Assembly: GCA_016195265.1 (NCBI GenBank)
Contig: JACPZW010000015.1
Location: 62,001 to 126,000 of the forward strand
Direction of reading: 5' to 3'
Source of the DNA: Acidobacteriota bacterium
GTDB taxonomy: Bacteria; Acidobacteriota; Vicinamibacteria; Vicinamibacterales; CAVVIG01
DNA length: 64,000 nt
Shown one piece after another: positions 1-64,000 of the stretch; the first letter of the stretch is position 1, and each line of letters begins with the position of its first letter. A program made the position numbers and the translations under genes. Below the pieces are notes generated by a model that worked only from the letters and a program-made list of their open reading frames with translations, was not told the origin of the DNA and did no database searches.

Positions 1-1
1 T

Positions 2-436
2 CCGACGCAGCCTTTCGTGGTCGCTCACCAGTTCCAGTACGACACCGACGTGATGGTCGCGCTGAACTTCACGAACTCCGGCCACAGCCCAGCGCTTTGC
101 GTGCAATACACGGAACCCGTCCTGACTTTTGGCGAGGAGTTTCCGAAGGGAGACGGATCGCTGTTGTCGAACAGCGGAGTCAGCATTTTCCCGGATCGTG
201 GGATCTCGTTTGACGCGAAGCAGACGTACAGGCTCACTCGTGAAGTTGCTAGAGCCTTCAAACGCCCTGGCCTATATGTACGTGCAACCATCTACTATGA
301 CGATGCATTCGGTTGTCGGCATCACACCACGGCCTGTCAAGTTATTGAACCCGGCGCGGGTCACTTCGGGTATTGCGGGCTTGGCGATCCCGTTGATCCA
401 CCGGATAGGTGCGAGCCTCATCAATGCAATCCGTGA
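2..436 (+). CDS. Hypothetical protein, 5' truncated by the window edge
   Basis: The reading frame is open from base 2 and its true start lies outside the window, so at least 145 C-terminal residues are visible. They contain no motif I recognise. The middle part (NFTNSGHSPALCV, then AFKRPGLYVRATIYYDDAFG) has the alternating pattern of a beta-rich immunoglobulin-like domain, and five cysteines lie in the last third, which could suit an exported protein; that is inference only. The C-terminus is rich in Pro and Cys and may not be conserved. A HAD hydrolase follows on the same strand after about 120 bp. Confidence 0.45.
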   Translation, partial: PTQPFVVAHQFQYDTDVMVALNFTNSGHSPALCVQYTEPVLTFGEEFPKGDGSLLSNSGVSIFPDRGISFDAKQTYRLTREVARAFKRPGLYVRATIYYDDAFGCRHHTTACQVIEPGAGHFGYCGLGDPVDPPDRCEPHQCNP

Positions 437-519
437 ACGGTTTCGGCGAACAGCTGATCAATGCGCTGCGCTGGCGTGTGGGCGTGGCCGTCGGGGCGCT
501 CATTAAGATTCTCTGAGTC

Positions 520-557
520 AATTACCCAACTACCAAATCACCCAACTACCCAATTCA
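520..557. repeat. ACCCAAYT-type degenerate tandem repeat before the HAD gene
   Basis: The run is made of 7-8 nt units (ACCCAACT, ACCAAATC, ACCCAACT, ACCCAATT) and ends three bases before the next start codon. The same unit recurs around 1250-1343 in both orientations. It leaves no room for a Shine-Dalgarno sequence. Confidence 0.7.
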
Positions 558-559
558 AC

Positions 560-1258
560 ATGTCCGTCCGCGCTGTCTTCTTCGACGTCGACTTCACGCT
601 CATCTATCCCGGCCCGACGTTTCGTGGCGAGGGCTATCGCGCGTTCTGCGCGCGCTACGGGATGGACGTGGATGCGGCGAAGTTTCCGCAGGCCGTCGCC
701 GGCGCCGCGCCGTTGCTCGATGTCCCGGACGAGGCGTACGACGATGAGATCTTCATCGCCTACACGCGCCGCATCATCGAGGGCATGGGCGGGACAGGCC
801 TGCAAGTCGACGCGTGCGCGCGTGAGGTCTACGTGGAATGGGCCGCGTGTCATCATTTCGAGATGTACGACGAAGTGCCCGACGTCCTTCGCGAGCTCGC
901 CGCTGCCGGCGTCCGCATCGGGCTGATCTCGAACTCGCACCGTTGCCTGGCGTCCTTTCAGTCGCACTTCGAACTGCAGGGCCTGATCAGCGCGACGGTC
1001 TCCTCGTCTCAACATGGCTTCATGAAGCCGCACCCGAGCATCTTCGCCGCCGCGCTGCAGCTCGTCGACGCGCAGCCGGCCGACGCCGTGATGGTCGGTG
1101 ACAGTGTCCGCCAGGATGTCGCGGGCGCGCTGGCCGCAGGAATGCGCGCGATCCTGCTGCAGCGCGGCGACACGCCGACACCCGGGCGCGAACTGAGCGA
1201 GCGCGGTGTGCCGGTGATACGCTCGCTGAGAGAACTGCCTAATCTCATAATTGGGTAG
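560..1258 (+). CDS. HAD-superfamily hydrolase (phosphatase-like), 232 aa
   Basis: All four HAD motifs are visible. Motif I is DVDFTLIY near residue 7 (nucleophile Asp and acid/base Asp), motif II is the SNS triplet near 119, motif III is the Lys of MKPHPSIF, and motif IV is GDSVRQDV near 184. A helical cap of about 80 residues lies between motifs I and II, as in the haloacid dehalogenase/phosphoglycolate phosphatase subgroup. Its substrate cannot be told from sequence; it probably removes phosphate from a small metabolite in the cytoplasm. The ATG at 560 gives the usual N-terminus right at motif I. The last residues (LIIG) and the stop codon are read from the AATTGGGTAG repeat. Confidence 0.85.
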   Translation: MSVRAVFFDVDFTLIYPGPTFRGEGYRAFCARYGMDVDAAKFPQAVAGAAPLLDVPDEAYDDEIFIAYTRRIIEGMGGTGLQVDACAREVYVEWAACHHFEMYDEVPDVLRELAAAGVRIGLISNSHRCLASFQSHFELQGLISATVSSSQHGFMKPHPSIFAAALQLVDAQPADAVMVGDSVRQDVAGALAAGMRAILLQRGDTPTPGRELSERGVPVIRSLRELPNLIIG

Positions 1259-1343
1259 TTGAGTAATTGAGTAAGTGGGCGATTGACTCGCGAATTGACC
1301 ATCCCATTACCCAATTACCCAATCACCCAGTTACCCAATTCAA
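1246..1343. repeat. Inverted pair of AATTGGGTA / TACCCAATT tandem repeats
   Basis: The left half reads AATTGGGTAGTTGAGTAATT and the right half reads ATTACCCAATTACCCAATC. They are complementary across a short GC-rich centre and would form a long imperfect hairpin. The left half supplies the stop of the HAD gene, and the right half ends three bases before the ATG of the acetyltransferase gene. Confidence 0.75.
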
Positions 1344-2171
1344 ATGTCCGTCATCACCTACCGCGATCTCACGACGCTCGACGACTTCGGCGCGGTCGTC
1401 GAGCTCGAGCGGCAGATCTGGGGTCCGGGCTACGACGATGTCGTGCCGGTGCCGATTCTCGCAGTCACTGTTCAGCGAGGCGGGATCCTGATCGCTGCGT
1501 TCGACGAGGACCGCATGATCGGCTTCGTCTACTCGCTGCCCGGCATCAAAGATGGGCAGCCGACGCAGTGGTCGCACATGCTCGGCGTCCTCGACGAGTA
1601 CCGGAAGGGCGGCGCCGGCTATCAGTTGAAGGTCCTGCAGCGCGACCGCGCGCTCGCGATGGGGCTCGATCTGATCGAGTGGACCTACGATCCGATGCAG
1701 GCCGCCAACGCCCACCTCAACTTCGCAAAGCTCGGCATCGTCGTCGAGCACTACGAAGAGAACGTCTACGGCGAGTCGGGAAGCCCGCTCCACCAGGGCA
1801 ATCCGACCGATCGGTTCATCGCCGAGTGGTGGATTCGGATGCCGCGCGTCGAGCAGCGCCTCGCCGGATCGGCGCCGATGGCGCCGGTGCTGACGGTCGA
1901 GCCGGCCAATCGCACGCGACCACAGGACGAAGAAGAGGGCCGGTGGCTCGAGCCGGTGGACGTGAATCTGACGCTTGACGCCAGGCGCATCAGTGTCGAG
2001 ATTCCGACCGGCTTCACCGAGATGCTGCAGTACGCGCCGGAGCTCGCGCTCGAGTGGCGTATGACGACACGCCGCATCTTCACGACCTATTTCGGGCGTG
2101 GCTATCGCGTCATCGAGTTCTTTCTCGACAAGCCGAACCGCAAAGGCACGTACCTCCTCGTCAACCGATGA
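1344..2171 (+). CDS. GNAT-superfamily N-acetyltransferase, 275 aa
   Basis: The N-terminal half resembles the COG3375-type predicted acetyltransferases. A FDEDRMIGFVYSLPG strand pair is followed by WSHMLGVLDEYRKGGAGYQLK, which holds the acetyl-CoA pyrophosphate loop (R-K-G-G-A-G-Y, a variant of R/Q-x-x-G-x-G/A), then DLIEWTYDPMQAANAHLNFAKLG. The region after about residue 170 is an extension typical of this subgroup. The donor would be acetyl-CoA and the acceptor is unknown. The ATG at 1344 directly abuts a repeat and has no Shine-Dalgarno. The 3' end overlaps the convergent ATPase gene by 11 bp. Confidence 0.8.
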   Translation: MSVITYRDLTTLDDFGAVVELERQIWGPGYDDVVPVPILAVTVQRGGILIAAFDEDRMIGFVYSLPGIKDGQPTQWSHMLGVLDEYRKGGAGYQLKVLQRDRALAMGLDLIEWTYDPMQAANAHLNFAKLGIVVEHYEENVYGESGSPLHQGNPTDRFIAEWWIRMPRVEQRLAGSAPMAPVLTVEPANRTRPQDEEEGRWLEPVDVNLTLDARRISVEIPTGFTEMLQYAPELALEWRMTTRRIFTTYFGRGYRVIEFFLDKPNRKGTYLLVNR

Positions 2172-3294
2172 GTCGCCTGAGATCGACCGGCGAGACGAAG
2201 GAGATCGGCAATCCACTGACCGTCCGCCGGTAGGGCGCCCCTTCAATCGGCGCCACCACATAGTTCGCGCCCTTGGGGTACACTGCGCGAAAGGCCTGAA
2301 GGCCGCGAGGCTCGAACGTGTCCGCGCGCCACTTGCACTCGATCGCGTCGACGACGTCGCGACGGCGCGGCAGGACGAAGTCCACTTCACGCTGCTGCTT
2401 GTCGCGCCAGAAGTGCAGCTTCGCCACGCCGGAGGCCAGAAGCGTCTCCAGGACGAGATGCTCCCAGAGGACGCCGCAGTCGTCGTTTCGCAGGCGATCC
2501 CAGCCGCGCACATGGCACACCATGCCGGTGTCGAAGCCGAACACCTTCGGCTGCGCCACGATCTCGCGTCGTCCGCCGCCGGCGAACGGGCGGACGAGAT
2601 GGATCGTGTGCGTGACTTCGTACACGTTGAGCCACGTGGTCACCGTCGGGCGGCTGATCTCGGCTTCCTTGGCCACGCGCGTAACGTCGAGCATGCCGCC
2701 GCTCTGGCGCATCAGGATCTGCAGCACGCGCAGGAAGCCGGCGCGCTTCTCGAGGCGAAAGAGTTCCTGGACGTCGCGCGCGAAGTAGGAGTCGAGCCAC
2801 TCCGGAAAGAATTCGTGGGGTGGCTGAATTCCAAGCAGGACCGGCGGCAAGCCGCCCAGGCGCAATCGCTCGCGCAGGTCGGAGATGCCGAACGCGGGCA
2901 ATTCCTCGAACAGCACCGGCACGAGTTCGATCACGCGTTTCCGGCCGGCAAGAGTGTCGCGGAATTTCTGTGTGGCCGCGAGCGTCGACGAGCCGGTCGC
3001 CAGGATCCTGAGGCGCGGAAACTCGTCGGCGCCGATCTTCAACAGCCGGCTCGGGTCGGGCAGCTGATGCACTTCGTCGAACACGACGACGCGCGCGCGA
3101 AGGCCGCGATAGAACGACTCGGGATCGTGTACGCGTTCGGCGACGCTGGGCAGATCGCAGTTGAAGAACTGCGCATCCGGGACGCCCTGCGCGAGGACGG
3201 TCTTTCCGCTGCGCCGCGGTCCGGTCAGCCAGACGATGGGCACCCGCGTCCAGGCGGCCGACAGGCGAGCCATCCAGAACGGTCGCTGTACCAT
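2161..3294 (-). CDS. AAA-family ATPase with C-terminal DUF4143 domain
   Basis: Walker A is GPRRSGKT about 27 residues in, Walker B is VVVFDEVHQL near residue 70, and a sensor-like ILATGSSTL follows. The C-terminal half has the DUF4143 layout, with a winged-helix-like stretch (DVTRVAKEAEISRPTVTTWL) and then a degenerate nuclease-like segment ending EVDFVLPRRRDVVDAIECKW, where D, E and K match the PD-(D/E)xK pattern. Members are widespread and of unclear role; restriction-like or mobile-element functions have been proposed. The ATG at 3294 is preferred, though a TTG at 3303 is in frame. A 26-bp AT-rich palindrome lies just upstream, and an autoregulatory role is possible. Confidence 0.85.
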   Translation of the reverse strand: MVQRPFWMARLSAAWTRVPIVWLTGPRRSGKTVLAQGVPDAQFFNCDLPSVAERVHDPESFYRGLRARVVVFDEVHQLPDPSRLLKIGADEFPRLRILATGSSTLAATQKFRDTLAGRKRVIELVPVLFEELPAFGISDLRERLRLGGLPPVLLGIQPPHEFFPEWLDSYFARDVQELFRLEKRAGFLRVLQILMRQSGGMLDVTRVAKEAEISRPTVTTWLNVYEVTHTIHLVRPFAGGGRREIVAQPKVFGFDTGMVCHVRGWDRLRNDDCGVLWEHLVLETLLASGVAKLHFWRDKQQREVDFVLPRRRDVVDAIECKWRADTFEPRGLQAFRAVYPKGANYVVAPIEGAPYRRTVSGLPISFVSPVDLRRLIG

Positions 3295-3304
3295 GAATGG
3301 CAAG

Positions 3305-3330
3305 TTTACTTATAGACGTCTAAAAGTAAA
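3305..3330. promoter_or_regulatory. 26-bp near-perfect palindrome upstream of the ATPase gene
   Basis: The sequence is TTTACTT, AT, AGACGTCT, AA, AAGTAAA. The outer heptamers are exact reverse complements and the inner octamer is a perfect palindrome, leaving one mismatched pair. It is strikingly AT-rich for this genome and sits between the divergent ATPase and hydrolase genes, as expected for an operator of a dimeric regulator. That role is inferred. Confidence 0.55.
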
Positions 3331-3363
3331 GTCTAATTTCGGTCCGGCAGGACATCGGGTAGG

Positions 3364-4410
3364 ATGCAGCCCATGGGAACGATGAGACTGCCTGTTGTGA
3401 TCGTCGCCGCCTTCCTGGGCCTCGCCCAGGCCCGCCCTGCCGGCGTGCGGATCTACGTGATCGACGTCGAGGGCGGCGGTGCGACGCTCGTCATCGCGCC
3501 GTCAGGCCAGTCGATGTTGATCGACAGCGGCAGTCCGGGTCCAGCGGCCGAGCGGGACTCGAAGCGCATCGCCGACGCGATGCAGGCGGCGGGGCTGACG
3601 AAGATCAACTACCTCTTCACGACGCACTACGATGGCGACCACGTGGGCGGCGCGCCGGCGGCGAACGCCGTCGCGCACTTCGATCGCTTCTTCGATCACG
3701 GCGAGATGGATCCGAAGTGGGAGCAGAACGCCACCGGCGGCGCGCGCTGGGATGCCTACATCGCGATCGCCACCGGCAAGCGCACGATTGTGAACGCGGG
3801 CGAGACAATTCCCCTTGCGGGCGTGCGCGTGGACGTCGTGGCGTCGCACGGGTCCGTGATCGGCACGCCGATCAACGGCGGCGGCGCGAAGAACGCGTTC
3901 TGCAATCCCGCCGACGTGAAGCCGCCGAACACGACCGAGAACTCGCAGTCCACTGGCGTGCTCGTGTCGTATCGCGGGTTCACGTTCCTCGACGTCGGCG
4001 ATCTCACGTGGGACAAGGAGACGGACCTCGCCTGTCCCGTCAACAAGCTCGGCCGCGTCTCGCTGCTGCTCGCGACGCACCACGGCTTCTTCAACGATCA
4101 GTCGGGCGCGCCGGCGCTGCTGTGGGCGATCCAGCCGCAGGTCGTGATTGCGAACAACGGTCCGCGGAAGGGCATGGCGGCGAACGCGTACGAACGCATT
4201 CAGAAGATCAAGGGACTCGAAGGCCTGTGGCAGTCGCATCTCGCGCTCGCAACCGACGCGGCGCACAACACGAGCGACGACATGATCGCCAACCCGGAAG
4301 CGTCGGCCGACTGCAAGGGTCACTGGATTCGCGTCGACGTCGGATCCAACCGCAGCTATACCGTCACGAACGGCCGCAATAATTTCAGCAGGACCTATCA
4401 CGTACGGTAA
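3364..4410 (+). CDS. Exported metallo-beta-lactamase-fold hydrolase, 348 aa
   Basis: An N-terminal hydrophobic segment (RLPVVIVAAFLGLAQARPAG) looks like a signal peptide, so the enzyme is probably periplasmic or secreted. The metal-binding motif is THYDGDHVGG near residue 82, the ComEC/Rec2-like form of HxHxDH. It is followed by FLDVGDLTWDKE, which supplies the bridging Asp, and LLATHHGFFND, which supplies a further His. This subgroup has the same fold as the soluble part of ComEC; the substrate may be a phosphoester or nucleic acid but cannot be assigned. ATGs at 3364, 3376 and 3385 are all possible starts. The quinoprotein gene follows 34 bp later on the same strand. Confidence 0.8.
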   Translation: MQPMGTMRLPVVIVAAFLGLAQARPAGVRIYVIDVEGGGATLVIAPSGQSMLIDSGSPGPAAERDSKRIADAMQAAGLTKINYLFTTHYDGDHVGGAPAANAVAHFDRFFDHGEMDPKWEQNATGGARWDAYIAIATGKRTIVNAGETIPLAGVRVDVVASHGSVIGTPINGGGAKNAFCNPADVKPPNTTENSQSTGVLVSYRGFTFLDVGDLTWDKETDLACPVNKLGRVSLLLATHHGFFNDQSGAPALLWAIQPQVVIANNGPRKGMAANAYERIQKIKGLEGLWQSHLALATDAAHNTSDDMIANPEASADCKGHWIRVDVGSNRSYTVTNGRNNFSRTYHVR

Positions 4411-4444
4411 CCACGGAGTTCACAGTGTTTAAGCGGAGGGCACG

Positions 4445-6583
4445 GTGTTAGGCAAGGACGGCGACCTCCATTCGTATCCGTGTCCTCCGTGGTGGATCCG
4501 TCAGTACGTCCTGGTGTTCGTAACGGTCGTGGTGATCGCCATCGGCGCTCCACTCGCGCAGCAATCGGATACGACACGCAATCCCCTCGCGAACGACGCT
4601 GGCGCGGCGGCGGCCGGGCGCGCGCTGTACGACCAGACCTGCCAGTCGTGTCACGGCCCGGCAGGGCAGGGCGATCGCGGGCCCGCGCTCAACACGAACC
4701 GCTTCGTTCACGGCAGCGCCGACGCCGAACTGTTCCACGCGATCCGCGCGGGCTTCGCGGGCACGCAGATGCCGCCCTTCGAGGGGCTGACCGATGAGCA
4801 GACGTGGCAACTCGTGTCGTACATCCGAAGTCTGAACCGCGCCGCGACAACCGCGAGGCCGACGGCGCCGTCAGCCCCGGTCTCCGTCAGGACGAAGGAC
4901 GGCCGCGAGTTGAGCGGCGTGCGCCTGAACGAAGACACGTTCTCAGTCCAGTTCGCCGATGCGGCAGGTGCGACGTACGTGTTCGACAAGCTGACGCTCG
5001 AAGCGCACAAGCTCGAGAGCGGCGGCGTCACGTCCGATCGACTCGAGAAGGCTGGCGCCGAGCCGCAGAACTGGCTGATGTACTGGGGCGACTATTCGTC
5101 CACGCACTACTCGGCGCTCACGCAGATCGACGCGACGAATGTCGCGCGGCTGCGCGCCGCGTGGACGTTTCCGATGCCCGGCGACTCCGTCCTTGAAGCG
5201 ACGCCGATCGTCGTCGATGGTGTGATGTACACCACGCAGCCTGGCGTCGTGGCGGCGCTCGACGCGCGCACCGGCCGACAGCTCTGGCGCTATACGCGGC
5301 CGCAGAAGGTGAAGAACCCATACGAGATCAATCCGTTCAATCGTGGCGTCGCAATCGCCGGCACTCGATTGTTCGTCGGCACGCTGGACGCGGCGCTGAT
5401 CGCCATCGACGCGCGCACGGGCCGCCAGTTGTGGGAGACGCAGGTCGCCGACACGATGCTCGGCTACAGCCTCACCAGTCCGCCGCTCGTCGTGAAGGAC
5501 AAGGTGCTCGTCGGCATCACCGGCGGGGAATTCGGCGCGCGCGGATTTCTCGACGCGTACGACGCGGCGACCGGCCGTCGCCTGTGGCGCTGGTACGCCG
5601 TTCCTGGTCCCGGTGAATTCGGCAACGACACGTGGAAGGGCGACAGCTGGCGGCTCGGCGGCAGTCCGATGTGGCTGACCGGCTCGTACGATCCGGAGTT
5701 GAACCTCGTCTACTGGACGGTCGGCAATCCAGGACCGCAGATCGATCGCTCGACGCGCGGCGATCTGGACAATCTCTTCAGCGACTCCGTCGTCGCGATC
5801 GATCCCGACACCGGTCAGCGCAAGTGGCACTACCAGTTCACGCCGAACGACGGTCACGACTGGGATTCGTGCCAGGCCGTCGTGCTCGTCGACCGCGAGT
5901 GGCGTGGCCAGCGCCGCAAGCTGCTGCTGCACGCGGATCGCAACGGGTTGTTCTACGTACTCGATCGCACCACCGGCGCGTTTCTTTCCGGCACGCCGTT
6001 CGTCTATCAGAACTGGAACAGCGGCTTCGACGACCGCGGCCGGCCGATCATCGTCCCCGGATCCAACTCGAGCCGCGAAGGCAGTTTCTTCGTGTATCCC
6101 ACCGTCGGCGGCGGCACGAACTTTCAGGCGCCATCGTACAGTCCGCTGACCGGCTGGCTGTACCTCGAGTATCGCGAGAGCGGTCAGGCGTACGTGAGCA
6201 CGCCGACGACGTTCGAAGCGGGCCGGCAGTATATCGGCCGCGTCGCGGCGGGCGCCGGCGCGAACGTGGAGCCGAAGCCAGGGGAGCCTGCCGCGTCAGC
6301 GGGCATCAAGGCGCTCGATCCTGAAACCGGCAAGACGATGTGGGATTTCAAGATCTTCCAGGGCTCGCTGACGAACGGCGTGCTCGCGACCGCGGGCAAG
6401 ATCGTCTTTGGCGCGGTGCGTGACGGCAACCTCGTCGCGCTCGATGCGAAGTCCGGCGCGCATCTCTGGCATTTCCAGACGGGCGCCAACATGGCCGCGT
6501 CGCCGATGAGCTACGCGGTCGACGGCCGTCAATTCGTCGCCATCGCCGCGGGCAACACGGTCTACGCGTTCGCGCTGGAGTAG
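4445..6583 (+). CDS. PQQ-dependent dehydrogenase with N-terminal cytochrome c domain
   Basis: A hydrophobic signal segment (VLVFVTVVVIAIG) is followed by a class I cytochrome c domain with haem motif CQSCH at residues 66-70 and axial Met in TQMPPFEG. A beta-propeller of the quinoprotein alcohol/glucose dehydrogenase type fills the rest, with repeated blades such as ALDARTGRQLWRY, AIDARTGRQLWE and AIDPDTGQRKWHYQ. The enzyme would oxidise an alcohol or sugar in the periplasm and pass electrons from PQQ to the fused haem. The first 20 residues (HSYPCPPWWIRQY) are encoded by a TCCGTGTCCTCCGTGG repeat, so the real start may be the GTG at 4514. The substrate is unknown. Confidence 0.85.
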   Translation: MLGKDGDLHSYPCPPWWIRQYVLVFVTVVVIAIGAPLAQQSDTTRNPLANDAGAAAAGRALYDQTCQSCHGPAGQGDRGPALNTNRFVHGSADAELFHAIRAGFAGTQMPPFEGLTDEQTWQLVSYIRSLNRAATTARPTAPSAPVSVRTKDGRELSGVRLNEDTFSVQFADAAGATYVFDKLTLEAHKLESGGVTSDRLEKAGAEPQNWLMYWGDYSSTHYSALTQIDATNVARLRAAWTFPMPGDSVLEATPIVVDGVMYTTQPGVVAALDARTGRQLWRYTRPQKVKNPYEINPFNRGVAIAGTRLFVGTLDAALIAIDARTGRQLWETQVADTMLGYSLTSPPLVVKDKVLVGITGGEFGARGFLDAYDAATGRRLWRWYAVPGPGEFGNDTWKGDSWRLGGSPMWLTGSYDPELNLVYWTVGNPGPQIDRSTRGDLDNLFSDSVVAIDPDTGQRKWHYQFTPNDGHDWDSCQAVVLVDREWRGQRRKLLLHADRNGLFYVLDRTTGAFLSGTPFVYQNWNSGFDDRGRPIIVPGSNSSREGSFFVYPTVGGGTNFQAPSYSPLTGWLYLEYRESGQAYVSTPTTFEAGRQYIGRVAAGAGANVEPKPGEPAASAGIKALDPETGKTMWDFKIFQGSLTNGVLATAGKIVFGAVRDGNLVALDAKSGAHLWHFQTGANMAASPMSYAVDGRQFVAIAAGNTVYAFALE

Positions 6584-6607
6584 GGACGGAGCGTGCTCCG
6601 CCCGCCG

Positions 6608-6952
6608 CTAGCCGGGAGGCCAGCCGAGGCTTCGTCCGCCGATGAGATGCAGGTGGATGTGGAAAACCGTCTGGCCCGCGTCGCGGTTGGTGTTGAAGAC
6701 GACGCGGAAGCCGCCTTCGGAGATTCCCCGCTCCTTCGCGATCGCGGCGCTCCGCCGGATCAGTTCACCGACAATCTGATCGTCGTCCGACGTCAGCTCG
6801 TTGAGCGTCGCGATATGGCGTTTCGGTACGACGAGCACGTGCGTCGGACCCTGCGGGTTGATGTCGTTGAATGCGAGGACGCGATCGTCCTCGTAGACGA
6901 TCGACGCCGCGATTTCGCGATTGATGATTTTGCAGAACAGACAGTCGGACAT
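6608..6952 (-). CDS. hinT: HIT-family nucleotide-binding hydrolase (HinT-like), 114 aa
   Basis: The protein has the HinT layout. CLFCKIINREI supplies the N-terminal Cys pair, VYEDDRVLAFNDINPQGPTHVLVVPKRHI is the core, and the catalytic histidine triad is HIHLHLIGG near residue 98. Length and order match bacterial HinT, which hydrolyses adenosine phosphoramidates in the cytoplasm. It is the last gene of the minus-strand cluster; the 91-bp gap to prmC is filled by a long inverted repeat. The C-terminus (SLGWPPG) is standard for the family. Confidence 0.9.
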   Translation of the reverse strand: MSDCLFCKIINREIAASIVYEDDRVLAFNDINPQGPTHVLVVPKRHIATLNELTSDDDQIVGELIRRSAAIAKERGISEGGFRVVFNTNRDAGQTVFHIHLHLIGGRSLGWPPG

Positions 6953-6961
6953 TCCGCTTTT

Positions 6962-7037
6962 TTACCACGGAGGACACGGGGGACACGGAGGTTAGTACCG
7001 GTTCCTTCCTCCGTGATCTCCGTGTCCTCTGTGGTTC
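6962..7037. repeat. Inverted pair of CCACGGAGGACACGG repeats (long hairpin)
   Basis: Left arm ACCACGGAGGACACGGGGG and right arm TCCGTGTCCTCTGTGGT are complementary over about 28 bp with few mismatches, around a short centre near 6992-7005. The element fills the prmC-HIT gap and could act as a terminator-like or mRNA-stabilising hairpin. The same unit occurs near 4400-4500 and 35830-35865. Confidence 0.75.
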
Positions 7038-7043
7038 ATCTTC

Positions 7044-7898
7044 TCAAAGGCGTTGCGCAACGGCGGTTCGGGCGATCCCCTGCAGATCGCGCCGCAGTTC
7101 GATCAGCGTGAAGTCCGGTGCGTTCTCGATCAGTTCCTCAATTTCCACATCCTGACCGAGCCCGAACTCGAAGATGAGGTACCCGCCGGATCGCAGGCGG
7201 CTCGGCGCTTCGGCGACCAGCCGCGTGATCAACTCCAGGCCGTCGCTGCCGCCAAACAGCGCGACATTCGGCTCGTAATCGCGCACCTCCGGCTGGAGGG
7301 CCGGTCCGGCGCCATCGAGGACGTACGGAGGATTCGCGGCGATGACGTCGAACGGGCCATCGATGCCGCTCAGCAGATCGGCACGCATGAATGTCACGCG
7401 ATCGCCGACGCCGTGCCACGCCGCGTTCCGCTTCGCGACTTCCAGCGCCTCCGGCGAAATGTCGGTCGCGACCACCGTCGCCGCGTGGCGCTGGTGCGCG
7501 ATCGCCACCGCGACGCACCCGCAGCCGGTGCACACGTCGGCGACGGCGAGCGGCGCCGAGGCGCCGCGAAACAGCTCGAGCACGCTTCCGACGATCAACT
7601 CGGTGGACGGCCGCGGGATCAGGACCGCCGGCGTGACCTCGAAGTCCAGGCCCCAGAATTCGCGGCGTCCGGTGATGTACGCCAGCGGTTCGCGCGTGGC
7701 GCGCCGCGCGACGAGCGTACCGAAGCGCTCGGCGAAGCCGTCGGGTTCGGGTCCGTTTCCGTCGGCGAGGAACTGTTCCGTCGTCCAGCCGAGCGCGTGC
7801 TGGGCGAGCAGCCGCGCGTCGAGCGTGGACTCGCTGGGGGAGATCCGCGCTTGGCGCAGCTGTTCCCGGCCCGCGGCGACGCGCGTGTGAATCGTCAT
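7044..7898 (-). CDS. prmC: Peptide chain release factor N5-glutamine methyltransferase PrmC
   Basis: PrmC methylates the Gln of the GGQ motif of release factors using SAM. The N-terminal helical domain (ESTLDARLLAQHALGW) precedes a Rossmann methyltransferase with VADVCTGCGCVAVAIA (motif I) and the diagnostic AANPPYV (NPPY) near residue 180. Length (284 aa) is normal. It overlaps the stop of prfA as TAATG, so it is translationally coupled to its substrate gene, which is the usual arrangement. Confidence 0.95.
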   Translation of the reverse strand: MTIHTRVAAGREQLRQARISPSESTLDARLLAQHALGWTTEQFLADGNGPEPDGFAERFGTLVARRATREPLAYITGRREFWGLDFEVTPAVLIPRPSTELIVGSVLELFRGASAPLAVADVCTGCGCVAVAIAHQRHAATVVATDISPEALEVAKRNAAWHGVGDRVTFMRADLLSGIDGPFDVIAANPPYVLDGAGPALQPEVRDYEPNVALFGGSDGLELITRLVAEAPSRLRSGGYLIFEFGLGQDVEIEELIENAPDFTLIELRRDLQGIARTAVAQRL

Positions 7899-8971
7899 TA
7901 CGAGACCGCCGTCGCGTCTTTGAGTTTTTCCGACTGGTAGTGCATGAAGACCTGGTCGAGGATCTCGGCGAGGTCGCCGTTGAGGACTTCGCTCAGGCGA
8001 TGCGTCGTGAAGTTCACGCGATGATCGGTGATGCGGTTCTGCGGAAAATTGTAGGTCCGGATTTTTTCGGAGCGCTCGCCCGTGCCCACCTGACTACGGC
8101 GATCCTTCGCGATCGCATCCTGCTGCTTTTGCCGTTCCATGTCGTACAGCCGCGAGCGCAGGACCTTCATCGCCTTCGCGCGATTCTTGATCTGCGACTT
8201 CTCGTCCTGCTGCGACACGACGGTGCCGGTCGGGATGTGCGTGATGCGCACGGCCGAGTAGGTTGTGTTGACGCTCTGGCCGCCGGGACCGCTCGAGCAG
8301 AAGGTGTCGATGCGCAGGTCTTTATCGTTAATAGTGACGTCCACTTCTTCCGCCTCGGGCAGCACGGCGACCGTCGCGGTGGATGTGTGAATGCGTCCGC
8401 TCGCTTCCGTCGCGGGCACGCGCTGGACGCGGTGCACGCCGCTCTCGTACTTCAGCTTGCTGTAGACGCCGCGGCCTTCGATCGTCGCGATGACTTCCTT
8501 CAGCCCGCCGACGTCCGAGTCGCTCGTGGACATCACGTCGACTTTCCAGCCCTGCCGCTCGGCGAACTTGTTGTACATGCGGAACAGCTCGCCCGCGAAA
8601 AGCCCGGCTTCGTCTCCGCCCGTCCCGGCGCGGATTTCGAGGATGACGTTCTTGGCGTCGTTCGGATCCTTCGGGATGAGCAGGATCTTGATGTCGGCGA
8701 GGAGCGCGTCGCGCTTCGCGGTCAGTGACTTCAGCTCCTCCCGGGCGAGCTCGCGCATGTCCGGGTCGCCGCCTGCGACCAGCCCCTCGGTCTGCGCGAT
8801 GTCGCGGACGACGGCCTGGTACTCACGGAAGCGCTCGACGAGCGGCTCGACGTCCGCCAGCGCCTTGGCGTGCTTCCGGTACTCGGACGGATCGCTCTGG
8901 ACCTCGGACGTGCCGAGCAGGCGCATCAGTTCCTCGTAGCGACGTTCTTCAGATGCCAACTTGTCGAACAT
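7898..8971 (-). CDS. prfA: Peptide chain release factor 1
   Basis: RF1 terminates translation at UAA and UAG. The 357-aa protein has the catalytic [18 protein letters not shown] loop near residue 230 and a full coiled N-terminal domain ([21 protein letters not shown]). The anticodon-mimic region [14 protein letters not shown] contains a PAT-type tripeptide, which marks RF1 rather than RF2. The gene is followed by prmC with a 1-bp overlap, and lies 86 bp downstream of moaD in the same direction. Confidence 0.95.
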
Positions 8972-8986
8972 ACAGAATGACGTTTT

Positions 8987-9055
8987 ACCGGAGAGCTCGC
9001 AGAGAGCGCGGAGCCATAACCTGACTCTGCGAACTCAGCGCACTCCGCGGTTAAA
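8987..9055. repeat. GCAGAGAGCGCGGAG / CTCTGCG...CTCCGCGG inverted repeat
   Basis: The left part (TTACCGGAGAGCTCGCAGAG) and right part (ACTCCGCGGTTA) form an imperfect long hairpin that fills the moaD-prfA gap. It belongs to the same unit family (GCAGAG, CTCCGCGG) as the repeat after fumarase at 15005-15080. Confidence 0.6.
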
Positions 9056-9057
9056 TC

Positions 9058-9312
9058 TTATCCCCCCGATACCGGCGGTAAGAACGCGATCTCATCGCCG
9101 TCGCGGATCACGTGATCCATCCGCGCGTAGTCGGCGTTGACGGCGCTCGAGATCGAACGCTCGTAGCCGGCGAGCTCGGGAAATTCCTTGGCGAGCTGCC
9201 GCCAGACGTCGCCGACCGTCGTCGCCTGAGCGCCGGGCGCCAGGTCCCGCGCCAGCTCCGCCGTGCCCGCGATGTCCCGCAGCCGCGCGAACAGGCGCAC
9301 CGTCACGCGCAT
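9058..9312 (-). CDS. moaD: Molybdopterin synthase sulfur carrier subunit MoaD
   Basis: This is a small beta-grasp ubiquitin-like protein of 84 aa ending in the required double glycine (FLPPVSGG), which is thiocarboxylated and donates sulfur to precursor Z. The start at 9312 (MRVTVRLFARLRDIAG) gives the normal MoaD N-terminus; longer upstream readings are not family-like. It overlaps the end of moaE by 10 bp. MoaD and MoaE together form molybdopterin synthase, fitting the presence of a formate dehydrogenase accessory gene in the window. Confidence 0.93.
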   Translation of the reverse strand: MRVTVRLFARLRDIAGTAELARDLAPGAQATTVGDVWRQLAKEFPELAGYERSISSAVNADYARMDHVIRDGDEIAFLPPVSGG

Positions 9313-9794
9313 GCGACCCGCTCCGCCTCCGCCCGCGCGCGCGCATCGTCCGGATCGGCCGTCGCGCCTTCGATCCACACGTCGCCGCCGTCGAAGTACT
9401 CGTGCTTCCAGATCGGCGCGATCTGCTTCACGCGCTCGATCGCGTAGCGGCACGCGGCGAACGCGTCGCCGCGATGCGGGGAGCGCGCGGCAATCGCGAT
9501 GCTCGCCTCACCAATCTCCAGCCGCCCAATCCGGTGATGCAGCGCCAGCCGCGCGCTCGGCCACCGTTCGGCGATCTCCGCGGCGATCCGCTCGAATGCC
9601 TTCATCGCGAGCGGCGCGTACGCCTCGTACTCCAAATGTCGGACGCTTCGGCCCACGTTGTGGTTGCGCACGAGGCCGAGAAACGTCGCCACGGCGCCAT
9701 CAAGCCCCGGGCTCGTCGAGGGATCCGCGGCCAGCGCGCCGGCCACGCGCTCGATGTCGAGCGGGCCGCGGCTGATCGCCAGGAGCGGTATCAT
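9303..9794 (-). CDS. moaE: Molybdopterin synthase catalytic subunit MoaE
   Basis: The 163-aa protein matches MoaE. It has GAVATFLGLVRNHN with the conserved RNHN core, LEYEAYAPLA, LHHRIGRLEIGEASI, the conserved Lys in ERVKQIAPIWKHEY, and a C-terminal Trp-Ile (DVWIEG). It converts cyclic pyranopterin monophosphate to molybdopterin using MoaD thiocarboxylate. The ATG at 9794 overlaps the stop of thiD as TGATG, indicating coupling; an earlier in-frame start at 9818 would lie inside thiD and is less likely. Confidence 0.93.
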   Translation of the reverse strand: MIPLLAISRGPLDIERVAGALAADPSTSPGLDGAVATFLGLVRNHNVGRSVRHLEYEAYAPLAMKAFERIAAEIAERWPSARLALHHRIGRLEIGEASIAIAARSPHRGDAFAACRYAIERVKQIAPIWKHEYFDGGDVWIEGATADPDDARARAEAERVACA

Positions 9795-10618
9795 CACCCT
9801 TTCAGTATACCGCCCCAAAAATGATCCAGGAGCGCCGCGCCGTGCCCCACGGCCTGCGCGTGCGCGATTGCGCCCGCGACGAAGTGCTGCGCGCCGCCCG
9901 CCGCTTCGGGCAGCGCGTGCCCCAGCGCGAGGTGCGCGGCCACCGCCGAAGCATACGTGCAGCCGGTTCCGTGCGTGCGCTTCACGTCGATGCGCGGCGT
10001 CCGGAATTCGTAGAACGCCTTGCCGTCGAAGAGCAGATCGATGACTTCTTGCTTTGAGCCCTCAGCCTTCAGCCCTCTGCCCTCCGCCGTGTGGCCTCCC
10101 TTGATGATCACGGCGGCCGCGCCCATGCCGAAGATTCGCCGGGCGGCGTCGCGGGCATCATCGTCCGACTCGATTCGTCGTCCGCTGAGGACTTCGGCTT
10201 CGGGAATGTTCGGCGTCACGACGCGCGCGCGCGGCAGCAGCTCGAGGCACAGCGCCTGCACGCCGTCCGCATCGAGCAGCGGCTCGCCGCTCGTCGATAC
10301 CAGCACTGGATCGAGCACGACGAGCGGCAGGTCCAGCTCCTCAACCGCGGCCGCGACCGCTTCGGTGACGGCCGCCGTCGCCAGCATGCCGATTTTCGTC
10401 GCGTGGATCGCGATGTCCGCGGCGACGGCCTCGATCTGCGCGATGACGAGATCGGCGGACAGAGAAGACACGGACTGGACGCCGGCGGTGTTCTGCACGG
10501 TGACGGCCGTGATCGCGCTCAGCCCGTAGACGCCGAAGGCGGCGAACGTCTTGAGATCCGCCTGAATCCCCGCGCCTGCACTTGGGTCGCTGCCGGCGAT
10601 TGTCAGCGCGGTATGCAT
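9794..10618 (-). CDS. thiD: Hydroxymethylpyrimidine/phosphomethylpyrimidine kinase ThiD
   Basis: ThiD phosphorylates HMP and HMP-P for thiamine synthesis. The N-terminal ALTIAGSDPSAGAGIQADLKTF motif is diagnostic, and the ribokinase-type C-terminal signature is HGTGCTYASAVAA with the catalytic Asp replaced by Cys as in ThiD. Most unusual is an extra peptide, AEGRGLKAEGSKQE, around residue 180. It is encoded by a GCCCTCAGCCTTCAGCCCTC repeat that has inserted in frame in a surface loop between IIKGGHT and VIDLLF. The gene leads the moa-prf cluster and is divergent from bioY with only 18 bp between start codons. Confidence 0.93.
   Translation of the reverse strand: MHTALTIAGSDPSAGAGIQADLKTFAAFGVYGLSAITAVTVQNTAGVQSVSSLSADLVIAQIEAVAADIAIHATKIGMLATAAVTEAVAAAVEELDLPLVVLDPVLVSTSGEPLLDADGVQALCLELLPRARVVTPNIPEAEVLSGRRIESDDDARDAARRIFGMGAAAVIIKGGHTAEGRGLKAEGSKQEVIDLLFDGKAFYEFRTPRIDVKRTHGTGCTYASAVAAHLALGHALPEAAGGAQHFVAGAIAHAQAVGHGAALLDHFWGGILKG
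10056..10091. repeat. AGCCCTCAGCCTTCAGCCCT repeat inside thiD
   Basis: The unit is about 8 nt (CAGCCCTC) and four degenerate copies are present. The same repeat lies at the 3' ends of fdhE (18573-18612) and addA (44681-44712) and after the DUF4399 gene (23460-23490). Here the reading frame is kept, adding about a dozen residues. Confidence 0.75.
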
Positions 10619-10636
10619 ACGCTAAGCTGTCGGTCC

Positions 10637-11269
10637 ATGCACTCCACTTTTCTCGACGTGATGATCACGCGCGCCGATTGCCGCGGGCTACGGATCGCCG
10701 AACAGCCGGGCGCGGTGTGCTTCGTCACCGTGCTGACCGCGATCGCCGCGCAGGTCAGCCTGCCGTTGCCATTCACGCCCGTGCCGTTCACGTTCCAGCC
10801 CATGGTCGTCCTCGTCGGCGCCGCGGCGCTCGGCGCGCGGCTGGGCATGACCAGCCAGATTCTGTACCTCGCGCTCGGCATCGCCGGGCTGCCGGTGTTC
10901 GCCGCGTCGCCCGCGCTGCCGCCGGGACTCGCGCGCCTGTTCGGCCCGACCGGCGGCTACCTGATGGCGTATCCGCTGGCCGCGTTCGTCGCCGGCTCGC
11001 TCGCCGAGCGGGGATTCGATCGCCGCTACCTCACGGCCGTGCTCGCGATGGTCTGCGGTCTTGCGATGATCTTCGCGTGCGGTGTGCTCTGGCTCGGCCT
11101 GTTCGTCGATCCCTCGCGCGGCGTGTCCGGCGCACTGGCGACCGGGTTCTATCCGTTCATCATCGCCGATCTCGTCAAGCTCCTCGTCGCCGCCGGCGTC
11201 ATGCCCGGCCTGTGGCGGCTGACGGGCATCAGCGGCCGGTCGCCTTCGCGAACTTCAGCACAAAGATAA
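10637..11269 (+). CDS. bioY: Biotin transporter S component BioY, 210 aa
   Basis: A polytopic membrane protein with about six hydrophobic segments. The BioY hallmarks are visible: LPFTPVPFTFQPMVVLVGAAALGARLGM near the N-terminus, then LFGPTGGYLMAYPLAAFVAGSLAERG. It is the substrate-binding subunit of an ECF-type biotin uptake system or a stand-alone transporter; no EcfA/T genes are in the window. The ATG at 10637 follows a TAAGCT hexamer by 8 nt. The 3' end overlaps the convergent methyltransferase gene by 41 bp, so its last dozen residues may not be conserved. Confidence 0.9.
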   Translation: MHSTFLDVMITRADCRGLRIAEQPGAVCFVTVLTAIAAQVSLPLPFTPVPFTFQPMVVLVGAAALGARLGMTSQILYLALGIAGLPVFAASPALPPGLARLFGPTGGYLMAYPLAAFVAGSLAERGFDRRYLTAVLAMVCGLAMIFACGVLWLGLFVDPSRGVSGALATGFYPFIIADLVKLLVAAGVMPGLWRLTGISGRSPSRTSAQR

Positions 11270-11954
11270 ACGGCGGCACGTCCTCGCGCTGCACCAACTG
11301 CAGGCCCGCTTCGCGGGCCGCGGCGATCACGCGCTCGGGATCGACGCGCTGATCCGCCGACGGTCCCGGTCCGCCGCCGCCCGGCTTGTAGTCGGCAATC
11401 CCCAGCACGCCATTCGGCTTCAGCGCGCGCGCGACGTTCTTCAACAGCGTGACGACCAGCGTGCGATCCGTCGGGTCGTCCATTTCGTGAAACGCGTCCG
11501 AGATGAGCGCGGCGTCGAGACCGGACGGCAGGCGCGGATCGCTCGGCGTGCCGAGAATCGGCTGCACGTTGTGCAGGTTCTCGCGCTGGACGCGCTGGCG
11601 AATCTCCTCGAGCATCTGCGGCTGGATGTCTTCGGCGTAGACGATGCCGTTGGGGCCGACGCGGCGGGCGAGCCACAGCGTGAACCATCCGCCCGCCGCG
11701 CCAAGTTCGGCGACGACGGAGCCGTCGGCGATCGAGAGCGAATCCATGATCTGCTCGGGCTTCTGCCACTGATCGCGATCGGGCGGCTCGATGAGCCCGA
11801 GGTCGCGGGGGGCGAAGAGCCTGCGATTCGGCTTCGCCTGCTGGGCAGGAGGGGCGGGAAGGGCGGGAAGGGCGGGAAGGGCGGGAGGGGCAGGAGAGGC
11901 AGGAAGGGCTGGAAGGGAAAGCACGAGCACGACGGCCGCAAGAAACTTCTTCAT
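11229..11954 (-). CDS. Exported SAM-dependent methyltransferase-like protein, 241 aa
   Basis: An N-terminal signal sequence (MKKFLAAVVLVLSLPALPA) runs into a Leu-Pro-Ala tract encoded by a purine/pyrimidine-biased GGGCGGGAA repeat. The mature part is a class I Rossmann methyltransferase with VVAELGAAGGWFTLWLARRVG (motif I), VYAEDIQPQM and ALISDAFHEM. Secreted methyltransferases of this type occur in Acidobacteria-like genomes; the substrate is unknown and SAM supply outside the cytoplasm is a puzzle. It overlaps the stop of aspA as ATGA and so is probably co-translated with it. Confidence 0.75.
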   Translation of the reverse strand: MKKFLAAVVLVLSLPALPASPAPPALPALPALPAPPAQQAKPNRRLFAPRDLGLIEPPDRDQWQKPEQIMDSLSIADGSVVAELGAAGGWFTLWLARRVGPNGIVYAEDIQPQMLEEIRQRVQRENLHNVQPILGTPSDPRLPSGLDAALISDAFHEMDDPTDRTLVVTLLKNVARALKPNGVLGIADYKPGGGGPGPSADQRVDPERVIAAAREAGLQLVQREDVPPFIFVLKFAKATGR

Positions 11955-11998
11955 TTCTTTCCGGCCTTTCCCGCCTCTCCTGCCTTTCCCGCCCCGAC
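11838..11998. repeat. GGGCGGGAA / TTTCCCGCC tandem repeat spanning two genes
   Basis: Copies of a 9-nt unit (GGGCGGGAA and GGGCAGGAG variants on the plus strand) encode the Ala-Leu-Pro tract of the methyltransferase signal region. On the other side of the ATGA junction CCTTTCCCGCC copies encode the Gly-Lys-Ala tail of aspartase. A related run lies at 54668-54712 before lysC. Confidence 0.75.
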
Positions 11999-13384
11999 GA
12001 TTCCGCCGCGCGTCATTCCTTCCACCGACAGAATTTCGTCCAGCCTCTTCGCATCCATCAACCCTCGCTCCAAGACCAATGCGCGAATCGTTCGGCCGCT
12101 CTTGACGGCGTCCTTGGCGATCTCCGCCGTCGCGGTGTAACCGATGTACGGACTGAGCGCGGTGGCGGCGGCCGTGCTGCGGTCGAGCAGCGCGCGCGTG
12201 CGCGTTTCGTCGGCGACGAGACCGTCGACGCAGCGCAGGCGCAGGACTTTCAGCGCTTCGCGAAGAATGGACGAGGCGTGCAGCGCGTTCCACGCGATGA
12301 CCGGCATCATCACGTTGAGCTCGAGCTGGCCGGCTTCGCACGCCATCGCGATCGTCGCGTCGCAGCCCATCGCCTGGAAGCACACCTGATTCACCATCTC
12401 CGGCACCGACGGATTTACTTTGCCCGGCATGATGGACGATCCCGGCTGGACGGCGGGCAGCGCGATCTCCGAAAGACCCGCGCCCGGTCCCATGCTCAAC
12501 AGCCGCAGATCGCTCGCGATCTTTCCGACCTCGACGGCGAGCCGCCGCATCGCGCTCGAGTACCCGAGGACGTCGCCCATGCTCTGCGTCACGCGAAACA
12601 GATTCGCGGCGGGCTCAAGCGTTAGGCCGGTGTAGCGCGCCAGCTGCGCCACGGCGAGGCGGCGAAACTCGTCGCCGGCGTTCAGTCCGGTGCCGACCGC
12701 CGTAGCGCCGAGATTCATTTCCATCAACTGATGTGCGGCCGCGGTCACATCCTCCGCGCCGCGGCGGACGCACGCGGCGTAGCCGCCGAGTTCCTGACCG
12801 AGCGTCATCGGGACCGCGTCCTGCAGGTGCGTGCGGCCCGTCTTGAGCACGTGCGCGAAGTCCTCGGCCTTGCGATCGAGACTGTCGGCCAGCGCCTGCG
12901 CGGCCGCGACCAGCGGCGCCGATCCCAGCAGCAGCGCAAGCCGTGTCGACGTCGGGTAGACGTCGTTCGTTGACTGGCTCATGTTGACGTGGTCGTTCGG
13001 ATGGACCCGCCGGTACGTCCCGAGCGGCTCGCCGAGAATCTCGCCGGCGCGATTCGCGAGTACTTCGTTCGCGTTCATGTTGTGCGACGTGCCGGCGCCT
13101 GCCTGATAGACGTCAACGACGAATTGATCGCGCAACGCGCCGCCGAGGATCTCATCGGCCGCCGCACGAATCGCATCCGCGATGTCGCGATCCAGGCGGC
13201 CAAGCGACGCGTTGGCGTCGGCGGCCGCTTTTTTGACGAGGATGGTTGCGGTGATGAGATCGGCGGGCGCGCGCAGCCCGCTGATGGGGAAGTTCTCGAC
13301 GGCGCGGGCGGTCTGCACCCCGTAGTACGCGCCGGAGGGAACGCTCAACTCACCAAGAGGGTCACTTTCGATCCTGAACGTCAT
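11951..13384 (-). CDS. aspA: Aspartate ammonia-lyase (aspartase), 477 aa
   Basis: The fumarase/aspartase superfamily signature GSSIMPGKVNP is present near residue 320, with the active-site elements GTSHNMNANEVLANRA and SQSTNDVYPT. SQSTND (not SQSSND) plus VNQVCFQAMGCDATIAMACEAGQLELNVMMPVI matches aspartases better than class II fumarases. The enzyme interconverts aspartate with fumarate and ammonia. The start at 13384 gives the standard N-terminus. The last ten residues (AGKAGEAGKAGKK) come from repeat DNA. It is divergent from a class I fumarase, so the pair links aspartate to malate. Confidence 0.85.
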   Translation of the reverse strand: MTFRIESDPLGELSVPSGAYYGVQTARAVENFPISGLRAPADLITATILVKKAAADANASLGRLDRDIADAIRAAADEILGGALRDQFVVDVYQAGAGTSHNMNANEVLANRAGEILGEPLGTYRRVHPNDHVNMSQSTNDVYPTSTRLALLLGSAPLVAAAQALADSLDRKAEDFAHVLKTGRTHLQDAVPMTLGQELGGYAACVRRGAEDVTAAAHQLMEMNLGATAVGTGLNAGDEFRRLAVAQLARYTGLTLEPAANLFRVTQSMGDVLGYSSAMRRLAVEVGKIASDLRLLSMGPGAGLSEIALPAVQPGSSIMPGKVNPSVPEMVNQVCFQAMGCDATIAMACEAGQLELNVMMPVIAWNALHASSILREALKVLRLRCVDGLVADETRTRALLDRSTAAATALSPYIGYTATAEIAKDAVKSGRTIRALVLERGLMDAKRLDEILSVEGMTRGGIVGAGKAGEAGKAGKK

Positions 13385-13425
13385 GGTGACTGGTGACTGG
13401 TGACTGGTGGCTGGAAGTGATGCGC
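13385..13425. repeat. GACTGGTGACTGGTGGCTGG tandem repeat
   Basis: Direct repeats of about 8 nt (TGACTGGT/GGCTGGTG) directly abut the aspA start codon. The same unit occurs at 23433-23455 and 61577-61600. Confidence 0.6.
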
Positions 13426-13446
13426 CAGCCACGTGCCGACGCTTAG

Positions 13447-13452
13447 TATACT
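13447..13452 (+). promoter_or_regulatory. -10 element (TATACT) of the fumarase gene, leaderless spacing
   Basis: TATACT ends 6 nt before the ATG at 13459 and no ribosome binding site fits between. Transcription would start at or within a base or two of the start codon, indicating a leaderless mRNA. Confidence 0.6.
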
Positions 13453-13458
13453 GCTCTG

Positions 13459-15003
13459 ATGCTGCCGTCTTTTTTCGATTCCGTCCTCCAACTCATCGTC
13501 AGAACCTCCACCGATCTGCCGCCCGACGTCCGCGCGGCGATGAAAACCGCGCTCGGATCGGAGCCGGACGGCACGCGGTCGTCGCAGGCGCTGACGATCA
13601 TCGCGCAGAACATCGATCTCGCCGTCGACACCGAAGGCGCCATCTGCCAGGACACCGGCATGCCGACCTTCGAAGTGAAGGCGCCGGTCGGCGCGAATCA
13701 GATCTGGATGCGCCAGCAGATCAAGAGCGCCGTCGCCGAAGCGACAAGGCGCGGCAAGCTGCGGCCGAACTCCGTCGACTCGATCACTGGGAAGAATTCC
13801 GGCGACAACCTCGGGCCTGGCACGCCGATCGTGCATTTCGAACAGTGGGAGCGCGACGCGATCGAAATCAAACTGATCTTGAAAGGCGGCGGCTGCGAGA
13901 ACACGAACGCGCAGTACGCGCTGCCGGTCGAACTGCCGCACCTGGGCCGTGCCGATCGCACGCTCGACGGCGTGCGAAAGTGCATCCTGCACGCGGTGTG
14001 GCAGGCGCAGGGCAAGGGCTGCGCGCCCGGCGCGGTCGGCGTCTGCGTCGGCGGCGATCGCACGTCGGGCTACACGCACGCGAAGGAGCAGCTCTTCCGC
14101 ACGCTCGACGATGTGAATCCGGATCCGCGATTGGCTGAAGTCGAACGGTCGGTGATGGCGACGGTGAACGATCTCGCCATCGGCACGATGGGCTTCGGCG
14201 GCAAGGTGACGCTCATCGGGTGCAAGATCGGCGCGCTCAATCGGCTGCCGGCGAGCTTCTTCGTCTCCGTCGCGTACGACTGCTGGGCGTTCCGCCGCCT
14301 CGGCGTCGAGCTGAACGCGTCCACCGGCGCGATCGAGCGCTGGCTGTACCGCGATCCATCGCACCCGATCATCCCGATGCTCGATCAGGCCGGCTTCACG
14401 CGCACCGGCCGGGAGGTCGCGCTCAAGGCGCCGCTCACGGAAGGCGACGTCCGCGCGCTGAAGGTCGGCGACGTCGTAATGATCTCCGGCCCGATGTTTA
14501 CCGGGCGCGACGCCGTCCATTCGTACCTGATGAAGAACCAGCCGCCCGTCGATCTGAACGGGTCCGTGCTCTATCACTGCGGTCCAGTCGTGGTGAAGGA
14601 CACACCGGGGGAGGGACCCCGGAGTGAAGAAGCCGGCTGGCGCATCACCGCGGCGGGTCCCACGACGAGCATTCGCGAGGAGCCGTATCAGGGCGACATC
14701 ATCAAGCGCTACGGCGTCCGAGCCGTGATCGGCAAGGGCGGGATGGGCGCGAAGACGCTGGCCGCGATGAAAGACTTCGGCGCCGTGTACCTGAACGCGA
14801 TCGGCGGCGCCGCGCAGTTCTACGCGCGCGCCATAAAGAAGGTTGACGGCGTGTCACTCCTCGACTTCGGTACGCCCGAGGCGATGTGGCACCTGACGGT
14901 CGAAGACTTTCCCGCGATCGTCACCATGGACGCGCACGGGAACAGTCTCCACAAAGATATTGAGAACGAATCAGGCCAGCATCTCGAGACGATGACAGTT
15001 TAG
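13459..15003 (+). CDS. Class I fumarate hydratase (Fe-S), alpha and beta parts fused
   Basis: Fumarase converts fumarate and malate. The N-terminal part has AICQDTGMPTFEVKAPVG and LILKGGGCENTN, and ACAPG-like GCAPGAVGVCVGGDRTSGY supplies cluster cysteines of the [4Fe-4S] site. The C-terminal beta-type part has GPMFTGRDAVHSYLM, AAGPTTSIREEPYQ and VRAVIGKGGMG. Length (514 aa) suits a single-chain class I fumarase. A short insert (TPGEGPRSEEAG, about residue 385) replaces a tight turn and is encoded by an 18-bp palindrome CCGGGG-GAGGGA-CCCCGG at 14605-14622, apparently another repeat insertion. It is divergent from aspartase. Confidence 0.9.
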   Translation: MLPSFFDSVLQLIVRTSTDLPPDVRAAMKTALGSEPDGTRSSQALTIIAQNIDLAVDTEGAICQDTGMPTFEVKAPVGANQIWMRQQIKSAVAEATRRGKLRPNSVDSITGKNSGDNLGPGTPIVHFEQWERDAIEIKLILKGGGCENTNAQYALPVELPHLGRADRTLDGVRKCILHAVWQAQGKGCAPGAVGVCVGGDRTSGYTHAKEQLFRTLDDVNPDPRLAEVERSVMATVNDLAIGTMGFGGKVTLIGCKIGALNRLPASFFVSVAYDCWAFRRLGVELNASTGAIERWLYRDPSHPIIPMLDQAGFTRTGREVALKAPLTEGDVRALKVGDVVMISGPMFTGRDAVHSYLMKNQPPVDLNGSVLYHCGPVVVKDTPGEGPRSEEAGWRITAAGPTTSIREEPYQGDIIKRYGVRAVIGKGGMGAKTLAAMKDFGAVYLNAIGGAAQFYARAIKKVDGVSLLDFGTPEAMWHLTVEDFPAIVTMDAHGNSLHKDIENESGQHLETMTV

Positions 15004-15004
15004 G

Positions 15005-15082
15005 AAGAAAGGAACGCAGAGAGCGCAGAGTTCGCAGAGAGAAGAACTAGAAATATCTGCGTTCTCCGCGGTTTGCGCCTTC
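15005..15082. repeat. Inverted GCAGAGAGCGCAGAG / TCTGCGTTCTCCGCGG repeat after fumarase
   Basis: Left part GGAACGCAGAGAGCGCAGAG and right part CTGCGTTCTCCGCGGTTT would fold into a hairpin just after the fumarase stop. It may serve as a transcript end. The rest of the gap up to 15368 (about 285 bp) shows no convincing gene; short open frames there lack coding character. Confidence 0.6.
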
Positions 15083-15368
15083 ATCGTGCTCGGTTACGCG
15101 ACTCGGGCGAGCGCCTCGCGGCGCTGGTCGCCCGAAGAGCCCAGAGGCAGAATCTGCCACCGGGCGCCGCTGTTCCGGCGCAATTCTTGCGAATCCCAGA
15201 CACCAGACAGGCAGCACGGAATGTCGCCGCTGGGCTTCCGACCTGGTCAGGACGATGGTAGAGTCGTCGTCCCTAAGCGGCTTACCGTTTCGATGCTGAA
15301 CCTGTTGTGTGTTGGAGCCGACATTGTACGTAGATGGATTCCGTGATTAGATCATCAGAGAAATCATC

Positions 15369-16163
15369 TTGAGCCAGTTCGATCAACTGCGCGTCGATCT
15401 CCTCCTCCAATACACACTCGTAACGGCTGCCCATGAGGATGATTGGCGGGACCGCGAGCTCGGTCCGATCCACCTGCTGAAGTACGCCTATCTCGCCGAC
15501 TGCGCATACGCAGAGCGGCACGATGGTCAGACGTTCACAGGCGCCGATTGGCAGTTCTACCACTTTGGTCCGTGGCAGCCTGCAATCCATGACCGAATCG
15601 AGCCGGCGCTCGCAGCTATCGGCGCAGATAAGAAGACGATTCGGAGTGGAAAAGACGACGACTTCATTCGATTCAAGGTCTCCAGCGAAGCCGATCGGCT
15701 CCGCGACGACCTCGAGAACCAGCTCCCATTTGGAGTTACGCAGACGGTTTCGGGCGCTGTGCGGCAGTTCGGGGCGAATACGGCGGCGCTGCTTCGTCAC
15801 GTTTATCTAACTCCGCCGATGGTGCAGTCGGCGCCAGGCGAGACCCTTGTCTTTGTTCCGCGAGTGCGTGACGCTGTCGGGACCGTGGAGGCAGCAACGG
15901 CGACGCTCACGGTGAAACAGAAGAGGCAGAAGAAGGAAGTGCTCGCGGCACTCAAGGACGCCGTCCGCGCCAAGCTGGCAGAACGCGTTGCAGATCAGCA
16001 GCGGGGCGTAACGCCTCCGCCGAGGTACGATGAAGTGTTCGCTGCAGGAACTGAATGGCTGGACGTTCTTGCAGGTGAGCCCGTCGAGCCGTTGGCTGGC
16101 GAACTGACGGTTGCACCTGGCGTCTGGAAGTCGCGGACCCGTACTGATCCGGATGTACCCTGA
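15369..16163 (+). CDS. Panacea-like (DUF4065-type) putative antitoxin, 264 aa
   Basis: Residues 30-75 match the Panacea/DUF4065 pattern: HLLKYAYLADCAYAERHDG, then TFTGADWQFYHFGPWQPAIHDRI. The (K)xxYLAD, the G-x-x-(I/F)-T-G-x-x-(W/Y) and the Y-x-x-G-P are the conserved landmarks of SocA-like antitoxins. About 190 further residues follow, with a charged Lys/Arg-rich helix (TVKQKRQKKEVLAALKDAVRAKL). The TTG start at 15369 fits the domain. The stop overlaps the next gene by 11 bp (ATGTACCCTGA), so the two are co-translated. I infer an antitoxin role from the family and the toxin-like partner; remote homology should be tested. Confidence 0.55.
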   Translation: MSQFDQLRVDLLLQYTLVTAAHEDDWRDRELGPIHLLKYAYLADCAYAERHDGQTFTGADWQFYHFGPWQPAIHDRIEPALAAIGADKKTIRSGKDDDFIRFKVSSEADRLRDDLENQLPFGVTQTVSGAVRQFGANTAALLRHVYLTPPMVQSAPGETLVFVPRVRDAVGTVEAATATLTVKQKRQKKEVLAALKDAVRAKLAERVADQQRGVTPPPRYDEVFAAGTEWLDVLAGEPVEPLAGELTVAPGVWKSRTRTDPDVP

Positions 16164-16860
16164 AGACAGCGTTCAGTCCCTCACGAATGAGTGGTGGATT
16201 CCCGAGCGGACCGGAACGATCGTCCGCGGGCGTCTGATTCGAACGTTCGTACCCTACCCGGAAATGAAGCCTCACCGCCTGATTCCTGAAGATCGCGGTG
16301 AGAACGCCCGGCAACACGCGCGCGCAACCTTTCGTCTCGAACCATTCCGGATTGGCGATCCGCCTCCGGCCGCTGGAGTATTGCCGGTGGCCGCGCTTCC
16401 TCTTCGAGAGGGTGAGATTTTTTTCGTCCAACGAGGCAAGGTCCGACCGGCCGTCGTGCTGAGCACGGGCGGTCCGGAAATCCCGCGAGCGATCGCCGGA
16501 GGCAGTGAACGCTGGCAAGCCAATCGGACGCTGCTCGTTGCACCTTTCTACGGTGCCGATCGAGGTGGTACTCGTGGCGGCTGGCCAGCACAGTTCGTTG
16601 ACCGAATCAGAAGGGCTGAGTATCCGCAGTACGTTTGGGATCAACTGCCGTTGTCAGGTGGATCGTCAGAATCCATTCTGCGGTTGGATCATCTGTTTCC
16701 GATCGGCTCAGATCCAGCCGGTTATCAGCTCGAGGCGTTCCGCCTCAGTGATGAAGCGCTGACGCTCGTTGATGATTGGCTGCACTGGCTCGTGACCGAT
16801 GCATTTCCGGCGGAGTCGGTGTTGCCAACGATTCGCGAGGAGTTCGCGAAGCTGGCGTAG
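16153..16860 (+). CDS. MazF/PemK-like putative toxin with N-terminal extension, 235 aa
   Basis: From about residue 83 the sequence follows the MazF/PemK fold. LREGEIFFVQRGKVRPAVVLSTGG gives the first strands and the conserved RPxVVLS; ANRTLLVAPFYGAD is the next strand, with the substrate-binding loop after it; SESILRLDHLFPIG corresponds to the late strand of MazF proteins. MazF enzymes cut mRNA at short motifs. The loop between strands is longer than in MazF, and an N-terminal arm of about 80 residues is unexplained. It overlaps the Panacea-like gene upstream. Toxicity is an inference; it could instead be a non-catalytic SH3-like protein. Confidence 0.5.
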   Translation: MYPEDSVQSLTNEWWIPERTGTIVRGRLIRTFVPYPEMKPHRLIPEDRGENARQHARATFRLEPFRIGDPPPAAGVLPVAALPLREGEIFFVQRGKVRPAVVLSTGGPEIPRAIAGGSERWQANRTLLVAPFYGADRGGTRGGWPAQFVDRIRRAEYPQYVWDQLPLSGGSSESILRLDHLFPIGSDPAGYQLEAFRLSDEALTLVDDWLHWLVTDAFPAESVLPTIREEFAKLA

Positions 16861-16967
16861 TGGAATAATGTCGCGGCATTCGCGCCTTACACGCGCGGAT
16901 GCACACTCGCCTGTCGATACCTCTGTTTACAGTCACAATACTCGCAGCAATCTGGCGGGCGAAGAGT

Positions 16968-17390
16968 TCAAGTCGTCGACAAGTTGATGAAACTTGCGGT
17001 GAAAAACAAGTTCAGCGAATACCAGCCCATCGAGTGCGCTACGTAAATGATCGCATTCCCTCCGTCGCGGTCCCATATGTACTTCTTCGAGAGCAGACGG
17101 TGTTCGCTATGAGTTCCCATTTGTTGCGCCAAGTATGTCCTCGTGCTGTGGAACACGGATCTCGCTAAGATCTTATTCTGCGTGTTCAACTGAAGGCTGA
17201 TCTTGTCGATCCTGCCTTCAGTCGATGAGACCAGCGTCTCGTCCCAGCGCACCTTGGCGAAGTCGACAATGCGGCCTCGAAAGATTCGCTCCTCTTTCAA
17301 AATGAGCCGGATTCCTGCTCGTTCGGCAAGTGCGTAATCTTCGTCGGAGAATTCCGTGAGGTCCGCGGCTGTCCTTATGTCCTGACCCAA
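16968..17390 (-). CDS. Hypothetical protein of the accessory island, start uncertain
   Basis: I recognise no family. The protein is mixed alpha/beta with charged stretches (DLTEFSDEDYALAERAGIRLILKEER) and lacks membrane segments. The TTG at 17390 is the only usual start in this frame, but the frame stays open for about 90 bp upstream with protein-like sequence (FGSQIKDLITQVGPYV), up to a stop inside the tail of the HNH gene. Either a rare start such as CTG is used, or a frameshift has separated it from the HNH gene. Its G+C content is near 50 percent, well below the window average, suggesting recent transfer. Confidence 0.4.
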   Translation of the reverse strand: MGQDIRTAADLTEFSDEDYALAERAGIRLILKEERIFRGRIVDFAKVRWDETLVSSTEGRIDKISLQLNTQNKILARSVFHSTRTYLAQQMGTHSEHRLLSKKYIWDRDGGNAIIYVAHSMGWYSLNLFFTASFINLSTT

Positions 17391-17469
17391 GACATAGGGG
17401 CCAACCTGCGTGATCAGGTCCTTTATTTGTGAGCCGAATGTTCGATGTGCTCGCCGCTCCGTTACTCGC

Positions 17470-18342
17470 TTAGTTTGCCATCCAACCGAGCGGACCTAGA
17501 TCGCGCGGCGGCTCTGGTGGCGGTGTCCGTTTCGGATCGACGAAGTATTGGCCACACACCGTGCAGCTAAAGCCGCGAGACCCGTCCTTCAGGAACGATC
17601 GCTTGCCGTCGGACAAACAGCGCGGGCAGACGTGAAGCCTGTTCGTCGGGTCGAAATAGACGCCGATCTCCCTAAGAAAAGGGAAAGGAGAGTCATTCCT
17701 TCCCAGATACTCCGCGAAGGTCTCGGTCATGATGAATCGTCTGGTGTTGTTGTAAGTGATCTCTTGGATCAGGTCGACGTTTTTCAAGATCTGGAGCTTG
17801 TCGTCGAGATCGGGGTGGTCTTCGTAGTAGTAAGCAGTAAACGGGCCACGGCTGTTGTACACCGATCCCTTTTTCAGAATCACGAATTCTCGCGTGAGCG
17901 GCCGCTCTGCGAGATCGTCACGCATTGCGCGAAGCAGATCTGGCATGAGCCGTTCAGCCTTTGCAAACGCCGTTGCCTCTTCATGTGACGCGTGTCGCGG
18001 GTTCTGAAGTTCGAGATCCGCCGTGGTCTCCGCAATCCGCTTCCATTCCCGAAGGAGCGTGACCGAATACCGCACGCGGTCGTTGTCAACGAGCTTGCCG
18101 TGGTTCTGGCAGAGCCAGATTCCGTTTTCAGCGGCAGAGCGTTGCTCGGACGTGAGGGCCGGATCGTAGCGCGGGCCATCTGGTGACGCGGCCGTGATGT
18201 GCGCGGCAACGCCGATGTTCACGGCCTTCGAAGGATCAAATTGTGGCCCGCTCGTGAGTTGCCGGCAATCGGGGTTCGAGCAGCGATACCCGACGCGCTT
18301 CGCAAGAACGTCTTTGACAGGAATCGGAAAATCGTCGCGCAT
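17470..18342 (-). CDS. HNH-domain protein with C-terminal zinc ribbon, 290 aa
   Basis: The N-terminus has a compact HNH-like core: RCSNPDCRQLTSGP, then AAHITAASPDGPRYDP with the catalytic His, then the helix SEQRSAAENGIWLCQNHGKLVDND. This form, with the PGGPRYDP-like motif, is known to me from nuclease modules linked to defence proteins. A second zinc site lies near the C-terminus (HVCPRCL...FSCTVCGQYF). The middle, about residues 120-245, is unrecognised. ATG at 18342 is preferred to TTG at 18378. It heads a two-gene minus-strand unit convergent with the toxin-like pair and lies in the low-GC island. A DNA nuclease role in defence is inference. Confidence 0.6.
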   Translation of the reverse strand: MRDDFPIPVKDVLAKRVGYRCSNPDCRQLTSGPQFDPSKAVNIGVAAHITAASPDGPRYDPALTSEQRSAAENGIWLCQNHGKLVDNDRVRYSVTLLREWKRIAETTADLELQNPRHASHEEATAFAKAERLMPDLLRAMRDDLAERPLTREFVILKKGSVYNSRGPFTAYYYEDHPDLDDKLQILKNVDLIQEITYNNTRRFIMTETFAEYLGRNDSPFPFLREIGVYFDPTNRLHVCPRCLSDGKRSFLKDGSRGFSCTVCGQYFVDPKRTPPPEPPRDLGPLGWMAN

Positions 18343-18582
18343 AGCGCGATCGTAGCGAATCAGAGGCCGGACTTTCAATGACGTTCGTCGTTCGGCCCGC
18401 GTGGTTGCCCGTACGGGGACCGTTGTGACCGGCTGGTTATCAAGATCGCCGGCTCAGGTATCTGCTTCGGCCGGCATGATCGCTCGGCTGAAAGCCTCGC
18501 GCTACGACCGCGAAGTATATCCTCTGCGTTCTCAGCTGGCTCTGCGTTTACCGTCGTTCGTTCGTCCGTTCGCCCTCAGCCC

Positions 18583-19524
18583 TCAGCCCTTTGCCCTCTG
18601 CCCTTTGAGGGCCTTGAGGTCTTTCATGGCAGGCCGGCCGTATCCGTGCTCCATCGCGGACATGTCGAGGTCGGTCGTCTCGATGTCCGTGATCGACAGC
18701 AGCGGAAACGGCGACAGCTCGCGCAGGTCAACAGTTTTTAGATAGCTGCTGCAGTTCGCGCACACTTCGATCCGCCGATCCTTGCGCTCCTGATCGGGCG
18801 CGGCGGTGACGAACTTCTCGCTCTTCTCGTCGCAGTAGATGCACGCGTAGATCGTCCGCTCCCACGCGCTCGAACAGAACGAGCAGCGCAGCGTGCGATG
18901 CCCGCCGACGACTTCGGCGACGGCCGGCCACGATCCGCACGCCGGACAGTACCCGCGGTTCCACTGATCGAGCGCGGCCGACAGCTCGCCGCTCGCATTG
19001 CCGAAGAGCGTCCGCTGGAGCAAATGCACGAACGGGCTGACCGCGAGCTCGCCCACGAGCCACAGCAGATCGGGCGACAGACCGCGATGGAACGCGCCCA
19101 TGCGAATCACGTTTTGATCGCGCATCAGCGACGCCGTGAGGAGCGAGCCCGGCTCGATGGTGCCGCCGGCCAGCGCCTCGCGGATGTGTCTGGCGGCGTC
19201 GCCCGCGCCGCCTTCGGCGAGCGCCGCGCACATTTCGAGCATCGGCGGCGTCAGGATCGGCACCGGAAGCGGAATCGGCTCGCCGGCGATCACGGGGACA
19301 CCGCGCGCCAGTTTCGCGGCGAGGTATTTGGGCGGCAGCGAGAGCCGCGGCATCCTGCCCTGTTCCAGCGTGCCGGACAGGTCGAGGACGAGCAGCAGCA
19401 GCGCGCGCTGGAGGTCGATGGCGGGCGCCAGGTCGGGCCGCGTTTCGACGATCGCGCGCCAGCGGCCCTCGGCCGAATGCAGCAAATCCGGCCGGATTCC
19501 GGGCGAAACTTGGACGTAAGACAT
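18583..19524 (-). CDS. fdhE: Formate dehydrogenase accessory protein FdhE-like
   Basis: The C-terminal half carries the FdhE cysteine motifs: RGYCPACGSWPAVAE, LRCSFCSSAWE, ACIYCDE and EVCANCSSYLKTVDLR. These form rubredoxin-like iron sites. FdhE is needed for maturation or export of formate dehydrogenase, a molybdenum enzyme. No formate dehydrogenase genes are in the window, but moaD, moaE and a selenocysteine tRNA are, which fits a molybdenum/selenocysteine formate dehydrogenase elsewhere in the genome. The last residues (KDLKALKGQRAKG) are repeat-encoded (CCCTTTGCCCTCTGCCC). It is divergent from the Fe-S carrier gene, with a TATACT box 13 nt before its ATG. Confidence 0.85.
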   Translation of the reverse strand: MSYVQVSPGIRPDLLHSAEGRWRAIVETRPDLAPAIDLQRALLLLVLDLSGTLEQGRMPRLSLPPKYLAAKLARGVPVIAGEPIPLPVPILTPPMLEMCAALAEGGAGDAARHIREALAGGTIEPGSLLTASLMRDQNVIRMGAFHRGLSPDLLWLVGELAVSPFVHLLQRTLFGNASGELSAALDQWNRGYCPACGSWPAVAEVVGGHRTLRCSFCSSAWERTIYACIYCDEKSEKFVTAAPDQERKDRRIEVCANCSSYLKTVDLRELSPFPLLSITDIETTDLDMSAMEHGYGRPAMKDLKALKGQRAKG

Positions 19525-19537
19525 GTCGGAGTCTGGA

Positions 19538-19565
19538 AGTATACCAACCGGGTTGTTGCTATAAT
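19538..19565. promoter_or_regulatory. Divergent -10 elements between fdhE and the Fe-S carrier gene
   Basis: On the plus strand TATAAT (19560-19565) ends 6 nt before the ATG at 19572, a leaderless arrangement. On the minus strand TATACT (19543-19538) lies 13 nt before the fdhE ATG. No good -35 hexamers are obvious. Confidence 0.55.
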
Positions 19566-19571
19566 GTCTGC

Positions 19572-19898
19572 ATGATCAACGTGTCACCGACGGCGGCGGA
19601 GAAAATCAGCGAGCTGCTGACCGAAGAGAACCGGGCCGGCAGCGGCCTGCGCGTGTTCGTGCAGGGCGGCGGATGCTCGGGCTTCCAGTACGGCCTGATG
19701 ATCGAAGAGAACGGTCAGGGCTCGGGGGATCAGGTGTTCGAGTCGAACGGCGTGAAGCTGTTCGTCGACCCGATCAGCATCCGGTACCTGAGCGGCGCGG
19801 AAGTGGACTTCGTGGACACGGTCACGGGCGGCGGCTTCACGATCAAGAATCCGAACGCGACGTCGACCTGCGGCTGCGGCCAGTCCTTCAGCGTCTAG
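19572..19898 (+). CDS. erpA: A-type iron-sulfur carrier protein (ErpA/IscA family)
   Basis: The 108-aa protein has the three conserved cysteines of A-type carriers: GGGCSGFQYG (first Cys near residue 36) and STCGCGQSF (last two, near 102-104). The fold-defining segments VTPxAAEK-like NVSPTAAEKISELL and DPISIRYLSGAEVDFVD are standard. It delivers Fe-S clusters to client proteins such as fumarase or molybdenum enzymes. The assignment to ErpA rather than IscA is from overall similarity and is less certain. A 15-bp stem-loop follows the stop. Confidence 0.88.
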   Translation: MINVSPTAAEKISELLTEENRAGSGLRVFVQGGGCSGFQYGLMIEENGQGSGDQVFESNGVKLFVDPISIRYLSGAEVDFVDTVTGGGFTIKNPNATSTCGCGQSFSV

Positions 19899-19906
19899 CC
19901 TGACGA

Positions 19907-19950
19907 GGGGACGGGTTTCGGAGCCGACCATCCCGAGACCCGTCCCCTTT
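19907..19950 (+). terminator. Stem-loop with T run after the Fe-S carrier gene
   Basis: GGGGACGGGTTTCGG and CCGAGACCCGTCCCC pair over 15 bp with one G-T wobble around an 11-nt loop, followed by TTT. It ends only 5 nt before the ATG of the Fur-ferritin gene, so it may end the upstream transcript or mask the downstream start. Its sequence resembles the repeat tail of the PHP gene. Confidence 0.55.
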
Positions 19951-19954
19951 GTCC

Positions 19955-20920
19955 ATGGAACGTCCGCTCCCCGATCTCACACGCCTGCGTCCCGCGGGCG
20001 GGAAGCGCTCCACAAAACGAGACCGCATCCTGACGGTCTTTCTCCGTCAGCAGGGGCACGTCAGCGCCGATGAGCTCGTCGATCGCGTGCGGCGCGAAGC
20101 GCCGGGCATCGGTCGCGCCACCGTGTACCGCACGCTGCAGTGGATGGTCGGCGCGGGCGTCGCGCGCAAGGTCGACTTCGGCGACGGCCGCGCGCGATTC
20201 GAGGCGTCCTACCGGCATCCGCGGCACTTCCACCTGATCTGCGCGTCGTGCCATCGCTCGTCTGAATTCCTGAGCTCCGACGTCGAGTCGCTGATGGAGG
20301 AGATCGCCGCCGCGCGCCATTTCGCGCCCACGCAGGCCGTCGTCCAGATTCACGGCACGTGCGAAGAGTGCCGCACGGGAAAGAAAACGCCGCCGATCGA
20401 CGGCGCGACGACGGAGCTGGTGTTCGCCCGCGACGCGCTGCGCATGGCGATCGCCACCGAGCGAAGCGGCCTCGACTTCTACACACGCGCCGCGTCACTC
20501 ACGAAAGATCCGCGCGGGCGGACCGTGTTCCAGAAACTCGCCGCCGAGGAGAAAGAGCATCTGAGCACGCTGCAGAAACGCTACCGCGATCTGTCGGCGC
20601 AGGATCCGCAGCTCGAGTCTCGCCCGACGTTTCTCTTCTTCAAGGGCGCCGCGAGCGGGCTGTTCGCCGCCGGCGCCGAGCAGCTCCGCAAGGGCGGCGT
20701 GGACGATGCGCAGGCGCTGCTCATCGGGATCCGCTGCGAGCGCGGCTCGCACAAGTTCTTCAAGCGGTACGGCGAGCGCTTCGAGGATTCCGAGGGAAAG
20801 CAGATCTTTCTCGAGTTCGCCGGCGAGGAGCGCACGCACCTGGAGCTGCTGATTCGCGAGTACAAGGGCCTCATGGAGCGGCAGGGTGCGCGCGCACGGA
20901 AAGCGGCCGCGCGCCGATGA
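19955..20920 (+). CDS. Fur-family regulator fused to a ferritin-like (rubrerythrin-type) domain
   Basis: Residues 1-140 are a Fur/PerR-type repressor. The winged helix contains IGRATVYRTLQWMVGAGVARK, the dimer/metal segment has HPRHFHLICASC, and a structural zinc site ends HGTCEEC. From about 145 to 310 runs a four-helix ferritin-like domain with ExxH-type metal motifs: the E of ATERSGLDFY, LAAEEKEHL, the E/H of CERGSHKFF, and AGEERTHLELL. It could couple peroxide or iron sensing at a di-iron centre to DNA binding. The ATG at 19955 is chosen (TTG at 19949 also possible). The stop overlaps the PHP gene as ATGA. The fusion is the notable feature. Confidence 0.85.
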   Translation: MERPLPDLTRLRPAGGKRSTKRDRILTVFLRQQGHVSADELVDRVRREAPGIGRATVYRTLQWMVGAGVARKVDFGDGRARFEASYRHPRHFHLICASCHRSSEFLSSDVESLMEEIAAARHFAPTQAVVQIHGTCEECRTGKKTPPIDGATTELVFARDALRMAIATERSGLDFYTRAASLTKDPRGRTVFQKLAAEEKEHLSTLQKRYRDLSAQDPQLESRPTFLFFKGAASGLFAAGAEQLRKGGVDDAQALLIGIRCERGSHKFFKRYGERFEDSEGKQIFLEFAGEERTHLELLIREYKGLMERQGARARKAAARR

Positions 20921-21768
20921 TCGATCTCCACACGCACACGACCGCGTCCGACGGCCGGCTGTCGCCTTCCCAGCTGGTCGCGCGTGCTTCGTCGGCCGGC
21001 GTCACCGTGCTGGCCGTCACCGACCACGACACCGTTGCGGCCTGCGGCGCCGTCGCCGAGGCCTGCGCGAAGGCGCGGATCACGTTCGTCCCCGGCATCG
21101 AGGTCACCGCGGCACTGATGGGCGACGACGTCCACATGCTCGGCTACTTCTTCGATCCACAGTCGCCGTCGCTCGAGGCGTTCCTCGACTCGCAGCGCAG
21201 GCGGCGGCTCGATCGCGTGCGCGAGATGGTCGGTCGCCTCGCGCGCTTCGACATCCGCCTCGACGCGGAGGCGATTCTGCGGCCCGGGGTCGAAGACGCG
21301 ACGAAATCGGCGGGACGGCCGTGGATCGCGCGAGCGCTGGTCGCCGGCGGTTACGTCGCGACGACCGCCGAAGCCTTCGACCGCTGGCTGGCGCGCGATC
21401 GCCCGGCGTTCGTGCCGCGCGCGGCCGCCGCGCCGGCCGACGTCATCGCGCGGATCCATGACGCCGGCGGCATCACGTCGGTCGCGCATCCAGGTCTGCT
21501 CGGGCGCGACGAGTGGATCTCCGGATTCGCCGGCGCCGGCCTCGACGCGATCGAGGCGCATCACACGCGGCATGACGCCGATGCGACCGCGCACTACCGT
21601 GCGATGGCGGAGCGCCTGCAGCTCGCCGTCTCGGGCGGCTCGGATTTCCACGGCGACGAGTCCCACGGCGCGGCGCATCCGGGCGCCGTGTCGTTGCCGC
21701 GCGACGATTTCGATCGTCTGGTGGAAAGAGGGTCCCCGTCATCCGCGAGCGAGCCCCGTCCCCGTTAA
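20917..21768 (+). CDS. PHP-domain phosphoesterase (RNase AM/YciV-like), 283 aa
   Basis: PHP metal motifs are clear: MIDLHTHTTASDG at the N-terminus, LAVTDHDTV, PGIEVTA, a HPGLLGRDEW segment near residue 190, EAHH, and GGSDFHGDE. The family includes 3',5'-nucleotide bisphosphate phosphatases and the 5'-3' exonuclease RNase AM, whose length is similar. The start codon overlaps the Fur-ferritin stop (ATGA). The tail ERGSPSSASEPRPR is encoded by a GGTCCCCGT...CCCCGTCCCCG repeat and is unlikely to be functional. Confidence 0.88.
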   Translation: MIDLHTHTTASDGRLSPSQLVARASSAGVTVLAVTDHDTVAACGAVAEACAKARITFVPGIEVTAALMGDDVHMLGYFFDPQSPSLEAFLDSQRRRRLDRVREMVGRLARFDIRLDAEAILRPGVEDATKSAGRPWIARALVAGGYVATTAEAFDRWLARDRPAFVPRAAAAPADVIARIHDAGGITSVAHPGLLGRDEWISGFAGAGLDAIEAHHTRHDADATAHYRAMAERLQLAVSGGSDFHGDESHGAAHPGAVSLPRDDFDRLVERGSPSSASEPRPR

Positions 21769-21782
21769 CAGGAGCGATTCCT

Positions 21783-22247
21783 TTGGCTCAGGCGCTCGTT
21801 ACGTCCGTCCTCTTCGGTCTCGTCGGCCTCGTCGCCACGGCGTTTCTCGGCCTGCGCGGCACCGACGTCACCCGCCACATCTCGTACGGATTTTTTTCGG
21901 CGATGGTCACGCTGCTCGCGCACTCGATGATGATGTTCTACCTGATCGGCAAGGGGAGGGCCGTCAAGGACGCGATGGCCGAGCACAGCGTGACCGGCGA
22001 CTACTACCGTCGCATCGCGACCGCGCGCAAGCCGGTGTTTTCCATCGGCACGCTCGCGATGGGCGTCACCATGGTGGCCGCCATCATGGGCGCCAGCGTC
22101 GACACCGGGGCGCTGCCGCCCATCGTCCACGCGATGATCGCGTACGGCGCCATCGCCTGTAATCTCGCCGCTCTGAAGACCGAAGTATCCGCGCTCATGG
22201 AGTCGAGCCGGATCGTCGATGAGGTCAATCACCAGATCCAGTCGTGA
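21783..22247 (+). CDS. Small integral membrane protein, 154 aa, unknown function
   Basis: Four hydrophobic segments are visible (about residues 5-23, 34-54, 88-104 and 112-130), with a short charged loop containing DYYRRIATARKP. I recognise no family. The TTG start at 21783 is supported by an AGGAG Shine-Dalgarno about 8 nt upstream. The stop overlaps the next gene as GTGA, so the membrane protein and the degenerate ABC ATPase-like protein are probably made together and may work together. Confidence 0.7.
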   Translation: MAQALVTSVLFGLVGLVATAFLGLRGTDVTRHISYGFFSAMVTLLAHSMMMFYLIGKGRAVKDAMAEHSVTGDYYRRIATARKPVFSIGTLAMGVTMVAAIMGASVDTGALPPIVHAMIAYGAIACNLAALKTEVSALMESSRIVDEVNHQIQS

Positions 22248-22960
22248 CGCCCGCCGTTCTCGAAATCGCCGGCGTCTCGAAGGACTATCGCGGGCTGCGT
22301 CCGCTTCGGATCCACGAGCTCGTCGTCGCGGCCGGCGAGCCCGTCGCGCTGCTCGGCTTCGATCGACCTGCGGCCGAAGTCTTGATCAATCTCGTTACCG
22401 GCGCGTCACTGCCCGACGCGGGCCACATCTGGCTGTTCGGCCGGCCGACGAGCGAGATCAGCGACAGCGCTGACTGGCTGTCGACGGTGGATCGCATCGG
22501 CATCGTCAGCGAGCGCGCGGTCCTGCTCGAGCGGCTCACCGTGATACAGAATCTCGCGATGCCGTTCACGCTCGAGATCGAGCCGCCACCCGACGACGTC
22601 CGCGCGCGCGCCGCGCAGCTGGCGCTCGAGGTCGGGCTGCCCGAGCCGGCGTGGACCCGGCCGGTGGCGGAGCTCGATGCCACAGGCCACGCCCGCGTCC
22701 GCGCCGGGCGCGCGATCGCGCTGGACCCCGCGGTCCTGCTGCTGGAGCACGTCAGCGCGGGATTGTCCCCGGCCGACGCCGGCGCGCTGGGCGCGGACCT
22801 GCGCGGCCTCGCCGCGCGGCGCGGCGCGGCGCTGGTCGCCGCGACGGCGGATGAGGGGTTTGCGGGCGCGGTTGCGTCGCGCGTGCTCACACTGGACCCG
22901 GCGACCGGCAAGTTGCACGATCGTCGACGAACCGGCTGGTTCGGACGGCGTCTCGGATAA
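22244..22960 (+). CDS. Degenerate ABC ATPase-like protein, 238 aa
   Basis: Overall order follows an ABC transporter ATPase: LEIAGVSKDYRG, GEPVALLG, LINLVTGASLPDAGHIWLFGRP, then VSERAVLLERLTVIQNLAMPF. Each catalytic motif has decayed. Walker A reads LLGFDRPAAEVLI with no GKS/T, the signature is replaced by ELDATGHARVRAGRAIA, Walker B is AVLLLEHVSAG with the catalytic Glu region altered, and no switch His is present (LVAATADE). It is therefore unlikely to hydrolyse ATP. The frame is intact and coding-like, so it is a pseudoenzyme rather than a broken gene. Closest in layout are MlaF-like ATPases, which is a weak resemblance. Confidence 0.75.
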   Translation: MTPAVLEIAGVSKDYRGLRPLRIHELVVAAGEPVALLGFDRPAAEVLINLVTGASLPDAGHIWLFGRPTSEISDSADWLSTVDRIGIVSERAVLLERLTVIQNLAMPFTLEIEPPPDDVRARAAQLALEVGLPEPAWTRPVAELDATGHARVRAGRAIALDPAVLLLEHVSAGLSPADAGALGADLRGLAARRGAALVAATADEGFAGAVASRVLTLDPATGKLHDRRRTGWFGRRLG

Positions 22961-22985
22961 AATGGGTCTTCAAAGGAGTGTTCTC

Positions 22986-23435
22986 ATGAGTCTCAAGAAG
23001 CAGCTCGGGCTGTTCGTATTGATTCTGGTGACGGCGTTCGCGACCGGCGCTAACGCCCAGACGAAGAAGCCCGCCGCCAAGAAAGCCGCGAAGCGCGTGT
23101 TCTTCGTCGAGCCCAAAAACGGCGACACCGTCTCGAGCCCGGTCCACATGAAGTTCGGGAGCGAGGGGATCGAGATCGGCGCCGTCCCGCCTGGCGACAT
23201 CACGACCACGCGCCCCGGCATCGGGCACTACCACATCGGCATCGGCGTCAGCTGCCTCGCGTCCGGCAAGACGATCGTGAAGGGCACGCCGTCCTGGGTG
23301 CACTTCGGCGACGGCAAATCGGAATTCGACGTACAGCTCACGCCCGGCACGCACAAAATCGCGCTGCAGATCGGCGACGACTTGCACAAGACGATGCCTG
23401 GCTTCTGCCAGACGATTACGTTGCATGTGAAGTAA
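22986..23435 (+). CDS. Secreted DUF4399 family protein, 149 aa
   Basis: A signal peptide (KKQLGLFVLILVTAFATGANAQ) precedes a Lys/Ala-rich linker and a beta-sandwich-like domain. RVFFVEPKNGDTVSSPVHMKFG, HYHIGIGVSC and HKIALQIGDDLHKTM are the typical DUF4399 landmarks, with conserved His residues. Function is unknown; the family is exported. AAAGGAG lies 7 nt before the ATG, and a TAAAAT hexamer just upstream may be its own -10 element, separating it from the preceding operon. Confidence 0.85.
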   Translation: MSLKKQLGLFVLILVTAFATGANAQTKKPAAKKAAKRVFFVEPKNGDTVSSPVHMKFGSEGIEIGAVPPGDITTTRPGIGHYHIGIGVSCLASGKTIVKGTPSWVHFGDGKSEFDVQLTPGTHKIALQIGDDLHKTMPGFCQTITLHVK

Positions 23436-23634
23436 TTGCTGGTGGCTGGTGGCTAGGGGCTGGTCAGCCCTCAGCCCTCAGCCTCAAGTTCTACCGCCTC
23501 CGTATGCGCTTTCACGTCTCGATGAGGACGTCTCCAGCGCCCGGGCCCGAAACAGGCCGAAATTCTCAGGTCTATGACTGGAATGGTTATTGAAGTGGAC
23601 ATTCCGGGCATACGTGTGCGTCAAAGGAGACTCG

Positions 23635-23835
23635 ATGGCGACCGGATCAATCAAGCGACTCGTCCGTGATCGGGGGTTCGGGTTCATTCGCGACGACGTT
23701 GGGCAGGAATGGTTCTTTCACCGGAGTTCGGTGCAGGGCAATTTCGACCAGCTGAACGAAGGTCAGCGGGTGTCGTTCGACGAAGAGCCGTCGGCGAAGG
23801 GGCCGCGCGCGGGCAACGTCCGCAGCGAAGCCTGA
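23635..23835 (+). CDS. Cold-shock domain protein, 66 aa
   Basis: An OB-fold RNA/DNA-binding protein. RNP-1-like GFGFIRDD and RNP-2-like WFFHRSSV are present, and the tail KGPRAGNVR is standard for the CspA family. AAAGGAGA lies 5 nt before the ATG, a strong ribosome site compared with most genes here. The 150-bp region upstream may be a structured 5' leader as in other cold-shock genes. A second cold-shock gene lies at 24870-25076. Confidence 0.92.
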   Translation: MATGSIKRLVRDRGFGFIRDDVGQEWFFHRSSVQGNFDQLNEGQRVSFDEEPSAKGPRAGNVRSEA

Positions 23836-23845
23836 CGACCGTTTC

Positions 23846-24535
23846 GTGACCACACTCGTTCTGTTCGACATCGACGGTACGCTTGTGCTCACCGGCGGCG
23901 CCGGCCTGCGGGCCATGGCGCTGGCCTTCCAAGAATTGTTCGACGTTCCCGATGCCTTCGGCGGCATGCCGATGGCCGGCCGCACCGACGCGTGGATTCT
24001 GTCCGACGCGGCCGCGGCGCACGGCATCCCGCGGGACGCACCGGCGCTCGCGCGCTTTCCTGACGTCTACCTGCGCCATCTCGCCGTGGAGATCGAGAAG
24101 CCGCATCCGCGCAAGACCGTGATGCCGGGCGTCCGCGATCTGCTGGACGCGCTCGCGCGCCGCGACGACGTGTATATCGCGCTGCTGACCGGCAACTACG
24201 AAGCGGCGGCGCGTCTGAAGCTCGAGCACTTCGATCTCTGGCGGTACTTTCCGTGCGGGGCGTTCGGCGACGGCGCGGCGGATCGCAATAGCCTCGTGCC
24301 GAAGGCGATCGCGCGCGTGGCGGCGGCCGGCGGTCCGGCGTTCGCGGCGCGTGACGCGGTCGTGATCGGTGACACACCGCTCGACGTCGCGTGCGCCAAG
24401 GTCAACGCGGCGCGCGCGGTCGGCGTCGCCACGGGACCGCACGGCGTTGCCGACTTGCGTGCGGCCGGCGCTGATGCGGTCCTGACGGACCTCAGTGAAA
24501 CCGAAAACGTCGTGCGACTTCTTATTGCGGACTGA
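23846..24535 (+). CDS. HAD-superfamily hydrolase (phosphoglycolate phosphatase-like), 229 aa
   Basis: Motif I is LFDIDGTLVLTGG, followed by a cap domain starting FQELFDVPDAFGGM. Motif II is LLTGNY, motif III is the Lys of LVPKAIAR, and motif IV is VIGDTPLDVACAK. The catalytic Asp pair and spacing suit a phosphatase of small phosphorylated metabolites. GTG at 23846 is 10 nt after the cold-shock stop. The start is fixed by the family N-terminus. Confidence 0.85.
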   Translation: MTTLVLFDIDGTLVLTGGAGLRAMALAFQELFDVPDAFGGMPMAGRTDAWILSDAAAAHGIPRDAPALARFPDVYLRHLAVEIEKPHPRKTVMPGVRDLLDALARRDDVYIALLTGNYEAAARLKLEHFDLWRYFPCGAFGDGAADRNSLVPKAIARVAAAGGPAFAARDAVVIGDTPLDVACAKVNAARAVGVATGPHGVADLRAAGADAVLTDLSETENVVRLLIAD

Positions 24536-24606
24536 GGAATGCGGATTGCGGATTGATTGGGGATTCGCTCCTCACAATCCGCATGCCGCACTCCTCAATC
24601 CGCAAT
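24536..24606. repeat. GCGGATTGCGGATTG / CAATCCGCA inverted repeat
   Basis: The left side (GGAATGCGGATTGCGGATTG) and right side (CAATCCGCATGCCGCACTCC) pair as a long imperfect hairpin between the HAD gene and tRNA-Sec. The same unit recurs at 46391-46491. Confidence 0.7.
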
Positions 24607-24619
24607 GTGATGGTTTCTT

Positions 24620-24716
24620 TGGCGGAAGCGCCTGGGAGTCGAACCCAGCCCCCCCGCGTGAGCGGGGAGCGACCGATTTTGAAGACCGGGAGGGCCGCCG
24701 GGCCCCGTTCGCTTCC
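24620..24716 (-). tRNA. selC: tRNA-Sec (anticodon UCA), selC
   Basis: Read on the minus strand, the gene starts GGAAGCG and ends CGCTTCC, then discriminator G and encoded CCA. The anticodon arm is CCGGT-CTTCAAA-ATCGG, giving anticodon TCA at 24682-24680. A six-pair D stem (GGGGCC with GGCCCT, loop CGGC), a long variable arm hairpin (CCCCGC-TCAC-GCGGGG) and the T arm CTGGG-TTCGACT-CCCAG are all characteristic of selenocysteine tRNA, which is larger than normal tRNAs. The eighth acceptor pair is a mismatch. It decodes UGA as selenocysteine with SelA, SelB and SelD, none of which are in the window. Confidence 0.93.
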
Positions 24717-24717
24717 A

Positions 24718-24866
24718 GAAGAAATTCAGATTTCAGAAGGCAGATTTCAGATTGATTTCTGATTGTAGATTGGATTGAGGGATTGGAAGGCTGGGGGTCG
24801 ATTGCAGACTTCAGATCGGACAACCAATCTGAAATCTGCAATCTGAAATCTGCAATTTCACCGAAG
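24718..24866. repeat. CAGATTTCAGA / TCTGAAATCTG inverted repeat pair
   Basis: AT-rich copies of a 9-10 nt unit (AGATTTCAG) lie at 24725-24775 and their complements (AATCTGAAATCTGCAATCTG) at 24828-24858. They can form a long hairpin next to the tRNA 5' end. They share no unit with the GC-rich palindromes. Confidence 0.7.
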
Positions 24867-24869
24867 GCG

Positions 24870-25076
24870 TCAGCCCTCGATCAGCCTCACGTCGCCCGCC
24901 CGCGGGCCTTTCTGCGATTCCTCGGGCGTGAACTCGACGCGCTGGCCTTCGCGCAACAGCTCGAACACCGCACCCCGGACGGAGCTGCGGTGGAAGAAGT
25001 GCTCGATCCCGCCCTCGTCCCGGATAAATCCGAACCCTTTGTCGATCAGGAGCCGTGCGATAGTCCCGGTTGGCAT
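24870..25076 (-). CDS. Cold-shock domain protein, 68 aa
   Basis: A second CspA-type OB-fold protein. GTIARLLIDKGFGFIRDEGG carries RNP-1, HFFHRSSV is RNP-2, and QKGPRAGDVRLIEG is the usual tail. It shares organisation with the gene at 23635 but differs at many positions, so it is an older duplicate. The ATG at 25076 gives the standard N-terminus; upstream codons in frame are not family-like. No strong Shine-Dalgarno is seen. Confidence 0.9.
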   Translation of the reverse strand: MPTGTIARLLIDKGFGFIRDEGGIEHFFHRSSVRGAVFELLREGQRVEFTPEESQKGPRAGDVRLIEG

Positions 25077-25263
25077 AACCCGAAGCCCTCCGTTCCGAAC
25101 CCCCAGGGATATCCCAGGGGAACTCAGCCGGTTACGGGCGCCTTCGAGAAGTCCGAACGCCGTCGGGACGCGAGGCCGGCCGAGTGTCTCCAGCTGCAAC
25201 AAAGCTAGGAAATCGGGGCCAGCATAGGCAGTTCAGTGCCCGAAGTCAAGCAGAGGCGGGGCT

Positions 25264-25413
25264 TTAGCGGATCAGTATCACTGAGGACACTTTCCAGGTT
25301 TCCACGTCTTCATCCTCGTCTTCATCCTCGTCCGAATCCTCGTCGTCCTCGTCGAAGTCGTCGTCTTCATCGGGGTCGTCGTCGACGTCGTCGTCAAGAA
25401 TGTAACCGGGCAT
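25264..25413 (-). CDS. Small, extremely acidic protein, 49 aa
   Basis: Translation from the ATG at 25413 gives MPGYILDDDVDDDPDEDDDF, then a nearly pure Asp/Glu stretch, and ends TWKVSSVILIR. About half of all residues are Asp or Glu. The GAC/GAG/GAT alternation looks like a low-complexity tract, but the ordered ends and the closeness to the zinc-ribbon gene upstream on the same strand favour a real gene. It might chelate metal or mimic DNA; nothing in the sequence decides. No Shine-Dalgarno is visible. Confidence 0.5.
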   Translation of the reverse strand: MPGYILDDDVDDDPDEDDDFDEDDEDSDEDEDEDEDVETWKVSSVILIR

Positions 25414-25438
25414 AAGGAAAAAAACCGGGCCGCTGCGA

Positions 25439-25633
25439 CTACGCCGTCGTCGGCGGTTCGGCGGCCTTCGGCTTTTCGCGATTGGGCGGTGGATACGTCG
25501 TCCAGAAGTGTCGGCCGCACTTAGGGCAGACCCAGAATTGATCGGGCGTCCACGGACGGTCGGGGGCCGGGTCGCGCATCTCCATCTGCGTGCCGCATCG
25601 CATGCAGCGGATGTGGAGTTCAGCGTCGCTCAT
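25439..25633 (-). CDS. Small zinc-ribbon protein, 64 aa
   Basis: Two CxxC knuckles (IRCMRCGTQ and WVCPKCGRHF) make a four-Cys zinc ribbon. Between them lies MEMRDPAPDRPWTPDQF, and the C-terminus is a Pro/Lys-rich tail. No catalytic motif is visible; such proteins often bind nucleic acid or protein partners. The ATG at 25633 is the only start that keeps the zinc ribbon at the N-terminus. Confidence 0.7.
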   Translation of the reverse strand: MSDAELHIRCMRCGTQMEMRDPAPDRPWTPDQFWVCPKCGRHFWTTYPPPNREKPKAAEPPTTA

Positions 25634-25763
25634 GGCCGATTCTACCCCGGCTTTCATTACTATGTAGCCCGAGCCCTTTGATGACCCCTGGCGCGAGCCT
25701 TTCATCCCTCGACGGACGCTCGGGATGCCCTGAGCCGAGTCGACGGGCAGGCGAGCGATCGTC

Positions 25764-26357
25764 ATGATCCCCGCCCTCGTCCTGGCCGCCGGCCGATCCT
25801 CGCGCATGGGCCGCGCGAAAGCGTCACTGCCGCTCGGCAGCGACGACACCTTCCTTACGCGCATCGTTCGTACGTTTCTCGAGGCGGGCGTCGACGATGT
25901 CGTCATCGTCGTGGGACACGAGGCCGACGACATCGTCGGGACGTTCGGGGCCAGCGGACTGCCGGCGCGCTTCGTCGTCAACCGCGAGTACGACCGCGGT
26001 CAACTATCGTCGCTCGTGGCCGGGCTCGGGGTGGTCGATCGGCCCGGCGTGACGGCGGTACTGGTCACGCTCGTTGACGTGCCGCTGGTGTCGACCGCCA
26101 CCGTCCGAGCCGTCGTCGAGTGCTATCACCGCACGCACGCGCCCGTCGTCCGCCCGACGTCGGGCACGCGGCATGGCCATCCGCTGCTCATCGATCGATC
26201 ATTGTTCGCCGAGCTGCGCGCTGCGGCCCCCGCGGCCGGCGCGAAACCGGTCGTCCGCGCGCACGCGTCGGCCGCTGGCGACCTCGCGATCGACGATGAA
26301 GGCGCGTTTCTCGACATCGACACCGAGGACGAGTACCAGCGCGCCTTGAGGCAGTAG
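25764..26357 (+). CDS. MobA-like NTP transferase (MocA/cytidylyltransferase-like), 197 aa
   Basis: The nucleotide-binding N-terminus is ALVLAAGRSSRMGRAKASLPLG, the standard LAAGxSxRMGxxK of MobA/MocA enzymes. VTLVDVPLVS holds the metal-binding Asp. The TSGTRHGHPLLIDRSLF motif (GxxGHP) is typical of MocA and of the transferase of xanthine dehydrogenase maturation clusters. It probably transfers CMP or GMP to molybdopterin. The DNA ligase gene follows 5 bp later, which does not suggest a shared role. Confidence 0.85.
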   Translation: MIPALVLAAGRSSRMGRAKASLPLGSDDTFLTRIVRTFLEAGVDDVVIVVGHEADDIVGTFGASGLPARFVVNREYDRGQLSSLVAGLGVVDRPGVTAVLVTLVDVPLVSTATVRAVVECYHRTHAPVVRPTSGTRHGHPLLIDRSLFAELRAAAPAAGAKPVVRAHASAAGDLAIDDEGAFLDIDTEDEYQRALRQ

Positions 26358-26362
26358 CCGCC

Positions 26363-27463
26363 TTGCCGACTCACGCGTTCGCCATCTCGCCGCCGATCGA
26401 GCCGATGCTCGCGAAGCTGTCCGAGGCACTGCCCGACGGACCGTTTCTGTACGAGCCGAAGTGGGACGGATTCCGGGCGATCGTGTTCCGCGGCGGACCG
26501 GACGTTTACATTCAGAGCCGCGATCTCAAGCCGCTCGATCGGTACTTTCCAGAATTGCACGAGGCGCTTCTTGCGGGCCTGCCCGACGGCTGCGTCCTCG
26601 ACGGCGAGATCGTGATCGCGACGCCGAAGGGACTCGACTTCGACGCGCTGCAGATGCGGCTGCATCCGGCCGCGTCACGGGTGGCGAAGCTCGCGGCGGC
26701 GTCGCCCGCGGCATTCGTCGCATTCGACGCGATCGCCGTGGACAGGCAGGATCTGCGCGGCGTCGCGCAGGCCGCGCGCCGCGCGCGTCTCGAGCAGCTG
26801 CTCGCCTGCGCCAAGTCACCGATTCATCTGACGCCGATGACGCGCGATCCCGTACAGGCGGCCGAATGGCTCGCGCGATTCGAAGGCGCGGGGCTCGACG
26901 GCGTCATCGCGAAACCGATCACCGGCACGTACCAGCCGGGCAAGCGCGCGATGCTCAAGATCAAGCACGCCCGCACCGCCGACTGCGTCGTCGCCGGCTT
27001 TCGCTGGCACAAGGCGGGGAAGGACGAACTCGTCGGGTCGCTCCTGCTCGGCCTCTACGACGATCGGCAGAAGCTCCACCACGTTGGTGTGACGTCATCG
27101 TTCACCATGACGGCACGGCGTCAGCTGGCGGAGGCGCTCGCGCCGCTGCGCGAGCACGCGCTCGACGGACATCCGTGGCGCGAATGGGCCAAAGCTGGCG
27201 GCGCGGAGGATGTCATGACGCGCATGCCCGGAGGCCAGAGCCGGTGGAGCGCCGGCAAGGATCTTTCATGGGAGCCGCTGCGCGTCGAACGCGTCTGCGA
27301 GGTCAAGTACGACCACATGCAGGGATCGCGCTTCCGCCACGCCGCCGTCTTTCAGCGCTGGCGCGCCGACCGGCGGCCCGACGACTGCCGGTACGATCAG
27401 CTCGAGGTCACGACTCCGTACGAACTTTCGAAGGTTTTCGGCGCGGCCGGCCGGGATCGGTAA
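26363..27463 (+). CDS. ATP-dependent DNA ligase (LigD/LigC ligase-domain type), 366 aa
   Basis: The nucleotidyltransferase motif I is YEPKWDGFRAIV near residue 33, with Lys as the AMP acceptor. Motif III-like FVAFDAIAVD, motif IV-like GLDGVIAKP and motif V-like RAMLKIKHARTADCVV follow in order, and an OB-fold domain completes the protein. Length matches stand-alone bacterial ATP-dependent ligases of end joining. It converges on a LigD-type polymerase gene, with a 56-bp 3' overlap. No Ku gene is in the window. A start at TTG 26363 is likely but not certain. Confidence 0.88.
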   Translation: MPTHAFAISPPIEPMLAKLSEALPDGPFLYEPKWDGFRAIVFRGGPDVYIQSRDLKPLDRYFPELHEALLAGLPDGCVLDGEIVIATPKGLDFDALQMRLHPAASRVAKLAAASPAAFVAFDAIAVDRQDLRGVAQAARRARLEQLLACAKSPIHLTPMTRDPVQAAEWLARFEGAGLDGVIAKPITGTYQPGKRAMLKIKHARTADCVVAGFRWHKAGKDELVGSLLLGLYDDRQKLHHVGVTSSFTMTARRQLAEALAPLREHALDGHPWREWAKAGGAEDVMTRMPGGQSRWSAGKDLSWEPLRVERVCEVKYDHMQGSRFRHAAVFQRWRADRRPDDCRYDQLEVTTPYELSKVFGAAGRDR

Positions 27464-28793
27464 CGTCGCCCCTCGACGATGATCGAGGCCACCCTGGGTT
27501 CACCAAAGGGCCTTCCCAATCGTTCACGTTGTCATCAGGATCGAGCGGTTCCTGCACGGGCCGCAGCGGCTCCGGCACGTGCTGCAGATTGATGCGGATG
27601 CGCGTCCACGTGCGGAAGCGGCCGCGCATCGCGTCGACGAGGACGTCCGCAGGTGCCAGATGCGCGCTCGCGTCCGGGTGGCGCGCCTTCCATCGCTCGA
27701 CGCCGGCCAGCGCATCCGCCTTTTCGCGCGCGCGCGCGATTTCAATCAGCGGATGTTTCCGACTTCGCTCACGTTTCGAACTGGTCGGCGCGCGCCGGCG
27801 TGACGGCGCGACACGCGGGCCCTCGCCCTCCTGCTTGCGGTAGTGCGGCGGCCACGGCGCGTCGCCGAGCCCTTCGGCTTCCTGCCGCTTCGACAACTCG
27901 AGCAGGGCCTCCAGCGATCCCGGGCGCTCGTCGATGGCCGCGTGGCGGTCGCCGACCGCGACGAAACGCGCGGGCATCGTGGCCAGCGTGAAGTCGCCTG
28001 GCTCGCACGCGTCGATCTCGTCCCAGGCCAGCGGCGCCGACACGCGCGCATCGGCGGTCGGCCGGACCGAGTACGCGCTCGCGATCGTCCGGTCCTTGGC
28101 GTTCTGGTTGTAGTCGAGAAACACGCCGTGGCGTTCTTCCTTCCACCACTTGCTCGTCGCAAGCAGTGGCGCGCGCCGCTCGATCTCGCGCGCGAGCGCC
28201 AGGGCCGCGCGGCGGACTTCGTCGAACGTCCAGCGCCGTTCGATGCGCACGTACACGTGAATGCCGCGAGACCCTGACGTCTTCGGCCACCCGACGAGAC
28301 TGAAGTCGGTCAGCGTCGCGCGGACGATGCCGGCGACCTCGCGGAGCTGCGGCCACTCGACGCCAGGAACAGGATCGAGATCGACGCGCAGTTCGTCGGG
28401 ATGATCGAGATCGTCGGCGCGCACCGGATGCGGATGGAGCTCGAGACACGCGAGGTTCGCCATCCAGACGAGCGCGGCCGCGTCGCGCGGGACGACTTCC
28501 TCCGCCGTGCGGCCCGATGGAAACCGCAGCGCGACGACGTCGATCCACGGCGGCCGCGATTCCGGCGCGCGCTTCTGAAAGAAGAACTCGCCGCCGACGC
28601 CGTTCGGATGGCGCACGAGCACGTTCGGTCGCCCGCCCGCGCCGCGCAGCGCACCGTCCACGACCGCGAGGTAGTACTGCGCGAGATCCAGCTTGGTGTG
28701 GCCGGTGCCGGGGAAGAGCACCTTACGGGGTTTGGAGATCGCGACCTCGCGTCCAGCGATGGTGAGAAGCTCCTGCTCGGCCCGGCTCGGCAT
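27408..28793 (-). CDS. LigD-type primase-polymerase domain protein, 461 aa
   Basis: The N-terminal 290 residues match the LigD polymerase domain: KVLFPGTGHTKLDLAQYY, the metal-binding pair in LRVDLDPVPGVEW, KTSGSRGIHVYVRI and VFLDYNQNAKDRTIASAYSVRP. Such polymerases fill gaps and add ribonucleotides in end joining. The C-terminal part (about 300-461) is Arg/Lys-rich and unlike the ligase or nuclease domains of full LigD. Bacterial end joining thus seems split over two convergent genes here. A TATAGT hexamer ends 6 nt before the ATG, suggesting leaderless transcription. Confidence 0.88.
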   Translation of the reverse strand: MPSRAEQELLTIAGREVAISKPRKVLFPGTGHTKLDLAQYYLAVVDGALRGAGGRPNVLVRHPNGVGGEFFFQKRAPESRPPWIDVVALRFPSGRTAEEVVPRDAAALVWMANLACLELHPHPVRADDLDHPDELRVDLDPVPGVEWPQLREVAGIVRATLTDFSLVGWPKTSGSRGIHVYVRIERRWTFDEVRRAALALAREIERRAPLLATSKWWKEERHGVFLDYNQNAKDRTIASAYSVRPTADARVSAPLAWDEIDACEPGDFTLATMPARFVAVGDRHAAIDERPGSLEALLELSKRQEAEGLGDAPWPPHYRKQEGEGPRVAPSRRRAPTSSKRERSRKHPLIEIARAREKADALAGVERWKARHPDASAHLAPADVLVDAMRGRFRTWTRIRINLQHVPEPLRPVQEPLDPDDNVNDWEGPLVNPGWPRSSSRGDVTDPGRPRRKPSKVRTES

Positions 28794-28847
28794 CGGCTGA
28801 CTATAGCGAACTCTGCGGGGCGCGGACTGCGATGGACGACAGCGGCG

Positions 28848-29699
28848 CTAGGCCCGGTGACCGCGAGGATCGACCTGGATCTCGCGCAGGTTCCTCATCG
28901 CTTTCCGCCACAGCTCCTGGAAACCCTCCGCCAGACTGTCCGCGAGCTCGCGATCGCGAACGAGCAGCGACGCAAACCGGCCTTCCTTGACGAAGGGATG
29001 GTCCAGCGGCAGCACCACGGTGTCGTCGTCCACCACGTGAAAGGGATGACCGAGCTCTCCCGAGTAGCGGACGCCGGTCATCTGCCGCAGGTCGTGCCGG
29101 TGTGCCTTGAGGAACTCGACGAGGCGACCTGCGCTTTGGTACGAAAAGCCGAAGACGACGCGATGCTCGACGCCGTGCTCGGACGCATTCCTGGCGATGC
29201 GGCGGAGGATGGGGAATCCGCCCTTGACCGCCGTATCGATCGCCATGAGGTCGCCGGCTTCCAGATAAGACAGGATTCGCTTCCGTGCCGCCGCCAGCGG
29301 AACGAGGTGCCGGCGAATGTGCCCCTCGACGCCGAGCGCGAGGTCGAGGAACGGTTGCCGGCCGCGCACCCGCGACCGCAGGCCCGCGAACGTGGCGTGC
29401 AGCGCCGACGCGTCGGCAGCGAACCGGTCGGACTGCTCCCGGGCGATCTCGATAATCCGGCCGACGACGACTGCCGTGGGCAGCGCGGCGAACATTTTCG
29501 GGCGCGTCGGCTGCACGTGCACCAGCCCCAGGCCGGCGAGTTTCTCCATCGCCAGGTAGATCTTCGAGCTCGGGATGTCGCCCTCACGGCACAGCGTCGC
29601 GGCATCCGCGACGCCGCACAGCATCAGCGCCATCAGCGCCCGCCGCTCGTAGAGCACCAATCCGATGTGTCCGAGCTGGTCAGGATCGGTCGGCGGCAT
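28848..29699 (-). CDS. TrmB-type winged-helix transcriptional regulator, 283 aa
   Basis: The N-terminus has a TrmB-like winged helix (GLVLYERRALMALML, GDIPSSKIYLAMEKLAGLGLVHV) with the typical Y-E-x-x-A pattern. A linker helix and an effector domain (AARKRILSYLEAGDL, HRVVFGFSYQSAGRL) follow as in TrmB-like sugar sensors. A possible operator, ACTAC-N5-GTAGT, lies 13 nt upstream at 29712-29726. The gene is divergent from a VOC-family protein, whose expression it may control. Confidence 0.75.
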   Translation of the reverse strand: MPPTDPDQLGHIGLVLYERRALMALMLCGVADAATLCREGDIPSSKIYLAMEKLAGLGLVHVQPTRPKMFAALPTAVVVGRIIEIAREQSDRFAADASALHATFAGLRSRVRGRQPFLDLALGVEGHIRRHLVPLAAARKRILSYLEAGDLMAIDTAVKGGFPILRRIARNASEHGVEHRVVFGFSYQSAGRLVEFLKAHRHDLRQMTGVRYSGELGHPFHVVDDDTVVLPLDHPFVKEGRFASLLVRDRELADSLAEGFQELWRKAMRNLREIQVDPRGHRA

Positions 29700-29711
29700 G
29701 CGTCATTATCT

Positions 29712-29726
29712 ACTACCGTAAGTAGT
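29712..29726. promoter_or_regulatory. Candidate operator ACTAC-N5-GTAGT
   Basis: A perfect 5-bp inverted repeat with 5-nt spacer lies between the divergent TrmB-type regulator and VOC genes, 13 bp from the regulator start. Autoregulation is inferred from position. Confidence 0.35.
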
Positions 29727-29791
29727 TGAACCAGAGCTTGCGCCCGTTGCACAGTAGGTCCCGCGCGCCAAGGCACGCAGAGGAGGATGCC

Positions 29792-30211
29792 GTGAGCCAG
29801 ACAGTTGCCGGTCGGGTCATGCCGATCATCGCCGTCGCGTCCGTGAACGACGTGCGGAACTTCTATGTCGACACGCTCGGATTTCAGCATGTGATGGGGA
29901 TGGTCGGGAAGGACGGGCAGTTCGATTTCTGCACCGTCGTCCTGGGCGAGGCGAGGGTCATGTTCTCGCGCGCGCCCGGGGCTGCTCTTTCGTCCGCGGC
30001 TAAACAACCTGTCGAGTTCTATCTCGAGGTGGATGACGTCGACGCTCTACACGACCGGCTGAGGAAGAAGGGCGTGGCGATCAGCGACCCGCTGACGGTG
30101 CAGTGGTGGGGCGACCGGACATTCAAAGTCCTCGATCCGAACGGCTACGAGATCTGGTTTTACACGAACGTTGCCGAGCCGAAGCCCCCGCAGGGTGCGA
30201 AACTCGTCTGA
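29792..30211 (+). CDS. VOC (glyoxalase/bleomycin resistance-type) family protein, 139 aa
   Basis: The glyoxalase fold is visible as two beta-alpha-beta-beta-beta halves: VMPIIAVASVNDVRNFYVDTLGF, then EFYLEVDDVDALHDRLRKKG and RTFKVLDPNGYEIWFY (the final Glu being a usual metal ligand). The substrate cannot be told. The GTG at 29792 has a perfect AGGAGG 5 nt upstream, which decides the start against earlier in-frame codons. Confidence 0.85.
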   Translation: MSQTVAGRVMPIIAVASVNDVRNFYVDTLGFQHVMGMVGKDGQFDFCTVVLGEARVMFSRAPGAALSSAAKQPVEFYLEVDDVDALHDRLRKKGVAISDPLTVQWWGDRTFKVLDPNGYEIWFYTNVAEPKPPQGAKLV

Positions 30212-30241
30212 GCGACGCACATTCACGGACGGAGAGTGATC

Positions 30242-30334
30242 ATGCGTAAGCTCGTCTGCCTGCGCCTGCTCGACGTGCCGGTTCCGTCGGCCTACGGTCC
30301 GAGTGCGGACGAGAATCCGTTTACCGGCGCGTAA
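30242..30334 (+). CDS. Putative 30-aa small protein (possible remnant)
   Basis: An ATG at 30242 follows GGAGAG by 5 nt and opens a frame MRKLVCLRLLDVPVPSAYGP... ending in TGA-free PFTGA and TAA. It lies between the VOC and TfoX-like genes on the same strand. The good ribosome site argues for translation; the sequence matches nothing I know and may be the stump of a decayed gene. Confidence 0.3.
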   Translation: MRKLVCLRLLDVPVPSAYGPSADENPFTGA

Positions 30335-30346
30335 TCGGAATCCTCC

Positions 30347-30751
30347 ATGGCATACGACGAAAAGCTCGCTGGGCGAATCAGGCGGGCGATCGGTGCTCGA
30401 CGCGACGTCACCGAACGCCAGATGTTCGGTGGTCTCGCGTTCATGTGCCGCGGTCGAATGTGCTGCGGCATTGTCGGCTGCGACTTGATGGTTCGGGTGG
30501 CTGGCGATGAATTCGCCGCCGTCATGCGCCTGCGTCACGTTCGGCCGATGGACTTCACCGGCAGGCCGCTCAGGGGATTCGTTTACGTTTCGCCGCCGGG
30601 CCTTCGTACAGCGGCCGCTCTTCGACGATGGTTGTCTCGCGGCCTACGTGTCACCGGAACGGCGCAACCGGCGAAGTCCAGCTCCCGCCGGCACGCGAGT
30701 CCTGCCGGTGGTGTGCGAGCAACCCGACCGATGCGTCCGAGATCGCTCTGA
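30347..30751 (+). CDS. TfoX/Sxy N-terminal domain protein, 134 aa
   Basis: The TfoX-N pattern is clear: MFGGLAFMCRGRMCCGIVGCDLMVRV and RPMDFTGRPLRGFVYVSP. Small proteins of this type resemble the regulator of competence in gamma-proteobacteria, but in other phyla the role is unknown. The C-terminal 40 residues (KSSSRRHASPAGG...) are low-complexity and may be non-conserved. The ATG at 30347 starts at the family N-terminus. VapBC lies convergently downstream. Confidence 0.8.
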   Translation: MAYDEKLAGRIRRAIGARRDVTERQMFGGLAFMCRGRMCCGIVGCDLMVRVAGDEFAAVMRLRHVRPMDFTGRPLRGFVYVSPPGLRTAAALRRWLSRGLRVTGTAQPAKSSSRRHASPAGGVRATRPMRPRSL

Positions 30752-30770
30752 GCAGCTCGGACGTGCGCGA

Positions 30771-31217
30771 TCAGATCCATCGGTCGACGTCGAATCCTGC
30801 ACGGAGCGGGTTCACGAACTGGACGCTTTCAAGCCGGCGGCCGTCCTGAAAATCCTCGGTGAAGATCGCCGCGATCTGATTGAGCCGCGCCGTGGCCCAG
30901 ATTTGCGCGTCGTAGTAACTCAACCGGTGCTGACGGACGCCGCGAACGGCTTCGAGCACGATTGGTCGCGTCACGTCCAGCACGGGCATCGCGTCGGCCA
31001 GCCGCTCCGCCTGAGCGAGCGCATCCTCGGTGCCGAGAATTGGGCGTCGGCCGCGCGTCATGGCGCTGACGAACTCGCCGAGAACCTGCGCGCTGACTCG
31101 GGCCCGCCCACTTTCAATCAATACGCCGACGGCCCGCACGGCCCGCGCGTACTTGGCGGCCTCGGCCGGCTGGTGCGCGTAGACAAGGACGTTGGTATCG
31201 ATCAGGACTTCGCCCAT
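30771..31217 (-). CDS. vapC: PIN-domain toxin VapC, 148 aa
   Basis: A PIN-fold ribonuclease with acidic residues in MGEVLIDTNVLVYAH (Asp7), VSAQVLGEFVSAM (Glu), LSYYDAQIWATA (Asp) and FTEDFQDG. VapC toxins cleave tRNA or rRNA and are held inactive by VapB. Its start overlaps the antitoxin gene by 16 bp, the normal order (antitoxin first). Length is typical. Confidence 0.88.
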   Translation of the reverse strand: MGEVLIDTNVLVYAHQPAEAAKYARAVRAVGVLIESGRARVSAQVLGEFVSAMTRGRRPILGTEDALAQAERLADAMPVLDVTRPIVLEAVRGVRQHRLSYYDAQIWATARLNQIAAIFTEDFQDGRRLESVQFVNPLRAGFDVDRWI

Positions 31218-31501
31218 CGGCCGATCCGATCCTTGTACAAGTCGTCCCTGGTCCAGGTGCGTTTCCCCGGACGTGTCGCACGCCGGGCGGCCAGAGATCG
31301 CATGAATTCGACGGCCTTCCGGCCGGCGGCCGGATCGACGCTGCTCGTCGAGTGGCGCGCAGCCGCCGGGGCGGCGTCCGCCCGATCCAGGGCTTCACGG
31401 ATGAGCTCGGCCTCGGTCGTGCCACGTTGCCTAGCACGGCGCTTCAGCATCAGGTCGTGACGCTGATCCAAGTACACCTGTTTGCGAATCATTGCGGCCA
31501 T
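31202..31501 (-). CDS. vapB: Ribbon-helix-helix antitoxin VapB, 99 aa
   Basis: The N-terminus is a ribbon-helix-helix domain: MIRKQVYLDQRHDLMLKRRARQRGTTEAELIREAL. The C-terminal arm (RTWTRDDLYKDRIGRWAKS) would wrap round and block the toxin. Two directly repeated TATACATCG boxes lie 14-35 bp upstream and are the likely operator. ATG at 31501 is used; a second ATG three codons later is also possible. Confidence 0.82.
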   Translation of the reverse strand: MAAMIRKQVYLDQRHDLMLKRRARQRGTTEAELIREALDRADAAPAAARHSTSSVDPAAGRKAVEFMRSLAARRATRPGKRTWTRDDLYKDRIGRWAKS

Positions 31502-31515
31502 GGCGAGTCCTCAAC

Positions 31516-31536
31516 TATACATCGCAATATACATCG
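31516..31536. promoter_or_regulatory. Direct repeat TATACATCG (x2, 12-bp period), likely VapB operator
   Basis: Copies at 31516-31524 and 31528-31536 lie just upstream of vapB; on the minus strand they read CGATGTATA. Paired sites with near one-helical-turn spacing suit cooperative binding of ribbon-helix-helix dimers and overlap a possible -10 (TGTATA). Confidence 0.5.
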
Positions 31537-31668
31537 TCAGGCACGTCTACAGAGCGCGCACATCCGGGCCGAAAGGGCTCGGCGTGGCATTCACGAACGT
31601 GCCCGCGCGCACGGGCCGGTGACGATGGCCGTCTGCGCCGGCGCGTGCGGCAACCTCATCCAGCTGTG

Positions 31669-33204
31669 TCAGCGCGGCCGAGCGCCCGCGCCATCGAGTT
31701 CGGCGATCGGCCGCAGCCGACGATCGAGGATCCGTCCCTGACGAACCACGATCTCCGGAACGGCGTCGACGTCGCTGCCGGACGTGTGGAAGTTGACGAT
31801 GCACGCGCGCAGGACGTAACGGCCGCGCAGCATGGCGTGCGAGACGAAAAGCTCGCCGCTGCGCTGCAGATCATCCAGCAAGGCCTCGTTCAGGTGATTG
31901 AGGTAATGCTCGACGACTTCGCTTCCACGCTGCGTGCGCATATCAGCCGGAACATACCGAAACGTCGTAATACTCAACGCCTGGGTCGTCAGCTCCAGTT
32001 CCGGATGGCGTTCCACCGCGCGCGCCATCGCGCGCGACAGCTCGATGTCGTCGGCGATCATGCGACGGTACCCAGCGGCCCCGGCCTGCCGCAGCGCCAG
32101 CCATACTTTCAACGCGCGGAATCCGCGCGAGTTCTGCGGGCCGTAGTCCACGAAGTTCACGGCGCGATCGTCGAAGTGGTAGTACGCCGGGTGATACGCG
32201 AACGTCTTGCGCAGCGCGTCGCCGTTGCGCACGAGCGCGCATCCCGCTTCGAGCGGCGCGTACAGCCACTTGTGCGGATCGACCGCGACGGAGTCCGCCT
32301 CCGCCAGGCCGCGAAGGTCGCGCGGTGCATCGGGGAGCGCCGCGGCGAAGCCGCCGTACGCGCCGTCCACGTGGAACCAGATGCCCTTGTCGCGACAGAC
32401 CGCGGCGATCTCCGGCAGCGGATCGACGGCGCCCGTGCTCACCGATCCAGCCGTGCCGGCGACGAGGAACGGAATGTGGCCGGCAGCGATGTCCGTGTCG
32501 ATCGCCCGTCGCAGCGCGGCGACGTCCATCTGTAAGGTGTCACGTGTCTCGATCCAGCGGATGGCTTCGGTGCCCAGACCGCAAAGATCCGCGGCCTTTT
32601 GAATCCACGTGTGCGCCTCGGTTGATGCGTAGGCGACCATCTGACGGCCGTGTCCGCCGTCGATGCCCTTCGCGCGCACGTCCCACGGGGCCGCGGCCGC
32701 ACGCGCCGCAAGAAAGCAGACGATGTTCGCCATGTTGCCGCCGCTGACCAGCAGCCCGCCGCCGCCGCTGGGAGAGAAGCCGAAGCCGATCAGCTCCGCG
32801 ATCCATCGCACGGTCTGCGCTTCGATCTCCGTCGCGGCCGGCGACAGCGTCCACGAGCCGACATTGGGATTCAGCGCGGATGCGAGGAAGTCGCCGAGGA
32901 TGCCGATCGGCGCCGGCGGAGCGGTGATGTAGCCGAAGAACCGCGGATGCGCGTTGAAGAGCGAGTGATCGAAGAGCTTGCGCGCGGTGTCCGTGAGAAG
33001 CGCCGCCGGATCGGTACCGTGCTCGGGCAGCGGTCCCGTGAGCGACAACGCGTCGCGGACGGAGGACGGCGACTCATCCCTCGTGACGGGCCGCGCCGGC
33101 ACCGACGCGAGCAGCGATGCGAGTTGATCGACGAGCTGACGGCCGAGGGCCTTGAAGGCCTCCGCGTCCATCGCGAGCGGCGCGTGTCTCGAAGGAAGAG
33201 TCAT
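31669..33204 (-). CDS. PLP-dependent group II decarboxylase, 511 aa
   Basis: The PLP lysine motif is AVDPHKWLYAPLEAG near residue 320, with IWFHVDGAYGGFAAALPD upstream (Asp that binds the pyridine N) and TLSPAATEIEAQTVRWIAELIGF near residue 110. The order and length match aromatic amino acid/glutamate/tyrosine-type decarboxylases, where the product is an amine and CO2. The substrate cannot be told. The ATG overlaps the PIG-L gene stop as ATGA, so it is the second gene of a two-gene unit with the deacetylase. Confidence 0.9.
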   Translation of the reverse strand: MTLPSRHAPLAMDAEAFKALGRQLVDQLASLLASVPARPVTRDESPSSVRDALSLTGPLPEHGTDPAALLTDTARKLFDHSLFNAHPRFFGYITAPPAPIGILGDFLASALNPNVGSWTLSPAATEIEAQTVRWIAELIGFGFSPSGGGGLLVSGGNMANIVCFLAARAAAAPWDVRAKGIDGGHGRQMVAYASTEAHTWIQKAADLCGLGTEAIRWIETRDTLQMDVAALRRAIDTDIAAGHIPFLVAGTAGSVSTGAVDPLPEIAAVCRDKGIWFHVDGAYGGFAAALPDAPRDLRGLAEADSVAVDPHKWLYAPLEAGCALVRNGDALRKTFAYHPAYYHFDDRAVNFVDYGPQNSRGFRALKVWLALRQAGAAGYRRMIADDIELSRAMARAVERHPELELTTQALSITTFRYVPADMRTQRGSEVVEHYLNHLNEALLDDLQRSGELFVSHAMLRGRYVLRACIVNFHTSGSDVDAVPEIVVRQGRILDRRLRPIAELDGAGARPR

Positions 33205-34031
33205 GCGTCGATGCCCTCGAACAAATCCGATTCGCGCTGCCGTCCTGCGTTGACCAGGCTGAACGCGCGATAAAACGATTGCGATCCCCACAGCGCCTCG
33301 TGTTGATCTGGACGCAGGGTCTTCAGCGCCGCATACGCGTCCACCTGGGATTCATGACACGACACCGCGTGCCAGACCGTCTGCCACCACTGCCGCGTGT
33401 CGATCACCGTCGTGATCGCCCAGGCCGGCCACGGCGTCGCCTGCCGTTCCACGCCGTCCGCGACGAAGACCAGCTTCTTGAAGGCGGCCCGATACGCGGT
33501 CCACGCGCGCTCGTCCCAGGCGAGGTAGTACAGCTTGGAGACCGCGTGCGCCGGCCCGAGGTCGCGACCGCGCGCGTCGAAGGACGAATCGGCCGCCGCG
33601 ACGATGGCTGCCGTCGTCAACTGGGAGATGGCGACGTGATCGGAGTGGCCGTACGCGCCGTCAGGAGCGAATGTGAGGACGACGTGCGGTCGCGCGCGGC
33701 GGATGTGCTCGGCGATGGCGGGCACGCCGTCGTCCACGGTCACGCGATCGAGATGCCGATCGGTGTAGTCCAGCACGTCCACGCGATGGATGCCGAGCGT
33801 GGCCGCCGCGGCGCGCAGTTCGCGCTCGCGAAGCGACGCCAACGCCGCGGAGCCCGGATGTTCGCCGCTGCCTGCCGCGTGACCCCGGTACCGCCCGCCG
33901 CCGCCGCGCGTCGCCGTCACCAGAAAGGTTTCGACGCCCTCGCTCGCGTATCGCGCGAGGACGCCGCCAAAGCCCATCGACTCGTCGTCGGGATGAGCCG
34001 CTACAACCATCAGTCGCCGCGCCGCAGTCAC
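33201..34031 (-). CDS. PIG-L/LmbE-family zinc deacetylase, 276 aa
   Basis: The metal motif AAHPDDESMGFGG near residue 13 and the second site YGHSDHVAIS near 128 are typical of PIG-L deacetylases, which act on N-acetylglucosaminyl compounds. The family includes mycothiol (MshB) and bacillithiol (BshB) deacetylases and many of unknown substrate. The GTG at 34031 has AAGGAGG 7 nt upstream, a strong ribosome site. It leads the operon with the PLP decarboxylase. Confidence 0.85.
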   Translation of the reverse strand: MTAARRLMVVAAHPDDESMGFGGVLARYASEGVETFLVTATRGGGGRYRGHAAGSGEHPGSAALASLRERELRAAAATLGIHRVDVLDYTDRHLDRVTVDDGVPAIAEHIRRARPHVVLTFAPDGAYGHSDHVAISQLTTAAIVAAADSSFDARGRDLGPAHAVSKLYYLAWDERAWTAYRAAFKKLVFVADGVERQATPWPAWAITTVIDTRQWWQTVWHAVSCHESQVDAYAALKTLRPDQHEALWGSQSFYRAFSLVNAGRQRESDLFEGIDA

Positions 34032-34143
34032 GTGTCAGCCTCCTTGACGAACGCGTTATCCGTCAGTTCAGAGGCGACACTGTAGCGCGAGCGACGCGGA
34101 TCGCGCGTCCCCCTGTCAGGTCATTCTTGGAGACGGTGAAGAA

Positions 34144-34161
34144 ATGGCCTTAACGGGCCAT
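34144..34161 (-). terminator. Short hairpin with T-rich tail after the GT-C-like gene
   Basis: On the minus strand ATGGCC-CGTTAA-GGCCAT is followed by TTTCTT. It lies 26 bp past the stop at 34187 and may end that transcript. The stem is only 6 bp. Confidence 0.4.
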
Positions 34162-34186
34162 GCGCGGCGCCGCGGGTGGCGTCGGA

Positions 34187-35620
34187 TTAGTAGCAGAGCG
34201 GCTGGAAGGGATCAGTTGCCGTGCGCCGCACGTAGAGCGAGCAGCCTCTGCCGCCGAACTCCGTGCCGCTCCAGCAGTCGTCGATGCGTCGCTCGCGTTC
34301 GAAGTTATCGTCGTTGCCGGGATAGATCTTCAAGCCGTCCTTCGCCATGTTCGGGCGAAACGGCCAGCAGACTTCGCCTGCGAATCCACCGCAGAACACC
34401 TCAGTCCCCTGCGGAAGCGAGTTCAGGAATCGGTTCGTGATCGGGAGCGGGCAATCCACCATCGACACCGGAAGGCGATAGTACATGCCGGCCCATAGCG
34501 GCGGCAACATCGTGCCGGCCGTCACGACCGCGTTCACCGAGATGACTGCGAACGCGGCGATCGCCGCGACGAGGCGGGCAACACCAGTGACGCCCTTCGG
34601 CCGTCCCTCGGGGAGCCAGACCAGTGCCGAGAGACCTGCGGCGAGGATTCCGTACAGCGAGACGAACATCGCGTTGCGTTCGTACGGAGGCTCGACGATC
34701 TGAAAGATGTTGACGACCTCCACCACCGCGAAATACGAGAGCACGGCGCAGCTGAGGTAGGCCGCGAACAGCGGCGCAGGGCGTTCGGCCCGGACGTCAG
34801 CCGGCTGGTTCCAGCGCGCGATGAGGTACGTGCCGATCCCCGCCGCGAGTATTCCCGTCAGCAGCGGGAGTGAAATCCAATGCCAGTCATACGCGGCATG
34901 AAACATCCGCAGCGTGTATTGCCACGTCGGCTTGAACAGTTGGTAGTCGCGGACCATCTTCCGCATGCCCGTCACCAGCGGCGCGTAGAGCAGCGCCAGG
35001 AGCAGGGTCGAGCGTGTCCAGCGCACGACGACGCGCTTGACCGCCTCGAGGCTTGCGCCCTGTTCCACGAGATCGACGAGCAACAGGCCCGGCCATGTGT
35101 AGCTGACCGTGAACATCGCGTAGCTCGCGAGGACGAGCAGGACGTCCGAGAACCAGGCGTTGAACCGTGGCCGCCGGAAATACACTGCTGCGAGACCGAG
35201 CGTGCAACCCATCAGGTACCCGCGGCCCACGAGAGAAAAGAAGATCAACTCCGAGGAGGCAAAGACGGCGCTCGTGAAGAGCAGCAGCGGAAGCCATCCC
35301 GCCGCACGGGGGAGGGCCTTCCACGAACGGAACGGCGTTTCAAAGAAGAGTCCGATGAGCGTGAACGCACCGAGGATCGTGATCCAGTTCGGAATGCGCA
35401 TGAAGAAGGGATTCCGGGTCACGAGGTCGTGCGGGAGAAGGGACGTGAGCCACGTGTAGAGCACGTGGTTGTTGAAGTTGTAATTCGTCAGGGCATAGAA
35501 CGGCCCATGCACGGCCGTTTCGTTGTAGTTCCACGTCTCGTCGTAGGTCAGCGGCATGCGCGCGAACGAGGAGTACACGAACGCGAGCCACACGACGAGG
35601 ATCCAGAGGCGCTTACGCAC
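34187..35620 (-). CDS. Polytopic GT-C-like membrane protein, 477 aa
   Basis: About ten hydrophobic segments cover residues 5-390, followed by a soluble tail of about 85 residues with five Cys (DDCWSGTEFGGRGCSLY). The first loop, MPLTYDETWNYNETA, resembles the acidic D-E loop of GT-C glycosyltransferases and ArnT-like enzymes. It may transfer a sugar from a lipid-linked donor to an exported acceptor. I cannot name the family. The GTG at 35620 has TATAAT 8 nt upstream and no ribosome site, another leaderless case. Confidence 0.6.
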   Translation of the reverse strand: MRKRLWILVVWLAFVYSSFARMPLTYDETWNYNETAVHGPFYALTNYNFNNHVLYTWLTSLLPHDLVTRNPFFMRIPNWITILGAFTLIGLFFETPFRSWKALPRAAGWLPLLLFTSAVFASSELIFFSLVGRGYLMGCTLGLAAVYFRRPRFNAWFSDVLLVLASYAMFTVSYTWPGLLLVDLVEQGASLEAVKRVVVRWTRSTLLLALLYAPLVTGMRKMVRDYQLFKPTWQYTLRMFHAAYDWHWISLPLLTGILAAGIGTYLIARWNQPADVRAERPAPLFAAYLSCAVLSYFAVVEVVNIFQIVEPPYERNAMFVSLYGILAAGLSALVWLPEGRPKGVTGVARLVAAIAAFAVISVNAVVTAGTMLPPLWAGMYYRLPVSMVDCPLPITNRFLNSLPQGTEVFCGGFAGEVCWPFRPNMAKDGLKIYPGNDDNFERERRIDDCWSGTEFGGRGCSLYVRRTATDPFQPLCY

Positions 35621-35723
35621 GGGCGCGGATTATATCGGAGCGCCACGACCCTTTGTGGGGAGTTGGTTTACCAGGCGCAGCTCGCGCGTGGGCTGTGGGA
35701 CGTCGACGGGAGCGAGCGAAGGT

Positions 35724-35799
35724 TGGTGGACCAGACGGGAGTCGAACCCGTGACCTCATGAATGCCATTCATGCGCGCTCCCAACTGCGCTACTGGCCC
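35724..35799 (-). tRNA. tRNA-Ala (anticodon GGC)
   Basis: The minus strand reads GGGCCAG as acceptor, paired with CTGGTCC. The D stem is GCGC/GCGC, the anticodon arm is CATGA-ATGGCAT-TCATG with GGC at positions 34-36, and the T arm is ACGGG-TTCGACT-CCCGT. Discriminator A is followed by an encoded CCA (35726-35724). Confidence 0.95.
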
Positions 35800-35881
35800 A
35801 TCTTGGGAAAGCCGAATCCTAATTCTAACACGCCCTCCGTATCCTCCGTGTCCTGCGTGGTGGCATCTGCTCTTTCGATCT

Positions 35882-37042
35882 TCAGTACTCCGAGAACATG
35901 CGCTGAATCTCGGCGCCGTCCTTCGTCTTCGTCAGCGCCATCATCAGCAGCAGCCGCGCCTTGACCGGCGCGAGATCCTCGCCGGCAACGCGCCGCGCGC
36001 GTTCCTCGGGCGTCAGCGCGTTGTTGGGATTGTTCGGATTCGCCGGCGGAGTTGCGCCCGTCGCCGCGGCGCCGACGGGTGGACCGCCGCGTCCGCCCCC
36101 GCGCTGCGGCGCAATCCGTCCGCTGCCGGTGCGCGTCGTGGAGACGACGATCGCGCCTTTCTCGAGCGCGTACGTGATGCCGGCCTGCTGCGTTCCACTC
36201 GTCGCGCCGGCGCCGGCGCCGGCGATTACGATGCCCTGCGCGCCCGCATCCACCGCGGCCTTGATCAAGTCGCCGTCGGCGCCTTGATACACCCAAATGA
36301 CGTCAACGCGCGGCAGCTTCGTCACGGCTGCGATGTCGAATTCGGTCTTCGCCGTATGGCGTTTGACGACGTCGCGATAGAAGACGACGCGATCGCTATC
36401 AACGACACCGAGCACACCGTAGCCGCGCGTCTGAAACGTCTCGAGCCGCAACGCGTCGGTCTTGGTCGCCTCGCGCGCTGCATTGATCTCATCGTTCAGC
36501 ACGACCAGGACGCCCTTGTTGTGCGCGGCCGGCGCTGCGGCGACGCGGAAGCCTTCGAGCAGATTCGCCGCGCCCTCGTAGCCGAGCGTGCTCGGATTGC
36601 GCATCGACCCGACGACGACGACCGGCTTCTCGCTGCGCACGGTGAGGTTGAGGAAGTATGCAAGCTCTTCGAGCGTGTCGGTGCCGCTGGTGACGACGAG
36701 TCCCGCGAGTCCGGGATCAGTGCGGAACAGCTCGTTCAGCCGCTTGCTGAGCGCCACCCACTGATCGAGCGTCAGTTCGCTGCTCGCCAGGTTCGTGAAC
36801 TGCTCGAATTCCGCCTGCGCGTACCGTTCGATGCCGGGCATCGACTTGACCAGCTCTTCCGCGGTCAGCCGTCCGCCGTTCCGGTTCGAGATCGTGCCGC
36901 CGGTCGCCACGAGGCGGACGCGGGGAACGCTGTTCTGTGATGGGGTCTGTGGCGCGGCCTGCGCCTGTGCCCGGCCCGTCGCGGCGGAGGTCAGACACAG
37001 CGCCGCCGCGCCGATTGCTGCAATCGCGCATCGTCTGAGCAT
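35882..37042 (-). CDS. Exported L-asparaginase (type II-like), 386 aa
   Basis: A signal peptide (MLRRCAIAAIGAAALCLTSAATGRAQ) is followed by the asparaginase signatures VRLVATGGTISNR (nucleophile Thr) and LAGLVVTSGTDTLEE (second Thr-Asp pair). The enzyme hydrolyses asparagine to aspartate and ammonia outside the cytoplasm. A Gly/Pro/Asn-rich insert (QRGGGRGGPPVGAAATG, PPANPNNPNNALTPEE) near residues 320-355 is absent from standard enzymes. Together with aspartase in this window it could supply aspartate carbon. ATG at 37042 begins at the signal peptide. Confidence 0.9.
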   Translation of the reverse strand: MLRRCAIAAIGAAALCLTSAATGRAQAQAAPQTPSQNSVPRVRLVATGGTISNRNGGRLTAEELVKSMPGIERYAQAEFEQFTNLASSELTLDQWVALSKRLNELFRTDPGLAGLVVTSGTDTLEELAYFLNLTVRSEKPVVVVGSMRNPSTLGYEGAANLLEGFRVAAAPAAHNKGVLVVLNDEINAAREATKTDALRLETFQTRGYGVLGVVDSDRVVFYRDVVKRHTAKTEFDIAAVTKLPRVDVIWVYQGADGDLIKAAVDAGAQGIVIAGAGAGATSGTQQAGITYALEKGAIVVSTTRTGSGRIAPQRGGGRGGPPVGAAATGATPPANPNNPNNALTPEERARRVAGEDLAPVKARLLLMMALTKTKDGAEIQRMFSEY

Positions 37043-37057
37043 GCCGACGATCCTACA

Positions 37058-37291
37058 TTAGCTGCCAGGGCTGGCGGGAGCGGAAGCCCGGGCGTGCGCG
37101 CGCGTGAGCCATTCGCACAGATGCCGGACCGCTTCTTCGGGCGTCTTGCCGTAGAAGGGCATCAGCGCGGTGGGGACGCCGGGCACGCGGACGATGTACG
37201 CGCGCCAGCGATCGGCGGACACCGCCATCGCCTCGATCAGATAGGGGCGTCCCGCAATGGATTCTTCGAAGCGTTGGACGGCGACGGTCAC
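37058..37291 (-). CDS. Small conserved-looking hypothetical protein, 77 aa
   Basis: From a GTG at 37291 the protein reads VTVAVQRFEESIAGRPYLIE, then DRWRAYIVRVPGVPTALMPFYG and TPEEAVRHLCEWLTRAHA. It has a beta-strand-rich start and a C-terminal helix, like small proteins of the HicB-like/UPF type, but I do not recognise it. It ends 15 bp upstream of asparaginase on the same strand. Longer starts are possible but are Arg-rich and unlikely. Confidence 0.5.
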   Translation of the reverse strand: MTVAVQRFEESIAGRPYLIEAMAVSADRWRAYIVRVPGVPTALMPFYGKTPEEAVRHLCEWLTRAHARASAPASPGS

Positions 37292-37534
37292 AGTTGGACG
37301 AGAGTGCTGGGTGTTGGGGAGAACGTCAGCAATTGTACGCACGCGCACGACGCACACAAGCGAAGCGCGAACCGAAAGCGCGTGCACAACGGCGACCGGC
37401 TGCGATCTCGAACGTCCGCGCGCAAAATACTTTCCCGTGTCGGTCCATCCACAGGAAATGCACCATCCATACACAGGATTTCCACAGGTCCGGGAATGGC
37501 GCGTCCGTAGGACGTAGTGTAGGCTTGAAACTTC

Positions 37535-38929
37535 ATGTTCAACCGCTCGCTGGCGGCCGCGATCGTCGCGGTCGTGCTCGTCGTTCCGGCTGGCGGCGCG
37601 AGCGCCGCCCCCGGCCCTGATGACGCGACGCGGTTGCGCGTGTTTCTGACCGACGGCTCCTCGCTCGTCAGCTATGGCGAGCCGGCGCGCGTCGGCGACC
37701 GCATCATCTTTTCAATCCCGACGGCCACGACGCCGAATCCGCCGCTGCATCTGGTCGATTTGCCCGCGTCGCGCGTCGATTGGGACCGGACGAACCGCTA
37801 CGGCGCCTCGGCGCGCGCGTCACACTACGTCGAAACGCAGGCGGAGGCCGATTACCTGGCGCTCTCGAACGACATCGTGCAGGCTCTGAACGACGTCGCC
37901 CAGGCGACCGAGCCCGCGCAGCGCCTGGCGATCGTCGAGCGCGCGCGCAGGACGCTCGCCGAGTGGCCGTCGAATCACTACAACTACCGGCAGGGCGAAG
38001 TGCGCCAGATGGTCTCGATGCTCGACGATGCGATTGCCGACCTGCGCGCGGCCACCGGGCCGGGGCGGTTCGATCTCTCGCTCGCGGCCTTCCTCGATCC
38101 GCCGACGATTCCCGAGCCGCTGCTTCCGCCGCCGACCCTCAAGGAAACAATCGACCAGATGCTGACCGCCGCGCGCATCGTCGACACGCCGGCCGAGCGC
38201 GAGTCTCTGCTCGTGACGGCGATCGCCGCAATCGATCGTGACAAGGACGCCCTTCCCGCGGATTGGGCGGCCGGCACGCGATCCGAGGCGGAAGCTCTCG
38301 TCCAGACCGAGCTCCGGTTCGACCGCGCGTATAAGTCGCTGACCGCCCGCACGATGGCGGCGGCGAACCGCCGCGCGCGGCTGATCGATGTGCGCGGCCT
38401 CGAGCGGCTGCTCCGCGGCATTCCGCAGCGCGACGCCGTGCTCGGCGCCAAGCGTCCTGATGCGGTGAACTCGCTCATCGAGGCCGTTCAGGCAAAGCTC
38501 GACCTCGCGCGCCAGGTGCAGCTGGCCCGCGATCGCTGGGCGCTGCGCGCGCCGGTGTTACGCCGATATCGCGTGGCGATTCGGACGCCGCTGGATCTCT
38601 TCAGCGGGCTGAAGCCGTCGCTCGAGAACATTAAATCGCTGTCGGGATCGACGCCCGCCGCGCTCGCCGCCACGCAGCGCGCGGTGACGCGCATCGTCAA
38701 GCTGGCCTCCGAGGTGACGCCGCCCGACGAGCTGGCCGCTGCGCACGCGCTGCTCATCAGCGCGGTGCAGATGGCCGGCACGGCCGCGCAGATTCGGCGC
38801 GAGGCCACGATCGCCGGCGACATGGCGCGCGCCTGGGACGCCTCGTCCGCCGCCGCGGGCGCGCTGATGCTCGGCGCGAAAGCGCGCAGCGAGATCCAGA
38901 CGCTGCTGCGGCCACCGCAACTCAGGTGA
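37535..38929 (+). CDS. Exported hypothetical protein preceding the Add genes, 464 aa
   Basis: A signal peptide (LAAAIVAVVLVVPAGGASAA) precedes a short beta-rich domain (RLRVFLTDGSSLVSYGEPARVGDRIIFSIP) and a long alpha-helical region, residues 110-460, likely partly coiled. No catalytic motif is seen. It looks like a periplasmic structural or surface protein that detects or organises; this is weak inference. The stop overlaps the AddB-like gene as GTGA, an unexpected coupling of an exported protein to a DNA repair operon. Confidence 0.65.
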   Translation: MFNRSLAAAIVAVVLVVPAGGASAAPGPDDATRLRVFLTDGSSLVSYGEPARVGDRIIFSIPTATTPNPPLHLVDLPASRVDWDRTNRYGASARASHYVETQAEADYLALSNDIVQALNDVAQATEPAQRLAIVERARRTLAEWPSNHYNYRQGEVRQMVSMLDDAIADLRAATGPGRFDLSLAAFLDPPTIPEPLLPPPTLKETIDQMLTAARIVDTPAERESLLVTAIAAIDRDKDALPADWAAGTRSEAEALVQTELRFDRAYKSLTARTMAAANRRARLIDVRGLERLLRGIPQRDAVLGAKRPDAVNSLIEAVQAKLDLARQVQLARDRWALRAPVLRRYRVAIRTPLDLFSGLKPSLENIKSLSGSTPAALAATQRAVTRIVKLASEVTPPDELAAAHALLISAVQMAGTAAQIRREATIAGDMARAWDASSAAAGALMLGAKARSEIQTLLRPPQLR

Positions 38930-41900
38930 TCACACCTCGCCGGACGCGACTCGTGCGGGTGCCCGATCTGCCCGCGTTCCGGGAAGCGATCGAGCGCCTC
39001 GCGAACCCTGAACCAAGAACCCTGAACCCTGAACCTGGAACCCTGAACCCTCGCGTCGTCCTCGTCCCGACGCGCAGCGCGGCACGCCAGCTGCAGCGCG
39101 CGGCTGGCGATGCCGTACTTGTGACCCGCGACGAGCTGTACGCGCATCTGCACGCGCGGTTGACCGCGCCGCCGCGCCTGCTGAGCGCCGTCGAACGCGA
39201 CGTGCTCATGCACGCGGCGGCGCGGCAGGCCGCCGCCGGCGGCGAGCTGTCGTTCCGCCTTCGGCCCGGCCTCGTCGTCGAGCTGCTGCGCTTCTACGAT
39301 CACCTCCGGCGTCAGCAGCAGACCGTCACGCGGTTCGAAGAGCTCATCGGCGAAGCCGTCGGCGGGGCGGGCGACGATCGCGCGGCGGTGCGCCTGCGGC
39401 GGCAGACCGGCTTTCTGGCGGACGCGTTCCGCGACTACGAGCGCCGCGTCACGGAGACGGGCGGCGCCGACGAACACGCGCTGCGCGCGCGATTGATCGC
39501 GGAGACGGCGACCAATCCCGTCCGCCACGTCGTCGTCACCATGCCGGACTGGATTGCGGATGCCGCCGGGCTCTTCGTCGCGGACTTCGATCTGCTGACC
39601 CGCGTGCCCGGGCTCGAGTCGCTCGACATCGTGTCGACCGAAGCCGTGTTGCGATCGGGATTCCACGAGCGGTTGCACGACTGGTGGCCTGGGCTCGACG
39701 AGATCGTAGGGGCGGAGCTTGCTCCGCCCGAGGGCCCACCAAGGTCGGCCCCTGCGGTTGAATCAGGCCGAGCAGGTTCGGCCCCGACGGTTCAGACTCC
39801 GCCGGGTGCGCCGCCTGACGAGCCTTGGTGGACGCATCGCGATCGCGAGGAGGAGCTCGTCGCCATCGTGCGCCAGCTGAAGACCGACGAGCATCATGGC
39901 AACGCGGTGCCGCTGGCGCGCACCGCCGTCGTCTTCAAGCATCCGCTGCCGTACCTTTATCTTGCGGCTGAAGTCTTCGGCGCCGCGGACGTTCCCTATC
40001 AGGCGTCCGACGCGTTGCCGCTGGCCGCTGAGCCGACGGCCGCCGCGCTGGACCTCGTGTTCGACGCAGTTGCCGCCAACTTCACGCGCGATACGATCGT
40101 CGCGCTTCTCCGGTCGCCGCATTTCTCGTTCCAGCACGAAGGCGCCGGCATTCCGCGCGACGTGACGTCCGCGCTGGACCGCGCGCTGAGCGAAGCCCGC
40201 TATCTGGGCGATCTCGATCGACTCCAGGCGATTCTCGACGAGCGGCGCGGCGGCGTGCCCGAAGCGGCCGGCGTGCTCGACGCAGTCCGTCCGCTCGCGC
40301 TGCTTGCCACGCCGCACGCGGCATCCGCGCAGGTCGGCCGCGTAATCGATTTCTGGTCCCGGCACGCGCGTCCGATCGCGGACGACGATCCGTTTGCCCC
40401 GCGCGAACGGCGGGCGCGGGCCGCTATCGTGGACACGCTGAAGGCGATGGCCGCGGCGCAGGCCGCGTACGACGATCCGACCTGGACGATCGACGATCTG
40501 GCGGCTGCCGCGCGGCGATGGATTGGCGAGCAGACATTCGCGCCGGACGCCGCCCGCGGCGGCGGCGTCCACCTGCTCGACGATCAGGCCGTCCGCTACG
40601 GCGAGTTCGACGACATCACGATCGTCGGCGTGATCGAGCAGGAGTGGCCGGAGCGCCCGCGGCGCAACATTTTCTATCCACCGTCGCTGCTCAAGGCGCT
40701 CGGATGGCCATCGGAGAAAGATCGCCGGGCCGCGGCGGACGCGCGGTTCGTCGATCTGCTGTCGTCAGCATCGCGCCGCACGTACGCCTTCACGTTCACG
40801 CTGGACGAAGACGCGCTCGTGTCGCGATCGACGCAACTCGACCAGATACCGCGCGCGCGAGTGTCCAGCGTCGCGTCGATGCCGCCTGGTGATGATGCCG
40901 GCTCGCGGGTGTTCGTGGACGAGGCGCTCTCGCTGGAACCGGTGATGCTCGACCCACTTGATGATGTCGCGCGCGGCTGGGCTCAGATGCGCATCGGCCG
41001 CACGCCCGCCGACGCCATGGATTTCCACGGCACTGTGCGAGGGGGGATGGAAGTCCCTGGACACACAGTACAGAAACTCCCGTCCCCGGCTCACGCGTGG
41101 TCGGTGAGCGCACTCGAAACGTATCTCGACTGTCCGTTCAAGTTCTTTGCTCAAAGAGTCTTACGGCTCGAAGAGGAGCCGGACGATGACGAAGTGATGG
41201 ATCCGCGGCGGCAGGGCCAGTTCGTCCACGACGTGTTCGAGCAGTTCTTCGCCGCCTGGACGCGGGCCGGGCATCGCGCTATCACGCCGGCGAACCTGGA
41301 CGCGGCGCGCGATCTGTTCACCACGATTGTCGATGCGGCCCTCGCGGCCGCGCATCTGTCGGCGGCCGAGGCCGGGCTCGAGCGCACGCGTCTCCTCGGC
41401 TCGCCCGCGGCGGCCGGTCTCGGCGAAGCCATCTTTCGCATGGAAGCCGAGCGCCCGCTCGCCGTCGTCGATCGGCTGCTCGAGCACCCGCTGAACGGCG
41501 ACTTCACGTTCGTGACGGCCGGCGGGCCGCGCACGGTGGCGCTGAAAGGCAAGGCCGATCGGATCGATCTCCTGGAGGACGGCACGTTCCGCGTGATCGA
41601 TTACAAGCTGGGCTGGCCGCCGCAGCGCGGACGCGCGCTGCAGCTGCCGATCTACGGCTTGTGCGCGCAGCAGCAGCTCACGACCGAGCGCGGTCGGACC
41701 TGGACCCTGGGAGAAGCCGCCTACATCGCCTTCAAGGGGCCGCGCCGCGTCGTACCGCTCTTCTCGGCCGGCGATCGTGAGAAGACGCTCGCCGACGCGC
41801 AGCAGCGGATGGCGGACACGCTCGACGCTATCGCGCGCGGAGAATTTCCGCCGGCGCCGGACGACGTGTATCGATGCGAGACGTGCAGCTTCGCGTCGGT

Positions 41901-41931
41901 GTGCCGGAAGGATTACGTGGGTGATGTCTGA
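38926..41931 (+). CDS. AddB-like PD-(D/E)xK nuclease/inactive helicase, 1001 aa
   Basis: The C-terminus has the Fe-S-stapled nuclease of AddB/RecB type: first Cys in YLDCPFKFFAQR near residue 736, nuclease core KGKADRIDLLEDGTFRVIDYKLG near 872-895, and CETCSFASVC at 984-993. The N-terminal half is a decayed helicase with VVLVPTRSAARQLQRA. Two repeat insertions sit in frame. NPEPRTLNPEPGTLNPR (residues 27-43) comes from AACCCTGAACC repeats, and residues 261-289 (AELAPPEGPPRSAP...) come from palindromes GGCGGAGCTTGCTCCGCC and relatives. The enzyme would resect double-strand breaks with the helicase encoded next. GTG start overlaps the upstream stop. Confidence 0.85.
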   Translation: MITPRRTRLVRVPDLPAFREAIERLANPEPRTLNPEPGTLNPRVVLVPTRSAARQLQRAAGDAVLVTRDELYAHLHARLTAPPRLLSAVERDVLMHAAARQAAAGGELSFRLRPGLVVELLRFYDHLRRQQQTVTRFEELIGEAVGGAGDDRAAVRLRRQTGFLADAFRDYERRVTETGGADEHALRARLIAETATNPVRHVVVTMPDWIADAAGLFVADFDLLTRVPGLESLDIVSTEAVLRSGFHERLHDWWPGLDEIVGAELAPPEGPPRSAPAVESGRAGSAPTVQTPPGAPPDEPWWTHRDREEELVAIVRQLKTDEHHGNAVPLARTAVVFKHPLPYLYLAAEVFGAADVPYQASDALPLAAEPTAAALDLVFDAVAANFTRDTIVALLRSPHFSFQHEGAGIPRDVTSALDRALSEARYLGDLDRLQAILDERRGGVPEAAGVLDAVRPLALLATPHAASAQVGRVIDFWSRHARPIADDDPFAPRERRARAAIVDTLKAMAAAQAAYDDPTWTIDDLAAAARRWIGEQTFAPDAARGGGVHLLDDQAVRYGEFDDITIVGVIEQEWPERPRRNIFYPPSLLKALGWPSEKDRRAAADARFVDLLSSASRRTYAFTFTLDEDALVSRSTQLDQIPRARVSSVASMPPGDDAGSRVFVDEALSLEPVMLDPLDDVARGWAQMRIGRTPADAMDFHGTVRGGMEVPGHTVQKLPSPAHAWSVSALETYLDCPFKFFAQRVLRLEEEPDDDEVMDPRRQGQFVHDVFEQFFAAWTRAGHRAITPANLDAARDLFTTIVDAALAAAHLSAAEAGLERTRLLGSPAAAGLGEAIFRMEAERPLAVVDRLLEHPLNGDFTFVTAGGPRTVALKGKADRIDLLEDGTFRVIDYKLGWPPQRGRALQLPIYGLCAQQQLTTERGRTWTLGEAAYIAFKGPRRVVPLFSAGDREKTLADAQQRMADTLDAIARGEFPPAPDDVYRCETCSFASVCRKDYVGDV
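39003..39051. repeat. AACCCTGAACC tandem repeat inside the AddB-like gene
   Basis: Five degenerate copies of an 8-9 nt unit (GAACCCTGAACC, GAACCTGG) are read in frame as Asn-Pro-Glu-Pro repeats near the N-terminus. Confidence 0.8.
39706..39790. repeat. REP-like palindromes inside the AddB-like gene
   Basis: GTAGGGGCGGAGCTTGCTCC..., GGGCCCACCAAGGTCGGCCC and CGAGCAGGTTCG-type palindromes occur together. The same palindromes lie in the AddA-like gene (43514-43599) and the DapE-like gene (59284-59341). Confidence 0.8.
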
Positions 41932-44713
41932 TCTCGTCGACGCCGAGGCGCGGCGGCACGCGGTCGATCCGGCGCAGAACGTCGTCCTCGAAGCCTCGGC
42001 CGGCACCGGCAAGACGCGCGTGCTGGTGGAACGGTACGTCAACCTGCTGCGCGCCGGCGTCGGGCCCGATCACATCCTCGCGATCACCTTCACGCGCAAG
42101 GCCGCGGCCGAGATGCGCCAGCGCATCATCGACCGGCTGAAAGAGGCGAGCCGCCTGTCGGAATTCGACGCCGCGCGCTGGCGCGACCTCAAAGGCCGGC
42201 TCGACGACATCGCCATTTCGACGATCGACGCCTTCTGCCTGTCGCTGCTGCGCGAATTCCCGCTCGAAGCCGACGTCGACCCCGGCTTCGAACTGGCGGA
42301 CAGCACCGAAGTGCCGCGGTTGATCGCCGAGTCGCTCGATCAGGCGCTGCGGATCTGCCGTGGCGTCGCCCGAGACGACGAGGACGTCGCGCTCGTGTTC
42401 GCGCAGCTGGGGGAACGGCGCCTCCGGGCCGGCATCGCGGCGCTCCTCGATCGCCGCCTGGTCGCGCCGCACGCGCTGCGCCGGTTCCTGCAGAAGGGCC
42501 CGCGCAATCTGACGGCGGCGTCGGCCTGCGAGGCGTCGGCCGCGCGCCTGCGCGACATCTTTATTAGTGTGCGCGGCGGCCTCGAGCCTTTCCTCCAGGA
42601 CGGCCCGCACCACCATCCGCAGTTCGCGATGCTCGCGGCCGACATTCGGCGTCTGGCAGCCCTGAAGGGCTGCGCTACGACCGATGATGTCGGCGCTGCT
42701 ACGACCGATGATGACGGCGCGACGACCGATGTAGCGCAGGGCTTCAGCCCTGCAGAGTTCCGGAACTTCATCGACCGCCTGCGCGCCTACTTCCTCACCC
42801 AGGAAGGCAAGCCGCGCGGCGAGCGTTTCGCCGGCACGCCGTTCAAGGCGACCGATTGCGACACAAACGATGCGTGGAAACGTCATCGCGCGGCGGCGTC
42901 GCAGATCGCGCCGCCGATCGCCGAGGCGATCCGCGCGTTCCGACGCGATCTGAACGCCGTGATGTCCCGCGGCGTCTGGCGCATCTTCGCCGTCGCCCTG
43001 CGCCAGTATCAGGGCACGCTTGACGCGCACGCGCTGCTCGACTTCTCCGGCGTCCTCGAGCGCGCGATTCAGCTGCTCAAGGATCTGGACGAATTTGCCG
43101 AGAGCCGCCTGCGCCTCGAAGCGCGGTACCGCCACGTGCTCGTCGACGAGTTTCAGGACACGAGCCGCGCGCAGTGGGAGCTGGTGCTACAGCTCGTGCG
43201 GAGCTGGGGCGAGGGTTTCGGCGCGTCGGAGGACGCGATCCCGCCGTCGATCTTCATCGTGGGCGATCGCAAGCAGTCGATCTACGGCTTCCGCGACGCT
43301 GACGTGGCCGTGGTGGACGAAGCGGCGCAGTTCGTCGAAGGCCTGCGCCCCGACGGGCAGCCCTGCCGTGCGATCACCGTCAGTTTCCGCGCAAAGCCCG
43401 AGCTGCTCGCCTTCGTGAATGACGTGTTCGCGAAGATCATGGAGGAGTCTGGCGCCGGCGCGAGGCGCGATGCGTTTCGCTACGGCGACACGGATCGGTT
43501 TCCGATCCAGGACGTGGGGGCCGACCTTGGTCGGCCCGGAGGTGACGTAGCGGCCGAGCTTGCTCGGCCGTTGGGCGGAGCGAGCTCCGCCCCTACGACT
43601 GACGATGCGCCTGTTCAATTCATCGCGGGCGAGACCGTGCGCGCCGCGGCCGACAGGGTCGGCGACGAGATCGCGCGGCTGCTCGCCGGGACGACGATCC
43701 GCGATCGCGCGACCGGCGTCACGCGCGAGGCGCGCGCCGCCGACGTCGCGATCCTCTTCCGCTCGCGCGACAGCCATCGCGAATTCGAATGCGCGCTCGA
43801 GCGGCGCGGCGTGCCGACCTACGTCTACAAGGGCCTGGGATTCTTTGATGCCGATGAAATCCAGGACGCCGTCGCGCTGCTGCGCTATCTCGCCGATCCG
43901 CTGTCGAATCTCCGCGCCGACGCGCTCCTGCGATCGCGCCTCGTCCGGCTCTCTGACACCGCGGTGGCGCAGCTCGGATCCCGCCCGGCTGACGCCATCC
44001 TACGGGCCGATGCGGCGCTGGCGCTGGCGCCGCTCGGCGACGAAGACCGGCGCGTGCTCGAGCGGCTGCGCGCGTCCGTGCCGCGATGGCTGTCGTGGGT
44101 CGATCGCCTGGCGCCGTCGGCGCTCCTCGACGCCGTCCTGCGCGAGAGCGCGTACGCCTACGAGCTGCGCGGTCCGCGGCGGCGGCAGGCGCGCGAGAAT
44201 CTGAAGAAACTGCGGGGCATGATCCGGCGCGCGCAGAACCGCGGGTACGCGACGCTCGCGCGCATCGCCGATCATCTCGATCGGCTGGCGGTCGGCGACG
44301 AATCGAACGCGGCGATCGACGCGATCGATGCGGTCAGCCTGATGACCGTACACGCGGCCAAGGGTTTGGAGTTTCCGATCGTCTTCGTTGTCAACATGGG
44401 CCGCGGCACCGGCGGCGCGCGCGCGCCGATCCGCGTTGTGGACGAAGCCGCGGCGGGCGAGGCCTCGGTCGCGATCGCGGACTATCAGTCGGACGCCGAC
44501 GAGGACGCAGCGGCGCGCGAGCGCGAGGAGACCAAACGCCTGCTGTACGTCGCGCTGACACGCGCGCGCGATCGGTTGTACTTGTCAGCGACGGTGCAAG
44601 AGGGGAACGTGCGGATGGGACGCGGCAGCCTTGGCGAGGTGCTGCCCGCGTCGGTCAGAACAAGATTCGTGGCGGTTAGCCCTCAGCCCTCAGCCCTTTC
44701 GGACGGCCCTTAG
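41924..44713 (+). CDS. AddA/RecB-like UvrD-type helicase lacking a nuclease domain, 929 aa
   Basis: Superfamily 1 helicase motifs are complete: Walker A EASAGTGKTRVL (residues 23-34), Ia ITFTRKAAAEM, II VDEFQDTSRAQW near 406, III GDRKQSIYGFRDAD near 446, V VHAAKGLEFPIVF near 808 and VI LLYVALTRARDRLYL near 875. The protein ends about 50 residues later, so the C-terminal PD-(D/E)xK nuclease of normal AddA is missing. Cutting would rely on the AddB-like partner, whose gene it overlaps by 8 bp. Two palindromic repeat insertions lie in frame at 42656-42756 and 43514-43599, and the tail VSPQPSALSDGP is repeat-encoded. Confidence 0.88.
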   Translation: MSDLVDAEARRHAVDPAQNVVLEASAGTGKTRVLVERYVNLLRAGVGPDHILAITFTRKAAAEMRQRIIDRLKEASRLSEFDAARWRDLKGRLDDIAISTIDAFCLSLLREFPLEADVDPGFELADSTEVPRLIAESLDQALRICRGVARDDEDVALVFAQLGERRLRAGIAALLDRRLVAPHALRRFLQKGPRNLTAASACEASAARLRDIFISVRGGLEPFLQDGPHHHPQFAMLAADIRRLAALKGCATTDDVGAATTDDDGATTDVAQGFSPAEFRNFIDRLRAYFLTQEGKPRGERFAGTPFKATDCDTNDAWKRHRAAASQIAPPIAEAIRAFRRDLNAVMSRGVWRIFAVALRQYQGTLDAHALLDFSGVLERAIQLLKDLDEFAESRLRLEARYRHVLVDEFQDTSRAQWELVLQLVRSWGEGFGASEDAIPPSIFIVGDRKQSIYGFRDADVAVVDEAAQFVEGLRPDGQPCRAITVSFRAKPELLAFVNDVFAKIMEESGAGARRDAFRYGDTDRFPIQDVGADLGRPGGDVAAELARPLGGASSAPTTDDAPVQFIAGETVRAAADRVGDEIARLLAGTTIRDRATGVTREARAADVAILFRSRDSHREFECALERRGVPTYVYKGLGFFDADEIQDAVALLRYLADPLSNLRADALLRSRLVRLSDTAVAQLGSRPADAILRADAALALAPLGDEDRRVLERLRASVPRWLSWVDRLAPSALLDAVLRESAYAYELRGPRRRQARENLKKLRGMIRRAQNRGYATLARIADHLDRLAVGDESNAAIDAIDAVSLMTVHAAKGLEFPIVFVVNMGRGTGGARAPIRVVDEAAAGEASVAIADYQSDADEDAAAREREETKRLLYVALTRARDRLYLSATVQEGNVRMGRGSLGEVLPASVRTRFVAVSPQPSALSDGP
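42656..42756. repeat. GCAGCCCTGAAGGGCTGC / GCAGGGCTTCAGCCCTGC palindromes inside the helicase gene
   Basis: Two palindromes flank three GCTACGACCGATGATG-type copies and are read in frame as AALKGCATTDDVGAATTDDD...VAQGFSPAEF. The related element GTAGCGCAGGCCTTCAGGCC lies between dapB and dapA. Confidence 0.8.
43514..43599. repeat. GGGGCCGACCTTGGTCGGCC-type palindromes inside the helicase gene
   Basis: Three palindromes (GGCCGACCTTGGTCGGCC, GGCCGAGCTTGCTCGGCC, GGCGGAGCGAGCTCCGCC) occur in a row, read in frame as VGADLGRPGGDVAAELARPL and on. Confidence 0.85.
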
Positions 44714-44889
44714 GACTTTTCCGCCCACGCGCGCGCCCGCGCTTCGGCCATCTCGCGCGTTTCGGCGACCAGGATCACCGACCGCTCGGGTTTCCCGCTG
44801 CCGTCGCGGCTGATCCAGGCGATCCAGTGCGGTCCGCGCGCCTCGCTGTGGACTTGATACGGTCCGGAAGACGTTGTCGGCGTTGTCAT
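44710..44889 (-). CDS. Small soluble protein, 59 aa, unknown function
   Basis: From ATG 44889 the protein reads YQVHSEARGPHWIAWISRDGSGKPERSVILVAETREMAEARARAWAEKS. It is a short beta-hairpin followed by a C-terminal amphipathic helix rich in Ala, Arg and Glu. Composition is coding-like and it occupies the otherwise empty gap after the helicase gene, whose stop it overlaps by 4 bp on the opposite strand. I do not recognise the family. No Shine-Dalgarno is visible. Confidence 0.55.
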   Translation of the reverse strand: MTTPTTSSGPYQVHSEARGPHWIAWISRDGSGKPERSVILVAETREMAEARARAWAEKS

Positions 44890-45007
44890 GTTGGGGGCGA
44901 AATCTATCAGATTTGGCCTGTTTTCGCGATGATCCGTGGCTTCCGGGCCGATTTACGTTGCGTCCGGGCCGAACCGCCCATAGAATCGGTTTTCGAAGGA
45001 GTTTTAC

Positions 45008-45229
45008 GTGACGTTGACCTGTCCGAATTGCGGCAACGACCGGAACTTTCAGGTCAAGACGCTGCAAATGCGCGTCGTGAATCTGGAAGGCGGTCGTGTC
45101 GAAGTGTCCGAGGAAGACCGTCCGACCGTTCTCGAAGTGCTGTGCGACGAGTGCGAGACCGAGCTGAAGTTCGGCGAGTTCGAAGATGCGCTCCGCAAGG
45201 AAGTCCTGCTGACGATCGGCGCGCGCTAA
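45008..45229 (+). CDS. Small zinc-ribbon protein, 73 aa
   Basis: Two CxxC pairs, LTCPNCGNDRNF and LCDECETELKFG, are separated by about 40 residues containing an acidic beta-hairpin. Four-cysteine proteins of this shape often bind zinc and a macromolecular partner. The GTG at 45008 has AAGGAG 8 nt upstream. Function is unknown. Confidence 0.7.
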   Translation: MTLTCPNCGNDRNFQVKTLQMRVVNLEGGRVEVSEEDRPTVLEVLCDECETELKFGEFEDALRKEVLLTIGAR

Positions 45230-45250
45230 TCCGCGGGCGCCGGCACCCGA

Positions 45251-45418
45251 TCACCCTTCCTCTTCGGCGTCTTCAAAGTAGTCGCAGTCGGGACACACCC
45301 ATTCGCGCGTCACGCTGATCGCCGGCTTCGGATTGCCGGGGACCAGCGTCACGGCCTGGCTCTCCTTGTAGTGCATCGTGCCGCCGCACATCGGGCACTC
45401 CTTGACCGCCTCGTCCAT
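45251..45418 (-). CDS. Small zinc-ribbon protein, 55 aa
   Basis: ECPMCGGTM and WVCPDCDYFEDAEEEG form a four-Cys zinc ribbon with an acidic tail. It resembles the 45008 protein only in the spacing idea. The ATG at 45418 keeps the first Cys pair near the N-terminus; TTG at 45454 is the alternative. It converges on the 45008 gene with 21 bp between stops. Confidence 0.6.
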   Translation of the reverse strand: MDEAVKECPMCGGTMHYKESQAVTLVPGNPKPAISVTREWVCPDCDYFEDAEEEG

Positions 45419-45479
45419 TCGCGTGACGCTACCATCGGTGCGTTGCCTTGACAAGCCGCGGACCGGCTCCTATCGTTAG

Positions 45480-45580
45480 TCCCGGTCCTCGCTTGAGTTG
45501 ACGCATCGAGTCTCATCCGTCGCTCGAGAGCGCCCGAGCATCGGTGCTATCACCATCGTCGATTCAAGCGAGGACCGGGA
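45480..45580. promoter_or_regulatory. Perfect 17-bp inverted repeat enclosing 67 nt
   Basis: Arms TCCCGGTCCTCGCTTGA (45480-45496) and TCAAGCGAGGACCGGGA (45564-45580) are exact reverse complements. The interior can form small hairpins such as CGCT-CGAG-AGCG, and either CCGA-GCA-TCGG or GGTG-CTAT-CACC. It ends 14 nt before the start of the DnaJ-type zinc-finger gene. It may be a structured RNA leader, a terminator-like element or a small mobile inverted repeat. Confidence 0.5.
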
Positions 45581-45594
45581 TTGGCGGAACTTCG

Positions 45595-45996
45595 ATGGTG
45601 CACGAGTGCTTCGCGGACGAAGTCGCGATCGATTTTCCCTCGGTCGGCAGTGTGGTCGATCGCATGCGCGACGCGTTTCTCGGCGAGCGCGCCGACGCGG
45701 ACGTCCTGCGCGCCGACGTGTCGCTGTCGCCGCGCGAAGCGTTCGCCGGCCTCGTCGTGCCCGTCGAGGTGCCCGTGCGCGTCACGTGCCTGCAGTGCGG
45801 CGGGCGCGGCGAGACGTGGACCGAAGCGTGCGATCTCTGCGGCGGCCGCGGCGATTCGCAGCAGTATCACGGCGTGCGCGTGCCGCTGCCGCCGCGCATC
45901 GCCCACGGCGCGCGGGTCCGATTCCGCCTGCGATCGCCGGACGAATCGTCCGTGCGCGTGGAACTGCACGTGTCGATTCGCTCGCACGTGCGATAG
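45595..45996 (+). CDS. DnaJ-type zinc-finger protein fragment, 133 aa
   Basis: Two CxxCxGxG-type repeats (CLQCGGRGE and CDLCGGRGD) match half of the DnaJ/HSP40 central zinc finger, followed by a C-terminal beta-domain (VRVPLPPRIAHGARVRFRLRSPDESSVRVELHV). No J domain is present. It resembles a chaperone accessory protein derived from DnaJ; a role in substrate binding is inferred. The ATG at 45595 is 14 nt after a long inverted repeat. Confidence 0.65.
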   Translation: MVHECFADEVAIDFPSVGSVVDRMRDAFLGERADADVLRADVSLSPREAFAGLVVPVEVPVRVTCLQCGGRGETWTEACDLCGGRGDSQQYHGVRVPLPPRIAHGARVRFRLRSPDESSVRVELHVSIRSHVR

Positions 45997-46017
45997 TTCT
46001 TCAAGCCACCAGCCACC

Positions 46018-46401
46018 GTGTCTTCACACGTCGACCTCGCCGGCATCCTCTTCATCGTCTGGGGACTGCTGACCGCGATCGTCGGCCTCTCGACGCTCGC
46101 GCTCGGCGTCGGCGCCGTCGCGCTCCTGACGTCCGGCAGCCACGATGGCAGCCGCCAGATTGCCGCCGGGTTGACGGCTGCGGTCTTCACGACGCTCGCG
46201 CTCATCGCCATCCTCTGGGGCGCGGCGCACGTCGCGGTGGGCGTCCCGCTCCGCCGCCGCCGGCCGAAGGCCCGGCTCGTTGCGCTGATGCTGGGTTCGG
46301 TCGATCTGCTGCTGCTGCCGTACGGCACTGCGCTCGGCGTTTACGCCCTGTGGGTCCTGCTCAATGAGGGCGGAAAGGCCCTGTTTCAAAATGCGGATTG
46401 A
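46018..46401 (+). CDS. Small four-helix membrane protein, 127 aa
   Basis: Four hydrophobic segments (residues about 8-38, 48-75, 85-100 and 102-115) with an Arg/Lys-rich loop PLRRRRPKAR suggest an inner membrane protein of unknown function. The final residues QNAD are encoded by the start of the GCGGATTG repeat. The GTG at 46018 lies 21 bp after the zinc-finger gene, so they are probably co-transcribed. Confidence 0.6.
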   Translation: MSSHVDLAGILFIVWGLLTAIVGLSTLALGVGAVALLTSGSHDGSRQIAAGLTAAVFTTLALIAILWGAAHVAVGVPLRRRRPKARLVALMLGSVDLLLLPYGTALGVYALWVLLNEGGKALFQNAD

Positions 46402-46491
46402 GGATTGCGGACTGCGGATTGATTGCGGATCGATGAATTAAGCGCGGTTTTTCTTCAATCCGCACTCCGCAATCCGCACTCCGCAATTACG
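46391..46491. repeat. GCGGATTGAGG / CAATCCGCAC inverted repeat
   Basis: Left copies ATGCGGATTGAGGATTGCGG and right copies CAATCCGCACTCCGCAATCC can pair over about 40 bp. The right arm ends next to the mrp -10 element. The same unit flanks tRNA-Sec. Confidence 0.75.
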
Positions 46492-46492
46492 G

Positions 46493-46498
46493 TATTCT
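46493..46498 (+). promoter_or_regulatory. -10 element (TATTCT) of mrp, leaderless spacing
   Basis: TATTCT lies 7 nt before the ATG at 46506 with no Shine-Dalgarno between, directly after the repeat hairpin. Confidence 0.5.
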
Positions 46499-46505
46499 TG
46501 ATCCC

Positions 46506-47585
46506 ATGTCTGTCGAGCAGAAAGCTGTGCTGGACGCTCTCAAGGTCGTCCAGGATCCCGACCTCCACCGCGATATCGTCAGCCTCGGCTTCATCAAAGA
46601 CCTCACGATCGACAACGGCCGCGTCTCGTTCACGATCGAACTGACGACGCCGGCGTGCCCCGTGAAGGACATGATGCGCGATCAGTCGCGCGCCGCCGTG
46701 ATGCAGATCCCGGGCGTGAGCGCGGTCGACGTGCAGTTGAGCGCGCGCGTGCGCGAAGCGGTCAGCGCCGACGGCTCGCGCCAGTCGATCCCCGGCGTGA
46801 AGAACGTCATCGCGGTCGGGGCCGGCAAAGGCGGCGTCGGCAAGACGACCGTCGCCGTGAACCTCGCGCTCGCGCTCGCCAGGGCCGGCAGCAAGGTCGG
46901 CCTGATCGACGCCGACATCTACGGGCCGAACGTGCCGATCATGCTCGGGCTCAAGGCGCAGCTCACGACCGACGGCCAGAAGATCGTCCCGGCGGAGAAA
47001 TTCGGGCTGCAGGTGATCTCGATGGGCTTCCTGACCGCCGACGATGCGCCGATCATCTGGCGCGGCCCGATGCTGCACGGGGCGCTGCAGCAGTTCTTCC
47101 GCGAAGTCGCGTGGACGTCGCTCGACTATCTCGTCGTCGATCTGCCGCCGGGCACCGGCGACATCGCGCTGAGCCTCAGCCAGACCGTGGCCGTCGCCGG
47201 CGCGATCGTCGTGACGACGCCGCAGCAGGTGTCGCTCGCGGACAGCCGGCGCGCCGTCGCGATGTACAAGAAACTGAACATCCCGACGCTCGGCGTCATC
47301 GAGAACATGAGCTACTTCGTCTGCCGCAACTGCCAGCACGAGTCCGACATCTTCGGCCACGGCGGCGGCGAGACGATGGCGACGGAGCTCGGCGTGCCGT
47401 TCATCGGGCGGATTCCGATCTACCAGGCGATTCGCGAGGGCAGCGACACGGGCGTGCCGCTGTTCCTCAGCGAGCCGGACTCGCCGGCCGGCAAGGCGTT
47501 CATGGCGGCGGCGGAGCGGACGGCGGCGCAGGTGTCGATTGCCAGCTACAACCGGCCCACGATTCCTTTGACGGTGGTGCGATGA
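46506..47585 (+). CDS. Mrp/ApbC-type P-loop Fe-S carrier ATPase, 359 aa
   Basis: An N-terminal MIP18/DUF59 domain (VLDALKVVQDPDLHRDIVSLGFIKD) is fused to a deviant Walker A ATPase, VGAGKGGVGKTTVAVNLA near residue 105. The Cys pair CRNCQ near residue 277 is the CxxC used for the shared Fe-S cluster. Mrp/NBP35 proteins bind and transfer [4Fe-4S] clusters as dimers. Its stop overlaps the next gene (ATGA), starting a four-gene unit with a DUF3347 lipoprotein and two M16 proteins. Confidence 0.92.
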   Translation: MSVEQKAVLDALKVVQDPDLHRDIVSLGFIKDLTIDNGRVSFTIELTTPACPVKDMMRDQSRAAVMQIPGVSAVDVQLSARVREAVSADGSRQSIPGVKNVIAVGAGKGGVGKTTVAVNLALALARAGSKVGLIDADIYGPNVPIMLGLKAQLTTDGQKIVPAEKFGLQVISMGFLTADDAPIIWRGPMLHGALQQFFREVAWTSLDYLVVDLPPGTGDIALSLSQTVAVAGAIVVTTPQQVSLADSRRAVAMYKKLNIPTLGVIENMSYFVCRNCQHESDIFGHGGGETMATELGVPFIGRIPIYQAIREGSDTGVPLFLSEPDSPAGKAFMAAAERTAAQVSIASYNRPTIPLTVVR

Positions 47586-48058
47586 GAACACTGACGCTGG
47601 TGGCGCTGCTCGCGGTCGCCGCGCTGGGGTGTCCTGGATGCAATGACAAGGCGTTTCCCAAAGCGCCCGAGGCAGGATCCGAGATGAGCCGCGCGATTCT
47701 TGATCCGTATCTGAAGATCGAAGCCGCGCTCGTCGAGGACAACATCGACAGCCTGCGCGCCAACGCCGGCGGCATCGCCACCGCGGCGACTGCGCTCGGC
47801 GCGCCCGCGATGAAGATCGACACGGCCGCCGTGCAGCTGTCGGCGGCGGGCGACCTCGCGGCCGCGCGCGACCGCTTCGGCGCGCTGAGCGAGGCCATCG
47901 ACACCTACATGACCGGCATGAAGCTCAAGGCGCCGGAGGGTGTGAAGGTCGCGTTCTGCCCGATGCTGCGGAAGCCGTGGCTGCAGGAAGGCGAGACGCT
48001 CGCCAATCCGTACTACGGCAGGAACAACGAGATGGCGACCTGCGGCAGCTTCCGTTGA
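47582..48058 (+). CDS. DUF3347 lipoprotein, 158 aa
   Basis: A lipoprotein signal (MRTLTLVALLAVAALGC, lipobox AALGC) is followed by the DUF3347 pattern seen at the end of CusB/CzcB-like proteins: ILDPYLKIEAALVEDNIDSLR, FGALSEAIDTYM, then VKVAFCPMLRKPWLQEG and NPYYGRNNEMATCGSFR. The conserved Cys/Met/His residues suggest metal, probably copper or zinc, binding outside the membrane. Start and stop overlap mrp (ATGA) and the M16 gene (TTGA). Confidence 0.8.
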   Translation: MRTLTLVALLAVAALGCPGCNDKAFPKAPEAGSEMSRAILDPYLKIEAALVEDNIDSLRANAGGIATAATALGAPAMKIDTAAVQLSAAGDLAAARDRFGALSEAIDTYMTGMKLKAPEGVKVAFCPMLRKPWLQEGETLANPYYGRNNEMATCGSFR

Positions 48059-49359
48059 ACATTTCCTTCAGCAAGCACACGCTGGCGAACGGCCTCGACG
48101 TCCTCCTGCACGAGGATCACGGCTGCCCGATCGTCGCGGTGAATCTTTGGTACCACGTCGGTTCGAAGAACGAACAGCCGGGGCGCACGGGCTTCGCGCA
48201 CCTGTTCGAGCACCTGATGTTCGAAGGGTCGCAGCACTACGACCGCGGGTACTTCGAGCCGCTGCAGGGCGCGGGCGCCACGCTGAACGGATCGACCAAC
48301 GCCGATCGCACCAATTACTGGGAAATCGTGCCGTCCGGCGCCCTCGGCCTCGCGCTGTGGATGGAATCGGATCGGATGGGCTACCTGCTGCCCGCGCTGA
48401 CCGAGGCGAAGTTCTCGAACCAGCGCGACGTCGTGCTGAACGAGCGGAGGCAGAACTACGAGAACCGGCCGTACGGCTTGGCGCCGATGGCGCTGCTCGC
48501 CGCGCTGTTCCCGCCCGACCATCCGTACCACTGGACGACGATCGGCGATATCGCCGATCTGCAGGCTGCGCAACTCGACGATGTGCAGGCGTTCTTCCGC
48601 CGCTACTATCGGCCCGCCAACGCGTCGATCGCGATCGCCGGCGACATCAACCGCGAGGACGCGCTCGGGCTCGTGCGCCACTATTTCGAGAACCTCGATC
48701 CGGGCGAGCCGGCCGGCCCCGTGCGCGCCAGCGCGTCGCTCTCAGGCGACGCACGTATCAGATTTGAAGACCGGGTCGAGCTCCCGCGGCTGTATCTCGC
48801 TTGGCTCACGCCCGCGATGTTCGCCGACGGCGACGCCGATCTCGATCTCGCGACGGATCTCCTCGCCAACGGCAAGATGTCGCGGCTCTACCGCCGCCTC
48901 GTCTTCGACGAGCGCATCGCGACCGACGTCTCCGCGTCCCAGAATTCGCGCGAGATCGCCGGCTACACGCAGATCACGGCGACCGCCGCTCCCGGCTACG
49001 CGCTCGCCGAGCTCGAGCGCGCGATCCTCGAGGAAATCGCTCGGCTCGCGCAGGGTGGTCCCACCGCGGAAGAGATCGAACGCGGCCGCGTCCAGGCCGA
49101 ATCGCAGTTCATGCTGCGGCTGCAGACCGTCGGCGGCTTCGGCGGCAAGTCGGATCAGCTGAACGCGTACAACACGTTCCTCGGCGACCCGGCGTATTTC
49201 GATCGGGATCTCGCGCGCTATCAGGACGTCACGGCGGCGTCGCTGCAGCAGGCCGTCGCGCGATATCTCGATCCGGCGCGCCGCGTGACGCTGAGCGTCG
49301 TGCCGCAGGGCCGCGCCGCGCTTGCCGCGCCCGGATCCGAGCCGGCGGCGCCCTCGTGA
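48055..49359 (+). CDS. M16 family metallopeptidase, active subunit, 434 aa
   Basis: The inverted zinc motif HLFEHLMF (HxxEH) near residue 60 is intact, with the third ligand Glu about 77 residues later (NERRQNYENRP). N- and C-terminal M16 domains are both present (GYTQITATAAPGYALAELERAILEE). It is paired with an inactive M16 gene through a GTGA overlap, the common heterodimer arrangement. The protein starts at TTG 48055, overlapping the lipoprotein stop. No signal peptide is visible, so it may be cytoplasmic or a downstream start could be used. Confidence 0.85.
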   Translation: MNISFSKHTLANGLDVLLHEDHGCPIVAVNLWYHVGSKNEQPGRTGFAHLFEHLMFEGSQHYDRGYFEPLQGAGATLNGSTNADRTNYWEIVPSGALGLALWMESDRMGYLLPALTEAKFSNQRDVVLNERRQNYENRPYGLAPMALLAALFPPDHPYHWTTIGDIADLQAAQLDDVQAFFRRYYRPANASIAIAGDINREDALGLVRHYFENLDPGEPAGPVRASASLSGDARIRFEDRVELPRLYLAWLTPAMFADGDADLDLATDLLANGKMSRLYRRLVFDERIATDVSASQNSREIAGYTQITATAAPGYALAELERAILEEIARLAQGGPTAEEIERGRVQAESQFMLRLQTVGGFGGKSDQLNAYNTFLGDPAYFDRDLARYQDVTAASLQQAVARYLDPARRVTLSVVPQGRAALAAPGSEPAAPS

Positions 49360-50753
49360 CGCCGGCGCCCGCTCCGCGAACGGCGCCCGTCGATCGATCC
49401 CGTCTCCCGGTGCCGGGCCCGGCGCGATCGTTCACGTTTCCCCGGATCGAAAAGTCCGCGCTCGCCAATGGCCTGCGCGTCTGGACCGTGCCGCACCCGG
49501 GCGTGCCGCTCGTGGCGTTCACGCTGCTAATCCAGCACGGCGCCGCGACGGATCCGCCGGGCATGGAAGGGCTCGCCGCCGTCACCGCCGATATGCTCGA
49601 CGAGGGCAGCGGCGATCGCTCGGCGATCGAGATGCACGAGGCGCTCGCGCGTCTCGGCGCGCAGTTCGACACCGACATCGGATCCGACGCGACGGTCGCC
49701 AGCCTCACCGTCCTCACGCGCTTCGCGGCGCGGGCGCTCGGGCTGCTGTCGGACATCGTCGCGCGGCCGGCGCTGCGGGAGCAGGATTTCCTGCGCGTAC
49801 GGCAGCTGCGGCTCCACCGGTTGACGCAGCTGCGCGACATGCCGGGCGCGCTCGCCGATCGCGCGTTCCTGACGCTGCTCTACGGCGCGCACCCGTACGG
49901 CCATCTGCCGATTGGCACCGAGGCGTCGCTGACCGCGATGACACCCGACGACGTGCGCGCGTTTCATGCGGAGGCGATCCGGCCGGCGGTCGCCACGCTG
50001 ATCGCCGCCGGCGATTGCGATCACGCGACGGTCGTGCGTCTCGCCGCGGACGCGTTCGGCGACTGGACCGGGTCGGGCGGCCCTGGAGACAAAGATGTGC
50101 AGGCGGCCACCGTGCCGCCTGCGATGCCGCGCCTGCACATCGTCCCGCGGCCCAAGGCGCCGCAGTCCGAGCTGCGCATCGGACAGGTGAGCGCGGCGCG
50201 CGACACGCCCGACTACCACGCGCTGGTCGTCGCGAACACGATTCTCGGGGGGCAGTTCGTCAGCCGCATCAACCTGAACCTGCGCGAAGACAAAGGCCTG
50301 ACGTACGGCGCGCGGACGGCGTTCGAATTCCGCCGTCTGTCCGGTCCGTTCGTGCTGCAGGCCGCCGTACAGACCAGCGGTACGGCGCGCGCGATCGAGG
50401 AATCCATCGCCGAGATCGCCGGCATCCGCGGCGCGCGTCCGGTGACCGGCGCCGAGCTCGAGCTGGGCATCGCGGCGCTGACGCGCGGCTACGCGCGCAA
50501 CTTCGAAACCGCCGATCAGTTCGGACGCGCGGCGCTGCAACTCGCCCTGTACGACCTGCCCGACGATTACTTCGCGCAGTTCGTCACGCGCGTCGAGCGC
50601 GTGACCAGCGACGAGGTGTCGCGCGTCATGACGCGCCACCTCGATCCCGCGCGGCTGACGACGCTCGTCGTCGGCGACGTCGAGGTGATCGGTCAGGATC
50701 TGACCCGCCTCGGTTTTGGCGAACCCGTCGTGCTTCCGCCCGACGCGTACTGA
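49356..50753 (+). CDS. M16 family protein, inactive partner subunit, 465 aa
   Basis: The fold is M16 (SALANGLRVWTVPHPGVPLVAFTLLIQHG, QLRLHRLTQLRDMP, RINLNLREDKGLTYGARTAFEFRR). The HxxEH site is replaced by GMEGLAAV, so it cannot hold zinc. The R/Y pair (REDKGLTYG) that binds substrate C-terminal parts is kept, as in inactive partners of heterodimeric M16 proteases. Its GTG overlaps the previous stop, supporting a complex. A Pro-rich N-terminal stretch of 25 residues precedes the domain. Confidence 0.85.
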   Translation: MTPAPAPRTAPVDRSRLPVPGPARSFTFPRIEKSALANGLRVWTVPHPGVPLVAFTLLIQHGAATDPPGMEGLAAVTADMLDEGSGDRSAIEMHEALARLGAQFDTDIGSDATVASLTVLTRFAARALGLLSDIVARPALREQDFLRVRQLRLHRLTQLRDMPGALADRAFLTLLYGAHPYGHLPIGTEASLTAMTPDDVRAFHAEAIRPAVATLIAAGDCDHATVVRLAADAFGDWTGSGGPGDKDVQAATVPPAMPRLHIVPRPKAPQSELRIGQVSAARDTPDYHALVVANTILGGQFVSRINLNLREDKGLTYGARTAFEFRRLSGPFVLQAAVQTSGTARAIEESIAEIAGIRGARPVTGAELELGIAALTRGYARNFETADQFGRAALQLALYDLPDDYFAQFVTRVERVTSDEVSRVMTRHLDPARLTTLVVGDVEVIGQDLTRLGFGEPVVLPPDAY

Positions 50754-50875
50754 TAGACTCCACCACTCCGCAAGTTCGTGTCATCGCGTGCAAGTGGTCA
50801 GTGCCGCCAGTGATCGTGCAAGCGGTCAATTTCACTGACCGGATAATCAGATGACGCGACGACGACCGAATTCAG

Positions 50876-51901
50876 ATGAAAGCCGTCCGGTTTCATCAGC
50901 ACGGCGACCCCGGCGTGCTCCGCTACGAGGACGCGCCCGATCCGGACCTCGCGCCCGGCGAAGTGCTCGTCCGCGTGCGCGCGTGCGCGATGAACCATCT
51001 GGATCTCTGGGCCCGCCGCGGTTTGGCCGGCGTGAAGATTCCGATGCCGCACATCTGCGGCAGCGATGTCGCCGGGGAAGTCATCTCGTCCGCCGCGGCC
51101 GACGTGTCGATCGGCCGGCGCGTCATGCTGCAGCCGGGTGTGAGCTGCGGCCGGTGCGCGGAATGCCTGTCGGGGAAGGACAACGCGTGCCGGCAGTACG
51201 AAGTGCTGGGCTACCGGAATCACGCGGGCGGCTACGCGGAGCTCGTCAAGGTGCCCGTGCAGAATCTCGTCCCGATTCCGGACGAGATCGGGTTCGTGCA
51301 GGCGGCGGCGTTCCCGCTGACGTTTCTCACGGCGTGGCACATGCTGATGACGCGCGCGCAGTTGAAGCGCGGCGAGGACGTGCTGGTGCTGGCCGCGGGC
51401 AGCGGTGTCGGGCAGGCGGCGATTCAGATCGCGTTCATGCACGGGGCGCGGGTGTTCGCGACCGCGGGGTCGGAGGAGAAGCTCGAAAAGGCGCGCGCGC
51501 TCGGCGCGTACGAGACGATCGATCACTACCGGCAGAACGTGGCCGAGGAAGTCCGGCGCCTGACGAACAAGCGCGGAGTAGACGTCGTCATCGAGCATGT
51601 GGGTCAGGCGACGTGGCCCGGCAGCATTCAGTCGATGGCGCGCGGCGGGAGGCTGGTCACGTGCGGGGCGACCACCGGCGCGAATGCGGCGCTGGACCTC
51701 AACGCGCTCTTCGCGCGGCAACTGACCATTCACGGGTGCTACATGGGCACCAAGGGCGAGCTGATGCGGGCCGCGCGGTTCTTCTTCGCGGGCCAGCTCA
51801 GGCCGGTCATCGATCGGACGTTTCCGCTCGCGGACGCGCAGTCGGCGCACCGCCGGCTCGAGGCGTCGGGGCAGTTCGGCAAGATCGTGCTCGAAGTATG
51901 A
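50876..51901 (+). CDS. Zinc-type alcohol dehydrogenase-like oxidoreductase, 341 aa
   Basis: This is an MDR superfamily enzyme with the structural zinc lobe CGRCAECLSGKDNAC near residues 96-110 and catalytic zinc region HICGSDVAG (Cys near 60). The Rossmann site is VLAAGSGVGQAAIQIAF near 180. It reduces or oxidises alcohols, aldehydes or quinones using NAD(P)(H). Substrate unknown. The 120-bp gap before it shows no clear regulatory site. Confidence 0.88.
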   Translation: MKAVRFHQHGDPGVLRYEDAPDPDLAPGEVLVRVRACAMNHLDLWARRGLAGVKIPMPHICGSDVAGEVISSAAADVSIGRRVMLQPGVSCGRCAECLSGKDNACRQYEVLGYRNHAGGYAELVKVPVQNLVPIPDEIGFVQAAAFPLTFLTAWHMLMTRAQLKRGEDVLVLAAGSGVGQAAIQIAFMHGARVFATAGSEEKLEKARALGAYETIDHYRQNVAEEVRRLTNKRGVDVVIEHVGQATWPGSIQSMARGGRLVTCGATTGANAALDLNALFARQLTIHGCYMGTKGELMRAARFFFAGQLRPVIDRTFPLADAQSAHRRLEASGQFGKIVLEV

Positions 51902-51919
51902 TTTCTTCTTTGAGGGCGC

Positions 51920-52117
51920 GTGAAGCAGTTCGGCATCAGCCTGGTCACGATCGTCGCGGTCGTCAGCACGCTGCTGGCGGCGGCGACCATCTGGCTCTTT
52001 CTCACCAATCCCATGACGGTCGCCAACGCCGTCAACGAGGGCGACGTGTCGCCGCTCATCAGGAATCTCGCTGACGCGATTTACGCTGCACTGAGCGGAC
52101 TTCTCAAATACCTCTGA
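51920..52117 (+). CDS. Small membrane protein, 65 aa
   Basis: One strong hydrophobic helix (SLVTIVAVVSTLLAAATIWLFL, about residues 7-28) is followed by a short soluble part with a second amphipathic segment (AIYAALSGLLKYL). No family is recognised. The GTG lies 18 bp after the oxidoreductase stop. It may be a subunit or regulator of a membrane complex, which is guesswork. Confidence 0.55.
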   Translation: MKQFGISLVTIVAVVSTLLAAATIWLFLTNPMTVANAVNEGDVSPLIRNLADAIYAALSGLLKYL

Positions 52118-52118
52118 C

Positions 52119-52275
52119 GTTGTAGGGTGCTGAGTCGCTTCGCCGCAGAGTGCTGAGGCACTGCGCCGTAGCGTGCTGGCGGAAGCACCTTGAAGCGTCA
52201 GGCCCCAGCGCCTTGCAGCGGCAGGTCCAAGCACCCTGCAGCGAAGGGCTCAAGCACCCTACGGCGACAGGTCCG
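52119..52275. repeat. About seven copies of a 23-nt GC-rich unit, with an orientation switch
   Basis: The first copies read GTAGGGTGCTGAGTCGCTTC and GCAGAGTGCTGAGGCACTGC. From about 52175 the complement orientation follows (AGCACCTTGAAGCGTCAGG, CAAGCACCCTGCAGCGAAGG, GAGCACCCTACGGCGACAGG). Copies differ at many positions, so it is a decaying tandem array whose halves can pair into a long hairpin. It lies between convergent genes and may separate them. Confidence 0.7.
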
Positions 52276-52281
52276 AGCACA

Positions 52282-53358
52282 CTACATCGCAGTCAGCTGC
52301 TTCTTCAGGAATCTTGTCAGAATCCATCCATCGAGAAATTTGAACGGCGCTTTGCCCGAGCTGTAGTGGCCGCACGGGAGGACCGCGACCTCGTGCGGAA
52401 CGTTCAACTCGGCGAACGCGTGAACGAGATCGCGTGAGAGGTCGACGGGGAACGTCAGGTCGTAGCGCGCGTAGACAAGCAGCGTGCGCCGATCCCGCAG
52501 GCGTTCGAGGTACCAACGCGGGCTGATCGGCCGCCACAGCGCGCGCAGAAAATCCAGGTCGATGTGGCCGTCGAGTCCGTCGCGCACATGCCGCGTCGAG
52601 AGGCCGCGCCAGACGACGTCGGCGAAATGCGGCGAGATGTGATTGAGCGCCTGCGCCTTGATCAGCGGCTCGTGCGCGGTGGTCAGCAGCGAGAGGCACG
52701 ATCCGAGGCTCGTGCCGAGAATCCCGATGCGAGTGTAGCCTTGCGAGGCGAGCCACGCGATCGCGCGCCGCGCGTCGAGCACCGCCTGCCGGCAGATTTG
52801 AAGCGTACGCGCGATGTTGGCGCTGACGATGTAGTCCGCGCGGTGCAGTTCGGGCGGCATGCGCTGATCGTGATAGGGCAGGCTCAGGCGCAGCGCGCTC
52901 AGTCCGCTCCACGCGAGCAGCCGGCACAGGCCGGCGTGGCCGCCTACGTCGGCGTTCCACTGCGGGAGGACGAGCACCGCGGCCTTGCGCGTCGCGCCGG
53001 TCGTGGCGTCCGGCTTCAGCCGGACCGTCGCTGGAAAATATCGGCAATAAACCGTGTTGTTCGTCTCGTGCGGCGTGACGAGCGCGCTCGGAAATGTGAG
53101 CAGATCGCCGTCGGCCTCGGCGCTCAACAAATACTCGTCGGTCGGCGGCGCGGAGAAGAACGCGTCGGTGTCGGCCATGACGCGCGACACCCAGCCGCTC
53201 AGAACTGCCGACGGCGCACTGCCCTCCGCCTGCGGATCGCCGGGCGTGCGACCGTTCTGCGGAATCCAGTCGAGTCCCCACTCGAACGGCCGGACGACGC
53301 GATCTGTGGTGACCGAGGCGAGGCGGTGCTCCCACGCGTGGAAGATGGCTTGCAGCAT
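52282..53358 (-). CDS. Alpha/beta-fold hydrolase, 358 aa
   Basis: The nucleophile elbow is GILGTSLGSCLS near residue 217, with the acid in LVYARYDLTFPVDLS and the His in LPCGHYSSGKAPF. The N-terminal 100 residues and the order resemble large alpha/beta hydrolases of the abhydrolase-18-like type. A peptide RLKPDATT near residue 110 is encoded by a GTCCGGCTTCAGCCGGAC palindrome at 53008-53026, a repeat insertion that marks a surface loop. The start is divergent from the lysine operon leader, whose promoter overlaps its first codons. Confidence 0.8.
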   Translation of the reverse strand: MLQAIFHAWEHRLASVTTDRVVRPFEWGLDWIPQNGRTPGDPQAEGSAPSAVLSGWVSRVMADTDAFFSAPPTDEYLLSAEADGDLLTFPSALVTPHETNNTVYCRYFPATVRLKPDATTGATRKAAVLVLPQWNADVGGHAGLCRLLAWSGLSALRLSLPYHDQRMPPELHRADYIVSANIARTLQICRQAVLDARRAIAWLASQGYTRIGILGTSLGSCLSLLTTAHEPLIKAQALNHISPHFADVVWRGLSTRHVRDGLDGHIDLDFLRALWRPISPRWYLERLRDRRTLLVYARYDLTFPVDLSRDLVHAFAELNVPHEVAVLPCGHYSSGKAPFKFLDGWILTRFLKKQLTAM

Positions 53359-53377
53359 CCGTCTCTCATGCTATACT
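53350..53377 (+). promoter_or_regulatory. Promoter of the lysine operon leader
   Basis: TTGCAG (53350-53355) and TATACT (53372-53377) are separated by 16 bp, a good match to a sigma-70 promoter. Transcription should start near 53384, just before the structured leader. The -35 lies over the divergent hydrolase start. Confidence 0.6.
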
Positions 53378-53386
53378 GCTTGCTTC

Positions 53387-53488
53387 ATGCGATTCACCTC
53401 GAGCGGGACCATCGCGTTTGAGAGGAAGTCCAAGGGCATCGGCCGAAAGCGGTCCAACCGCGTCGGAGAATGTGTGCTCGAGACCTAA
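53387..53488 (+). CDS. Possible 33-aa leader peptide
   Basis: An ATG 9 nt after the -10 element opens a frame rich in Arg (5) and Lys (3), containing AFERKSKGIGRKRSNRVGE and ending before the terminator. Lys codons lie just before the antiterminator segment. A lysine-sensing leader peptide is therefore an alternative to a riboswitch, but Lys is sparse and there is no ribosome site. Confidence 0.25.
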   Translation: MRFTSSGTIAFERKSKGIGRKRSNRVGECVLET

Positions 53489-53514
53489 TCCTCATAGCAA
53501 CGAGCGTTCATGCT

Positions 53515-53549
53515 GCCGACCGGTTGAAAACCGCGTCGGCTTTTTTTTT
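53515..53549 (+). terminator. Intrinsic terminator in the asd leader
   Basis: GCCGAC-CGGTT, a GAA loop, AACCG, one bulged C and GTCGGC form an 11-bp stem, followed by nine T. It lies 68 nt before the asd start codon, so it would act as an attenuator of the whole lysine operon. Confidence 0.88.
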
Positions 53550-53616
53550 GGGTTGCGGAACGTTTGCCACGAAGGCACGAAGAGCACGAAGAAGAAGGGG
53601 AACGAGAGGAACGACG

Positions 53617-54663
53617 ATGGCATCGATCGAAGTAGGAATTCTTGGCGCGACCGGACAGGTGGGCCAGCAGTTCGTCGCGCTGCTCACGCATCATCCGTGG
53701 TTTCGCGTCGCGTGGCTCGGCGCGAGCGAGCGCTCCGCGGGCAAGCCGTACCGCGAGGCGACCGCGTGGCGGCTGCCGGCGCTGCTGACCGATTCCGTCG
53801 GCCGTTTGAAGGTGCAGGCTGCCGCGCCCGCCGGCGCGCCGAAGCTCGTCTTCTCCGGCCTCGATTCGTCCGTCGCCGGCGACATTGAAGCCGCCTTCGC
53901 GCAGGCCGGCCACATCGTCGTCAGCAATTCGCGCAACTACCGGATGGAGGCGACCGTTCCGCTGCTCATTCCCGAAGTGAACGCGGATCATCTCGCGCTG
54001 CTCGCGGCGCAGGGCGCCGCCACGGGATGGAAAGGCCGCATCGTCACGAATCCCAACTGCGCCGTCGTCGTCCTGGCGATGGCGCTCGCGCCGCTCCGCC
54101 AGTTCGGCTTGAAGAAAACGATGATCACGACGCTGCAGGCGATCTCCGGCGCCGGCTATCCGGGCGTGCCGTCGTGGGACATTCTCGGCAACGTCATCCC
54201 GTTCATCGGCGGCGGCGAGGAAGAGAAGATCGAAACCGAGACGAACAAAATTCTCGGCGCCGTGAAGAGCGGGCGTGTCGAGAATCATCCCGTGACCGTG
54301 AGCGCGGCGGTCACGCGCGTGCCGGTGCACAACGGCCATACCGGATCGATTGCCGTCGCGCTCGAGCAGCAGCCGGACCTCGACACGATCATCGACGCGT
54401 GGAATTCGTTCCGCGGCAAGCCGCAGGAACTCGGGCTGCCGTCCGCGCCGCCGCAGCCGATCGTCTACCTCACGGAACAGAACAGACCGCAGCCCGCGCT
54501 CGACGCGAATCGCGACGACGGTATGACGGTCACGGTCGGACGGCTGCGCCGCTGCCCCGTGCTCGGCTACAAGTTCGCGGCGCTTGGCCACAATACAATC
54601 CGCGGCGCCGCCGGCGCCGCCATCCTCAACGCCGAGCTGATGCATCGGGAGGGATTGCTGTGA
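53617..54663 (+). CDS. asd: Aspartate-semialdehyde dehydrogenase, 348 aa
   Basis: The NAD(P)-binding start is VGILGATGQVGQQFVALL, the active Cys is in TNPNCAVVVLA near residue 148, and the GAGYPGVPSWDILGNVIPFI and HNGHTGSIAV motifs mark the archaeal/fungal-type ASADH. The enzyme makes aspartate semialdehyde for lysine, methionine and threonine. GAGAGGA lies 8 nt before ATG 53617. The leader between the terminator and the start carries CACGAAG repeats. It heads asd-lysC-dapB-dapA-dapD-dapE. Confidence 0.93.
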   Translation: MASIEVGILGATGQVGQQFVALLTHHPWFRVAWLGASERSAGKPYREATAWRLPALLTDSVGRLKVQAAAPAGAPKLVFSGLDSSVAGDIEAAFAQAGHIVVSNSRNYRMEATVPLLIPEVNADHLALLAAQGAATGWKGRIVTNPNCAVVVLAMALAPLRQFGLKKTMITTLQAISGAGYPGVPSWDILGNVIPFIGGGEEEKIETETNKILGAVKSGRVENHPVTVSAAVTRVPVHNGHTGSIAVALEQQPDLDTIIDAWNSFRGKPQELGLPSAPPQPIVYLTEQNRPQPALDANRDDGMTVTVGRLRRCPVLGYKFAALGHNTIRGAAGAAILNAELMHREGLL

Positions 54664-54721
54664 CGATGCTCTTTCCAGCCCCACCCGCCTTTCCTGCCCT
54701 TCCAGCCCGGAGGATCTCTTC

Positions 54722-56110
54722 ATGAGCGTCGTGATGAAGTTCGGCGGCACCTCCGTCGCCGATCCCGACGCCATCAGTCGCCTGATCGGCGTCGTTTCCC
54801 GGGAGCTTTCGGGGGATAGGGGCCCACGGATTAGCGGTGCTCCGACCGTCGTGGTCTCCGCGCTCTCGAAAGTGACTGACACGCTGGTGAAGGTGTGCGG
54901 CCTCGCGGAGGATGGCAATGGCAGCGGCGCCGCGCAGGCCCTGGACGCGCTCGTCGAGCGGCACGTGTCGATCGCATCGGCGGTGACCACGGAGAGCCGC
55001 GCGAGCGTCGTCGCGAGCGTGAAAGCGGAGTTCGACGAGTTGATCGGCCTCGTGCACGCGCTCGCGGTCCTGCGCGAGGTGTCCCCGCGATCGCAGGACG
55101 CCGTGCTCTCGGTCGGCGAGATCGTCAGCAGCCGCATCGTGGCTGCCGCGCTGGCCGACAGCGGGATCGCGAGCGCGTGGGTCGACGCGCGCACCGTGCT
55201 CATCACGGATGCCGAGTACACGTCGGCCGCGCCCGACATGACGGCCACCTGCGACCGCGTGCGTGAGCATCTCGCGCCGGTGCAGGCCGCCGGAAAAGTC
55301 GCCGTGCTCGGCGGCTTCATCGGCGCCACCGCCAGCGGCGTGACGACGACGCTCGGCCGCGGCGGGTCGGATTATTCGGCGGCGATCTTCGGCGCGTGCC
55401 TCGGCGTCGGCGAGATTCAGATCTGGACCGACGTGGACGGCATGCTGACCGCGGATCCGCGCGTCGTGCCGCACCCGCGGCTCGTCGAACAGCTGTCGTT
55501 CCACGAAGCGTCGGAGCTCGCGTTCTTCGGCGCGAAGGTCCTGCACCCGAGCACGATTCTCCCCGCCGTCGACAAGAACATCCCCGTGCGGATTCTGAAT
55601 TCGCGCCGGCCCGAGAACACGGGCACGCGCATCACCGCCGAAGGCCGCCCCGACGCGACCGGCGCGACCGGTCTGACCGCGCTCGCGTGCAAGCGTGACG
55701 TGACCGTCGTGGACATCACGTCCACCCGCATGCTGATGGCGCACGGTTTTCTGCGGCGGCTCTTCGAGGTGTTCGAGCGCTTCAAGACGCCGGTCGACGT
55801 CGTGACGACGTCCGAGGTCAGCGTGTCGGTCACCGTCGACGACACGCGCCGGCTCGACGACATCGTCGAGGGGTTGCGCCATTTCGCGGAGGTCAGCTCG
55901 GAGCGCGACATGGCGATTATCTGCGCCGTGGGCGAGAATCTCCGGTCGGACCCGGCCGCGTTCGCGCGCGCCGTGAACGCGCTGGACCGTGTGCCGCTGC
56001 GCCTTGTGTCACAGGCCGCGTCGCGGCGTAACATTACGTTCGTGCTGAGAAACGCGGACGTCCCCGAGGCGATGACGCGTCTCCATGATCAGTTCTTTGG
56101 ACGTGACTGA
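54722..56110 (+). CDS. lysC: Aspartate kinase (monofunctional, with ACT domains), 462 aa
   Basis: The kinase core is VMKFGGTSVAD at the N-terminus, with GGFIGATASGVTTTLGRGGSDYSAAI and WTDVDGMLTADPR. The C-terminal ACT pair (VTVVDITSTRMLMAHGFLRRLFEVFERFKTPVDVVTTSEVSVSVTVDD) is the allosteric domain bound by lysine or threonine. GGAGG lies 9 nt before ATG 54722. The short gap before it carries a CCCGCCTTTCC repeat. Confidence 0.93.
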   Translation: MSVVMKFGGTSVADPDAISRLIGVVSRELSGDRGPRISGAPTVVVSALSKVTDTLVKVCGLAEDGNGSGAAQALDALVERHVSIASAVTTESRASVVASVKAEFDELIGLVHALAVLREVSPRSQDAVLSVGEIVSSRIVAAALADSGIASAWVDARTVLITDAEYTSAAPDMTATCDRVREHLAPVQAAGKVAVLGGFIGATASGVTTTLGRGGSDYSAAIFGACLGVGEIQIWTDVDGMLTADPRVVPHPRLVEQLSFHEASELAFFGAKVLHPSTILPAVDKNIPVRILNSRRPENTGTRITAEGRPDATGATGLTALACKRDVTVVDITSTRMLMAHGFLRRLFEVFERFKTPVDVVTTSEVSVSVTVDDTRRLDDIVEGLRHFAEVSSERDMAIICAVGENLRSDPAAFARAVNALDRVPLRLVSQAASRRNITFVLRNADVPEAMTRLHDQFFGRD

Positions 56111-56130
56111 AGTACAGACGAAGAGGATTA

Positions 56131-56362
56131 GCCACAGAGCTCACAGAGACACAGAGAGGCGATCAGTTCGGCGGCGCCGCAAAGCGGCGTGCCCAGCCGA
56201 ATCGGGACGGTGCACGAGTCGTGGCACTCTTCGCTTGAAGACTCGCGCACCGCCCCGATCCGGCTGCGCTCGTCGGCCTGCGAGGCAGGCCGACCGCCGA
56301 ACTGATCGCCTGATACTCCGCGTTGGTCTTCTCTCTGTGTCCCGGTGTCTCCGTGGCTCGTT
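56131..56362. repeat. Giant imperfect palindrome between lysC and dapB (about 230 bp)
   Basis: The outer arms are CACAGAG-type repeats (AGCCACAGAGCTCACAGAGA...) and their complement (TCTCTCTGTGTCCCGGTGTC...GTGGCT). Inside lies a perfect 17-bp pair GGCGATCAGTTCGGCGG (56158-56174) and CCGCCGAACTGATCGCC (56294-56310), and within that GGTGCACGAGTC pairs with GACTCGCGCACC. The whole gap (306 bp) has no gene and would fold into one long hairpin. Confidence 0.8.
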
Positions 56363-56416
56363 CCTCTTCTTCTTCGTTCTTCGTCTTCGTGGTTCGCAGG
56401 CGTTGGAATAACCGAG

Positions 56417-57112
56417 ATGCGCATACTCCTGGTCGGTCACGGCAAGATGGGACGGATGGTCGAGGCGCTCGCCGAGGAGTACGGGTGTGACGTCGCGGGC
56501 GTCCTGGATCCGCTGTCGCCGCGGCACGGCGGCGGACCCGACGCCGACGCGTGGAACGGTGTCGACGTCGCGATCGATTTCACGACGCCGGACTCCGTGA
56601 TGCAGAATGCGCCGGTGCTCGCGCGGCGCCGCATCAACCTCGTCATCGGCACGACCGGCTGGGCCGCGCACGACGCCGCGCTCCGGAAGGTGGTCGCCGA
56701 CGCCGGCAGCGGGATCGTCGTCGCGCCGAATTTCTCGACCGGCGTCGTCCTGTTCGAAGCGGTTGTCGCGCACGCGGCGAAGCTGTTCGCGCCGCACCAG
56801 GAGTTCGGCGCGTTTCTCCACGAGGCGCATCACAGCGCCAAGAAAGACGCGCCGTCGGGCACCGCGATATCGCTCAAGCGCGCGATGGAGCAGAGCGGGT
56901 TCCCGCGGCCGATCGACGTCTCGTCCACGCGCGCCGGATCGATTCCCGGCACGCACACGGTCGGCTTCGACGGCCCTGCCGAGACGGTCACGCTGACTCA
57001 CGCGGCGCGCGATCGGACCGCGTTCGCCCGGGGCGCGCTGACGGCCGCGAAGTGGATCAACGGCAAGCGCGGCTGGTACTCGATGAAAGACGTCCTTGGT
57101 CTGGGCGGGTAG
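56417..57112 (+). CDS. dapB: 4-hydroxy-tetrahydrodipicolinate reductase, 231 aa
   Basis: The N-terminus ILLVGHGKMGRMVEALAEE is a Rossmann site. The catalytic segment EFGAFLHEAHHSAKKDAPSGTAISLKRAM contains the conserved HH and K-x-x-x-P-S-G-T-A. FTTPDS and GTTGW are usual DapB landmarks. The enzyme reduces HTPA in lysine/diaminopimelate synthesis. ATG 56417 has weak ribosome signals. It is slightly short for DapB (about 250-270 aa). Confidence 0.93.
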   Translation: MRILLVGHGKMGRMVEALAEEYGCDVAGVLDPLSPRHGGGPDADAWNGVDVAIDFTTPDSVMQNAPVLARRRINLVIGTTGWAAHDAALRKVVADAGSGIVVAPNFSTGVVLFEAVVAHAAKLFAPHQEFGAFLHEAHHSAKKDAPSGTAISLKRAMEQSGFPRPIDVSSTRAGSIPGTHTVGFDGPAETVTLTHAARDRTAFARGALTAAKWINGKRGWYSMKDVLGLGG

Positions 57113-57135
57113 GGCTGGTGGGCAGGCAGGTGACG

Positions 57136-57168
57136 ACGTAGCGCAGGCCTTCAGGCCTGCTGGAGCAC
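57136..57168. repeat. GTAGCGCAGGCCTTCAGGCCTGCTGGAG palindrome before dapA
   Basis: GCAGGCC-TTCA-GGCCTGC forms a perfect hairpin ending 8 nt before the dapA ATG. It is the same family as the palindromes inside the helicase gene at 42656-42756. Confidence 0.8.
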
Positions 57169-57173
57169 ACGCA

Positions 57174-58073
57174 ATGAGAACACCATTCACCGGAGTCGGA
57201 ACTGCGCTCGTCAGTCCGTTCACGCGAAGCGGTGAGCTCGACGAAGCCGCCGTCCGGCGGCTCGCGCGCCGGCAGGTCGACGCGGGCGTCCATTTTCTGT
57301 GTCCGTGCGGCACGACGGGCGAGAATCCGACGCTCACGCACGCGGAGCGGATTCGCACCGTCGAAATTCTCGCCGACGAAGTGAAAGGCGGAGTTCCGAT
57401 CCTCGCGGGCGCGGGCGGCTACAACACGAAAGAAGTCATCCATCTCGCCGGCGAGATGAAGAAGGCGGGCGCCACCGGGCTGCTCTCCGTCACGCCGTAC
57501 TACAACAAGCCGACGCAGGAAGGCCTGTATCAGCACTATCGCGCGATTGCGGAGAGCACGCCGCTGCCGATCGTCGTCTACAACGTGCCGGGCCGCACCG
57601 GCGTGAACGTCGAGCCCGCGACGCTGGCGCGCATGGCCGCGCTCCCGAACATCGTCGGCGTGAAGGAAGCCTCCGGCAACGTGACGCAGATGTGCGAGAT
57701 CTGCCGCATCGTGCCGGGCGACTTCATCGTCGTCTCGGGTGACGATGCGCTCACGCTGCCGCTGATGGCGGTGGGCGGGCGCGGAATCATTTCCGTGGCG
57801 GGCAATGAAATTCCCGCCGAGATGGTCCAGATGGTCGAAGCCGTCGAGCGCGGCGACTTCGCTGCGGCGCGCGCGGTGCACACCCGCATCCTGCCGCTCA
57901 TGCTCGGCAACTTCATCGAATCGAATCCCGTTCCGGTCAAGGCGGCGATGGCGGCGATGGGATTGATTGAGGAGGTCTATCGCCTGCCGATGACGTCGCC
58001 GAAGCCGGAGTCGAAGACGAAGATTCTGCAGATTCTCAAGGAGCTCGGCTTACTGAAAGGCGCGCTGGTCTAG
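57174..58073 (+). CDS. dapA: 4-hydroxy-tetrahydrodipicolinate synthase, 299 aa
   Basis: CGTTGENPTLTHAER holds the catalytic triad Thr pair, LLSVTPYYNKPTQEGLYQHYRAIAE the catalytic Tyr, and PNIVGVKEASGN the Schiff-base Lys near residue 163. It condenses pyruvate with aspartate semialdehyde. The ATG 57174 sits 8 nt after a REP-like hairpin and lacks a clear ribosome site. Confidence 0.95.
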   Translation: MRTPFTGVGTALVSPFTRSGELDEAAVRRLARRQVDAGVHFLCPCGTTGENPTLTHAERIRTVEILADEVKGGVPILAGAGGYNTKEVIHLAGEMKKAGATGLLSVTPYYNKPTQEGLYQHYRAIAESTPLPIVVYNVPGRTGVNVEPATLARMAALPNIVGVKEASGNVTQMCEICRIVPGDFIVVSGDDALTLPLMAVGGRGIISVAGNEIPAEMVQMVEAVERGDFAAARAVHTRILPLMLGNFIESNPVPVKAAMAAMGLIEEVYRLPMTSPKPESKTKILQILKELGLLKGALV

Positions 58074-58205
58074 CCGGGTCCAAAAGGACCCGGCCTACTT
58101 GGTCGGGTACGTAGTCGGGCACGTAGGGCGGGTCCTTTCGGACCCGCCTGAACACTATGGACCCGCCGGAGTACGTAGGGCGGGTCCTTTCGGACCCGCC
58201 TGAAC
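58074..58205. repeat. Cluster of GGGTCC-TTTC-GGACCC-type palindromes between dapA and dapD
   Basis: Three to four palindromes (CCGGGTCCAAAAGGACCCGG, GCGGGTCCTTTCGGACCCGC twice) linked by GTAGGGC/GTACGTAG fill the gap. The same palindrome recurs at 60178-60240. Such clusters often protect mRNA or bind proteins between operon genes. Confidence 0.85.
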
Positions 58206-58208
58206 ACC

Positions 58209-59057
58209 ATGCTGAAAAACGAAATCGCCAATCTGATCGCGACGGGCGCATCCGTCGACCGCGAGCTCGCGCGCGAGACGTTCGCGCGGCTGCGCGCTGC
58301 GCTCTCGTCCGGCGAAGTGCGCGCGGCCGAGCCCGATCCGTCGAGCCCGATCGGCTGGCGCGTCAACACGTGGGTGAAGCAGGGCATCCTGCTCGGCTTC
58401 AAGTTCGGCGACATGGTCGATGCGTCGATGGACCACGGCAAACTGCCGTTCTACGACAAAGACACGCTGCCGCTCAAGAAACCGGGGCTCGCGGCCGGCG
58501 TACGCATCGTACCCGGCGGCTCGGCGATTCGCGACGGCGCGTATCTTGCCCCCGGCGTCATCTGCATGCCGCCGATGTACGTGAACATCGGCGCGTGGGT
58601 CGGCGAAGGATCGATGATCGACTCGCACGCGCTCGTCGGCTCGTGCGCGCAGGTCGGCGCGCGCGTGCACGTGAGCGCCGCCGCGCAGATCGGCGGCGTC
58701 ATCGAGCCGGTGGGTGCGCTGCCCGTGATCATCGAAGACGACGTGCTCATCGGAGGCAACACCGGCATCTACGAAGGCGCGATCATCAAGGCGCGCGCCG
58801 TGATAGCGGCCGGGACGGTGCTGACCGGATCGACGCCCGTGTACGACCTCGTCCGCGGCGAGATCATCAAACCGACCGCGGATCATCCCCTCGTCATCCC
58901 CGAAGGCGCGGTCGTCGTGCCCGGCGCGCGCGCTGTGACGCCAGGCAAGGGCCCCGTGATAGATGGCTGGGGTCTCGCGCTCGCCACGCCGGTCATCGTC
59001 AAGTACCGCGACTCCCGCACCGACACGCGCACGGAACTCGAAGCGTGGATCCGGTGA
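58209..59057 (+). CDS. dapD: 2,3,4,5-tetrahydropyridine-2,6-dicarboxylate N-succinyltransferase
   Basis: The C-terminal half is a left-handed beta-helix of hexapeptide repeats ([39 protein letters not shown]). The N-terminal domain ([22 protein letters not shown]) is typical of DapD. It succinylates the tetrahydrodipicolinate amine. So this organism uses the succinylase branch of lysine synthesis. The start is close to a palindrome cluster. Confidence 0.93.
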
Positions 59058-59100
59058 CGACGGCACGACGATCAACGCAGAGCCCGCAGAGGATTGTTGC

Positions 59101-60168
59101 GTGAGATCGGATGCGGTAGACATCGTCGCGCTCACGCGCGCGCTCGTCGATATCGATTCGACGACCGGCCGCGAGGGCGACGCCGGGCGCTGGCTCGCAG
59201 ATTACCTGCGCGGCCGCGGCTGCGCCGTCGTCGAACAGAAAGTCGACGATGGGCGATTCAACGTCATCGCGACGCCGCCGGCCGTAGGGGCCGACCTTGG
59301 TCGGCCCTCGGGATCGGGCGGAGCAAGCTCCGCCCCTACGATTACCTTCTCCACTCACTTCGATTGCGTCCCGCCTTTCTTCCCCAGCCGGGTCGACGGC
59401 GATCGCCTTTACGGCCGCGGATCTTGCGACGCGAAGGGCATTCTCGCGGCGCAGGTCGCGGCCGCCGATCGGCTCTGGCGCGACGGCGAGACGCATGTCG
59501 GACTGCTGTTCGTCGTCGGCGAAGAACGCGGCAGTGATGGCGCGCGAATCGCGAACGACGCCCCCGATGGCGCAATGTCAGGGTCCCGATTTCTGATCAA
59601 CGGCGAGCCGACGGACAATCGCCTGGGCCGCGCGACGCGCGGCATCCTGCGCTTCAAGTTGCGCGCGAGCGGACGGGCGGCGCACTCGTCGTTTCCCGAG
59701 CTCGGCGAGTCGGCGATCGACAAGCTGATCGACGCGTTGATCGAACTGCGGTCGATTGCGCTGCCGGACGATCCGGTCCTGGGTCGCACGCACTACACGG
59801 TGGGACTGATCAGCGGAGGCGTGGCGCCGAACGTCGTGTCGCCTGCCGCTGAAGCCGAAGTGATGTTCCGGACCGTGAGCGATGCCGCGCAGGTGCGCCG
59901 TGCGGTCACGCCGCTCGAGCGGCGCGTAACGATCGAGCACGTCCTCGACGTGCCGCCGGTGCGTCTGAAGACGGTGCCGGGCTTTGACGCCGCCGTGTTT
60001 CCCTACACGACGGACATTCCGTTTCTCGCGCGCTGGGGCGAACCGCTCCTATTCGGTCCGGGCTCGATCCATGTCGCGCACACCGCCGACGAGTTCGTCT
60101 CGATAGCGGAGCTGCGGGCGGCCGCCGATCATTACGTGACGATCGCGCGCGCGCTGCTGGCGCTGTAG
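59101..60168 (+). CDS. dapE: M20-family deacylase, probably succinyl-diaminopimelate desuccinylase, 355 aa
   Basis: The metal-binding segments are FSTHFDCVPPF, YGRGSCDAKGILAAQVAA and EERGSDGA, with HSSFPELGESAI in the dimerisation part. Position after dapD argues for DapE, which removes succinate from succinyl-LL-diaminopimelate; ArgE-like or other M20 roles are possible. Residues 61-79 (VGADLGRPSGSGGASSAPT) come from two palindromes, GGCCGACCTTGGTCGGCC and GGCGGAGCAAGCTCCGCC, at 59284-59341. They replace a loop before the first metal strand. GTG 59101 is the start. Confidence 0.8.
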   Translation: MRSDAVDIVALTRALVDIDSTTGREGDAGRWLADYLRGRGCAVVEQKVDDGRFNVIATPPAVGADLGRPSGSGGASSAPTITFSTHFDCVPPFFPSRVDGDRLYGRGSCDAKGILAAQVAAADRLWRDGETHVGLLFVVGEERGSDGARIANDAPDGAMSGSRFLINGEPTDNRLGRATRGILRFKLRASGRAAHSSFPELGESAIDKLIDALIELRSIALPDDPVLGRTHYTVGLISGGVAPNVVSPAAEAEVMFRTVSDAAQVRRAVTPLERRVTIEHVLDVPPVRLKTVPGFDAAVFPYTTDIPFLARWGEPLLFGPGSIHVAHTADEFVSIAELRAAADHYVTIARALLAL

Positions 60169-60177
60169 CGCTCTTGC

Positions 60178-60240
60178 GAATGTAGGCCGGGTCCTTGGGG
60201 ACCCGGCTGGCCGGCGGGTCCAAAAGGACCCGCCCTACGG
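60178..60240. repeat. GGGTCC-AAAA-GGACCC palindromes at the dapE/amidase junction
   Basis: CCGGGTCCTTGGGGACCCGG and GCGGGTCCAAAAGGACCCGC lie between the convergent ends of dapE and amidase. They probably act as a two-way transcript end. Confidence 0.8.
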
Positions 60241-61575
60241 CTTCACGGTGATGTACGGCTCGCATGCGAGCGCGACGCGCAGCAGCGCATCGGTCGCCGT
60301 TCGATTCCCGACCAGCTGAACCGAGCACGGCAGGCCCGCTTTCGTCGTGCCCGACGGCAGCGCGATTGCGGGATGACCGGTGACGTTGAAGAGCTGCGTG
60401 AGGCGCAGCATCACGTTGCGCACCGGCTCAGCCTTGCCGGCAATCTGCACGGTGTCCGCGCCGATGAGCGGCGCGGGGATCGGCAGCGTCGGCAGGATGA
60501 GTGCGTCGTGCGCGCCGAGCGCAGCGTCGACCTCGCGCCGGAGAAGTTCGCGGCCGGCGAGCGCCCGCACGTAATCCTCGGCCAGCACGTAGCGCCCCAT
60601 CTCCAGCCGCAAGCGGACGTTCTTCTGATATTTCTCCGGCTTCGACTCGAGCGTCGCCGCGTGATACGCCGCGGCGTCGGCGAGCACGATGTGCAGATAG
60701 ATCGTGCCGAGATCGGCGGCGTTGCGGATTTCGATCTCGTCGAGCGTGACGCCGGCGGCGCGCAGGCGTTCCAATGCTTCTTCGAACCGCGCCCGCACGT
60801 CGTCGTCCAGCAGATCGCAGAAGTACTTGCGCGGGACGCCGAACCGCAAGCCGCGGACCGGCACCGGCGCCGGCGGCGTCTTTCGCGGTTCGCCGATCAG
60901 CGCCTCGTAGACGAGCGCCGCGTCGCCGACCGTCTGCGTCAGCGGACCCGCGTGATCCATCGTGCGCGCCAGCGGCACGATGCCGTCGGTCGGGATTTCG
61001 CCGAGCGTGGGCTTGAGTCCGACCGTGCCGCACGCGGCGGCCGGAATGCGGATCGACCCGCCCGTGCACGTGCCCATCGTCGCGAGCGCCATGCCGGCGG
61101 CGAGGCTTGCCGCCGATCCGCCGCTCGATCCGCCCGGCGACCGCGCGGGATCGATCGGGTTGCGCGCGGGGCCGAACGCCGAGTCCTCATTGGTCGTGCC
61201 GAACGCGAACTCGTGCAGGTTCGTCTTGCCGATGAACACCGCGCCGGCCTCGCGCAGGCGCGCGATGGCCGTCGCGTCGCGATCGGCGACGTGGCCCTCT
61301 CGGACGCGCGACGCCGCGGTCGTGGCCGTGCCGCGGATGTCGTACAGGTCCTTGATCGACATCGGCACGCCGTGGAGCGGCCCGCGGTCCTTGCCTGCGG
61401 CGAGCTCGCGATCCAGTTCGCGCGCCTGCGCCCGGGCGGCGTCAGCCATCACGAGAATGAATGCGTTGAGACGGGGATTGTCGGCGTCGATCCGCTGCAG
61501 GCATTCATTCGTGGCTTGCTCCGACGTCGTCCGGCGGGCGCGGAGCCGGCGGCCAAACTCTTCAATCGTCATCAT
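60235..61575 (-). CDS. Amidase-signature family hydrolase, 446 aa
   Basis: The Ser-cisSer-Lys triad is clear: catalytic Lys in GVPMSIKDLYDIRG, SPGGSSGGSAASLAAGMA near residue 145 and GTCTGGSIRIPAAACG with the nucleophile Ser near 165. It resembles GatA and other amidases but lacks a GatB neighbour. It probably hydrolyses a small amide. The start overlaps a 59-residue helper gene by 14 bp. The ATG at 61575 or 61572 is used; the upstream codons are repeat-derived. Confidence 0.88.
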   Translation of the reverse strand: MMTIEEFGRRLRARRTTSEQATNECLQRIDADNPRLNAFILVMADAARAQARELDRELAAGKDRGPLHGVPMSIKDLYDIRGTATTAASRVREGHVADRDATAIARLREAGAVFIGKTNLHEFAFGTTNEDSAFGPARNPIDPARSPGGSSGGSAASLAAGMALATMGTCTGGSIRIPAAACGTVGLKPTLGEIPTDGIVPLARTMDHAGPLTQTVGDAALVYEALIGEPRKTPPAPVPVRGLRFGVPRKYFCDLLDDDVRARFEEALERLRAAGVTLDEIEIRNAADLGTIYLHIVLADAAAYHAATLESKPEKYQKNVRLRLEMGRYVLAEDYVRALAGRELLRREVDAALGAHDALILPTLPIPAPLIGADTVQIAGKAEPVRNVMLRLTQLFNVTGHPAIALPSGTTKAGLPCSVQLVGNRTATDALLRVALACEPYITVKP

Positions 61576-61741
61576 GACTAGTGGCTGGTGGCTGGTGACT
61601 GGGAGCTGCCGAATCGTTGAAGTCGGCGGCACGAAGCGCTTTCGTCGCGCGTGCCAGCGTTTCGAGAATCGGTTTCATTTCAGGCAGCCCGCGACGCTCG
61701 GCGTCGGCGACGGCGGCCTGCAGCCATGAATCAATGGTCAT
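61562..61741 (-). CDS. Small GatC/AtzG-like helper protein, 59 aa
   Basis: From ATG 61741 the protein has two helices: MTIDSWLQAAVADAERRGL and PILETLARATKALRAADF. Small proteins that pair with amidases (GatC, AtzG) are of this size and shape and are encoded just upstream of the amidase, as here. The tail SHQPPATSHDDD is read from the GCTGGTGGCTGG repeat. The match to a named family is not certain. Confidence 0.5.
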   Translation of the reverse strand: MTIDSWLQAAVADAERRGLPEMKPILETLARATKALRAADFNDSAAPSHQPPATSHDDD

Positions 61742-61746
61742 GACAA

Positions 61747-61833
61747 CTCCTGGTCCGCCTGAAGGCGGACACGAGAAAGACGTGGGGAACCCCGCGAGAG
61801 AGTACGTGGTGTCCGGCTTCAGCCGGACCTCTT
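61747..61833. repeat. GTCCGCC-TGAA-GGCGGAC and GTCCGGC-TTCA-GCCGGAC palindromes
   Basis: Two perfect palindromes lie between the helper gene and the O-methyltransferase, and the second supplies the methyltransferase stop codon and last residues (KRSG). The same palindrome is in frame in the hydrolase gene at 53008-53026, where it reads RLKPDATT on the other strand. Confidence 0.8.
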
Positions 61834-62469
61834 CACCGAAATTGACACGCCGTCGCGCAGCGGCACGACCGACGTCGTCAACTGCGGATGCGACGCGACG
61901 CGCTCGTTGTATTCCGCGATGGCGCGCGTGTCGTCGCCGTTCTTCACCTCCGTGGTGAATCCCGGAACGACCGTTCCGTCCCACAACACATTATCGGTGA
62001 CGAGCAGTCCACCGGGCCGCAGCAGCGCGACCAGCCGATCCAGCAGAAGCGTATAGAGCGACTTCGCGCCGTCCTGGAAGATCAGATCGAACGGCCCGGC
62101 CACTTTGGCGACCATCCGCTGCGCGTCGCCGACGATCACGTTCACGCGATCGGTCAGCCCGGCCCGCGCGAAATTCTCACGCGCTTCCCGCGCGCGCTCG
62201 GGATCCATCTCCATCGTGAACAGCATGCCGCCCGCCGGCAGCGCGCCCGCGAGCCAGATGCCCGAGTACCCAATCGCGGTCCCGATCTCGAGGATGCGCA
62301 TCGCGTCGACGGACGTCGCGAGCACGCGCAGCAGCACACCGACTTCCGCGTCCACCAGCGGCAGCCCCCGCACGGCGTTGACGCGCGCGATGTCGTCGAG
62401 CACCGCGTCGCTCGCGCGATTGAGCCCCGCCAGATACCGCTCGACCGCGTCCGGAACGATGATGCCCAT
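61819..62469 (-). CDS. SAM-dependent O-methyltransferase (caffeoyl-CoA type), 216 aa
   Basis: A Rossmann methyltransferase with ILEIGTAIGYSGIWLAGALP (motif I), FTMEMDPERAREAR, LIFQDGAKSLYTLLLDRLVALLRPGGLLVTDNVLWDG (metal-site D-N) of the cation-dependent catechol/caffeoyl-CoA type. The DN pair suggests a divalent metal and a catechol-like acceptor. The ATG at 62469 has TAGAAT 8 nt upstream on the minus strand, a leaderless arrangement. Confidence 0.88.
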   Translation of the reverse strand: MGIIVPDAVERYLAGLNRASDAVLDDIARVNAVRGLPLVDAEVGVLLRVLATSVDAMRILEIGTAIGYSGIWLAGALPAGGMLFTMEMDPERAREARENFARAGLTDRVNVIVGDAQRMVAKVAGPFDLIFQDGAKSLYTLLLDRLVALLRPGGLLVTDNVLWDGTVVPGFTTEVKNGDDTRAIAEYNERVASHPQLTTSVVPLRDGVSISVKRSG

Positions 62470-62483
62470 AAAACGCTATTCTA

Positions 62484-62566
62484 GTCGTTAGTCATTGGTC
62501 GTTGGTCGTTGGTCACGCGGGCCTCACGACCAATGACTAACGACGAACGACCAACGATCAACGACC
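62484..62566. repeat. GTCATTGGTCGTTGGTCGTTGG / CCAACGAC inverted repeat
   Basis: Left copies (GTTAGTCATTGGTCGTTGG) and right copies (CCAATGACTAACGACGAACG) are complementary around GCGGGCC. The hairpin lies between divergent genes and directly abuts the pyk start codon. Confidence 0.75.
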
Positions 62567-63982
62567 ATGCGCCACACCAAGATCATCGCGACCGTCGGTC
62601 CCGCCAGCGACTCCGACGTCATGCTCGACGCGTTGATCGCGGCCGGCGCCGACGTCTTCCGGCTGAACTTCTCGCACGGCACGCACGAGTCGCACGCGGC
62701 GACATTCGCGCGCATTCGCGCGGCGGCCGCGCGCGCGTGCCGCGAGGTGGCGATCCTCCAGGACCTCGGCGGCCCGAAGATTCGCACGGGCGCGCTGGAG
62801 GGCAGGCGGCCGCTGCAGGTAAAACCCGGCGAGAAGCTGCGCATCGAGACCGGCGACTTCGCCGGCGGACCCGGTCGCCTCTCCACAACGTTCGCGGGAC
62901 TCGCGCGCAGCGTCCGCGCGGGCGACCGACTGCTGCTGGCCGACGGCGTCATTGAACTGAAGGTCGATGCCACCGACGGGCAGGTGATTCAGACGACGGT
63001 CGTCGAAGGCGGACGGATCGGCGAGCACAAAGGCATCAACGCGCCGGGCGTGCCGCTGCCCGCGTCCGCGATCACGCCGAAGGATGTCGACGATCTGAGG
63101 TTCGGCCTGTCGCTCGGCGTGGACCTGATGGCGTTCAGCTTCGTGCAGAGCGCGGCGGATCTGCGTCAGGCGCGCGGGGTGTTGCTGGACGCCGGCGGCG
63201 CGGGCGTGCCGCTGGTCGCCAAGCTCGAGCGGCCGCAGGCGCTCGAGCATCTCGACGAGATTCTCTCGGCGTGCGACGCGGTGATGGTCGCGCGGGGCGA
63301 CCTCGGGCTGGAGATGCCGCTCGAGCGCGTGCCGCGCGCGCAGAAGGAAATCACGCGCAGCGCCCGCCGCCACGGCATCCCGGTGATCGTCGCGACGCAG
63401 GTCCTCGAGTCCATGACGATGGAGGCGCGGCCCACGCGGGCGGAAGTGAACGACGCGGCGAACGCCGTCGCGGACGGCGCGGATGCGATCATGCTGTCCG
63501 GCGAAACCGCGGTCGGCACGCACGCGGCGAAGGCGGTCGAGACGCTCGACGCCATCATCCGCGACGCGGAGTCGTCGCCCGAGCCGGGGCCGCGCCTGCC
63601 GCCGGTGACGACGGTCCACGAAGATCATGAGCAGGCGATCTGCGAAGCCGCGGTGACGCTGGCGGACCGCGCCGACGCGCAGGCGATCGTGGCGGTCACG
63701 CGCGGCGGATCCACGGCCCGTCGTCTGTCGGCGCTGCGGCCGTGGGCTCCGATCGTCGCCGCGACCGAGCGTGGCGAAACCGCCCGGCGTCTCGCGCTGC
63801 ACTGGGGCATCGCGCCGCTGTGCATGCCCCTCGGCGAGCACCTCGACGCCGCCAGCGCGAGCGTCGGCCGCCGGCTCGTCGCGCAGGCCCTCGTCCAGCC
63901 GGGCGCGGCGGTCGTGTTCGTCAGCGTCAACGCGGATCTCACGCGCCCCGACGCGAACTACCTTAAGATCCAGCGACTCTGA
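62567..63982 (+). CDS. pyk: Pyruvate kinase, 471 aa
   Basis: N-terminal TKIIATVGPASDS, the metal and substrate site RLNFSHGTHESH, QDLGGPKIRTG, VAKLERPQALEHLDEILSACDAVMVARGDLGLEMPLERVP and QVLESMTMEARPTRAEVNDAANAVADGADAIMLSGETAVG are all standard. The enzyme converts PEP and ADP to pyruvate and ATP. Length is normal. Its stop overlaps the next start (TGATG). Confidence 0.95.
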   Translation: MRHTKIIATVGPASDSDVMLDALIAAGADVFRLNFSHGTHESHAATFARIRAAAARACREVAILQDLGGPKIRTGALEGRRPLQVKPGEKLRIETGDFAGGPGRLSTTFAGLARSVRAGDRLLLADGVIELKVDATDGQVIQTTVVEGGRIGEHKGINAPGVPLPASAITPKDVDDLRFGLSLGVDLMAFSFVQSAADLRQARGVLLDAGGAGVPLVAKLERPQALEHLDEILSACDAVMVARGDLGLEMPLERVPRAQKEITRSARRHGIPVIVATQVLESMTMEARPTRAEVNDAANAVADGADAIMLSGETAVGTHAAKAVETLDAIIRDAESSPEPGPRLPPVTTVHEDHEQAICEAAVTLADRADAQAIVAVTRGGSTARRLSALRPWAPIVAATERGETARRLALHWGIAPLCMPLGEHLDAASASVGRRLVAQALVQPGAAVVFVSVNADLTRPDANYLKIQRL

Positions 63983-64000
63983 TGCCGCGCGTGCACTATC
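63982..64000 (+). CDS. Start of a downstream gene, 3' truncated by the window edge
   Basis: An ATG overlaps the pyk stop as TGATG and opens a frame MPRVHY. Only six codons are visible, so no function can be given. The overlap suggests translational coupling to pyk. Confidence 0.5.

Follow-up and report, generated by a model that had tools for sequence, protein, structure and literature searches.

Lysine and methionine synthesis are textbook targets of riboswitches. The pathways for which leader-peptide attenuators have been named are trp, his, leu, ilv, thr and phe (PMC1183508), lysine and methionine were assigned to riboswitches (PMC1262725), and for predicted acidobacterial attenuators almost no functions have been assigned (PMC2965389). 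In Sinorhizobium, the translated small ORF SEP5, which contains Thr and Lys codons and lies 5' of an aspartate dehydrogenase gene, is proposed to encode a leader peptide (PMC10117765). A lysine leader-peptide attenuator was not found in the literature, our coverage of which was incomplete and did not include the 2010 attenuation survey of Lopatovskaya and co-workers (cited in PMC4833913). Since lysine and methionine have been assigned to riboswitches, lysine leader-peptide attenuation looks new, although the mechanism class itself is known, and leader-peptide attenuation for lysine (or, in relatives, for methionine) seems to have no earlier description.

We analysed a stretch of 64,000 nucleotides from an Acidobacteriota genome (hereafter the window), in which a lysine operon beginning with asd is preceded by a structured leader (Table 1). 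Comparison of this leader with its relatives makes it highly probable that asd-lysC-dapB-dapA-dapD(-dapE) is controlled by a ribosome-mediated transcription attenuator of the trp/his/thr type that senses charged tRNA-Lys. The promoter elements, the terminator with its nine T residues and the exact second copy of the terminator 3' arm (53529-53539) that the original prediction had described were all present in the leader. A consensus scan listed neither the putative promoter, the -35 element of which has only three of six consensus matches, nor the terminator, the scan tolerating no bulge and the 11-bp stem containing a single bulged C. The -10 sequence TATACT was found again in nearly all leaders of a 25-sequence family alignment, and the T run ends 67 nt 5' of the asd ATG (53617). 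A dispersed repeat, CCACGAAGGCACGAAGAGCACGAAGAAG, occupies 53562-53601 between the terminator and asd and has 13 more sites in the genome at E < 0.001. On the minus strand, a divergent gene (52282-53358) encodes a putative quorum lactone hydrolase of the RcgR family (NF047337). Its start codon and the region of the asd promoter overlap, and many relatives have this gene in the same divergent position.

Table 1. Features of the asd leader and of the operon behind it (positions within the window).
Feature	Position	Strand	Basis
Putative promoter, -35 TTGCAG, 16-nt spacer, -10 TATACT	53350-53355, 53372-53377	+	Sequence
Leader ORF, 33 codons, MRFTSSGTIAFERKSKGIGRKRSNRVGECVLET then stop	53387-53488	+	Homologous in-frame ORF in 25 of 25 retained family leaders
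Putative control codons AAG TCC AAG (Lys-Ser-Lys)	53426-53434	+	89 and 83 nt 5' of terminator; Lys at about 82-89 nt in most relatives
Candidate region 1, CCGA..GCGGT, could pair with region 2 as anti-antiterminator	53443-53453	+	Sequence only
Third Lys codon, AAG in CGA-AAG-CGG	53447-53449	+	68 nt 5' of terminator; kept in 24 of 25 leaders
Region 2, AACCGCGTCGG, antiterminator 5' strand, within leader ORF	53456-53466	+	Family-conserved; co-varies with terminator 5' arm across families
Apical antiterminator stem, 5' side, GCTCG	53476-53480	+	93.6% of cells paired with 53501-53505, 25 sequences
Apical antiterminator stem, 3' side, CGAGC	53501-53505	+	Same pairing test, 25 sequences
Region 3, GCCGACCGGTT, terminator 5' arm and antiterminator 3' strand	53515-53525	+	Sequence
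Region 4, AACCGCGTCGGC and nine T, intrinsic terminator	53529-53540 (arm), 53541-53549 (T run)	+	Family-conserved
asd, aspartate-semialdehyde dehydrogenase	53617-54663	+	NCBIfam TIGR00978, E 1.9e-128
lysC, lysine-sensitive-type aspartokinase	54722-56110	+	NF006570, above cut-off
dapB	56345-57112	+	TIGR00036, above cut-off; longest ORF, true start probably further in
dapA	57096-58073	+	TIGR00674, above cut-off; longest ORF, true start probably further in
dapD	58209-59057	+	NF008808, above cut-off
dapE-like deacylase, ArgE/DapE family	58963-60168	+	TIGR01910, below cut-off; true start probably near 59111

The original prediction had seen no leader-peptide core here, a statement that was wrong: it overlooked the leader ORF, inside which region 2 lies. 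The ATG of this ORF is 9 nt 3' of the -10 box, and the ORF is probably translated from a nearly leaderless 5' end. When 53378-53552 was searched against 100 related genomes, the leader turned up in most members of the same family, with no convincing match beyond it, and asd was the next gene at every family locus examined. The relatives are Vicinamibacterales MAGs of the Acidobacteriota, one of which is named Luteitalea sp. The family alignment of 25 leaders includes two divergent members of genus g2 and the leader L052. In all 25 sequences a Lys-containing short ORF and a terminator lie 5' of asd, with the stop codon 28-44 nt 5' of the terminator arm; the distance from the -10 box to the ATG is 9 nt in 15 of them and 9-13 nt in 20. 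Reading frames agreed in 99.5% of the ORF alignment columns, and the clear indels within the ORF (for example of 18, 21, 9 and 3 nt) have lengths divisible by three, the sole exception being L021, in which a loss of 4 nt shortens the tail of the ORF. The absence of known lysine riboswitch or T-box cores, which had also been claimed, held: neither RF00168 nor a T-box nor any other riboswitch was found at the leader by Rfam, either at the gathering score or at E up to 10. The only Rfam matches at the gathering score in the whole 64-kb window were tRNA and tRNA-Sec, the latter being a selenocysteine tRNA gene at 24624-24716 on the minus strand (RF01852, 56.7 bits).

We next compared the RNA pairings. 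The leader fold is stronger than that of shuffled sequence (z = -3.7 and -3.1). In the family alignment, 97.6% of cells were paired for region 2 and 93.6% for the 53501-53505 pairing, compared to 17-49% when the pairings were slid. Both alternative partners that had been proposed for GCTCG, CGAGC at 53400-53404 or at 53501-53505, can form in the window, as can the 7-bp closing stem (CTCGAGC:GCTCGAG) to which the former belongs. However, neither the 53400-53404 pairing nor this stem is kept in the family, because the stretch sits in an insertion of the window's genus; conservation and covariation in related asd leaders, the check named in the original prediction, favour the terminator-arm copy and not the 53400-53404 pairing. 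Region 2 is perfectly complementary to region 3 in most family members, whereas region 4 has one A-C mismatch with region 3, as would be expected of a balanced switch. An unregulated terminator, serving as a constitutive polarity or insulation signal beside an incidental ORF and an incidental alternative pairing, might account for an 11-nt arm copy that arose by chance, which is possible though rare (4 of 20,000 dinucleotide shuffles of 53380-53527), and for two exceptional relatives, one of which has lost the whole leader so that the promoter abuts asd (G004, L050) and one of which has a -10 box directly followed by the terminator without a leader ORF (G112, L230). Such a signal is nevertheless exceedingly improbable given that ORF, spacing and pairing are conserved across the family and that co-variation and a match between codons and operon extend across families, as described below.

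Only three of the 33 leader codons in the window specify Lys, which is below the counts in textbook leaders. These codons are maintained in the family, at spacings of about 82-89 and 67-74 nt from region 3, while adjacent codons change; the codon before the third Lys, for instance, is CGA, CCT, CAT, CTG, CCA, CCC or CAC among the 25 leaders. One leader (L027) has five Lys codons, using both AAA and AAG, after gaining three by in-frame insertion, and two others (L010 and L011) encode KKSK, the Lys again having been added through in-frame insertion; L016 and L014 each lack one of two Lys codons. The commonest residue of the family's leader peptides is Arg (19.5%). However, Arg codons are found in Lys-type leaders and in the Met-type leaders of other families alike, which makes Arg sensing unlikely.

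The same RNA switch could also be operated by nascent-peptide arrest of the TnaC/SpeFL type, in which the peptide itself would sense lysine or a related compound and the ribosome would stall near the stop codon. Consistent with such arrest, the leader peptide is strongly basic and its C-terminus is rather conserved in the family up to the stop (VGGVVLER, VGECVLET). However, this conservation is explained by the RNA, because the stretch doubles as one side of the apical stem; moreover, L021 retains the ORF without the conserved C-terminus, and the C-termini of other families are unrelated (PRA, RAT, VRL, CRS). Codon positions in the family ORF vary about equally, as expected of RNA rather than peptide constraint, although the lack of a third-position excess counts against the attenuator reading too, and the exchange of Lys for Met codons in other families fits tRNA sensing. 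We therefore regard peptide arrest as improbable and sensing of charged tRNA-Lys as the preferred reading.

In about 30 of about 50 genomes from other families of the order, the region upstream of asd showed the same plan, a short ORF followed by a terminator of different sequence. Many of these leaders are of Lys type (MRKEMKIKRASRKRVPRA, KIKRASLKRVPRA, RKRMPKRA, RKRVKRP), others are of a Thr/Ile/Lys type (G029 and G041, each a single-contig genome, have MTRTIITITVTTRKREL and MTRTITITVTTRKREL; another is MRHDTRTSTRTTIRKRKRL), and four are of Met type (codons as in AAAMRMMAMRMTSIGGG; the four are MSMPMMAMRMTSIGG, AAAMRMMAMRM twice and LMSMRSYSIGGG). We assigned the genes that follow asd by tblastn with proteins of the window and by NCBIfam. 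Where enough sequence was available, Lys and Thr/Lys leaders were followed by lysC-dapB-dapA-dapD (lysC being absent in one, L200), whereas the operons behind Met leaders were hom-metY-metX (L196), lysC-hom-metY-metX (L216), lysC-hom-metX (L217) and lysC-metY-metX (L224). Met codons outnumbered Lys codons in 4 of 4 Met operons, which stem from two families only (f5 and f11), compared to 1 of 50 Lys operons (L066, mainly Thr; Fisher p = 1.6e-5, a value that ignores kinship). Lys was enriched in leader ORFs outside the family with p = 9e-16, a figure biased upward because these ORFs were partly chosen by a Lys/Arg motif. Column-counting covariation within the family did not find compensatory changes, regions 2 and 3 being too conserved for them, and we therefore used a partner-swap comparison across families instead. 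In 29 leaders from other families, each antiterminator strand paired with its own terminator arm at -19.1 kcal/mol, compared to -16.5 kcal/mol with the arms of others (z = -5.6; 0 of 20,000 permutations reached this), while the same comparison inside the family, where the pairs hardly vary, gave z = -1.0. No comparable asd leader was found in other Acidobacteriota classes or other phyla (L137-L195), and none was found at asd in genomes with lysC directly 5' of asd.

These comparisons bear on the unrecognised riboswitch put forward in the original prediction, in which an RNA fold formed around lysine or a different metabolite of the aspartate family would choose between antiterminator and terminator. 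The attenuator of a lysine operon with a terminator/antiterminator switch is supported, and the real alternative pairings, the strong fold, the lack of a known Rfam class and the lysine genes downstream would all suit a riboswitch. However, the supposed aptamer is an ORF conserved in frame, with Lys codons and codon-sized insertions and deletions, and a conserved non-coding core is absent. Across the order the sequence is replaced yet the ORF, its control codons and the 2:3 pairing are kept, and the identity of the codons follows the downstream pathway, which an aptamer does not predict. A small-molecule ligand is thus very improbable. For the order as a whole, we consider it reasonably likely that these leaders form a set of aspartate-pathway attenuators whose control codons (Lys, Thr/Ile/Lys or Met) are exchanged in step with the genes behind asd, and that they are the first lysine and methionine leader-peptide attenuators, with a nearly leaderless ORF.

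In the proposed mechanism of ribosome-mediated attenuation, transcription would begin just 5' of the 33-codon ORF, so that the first ribosome would load at a 5' end with almost no leader. Under scarcity of charged tRNA-Lys, this ribosome would stall on the Lys codons at 53426-53434, perhaps also at 53447, leaving region 2 free to pair with region 3 with the aid of the apical stem, and RNA polymerase would read through into asd. With charged tRNA-Lys in ample supply, the ribosome would reach the stop codon at 53486, region 2 would be hidden or would refold with region 1, and transcription would end at the 3:4 terminator. Region 1, which in relatives is partly different (CCTCCGACACG with CGTGTCGGAGG), is the weakest part of this putative anatomy. 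Equilibrium folding with blocked ribosome footprints gave a mean terminator probability in the family of 0.35 with the ribosome on the first Lys codon, compared to 0.89 with the ribosome at the stop codon, and in this model a ribosome stalled at 53426-53434 frees the antiterminator strand. A second model asked whether region 3 is already occupied by the time region 4 is transcribed; here 32 of 54 leaders showed clear switching the expected way and none the opposite way, a result favoured by taking the best stall codon for each leader. For the window's own leader, the antiterminator was predicted whether the ribosome sat on the first Lys codon or at the stop, and neither model discriminated between the two; either this leader must switch kinetically, or the model is too coarse. 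With the ribosome stalled on the last Lys codon of the window, termination was predicted, so the Lys codons at 53426-53434 are likely the control codons.

We also looked for leaders of other amino-acid operons in these genomes. In the window's own genome, hisG (position 20639 of contig G000:C37; leader L298) is preceded by the His leader MFTGHHHARHFHHGDGPAEAA and a terminator, and His-rich leader ORFs (for example VHHVHHHHH) with GC-rich T-run terminators lie 5' of hisG in most family genomes (L292-L315). By their sequence, these are textbook-like his attenuators in Acidobacteriota, and ribosome-mediated attenuation thus appears to be in use in the same genomes. At hom, three family genomes (L262, L263 and L264) have a strong terminator and a short ORF with a run of Thr (and Leu) codons (PLPTTITLP, PLPTTTLLLT) about 0.65-0.73 kb 5' of the homoserine dehydrogenase domain, possibly a Thr attenuator. 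For leuA and trpE, a leader peptide adjacent to the gene was not found in the family; leuA may be operon-internal.

Reading the asd leader as a leader-peptide attenuator corrects a riboswitch candidate, and a codon-sensing lysine attenuator with Thr- and Met-codon relatives amounts to a codon swap carried out by nature, in a phylum that is very abundant in soil; the two single-contig genomes with the Thr/Ile/Lys form suggest tractable hosts. Among described elements, SEP5 resembles the asd leader in layout, being a small ORF that contains Thr and Lys codons and precedes an aspartate-family gene, but it is conserved in Sinorhizobium only and the passage describing it gives no attenuator structure (PMC10117765). 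The lysine riboswitch (L-box, RF00168) likewise attenuates lysC/asd-type genes, in other bacteria; unlike it, the asd leader is coding and has no Rfam match. The hisG leaders share genomes, short ORF and terminator with the asd leader but differ in having His codons and serving the his operon, and we claim no sequence relation between the two. The E. coli thrABC leader (thrL) and the trp, his, leu, ilv and phe attenuators have the same parts as the asd leader, namely a short ORF with codons for the product, alternative hairpins and an intrinsic terminator, placed 5' of the first gene of an amino-acid operon. As in leader-peptide attenuators, the leader ORF is conserved, its control codons match the product, and the antiterminator overlaps the ORF and excludes the terminator. 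The Luteitalea-like leaders L107 and L093 carry ...TIITITVTT..., which together with the Thr/Ile/Lys type MTRTIITITVTTRKREL we take to resemble E. coli ThrL. Unlike thrL-type attenuators, the asd leader belongs to Acidobacteriota, its ORF begins only 9 nt 3' of the -10 box, too close for a Shine-Dalgarno site, and its control codons specify Lys (Met in the relatives' met operons), are fewer and are spaced by Arg.
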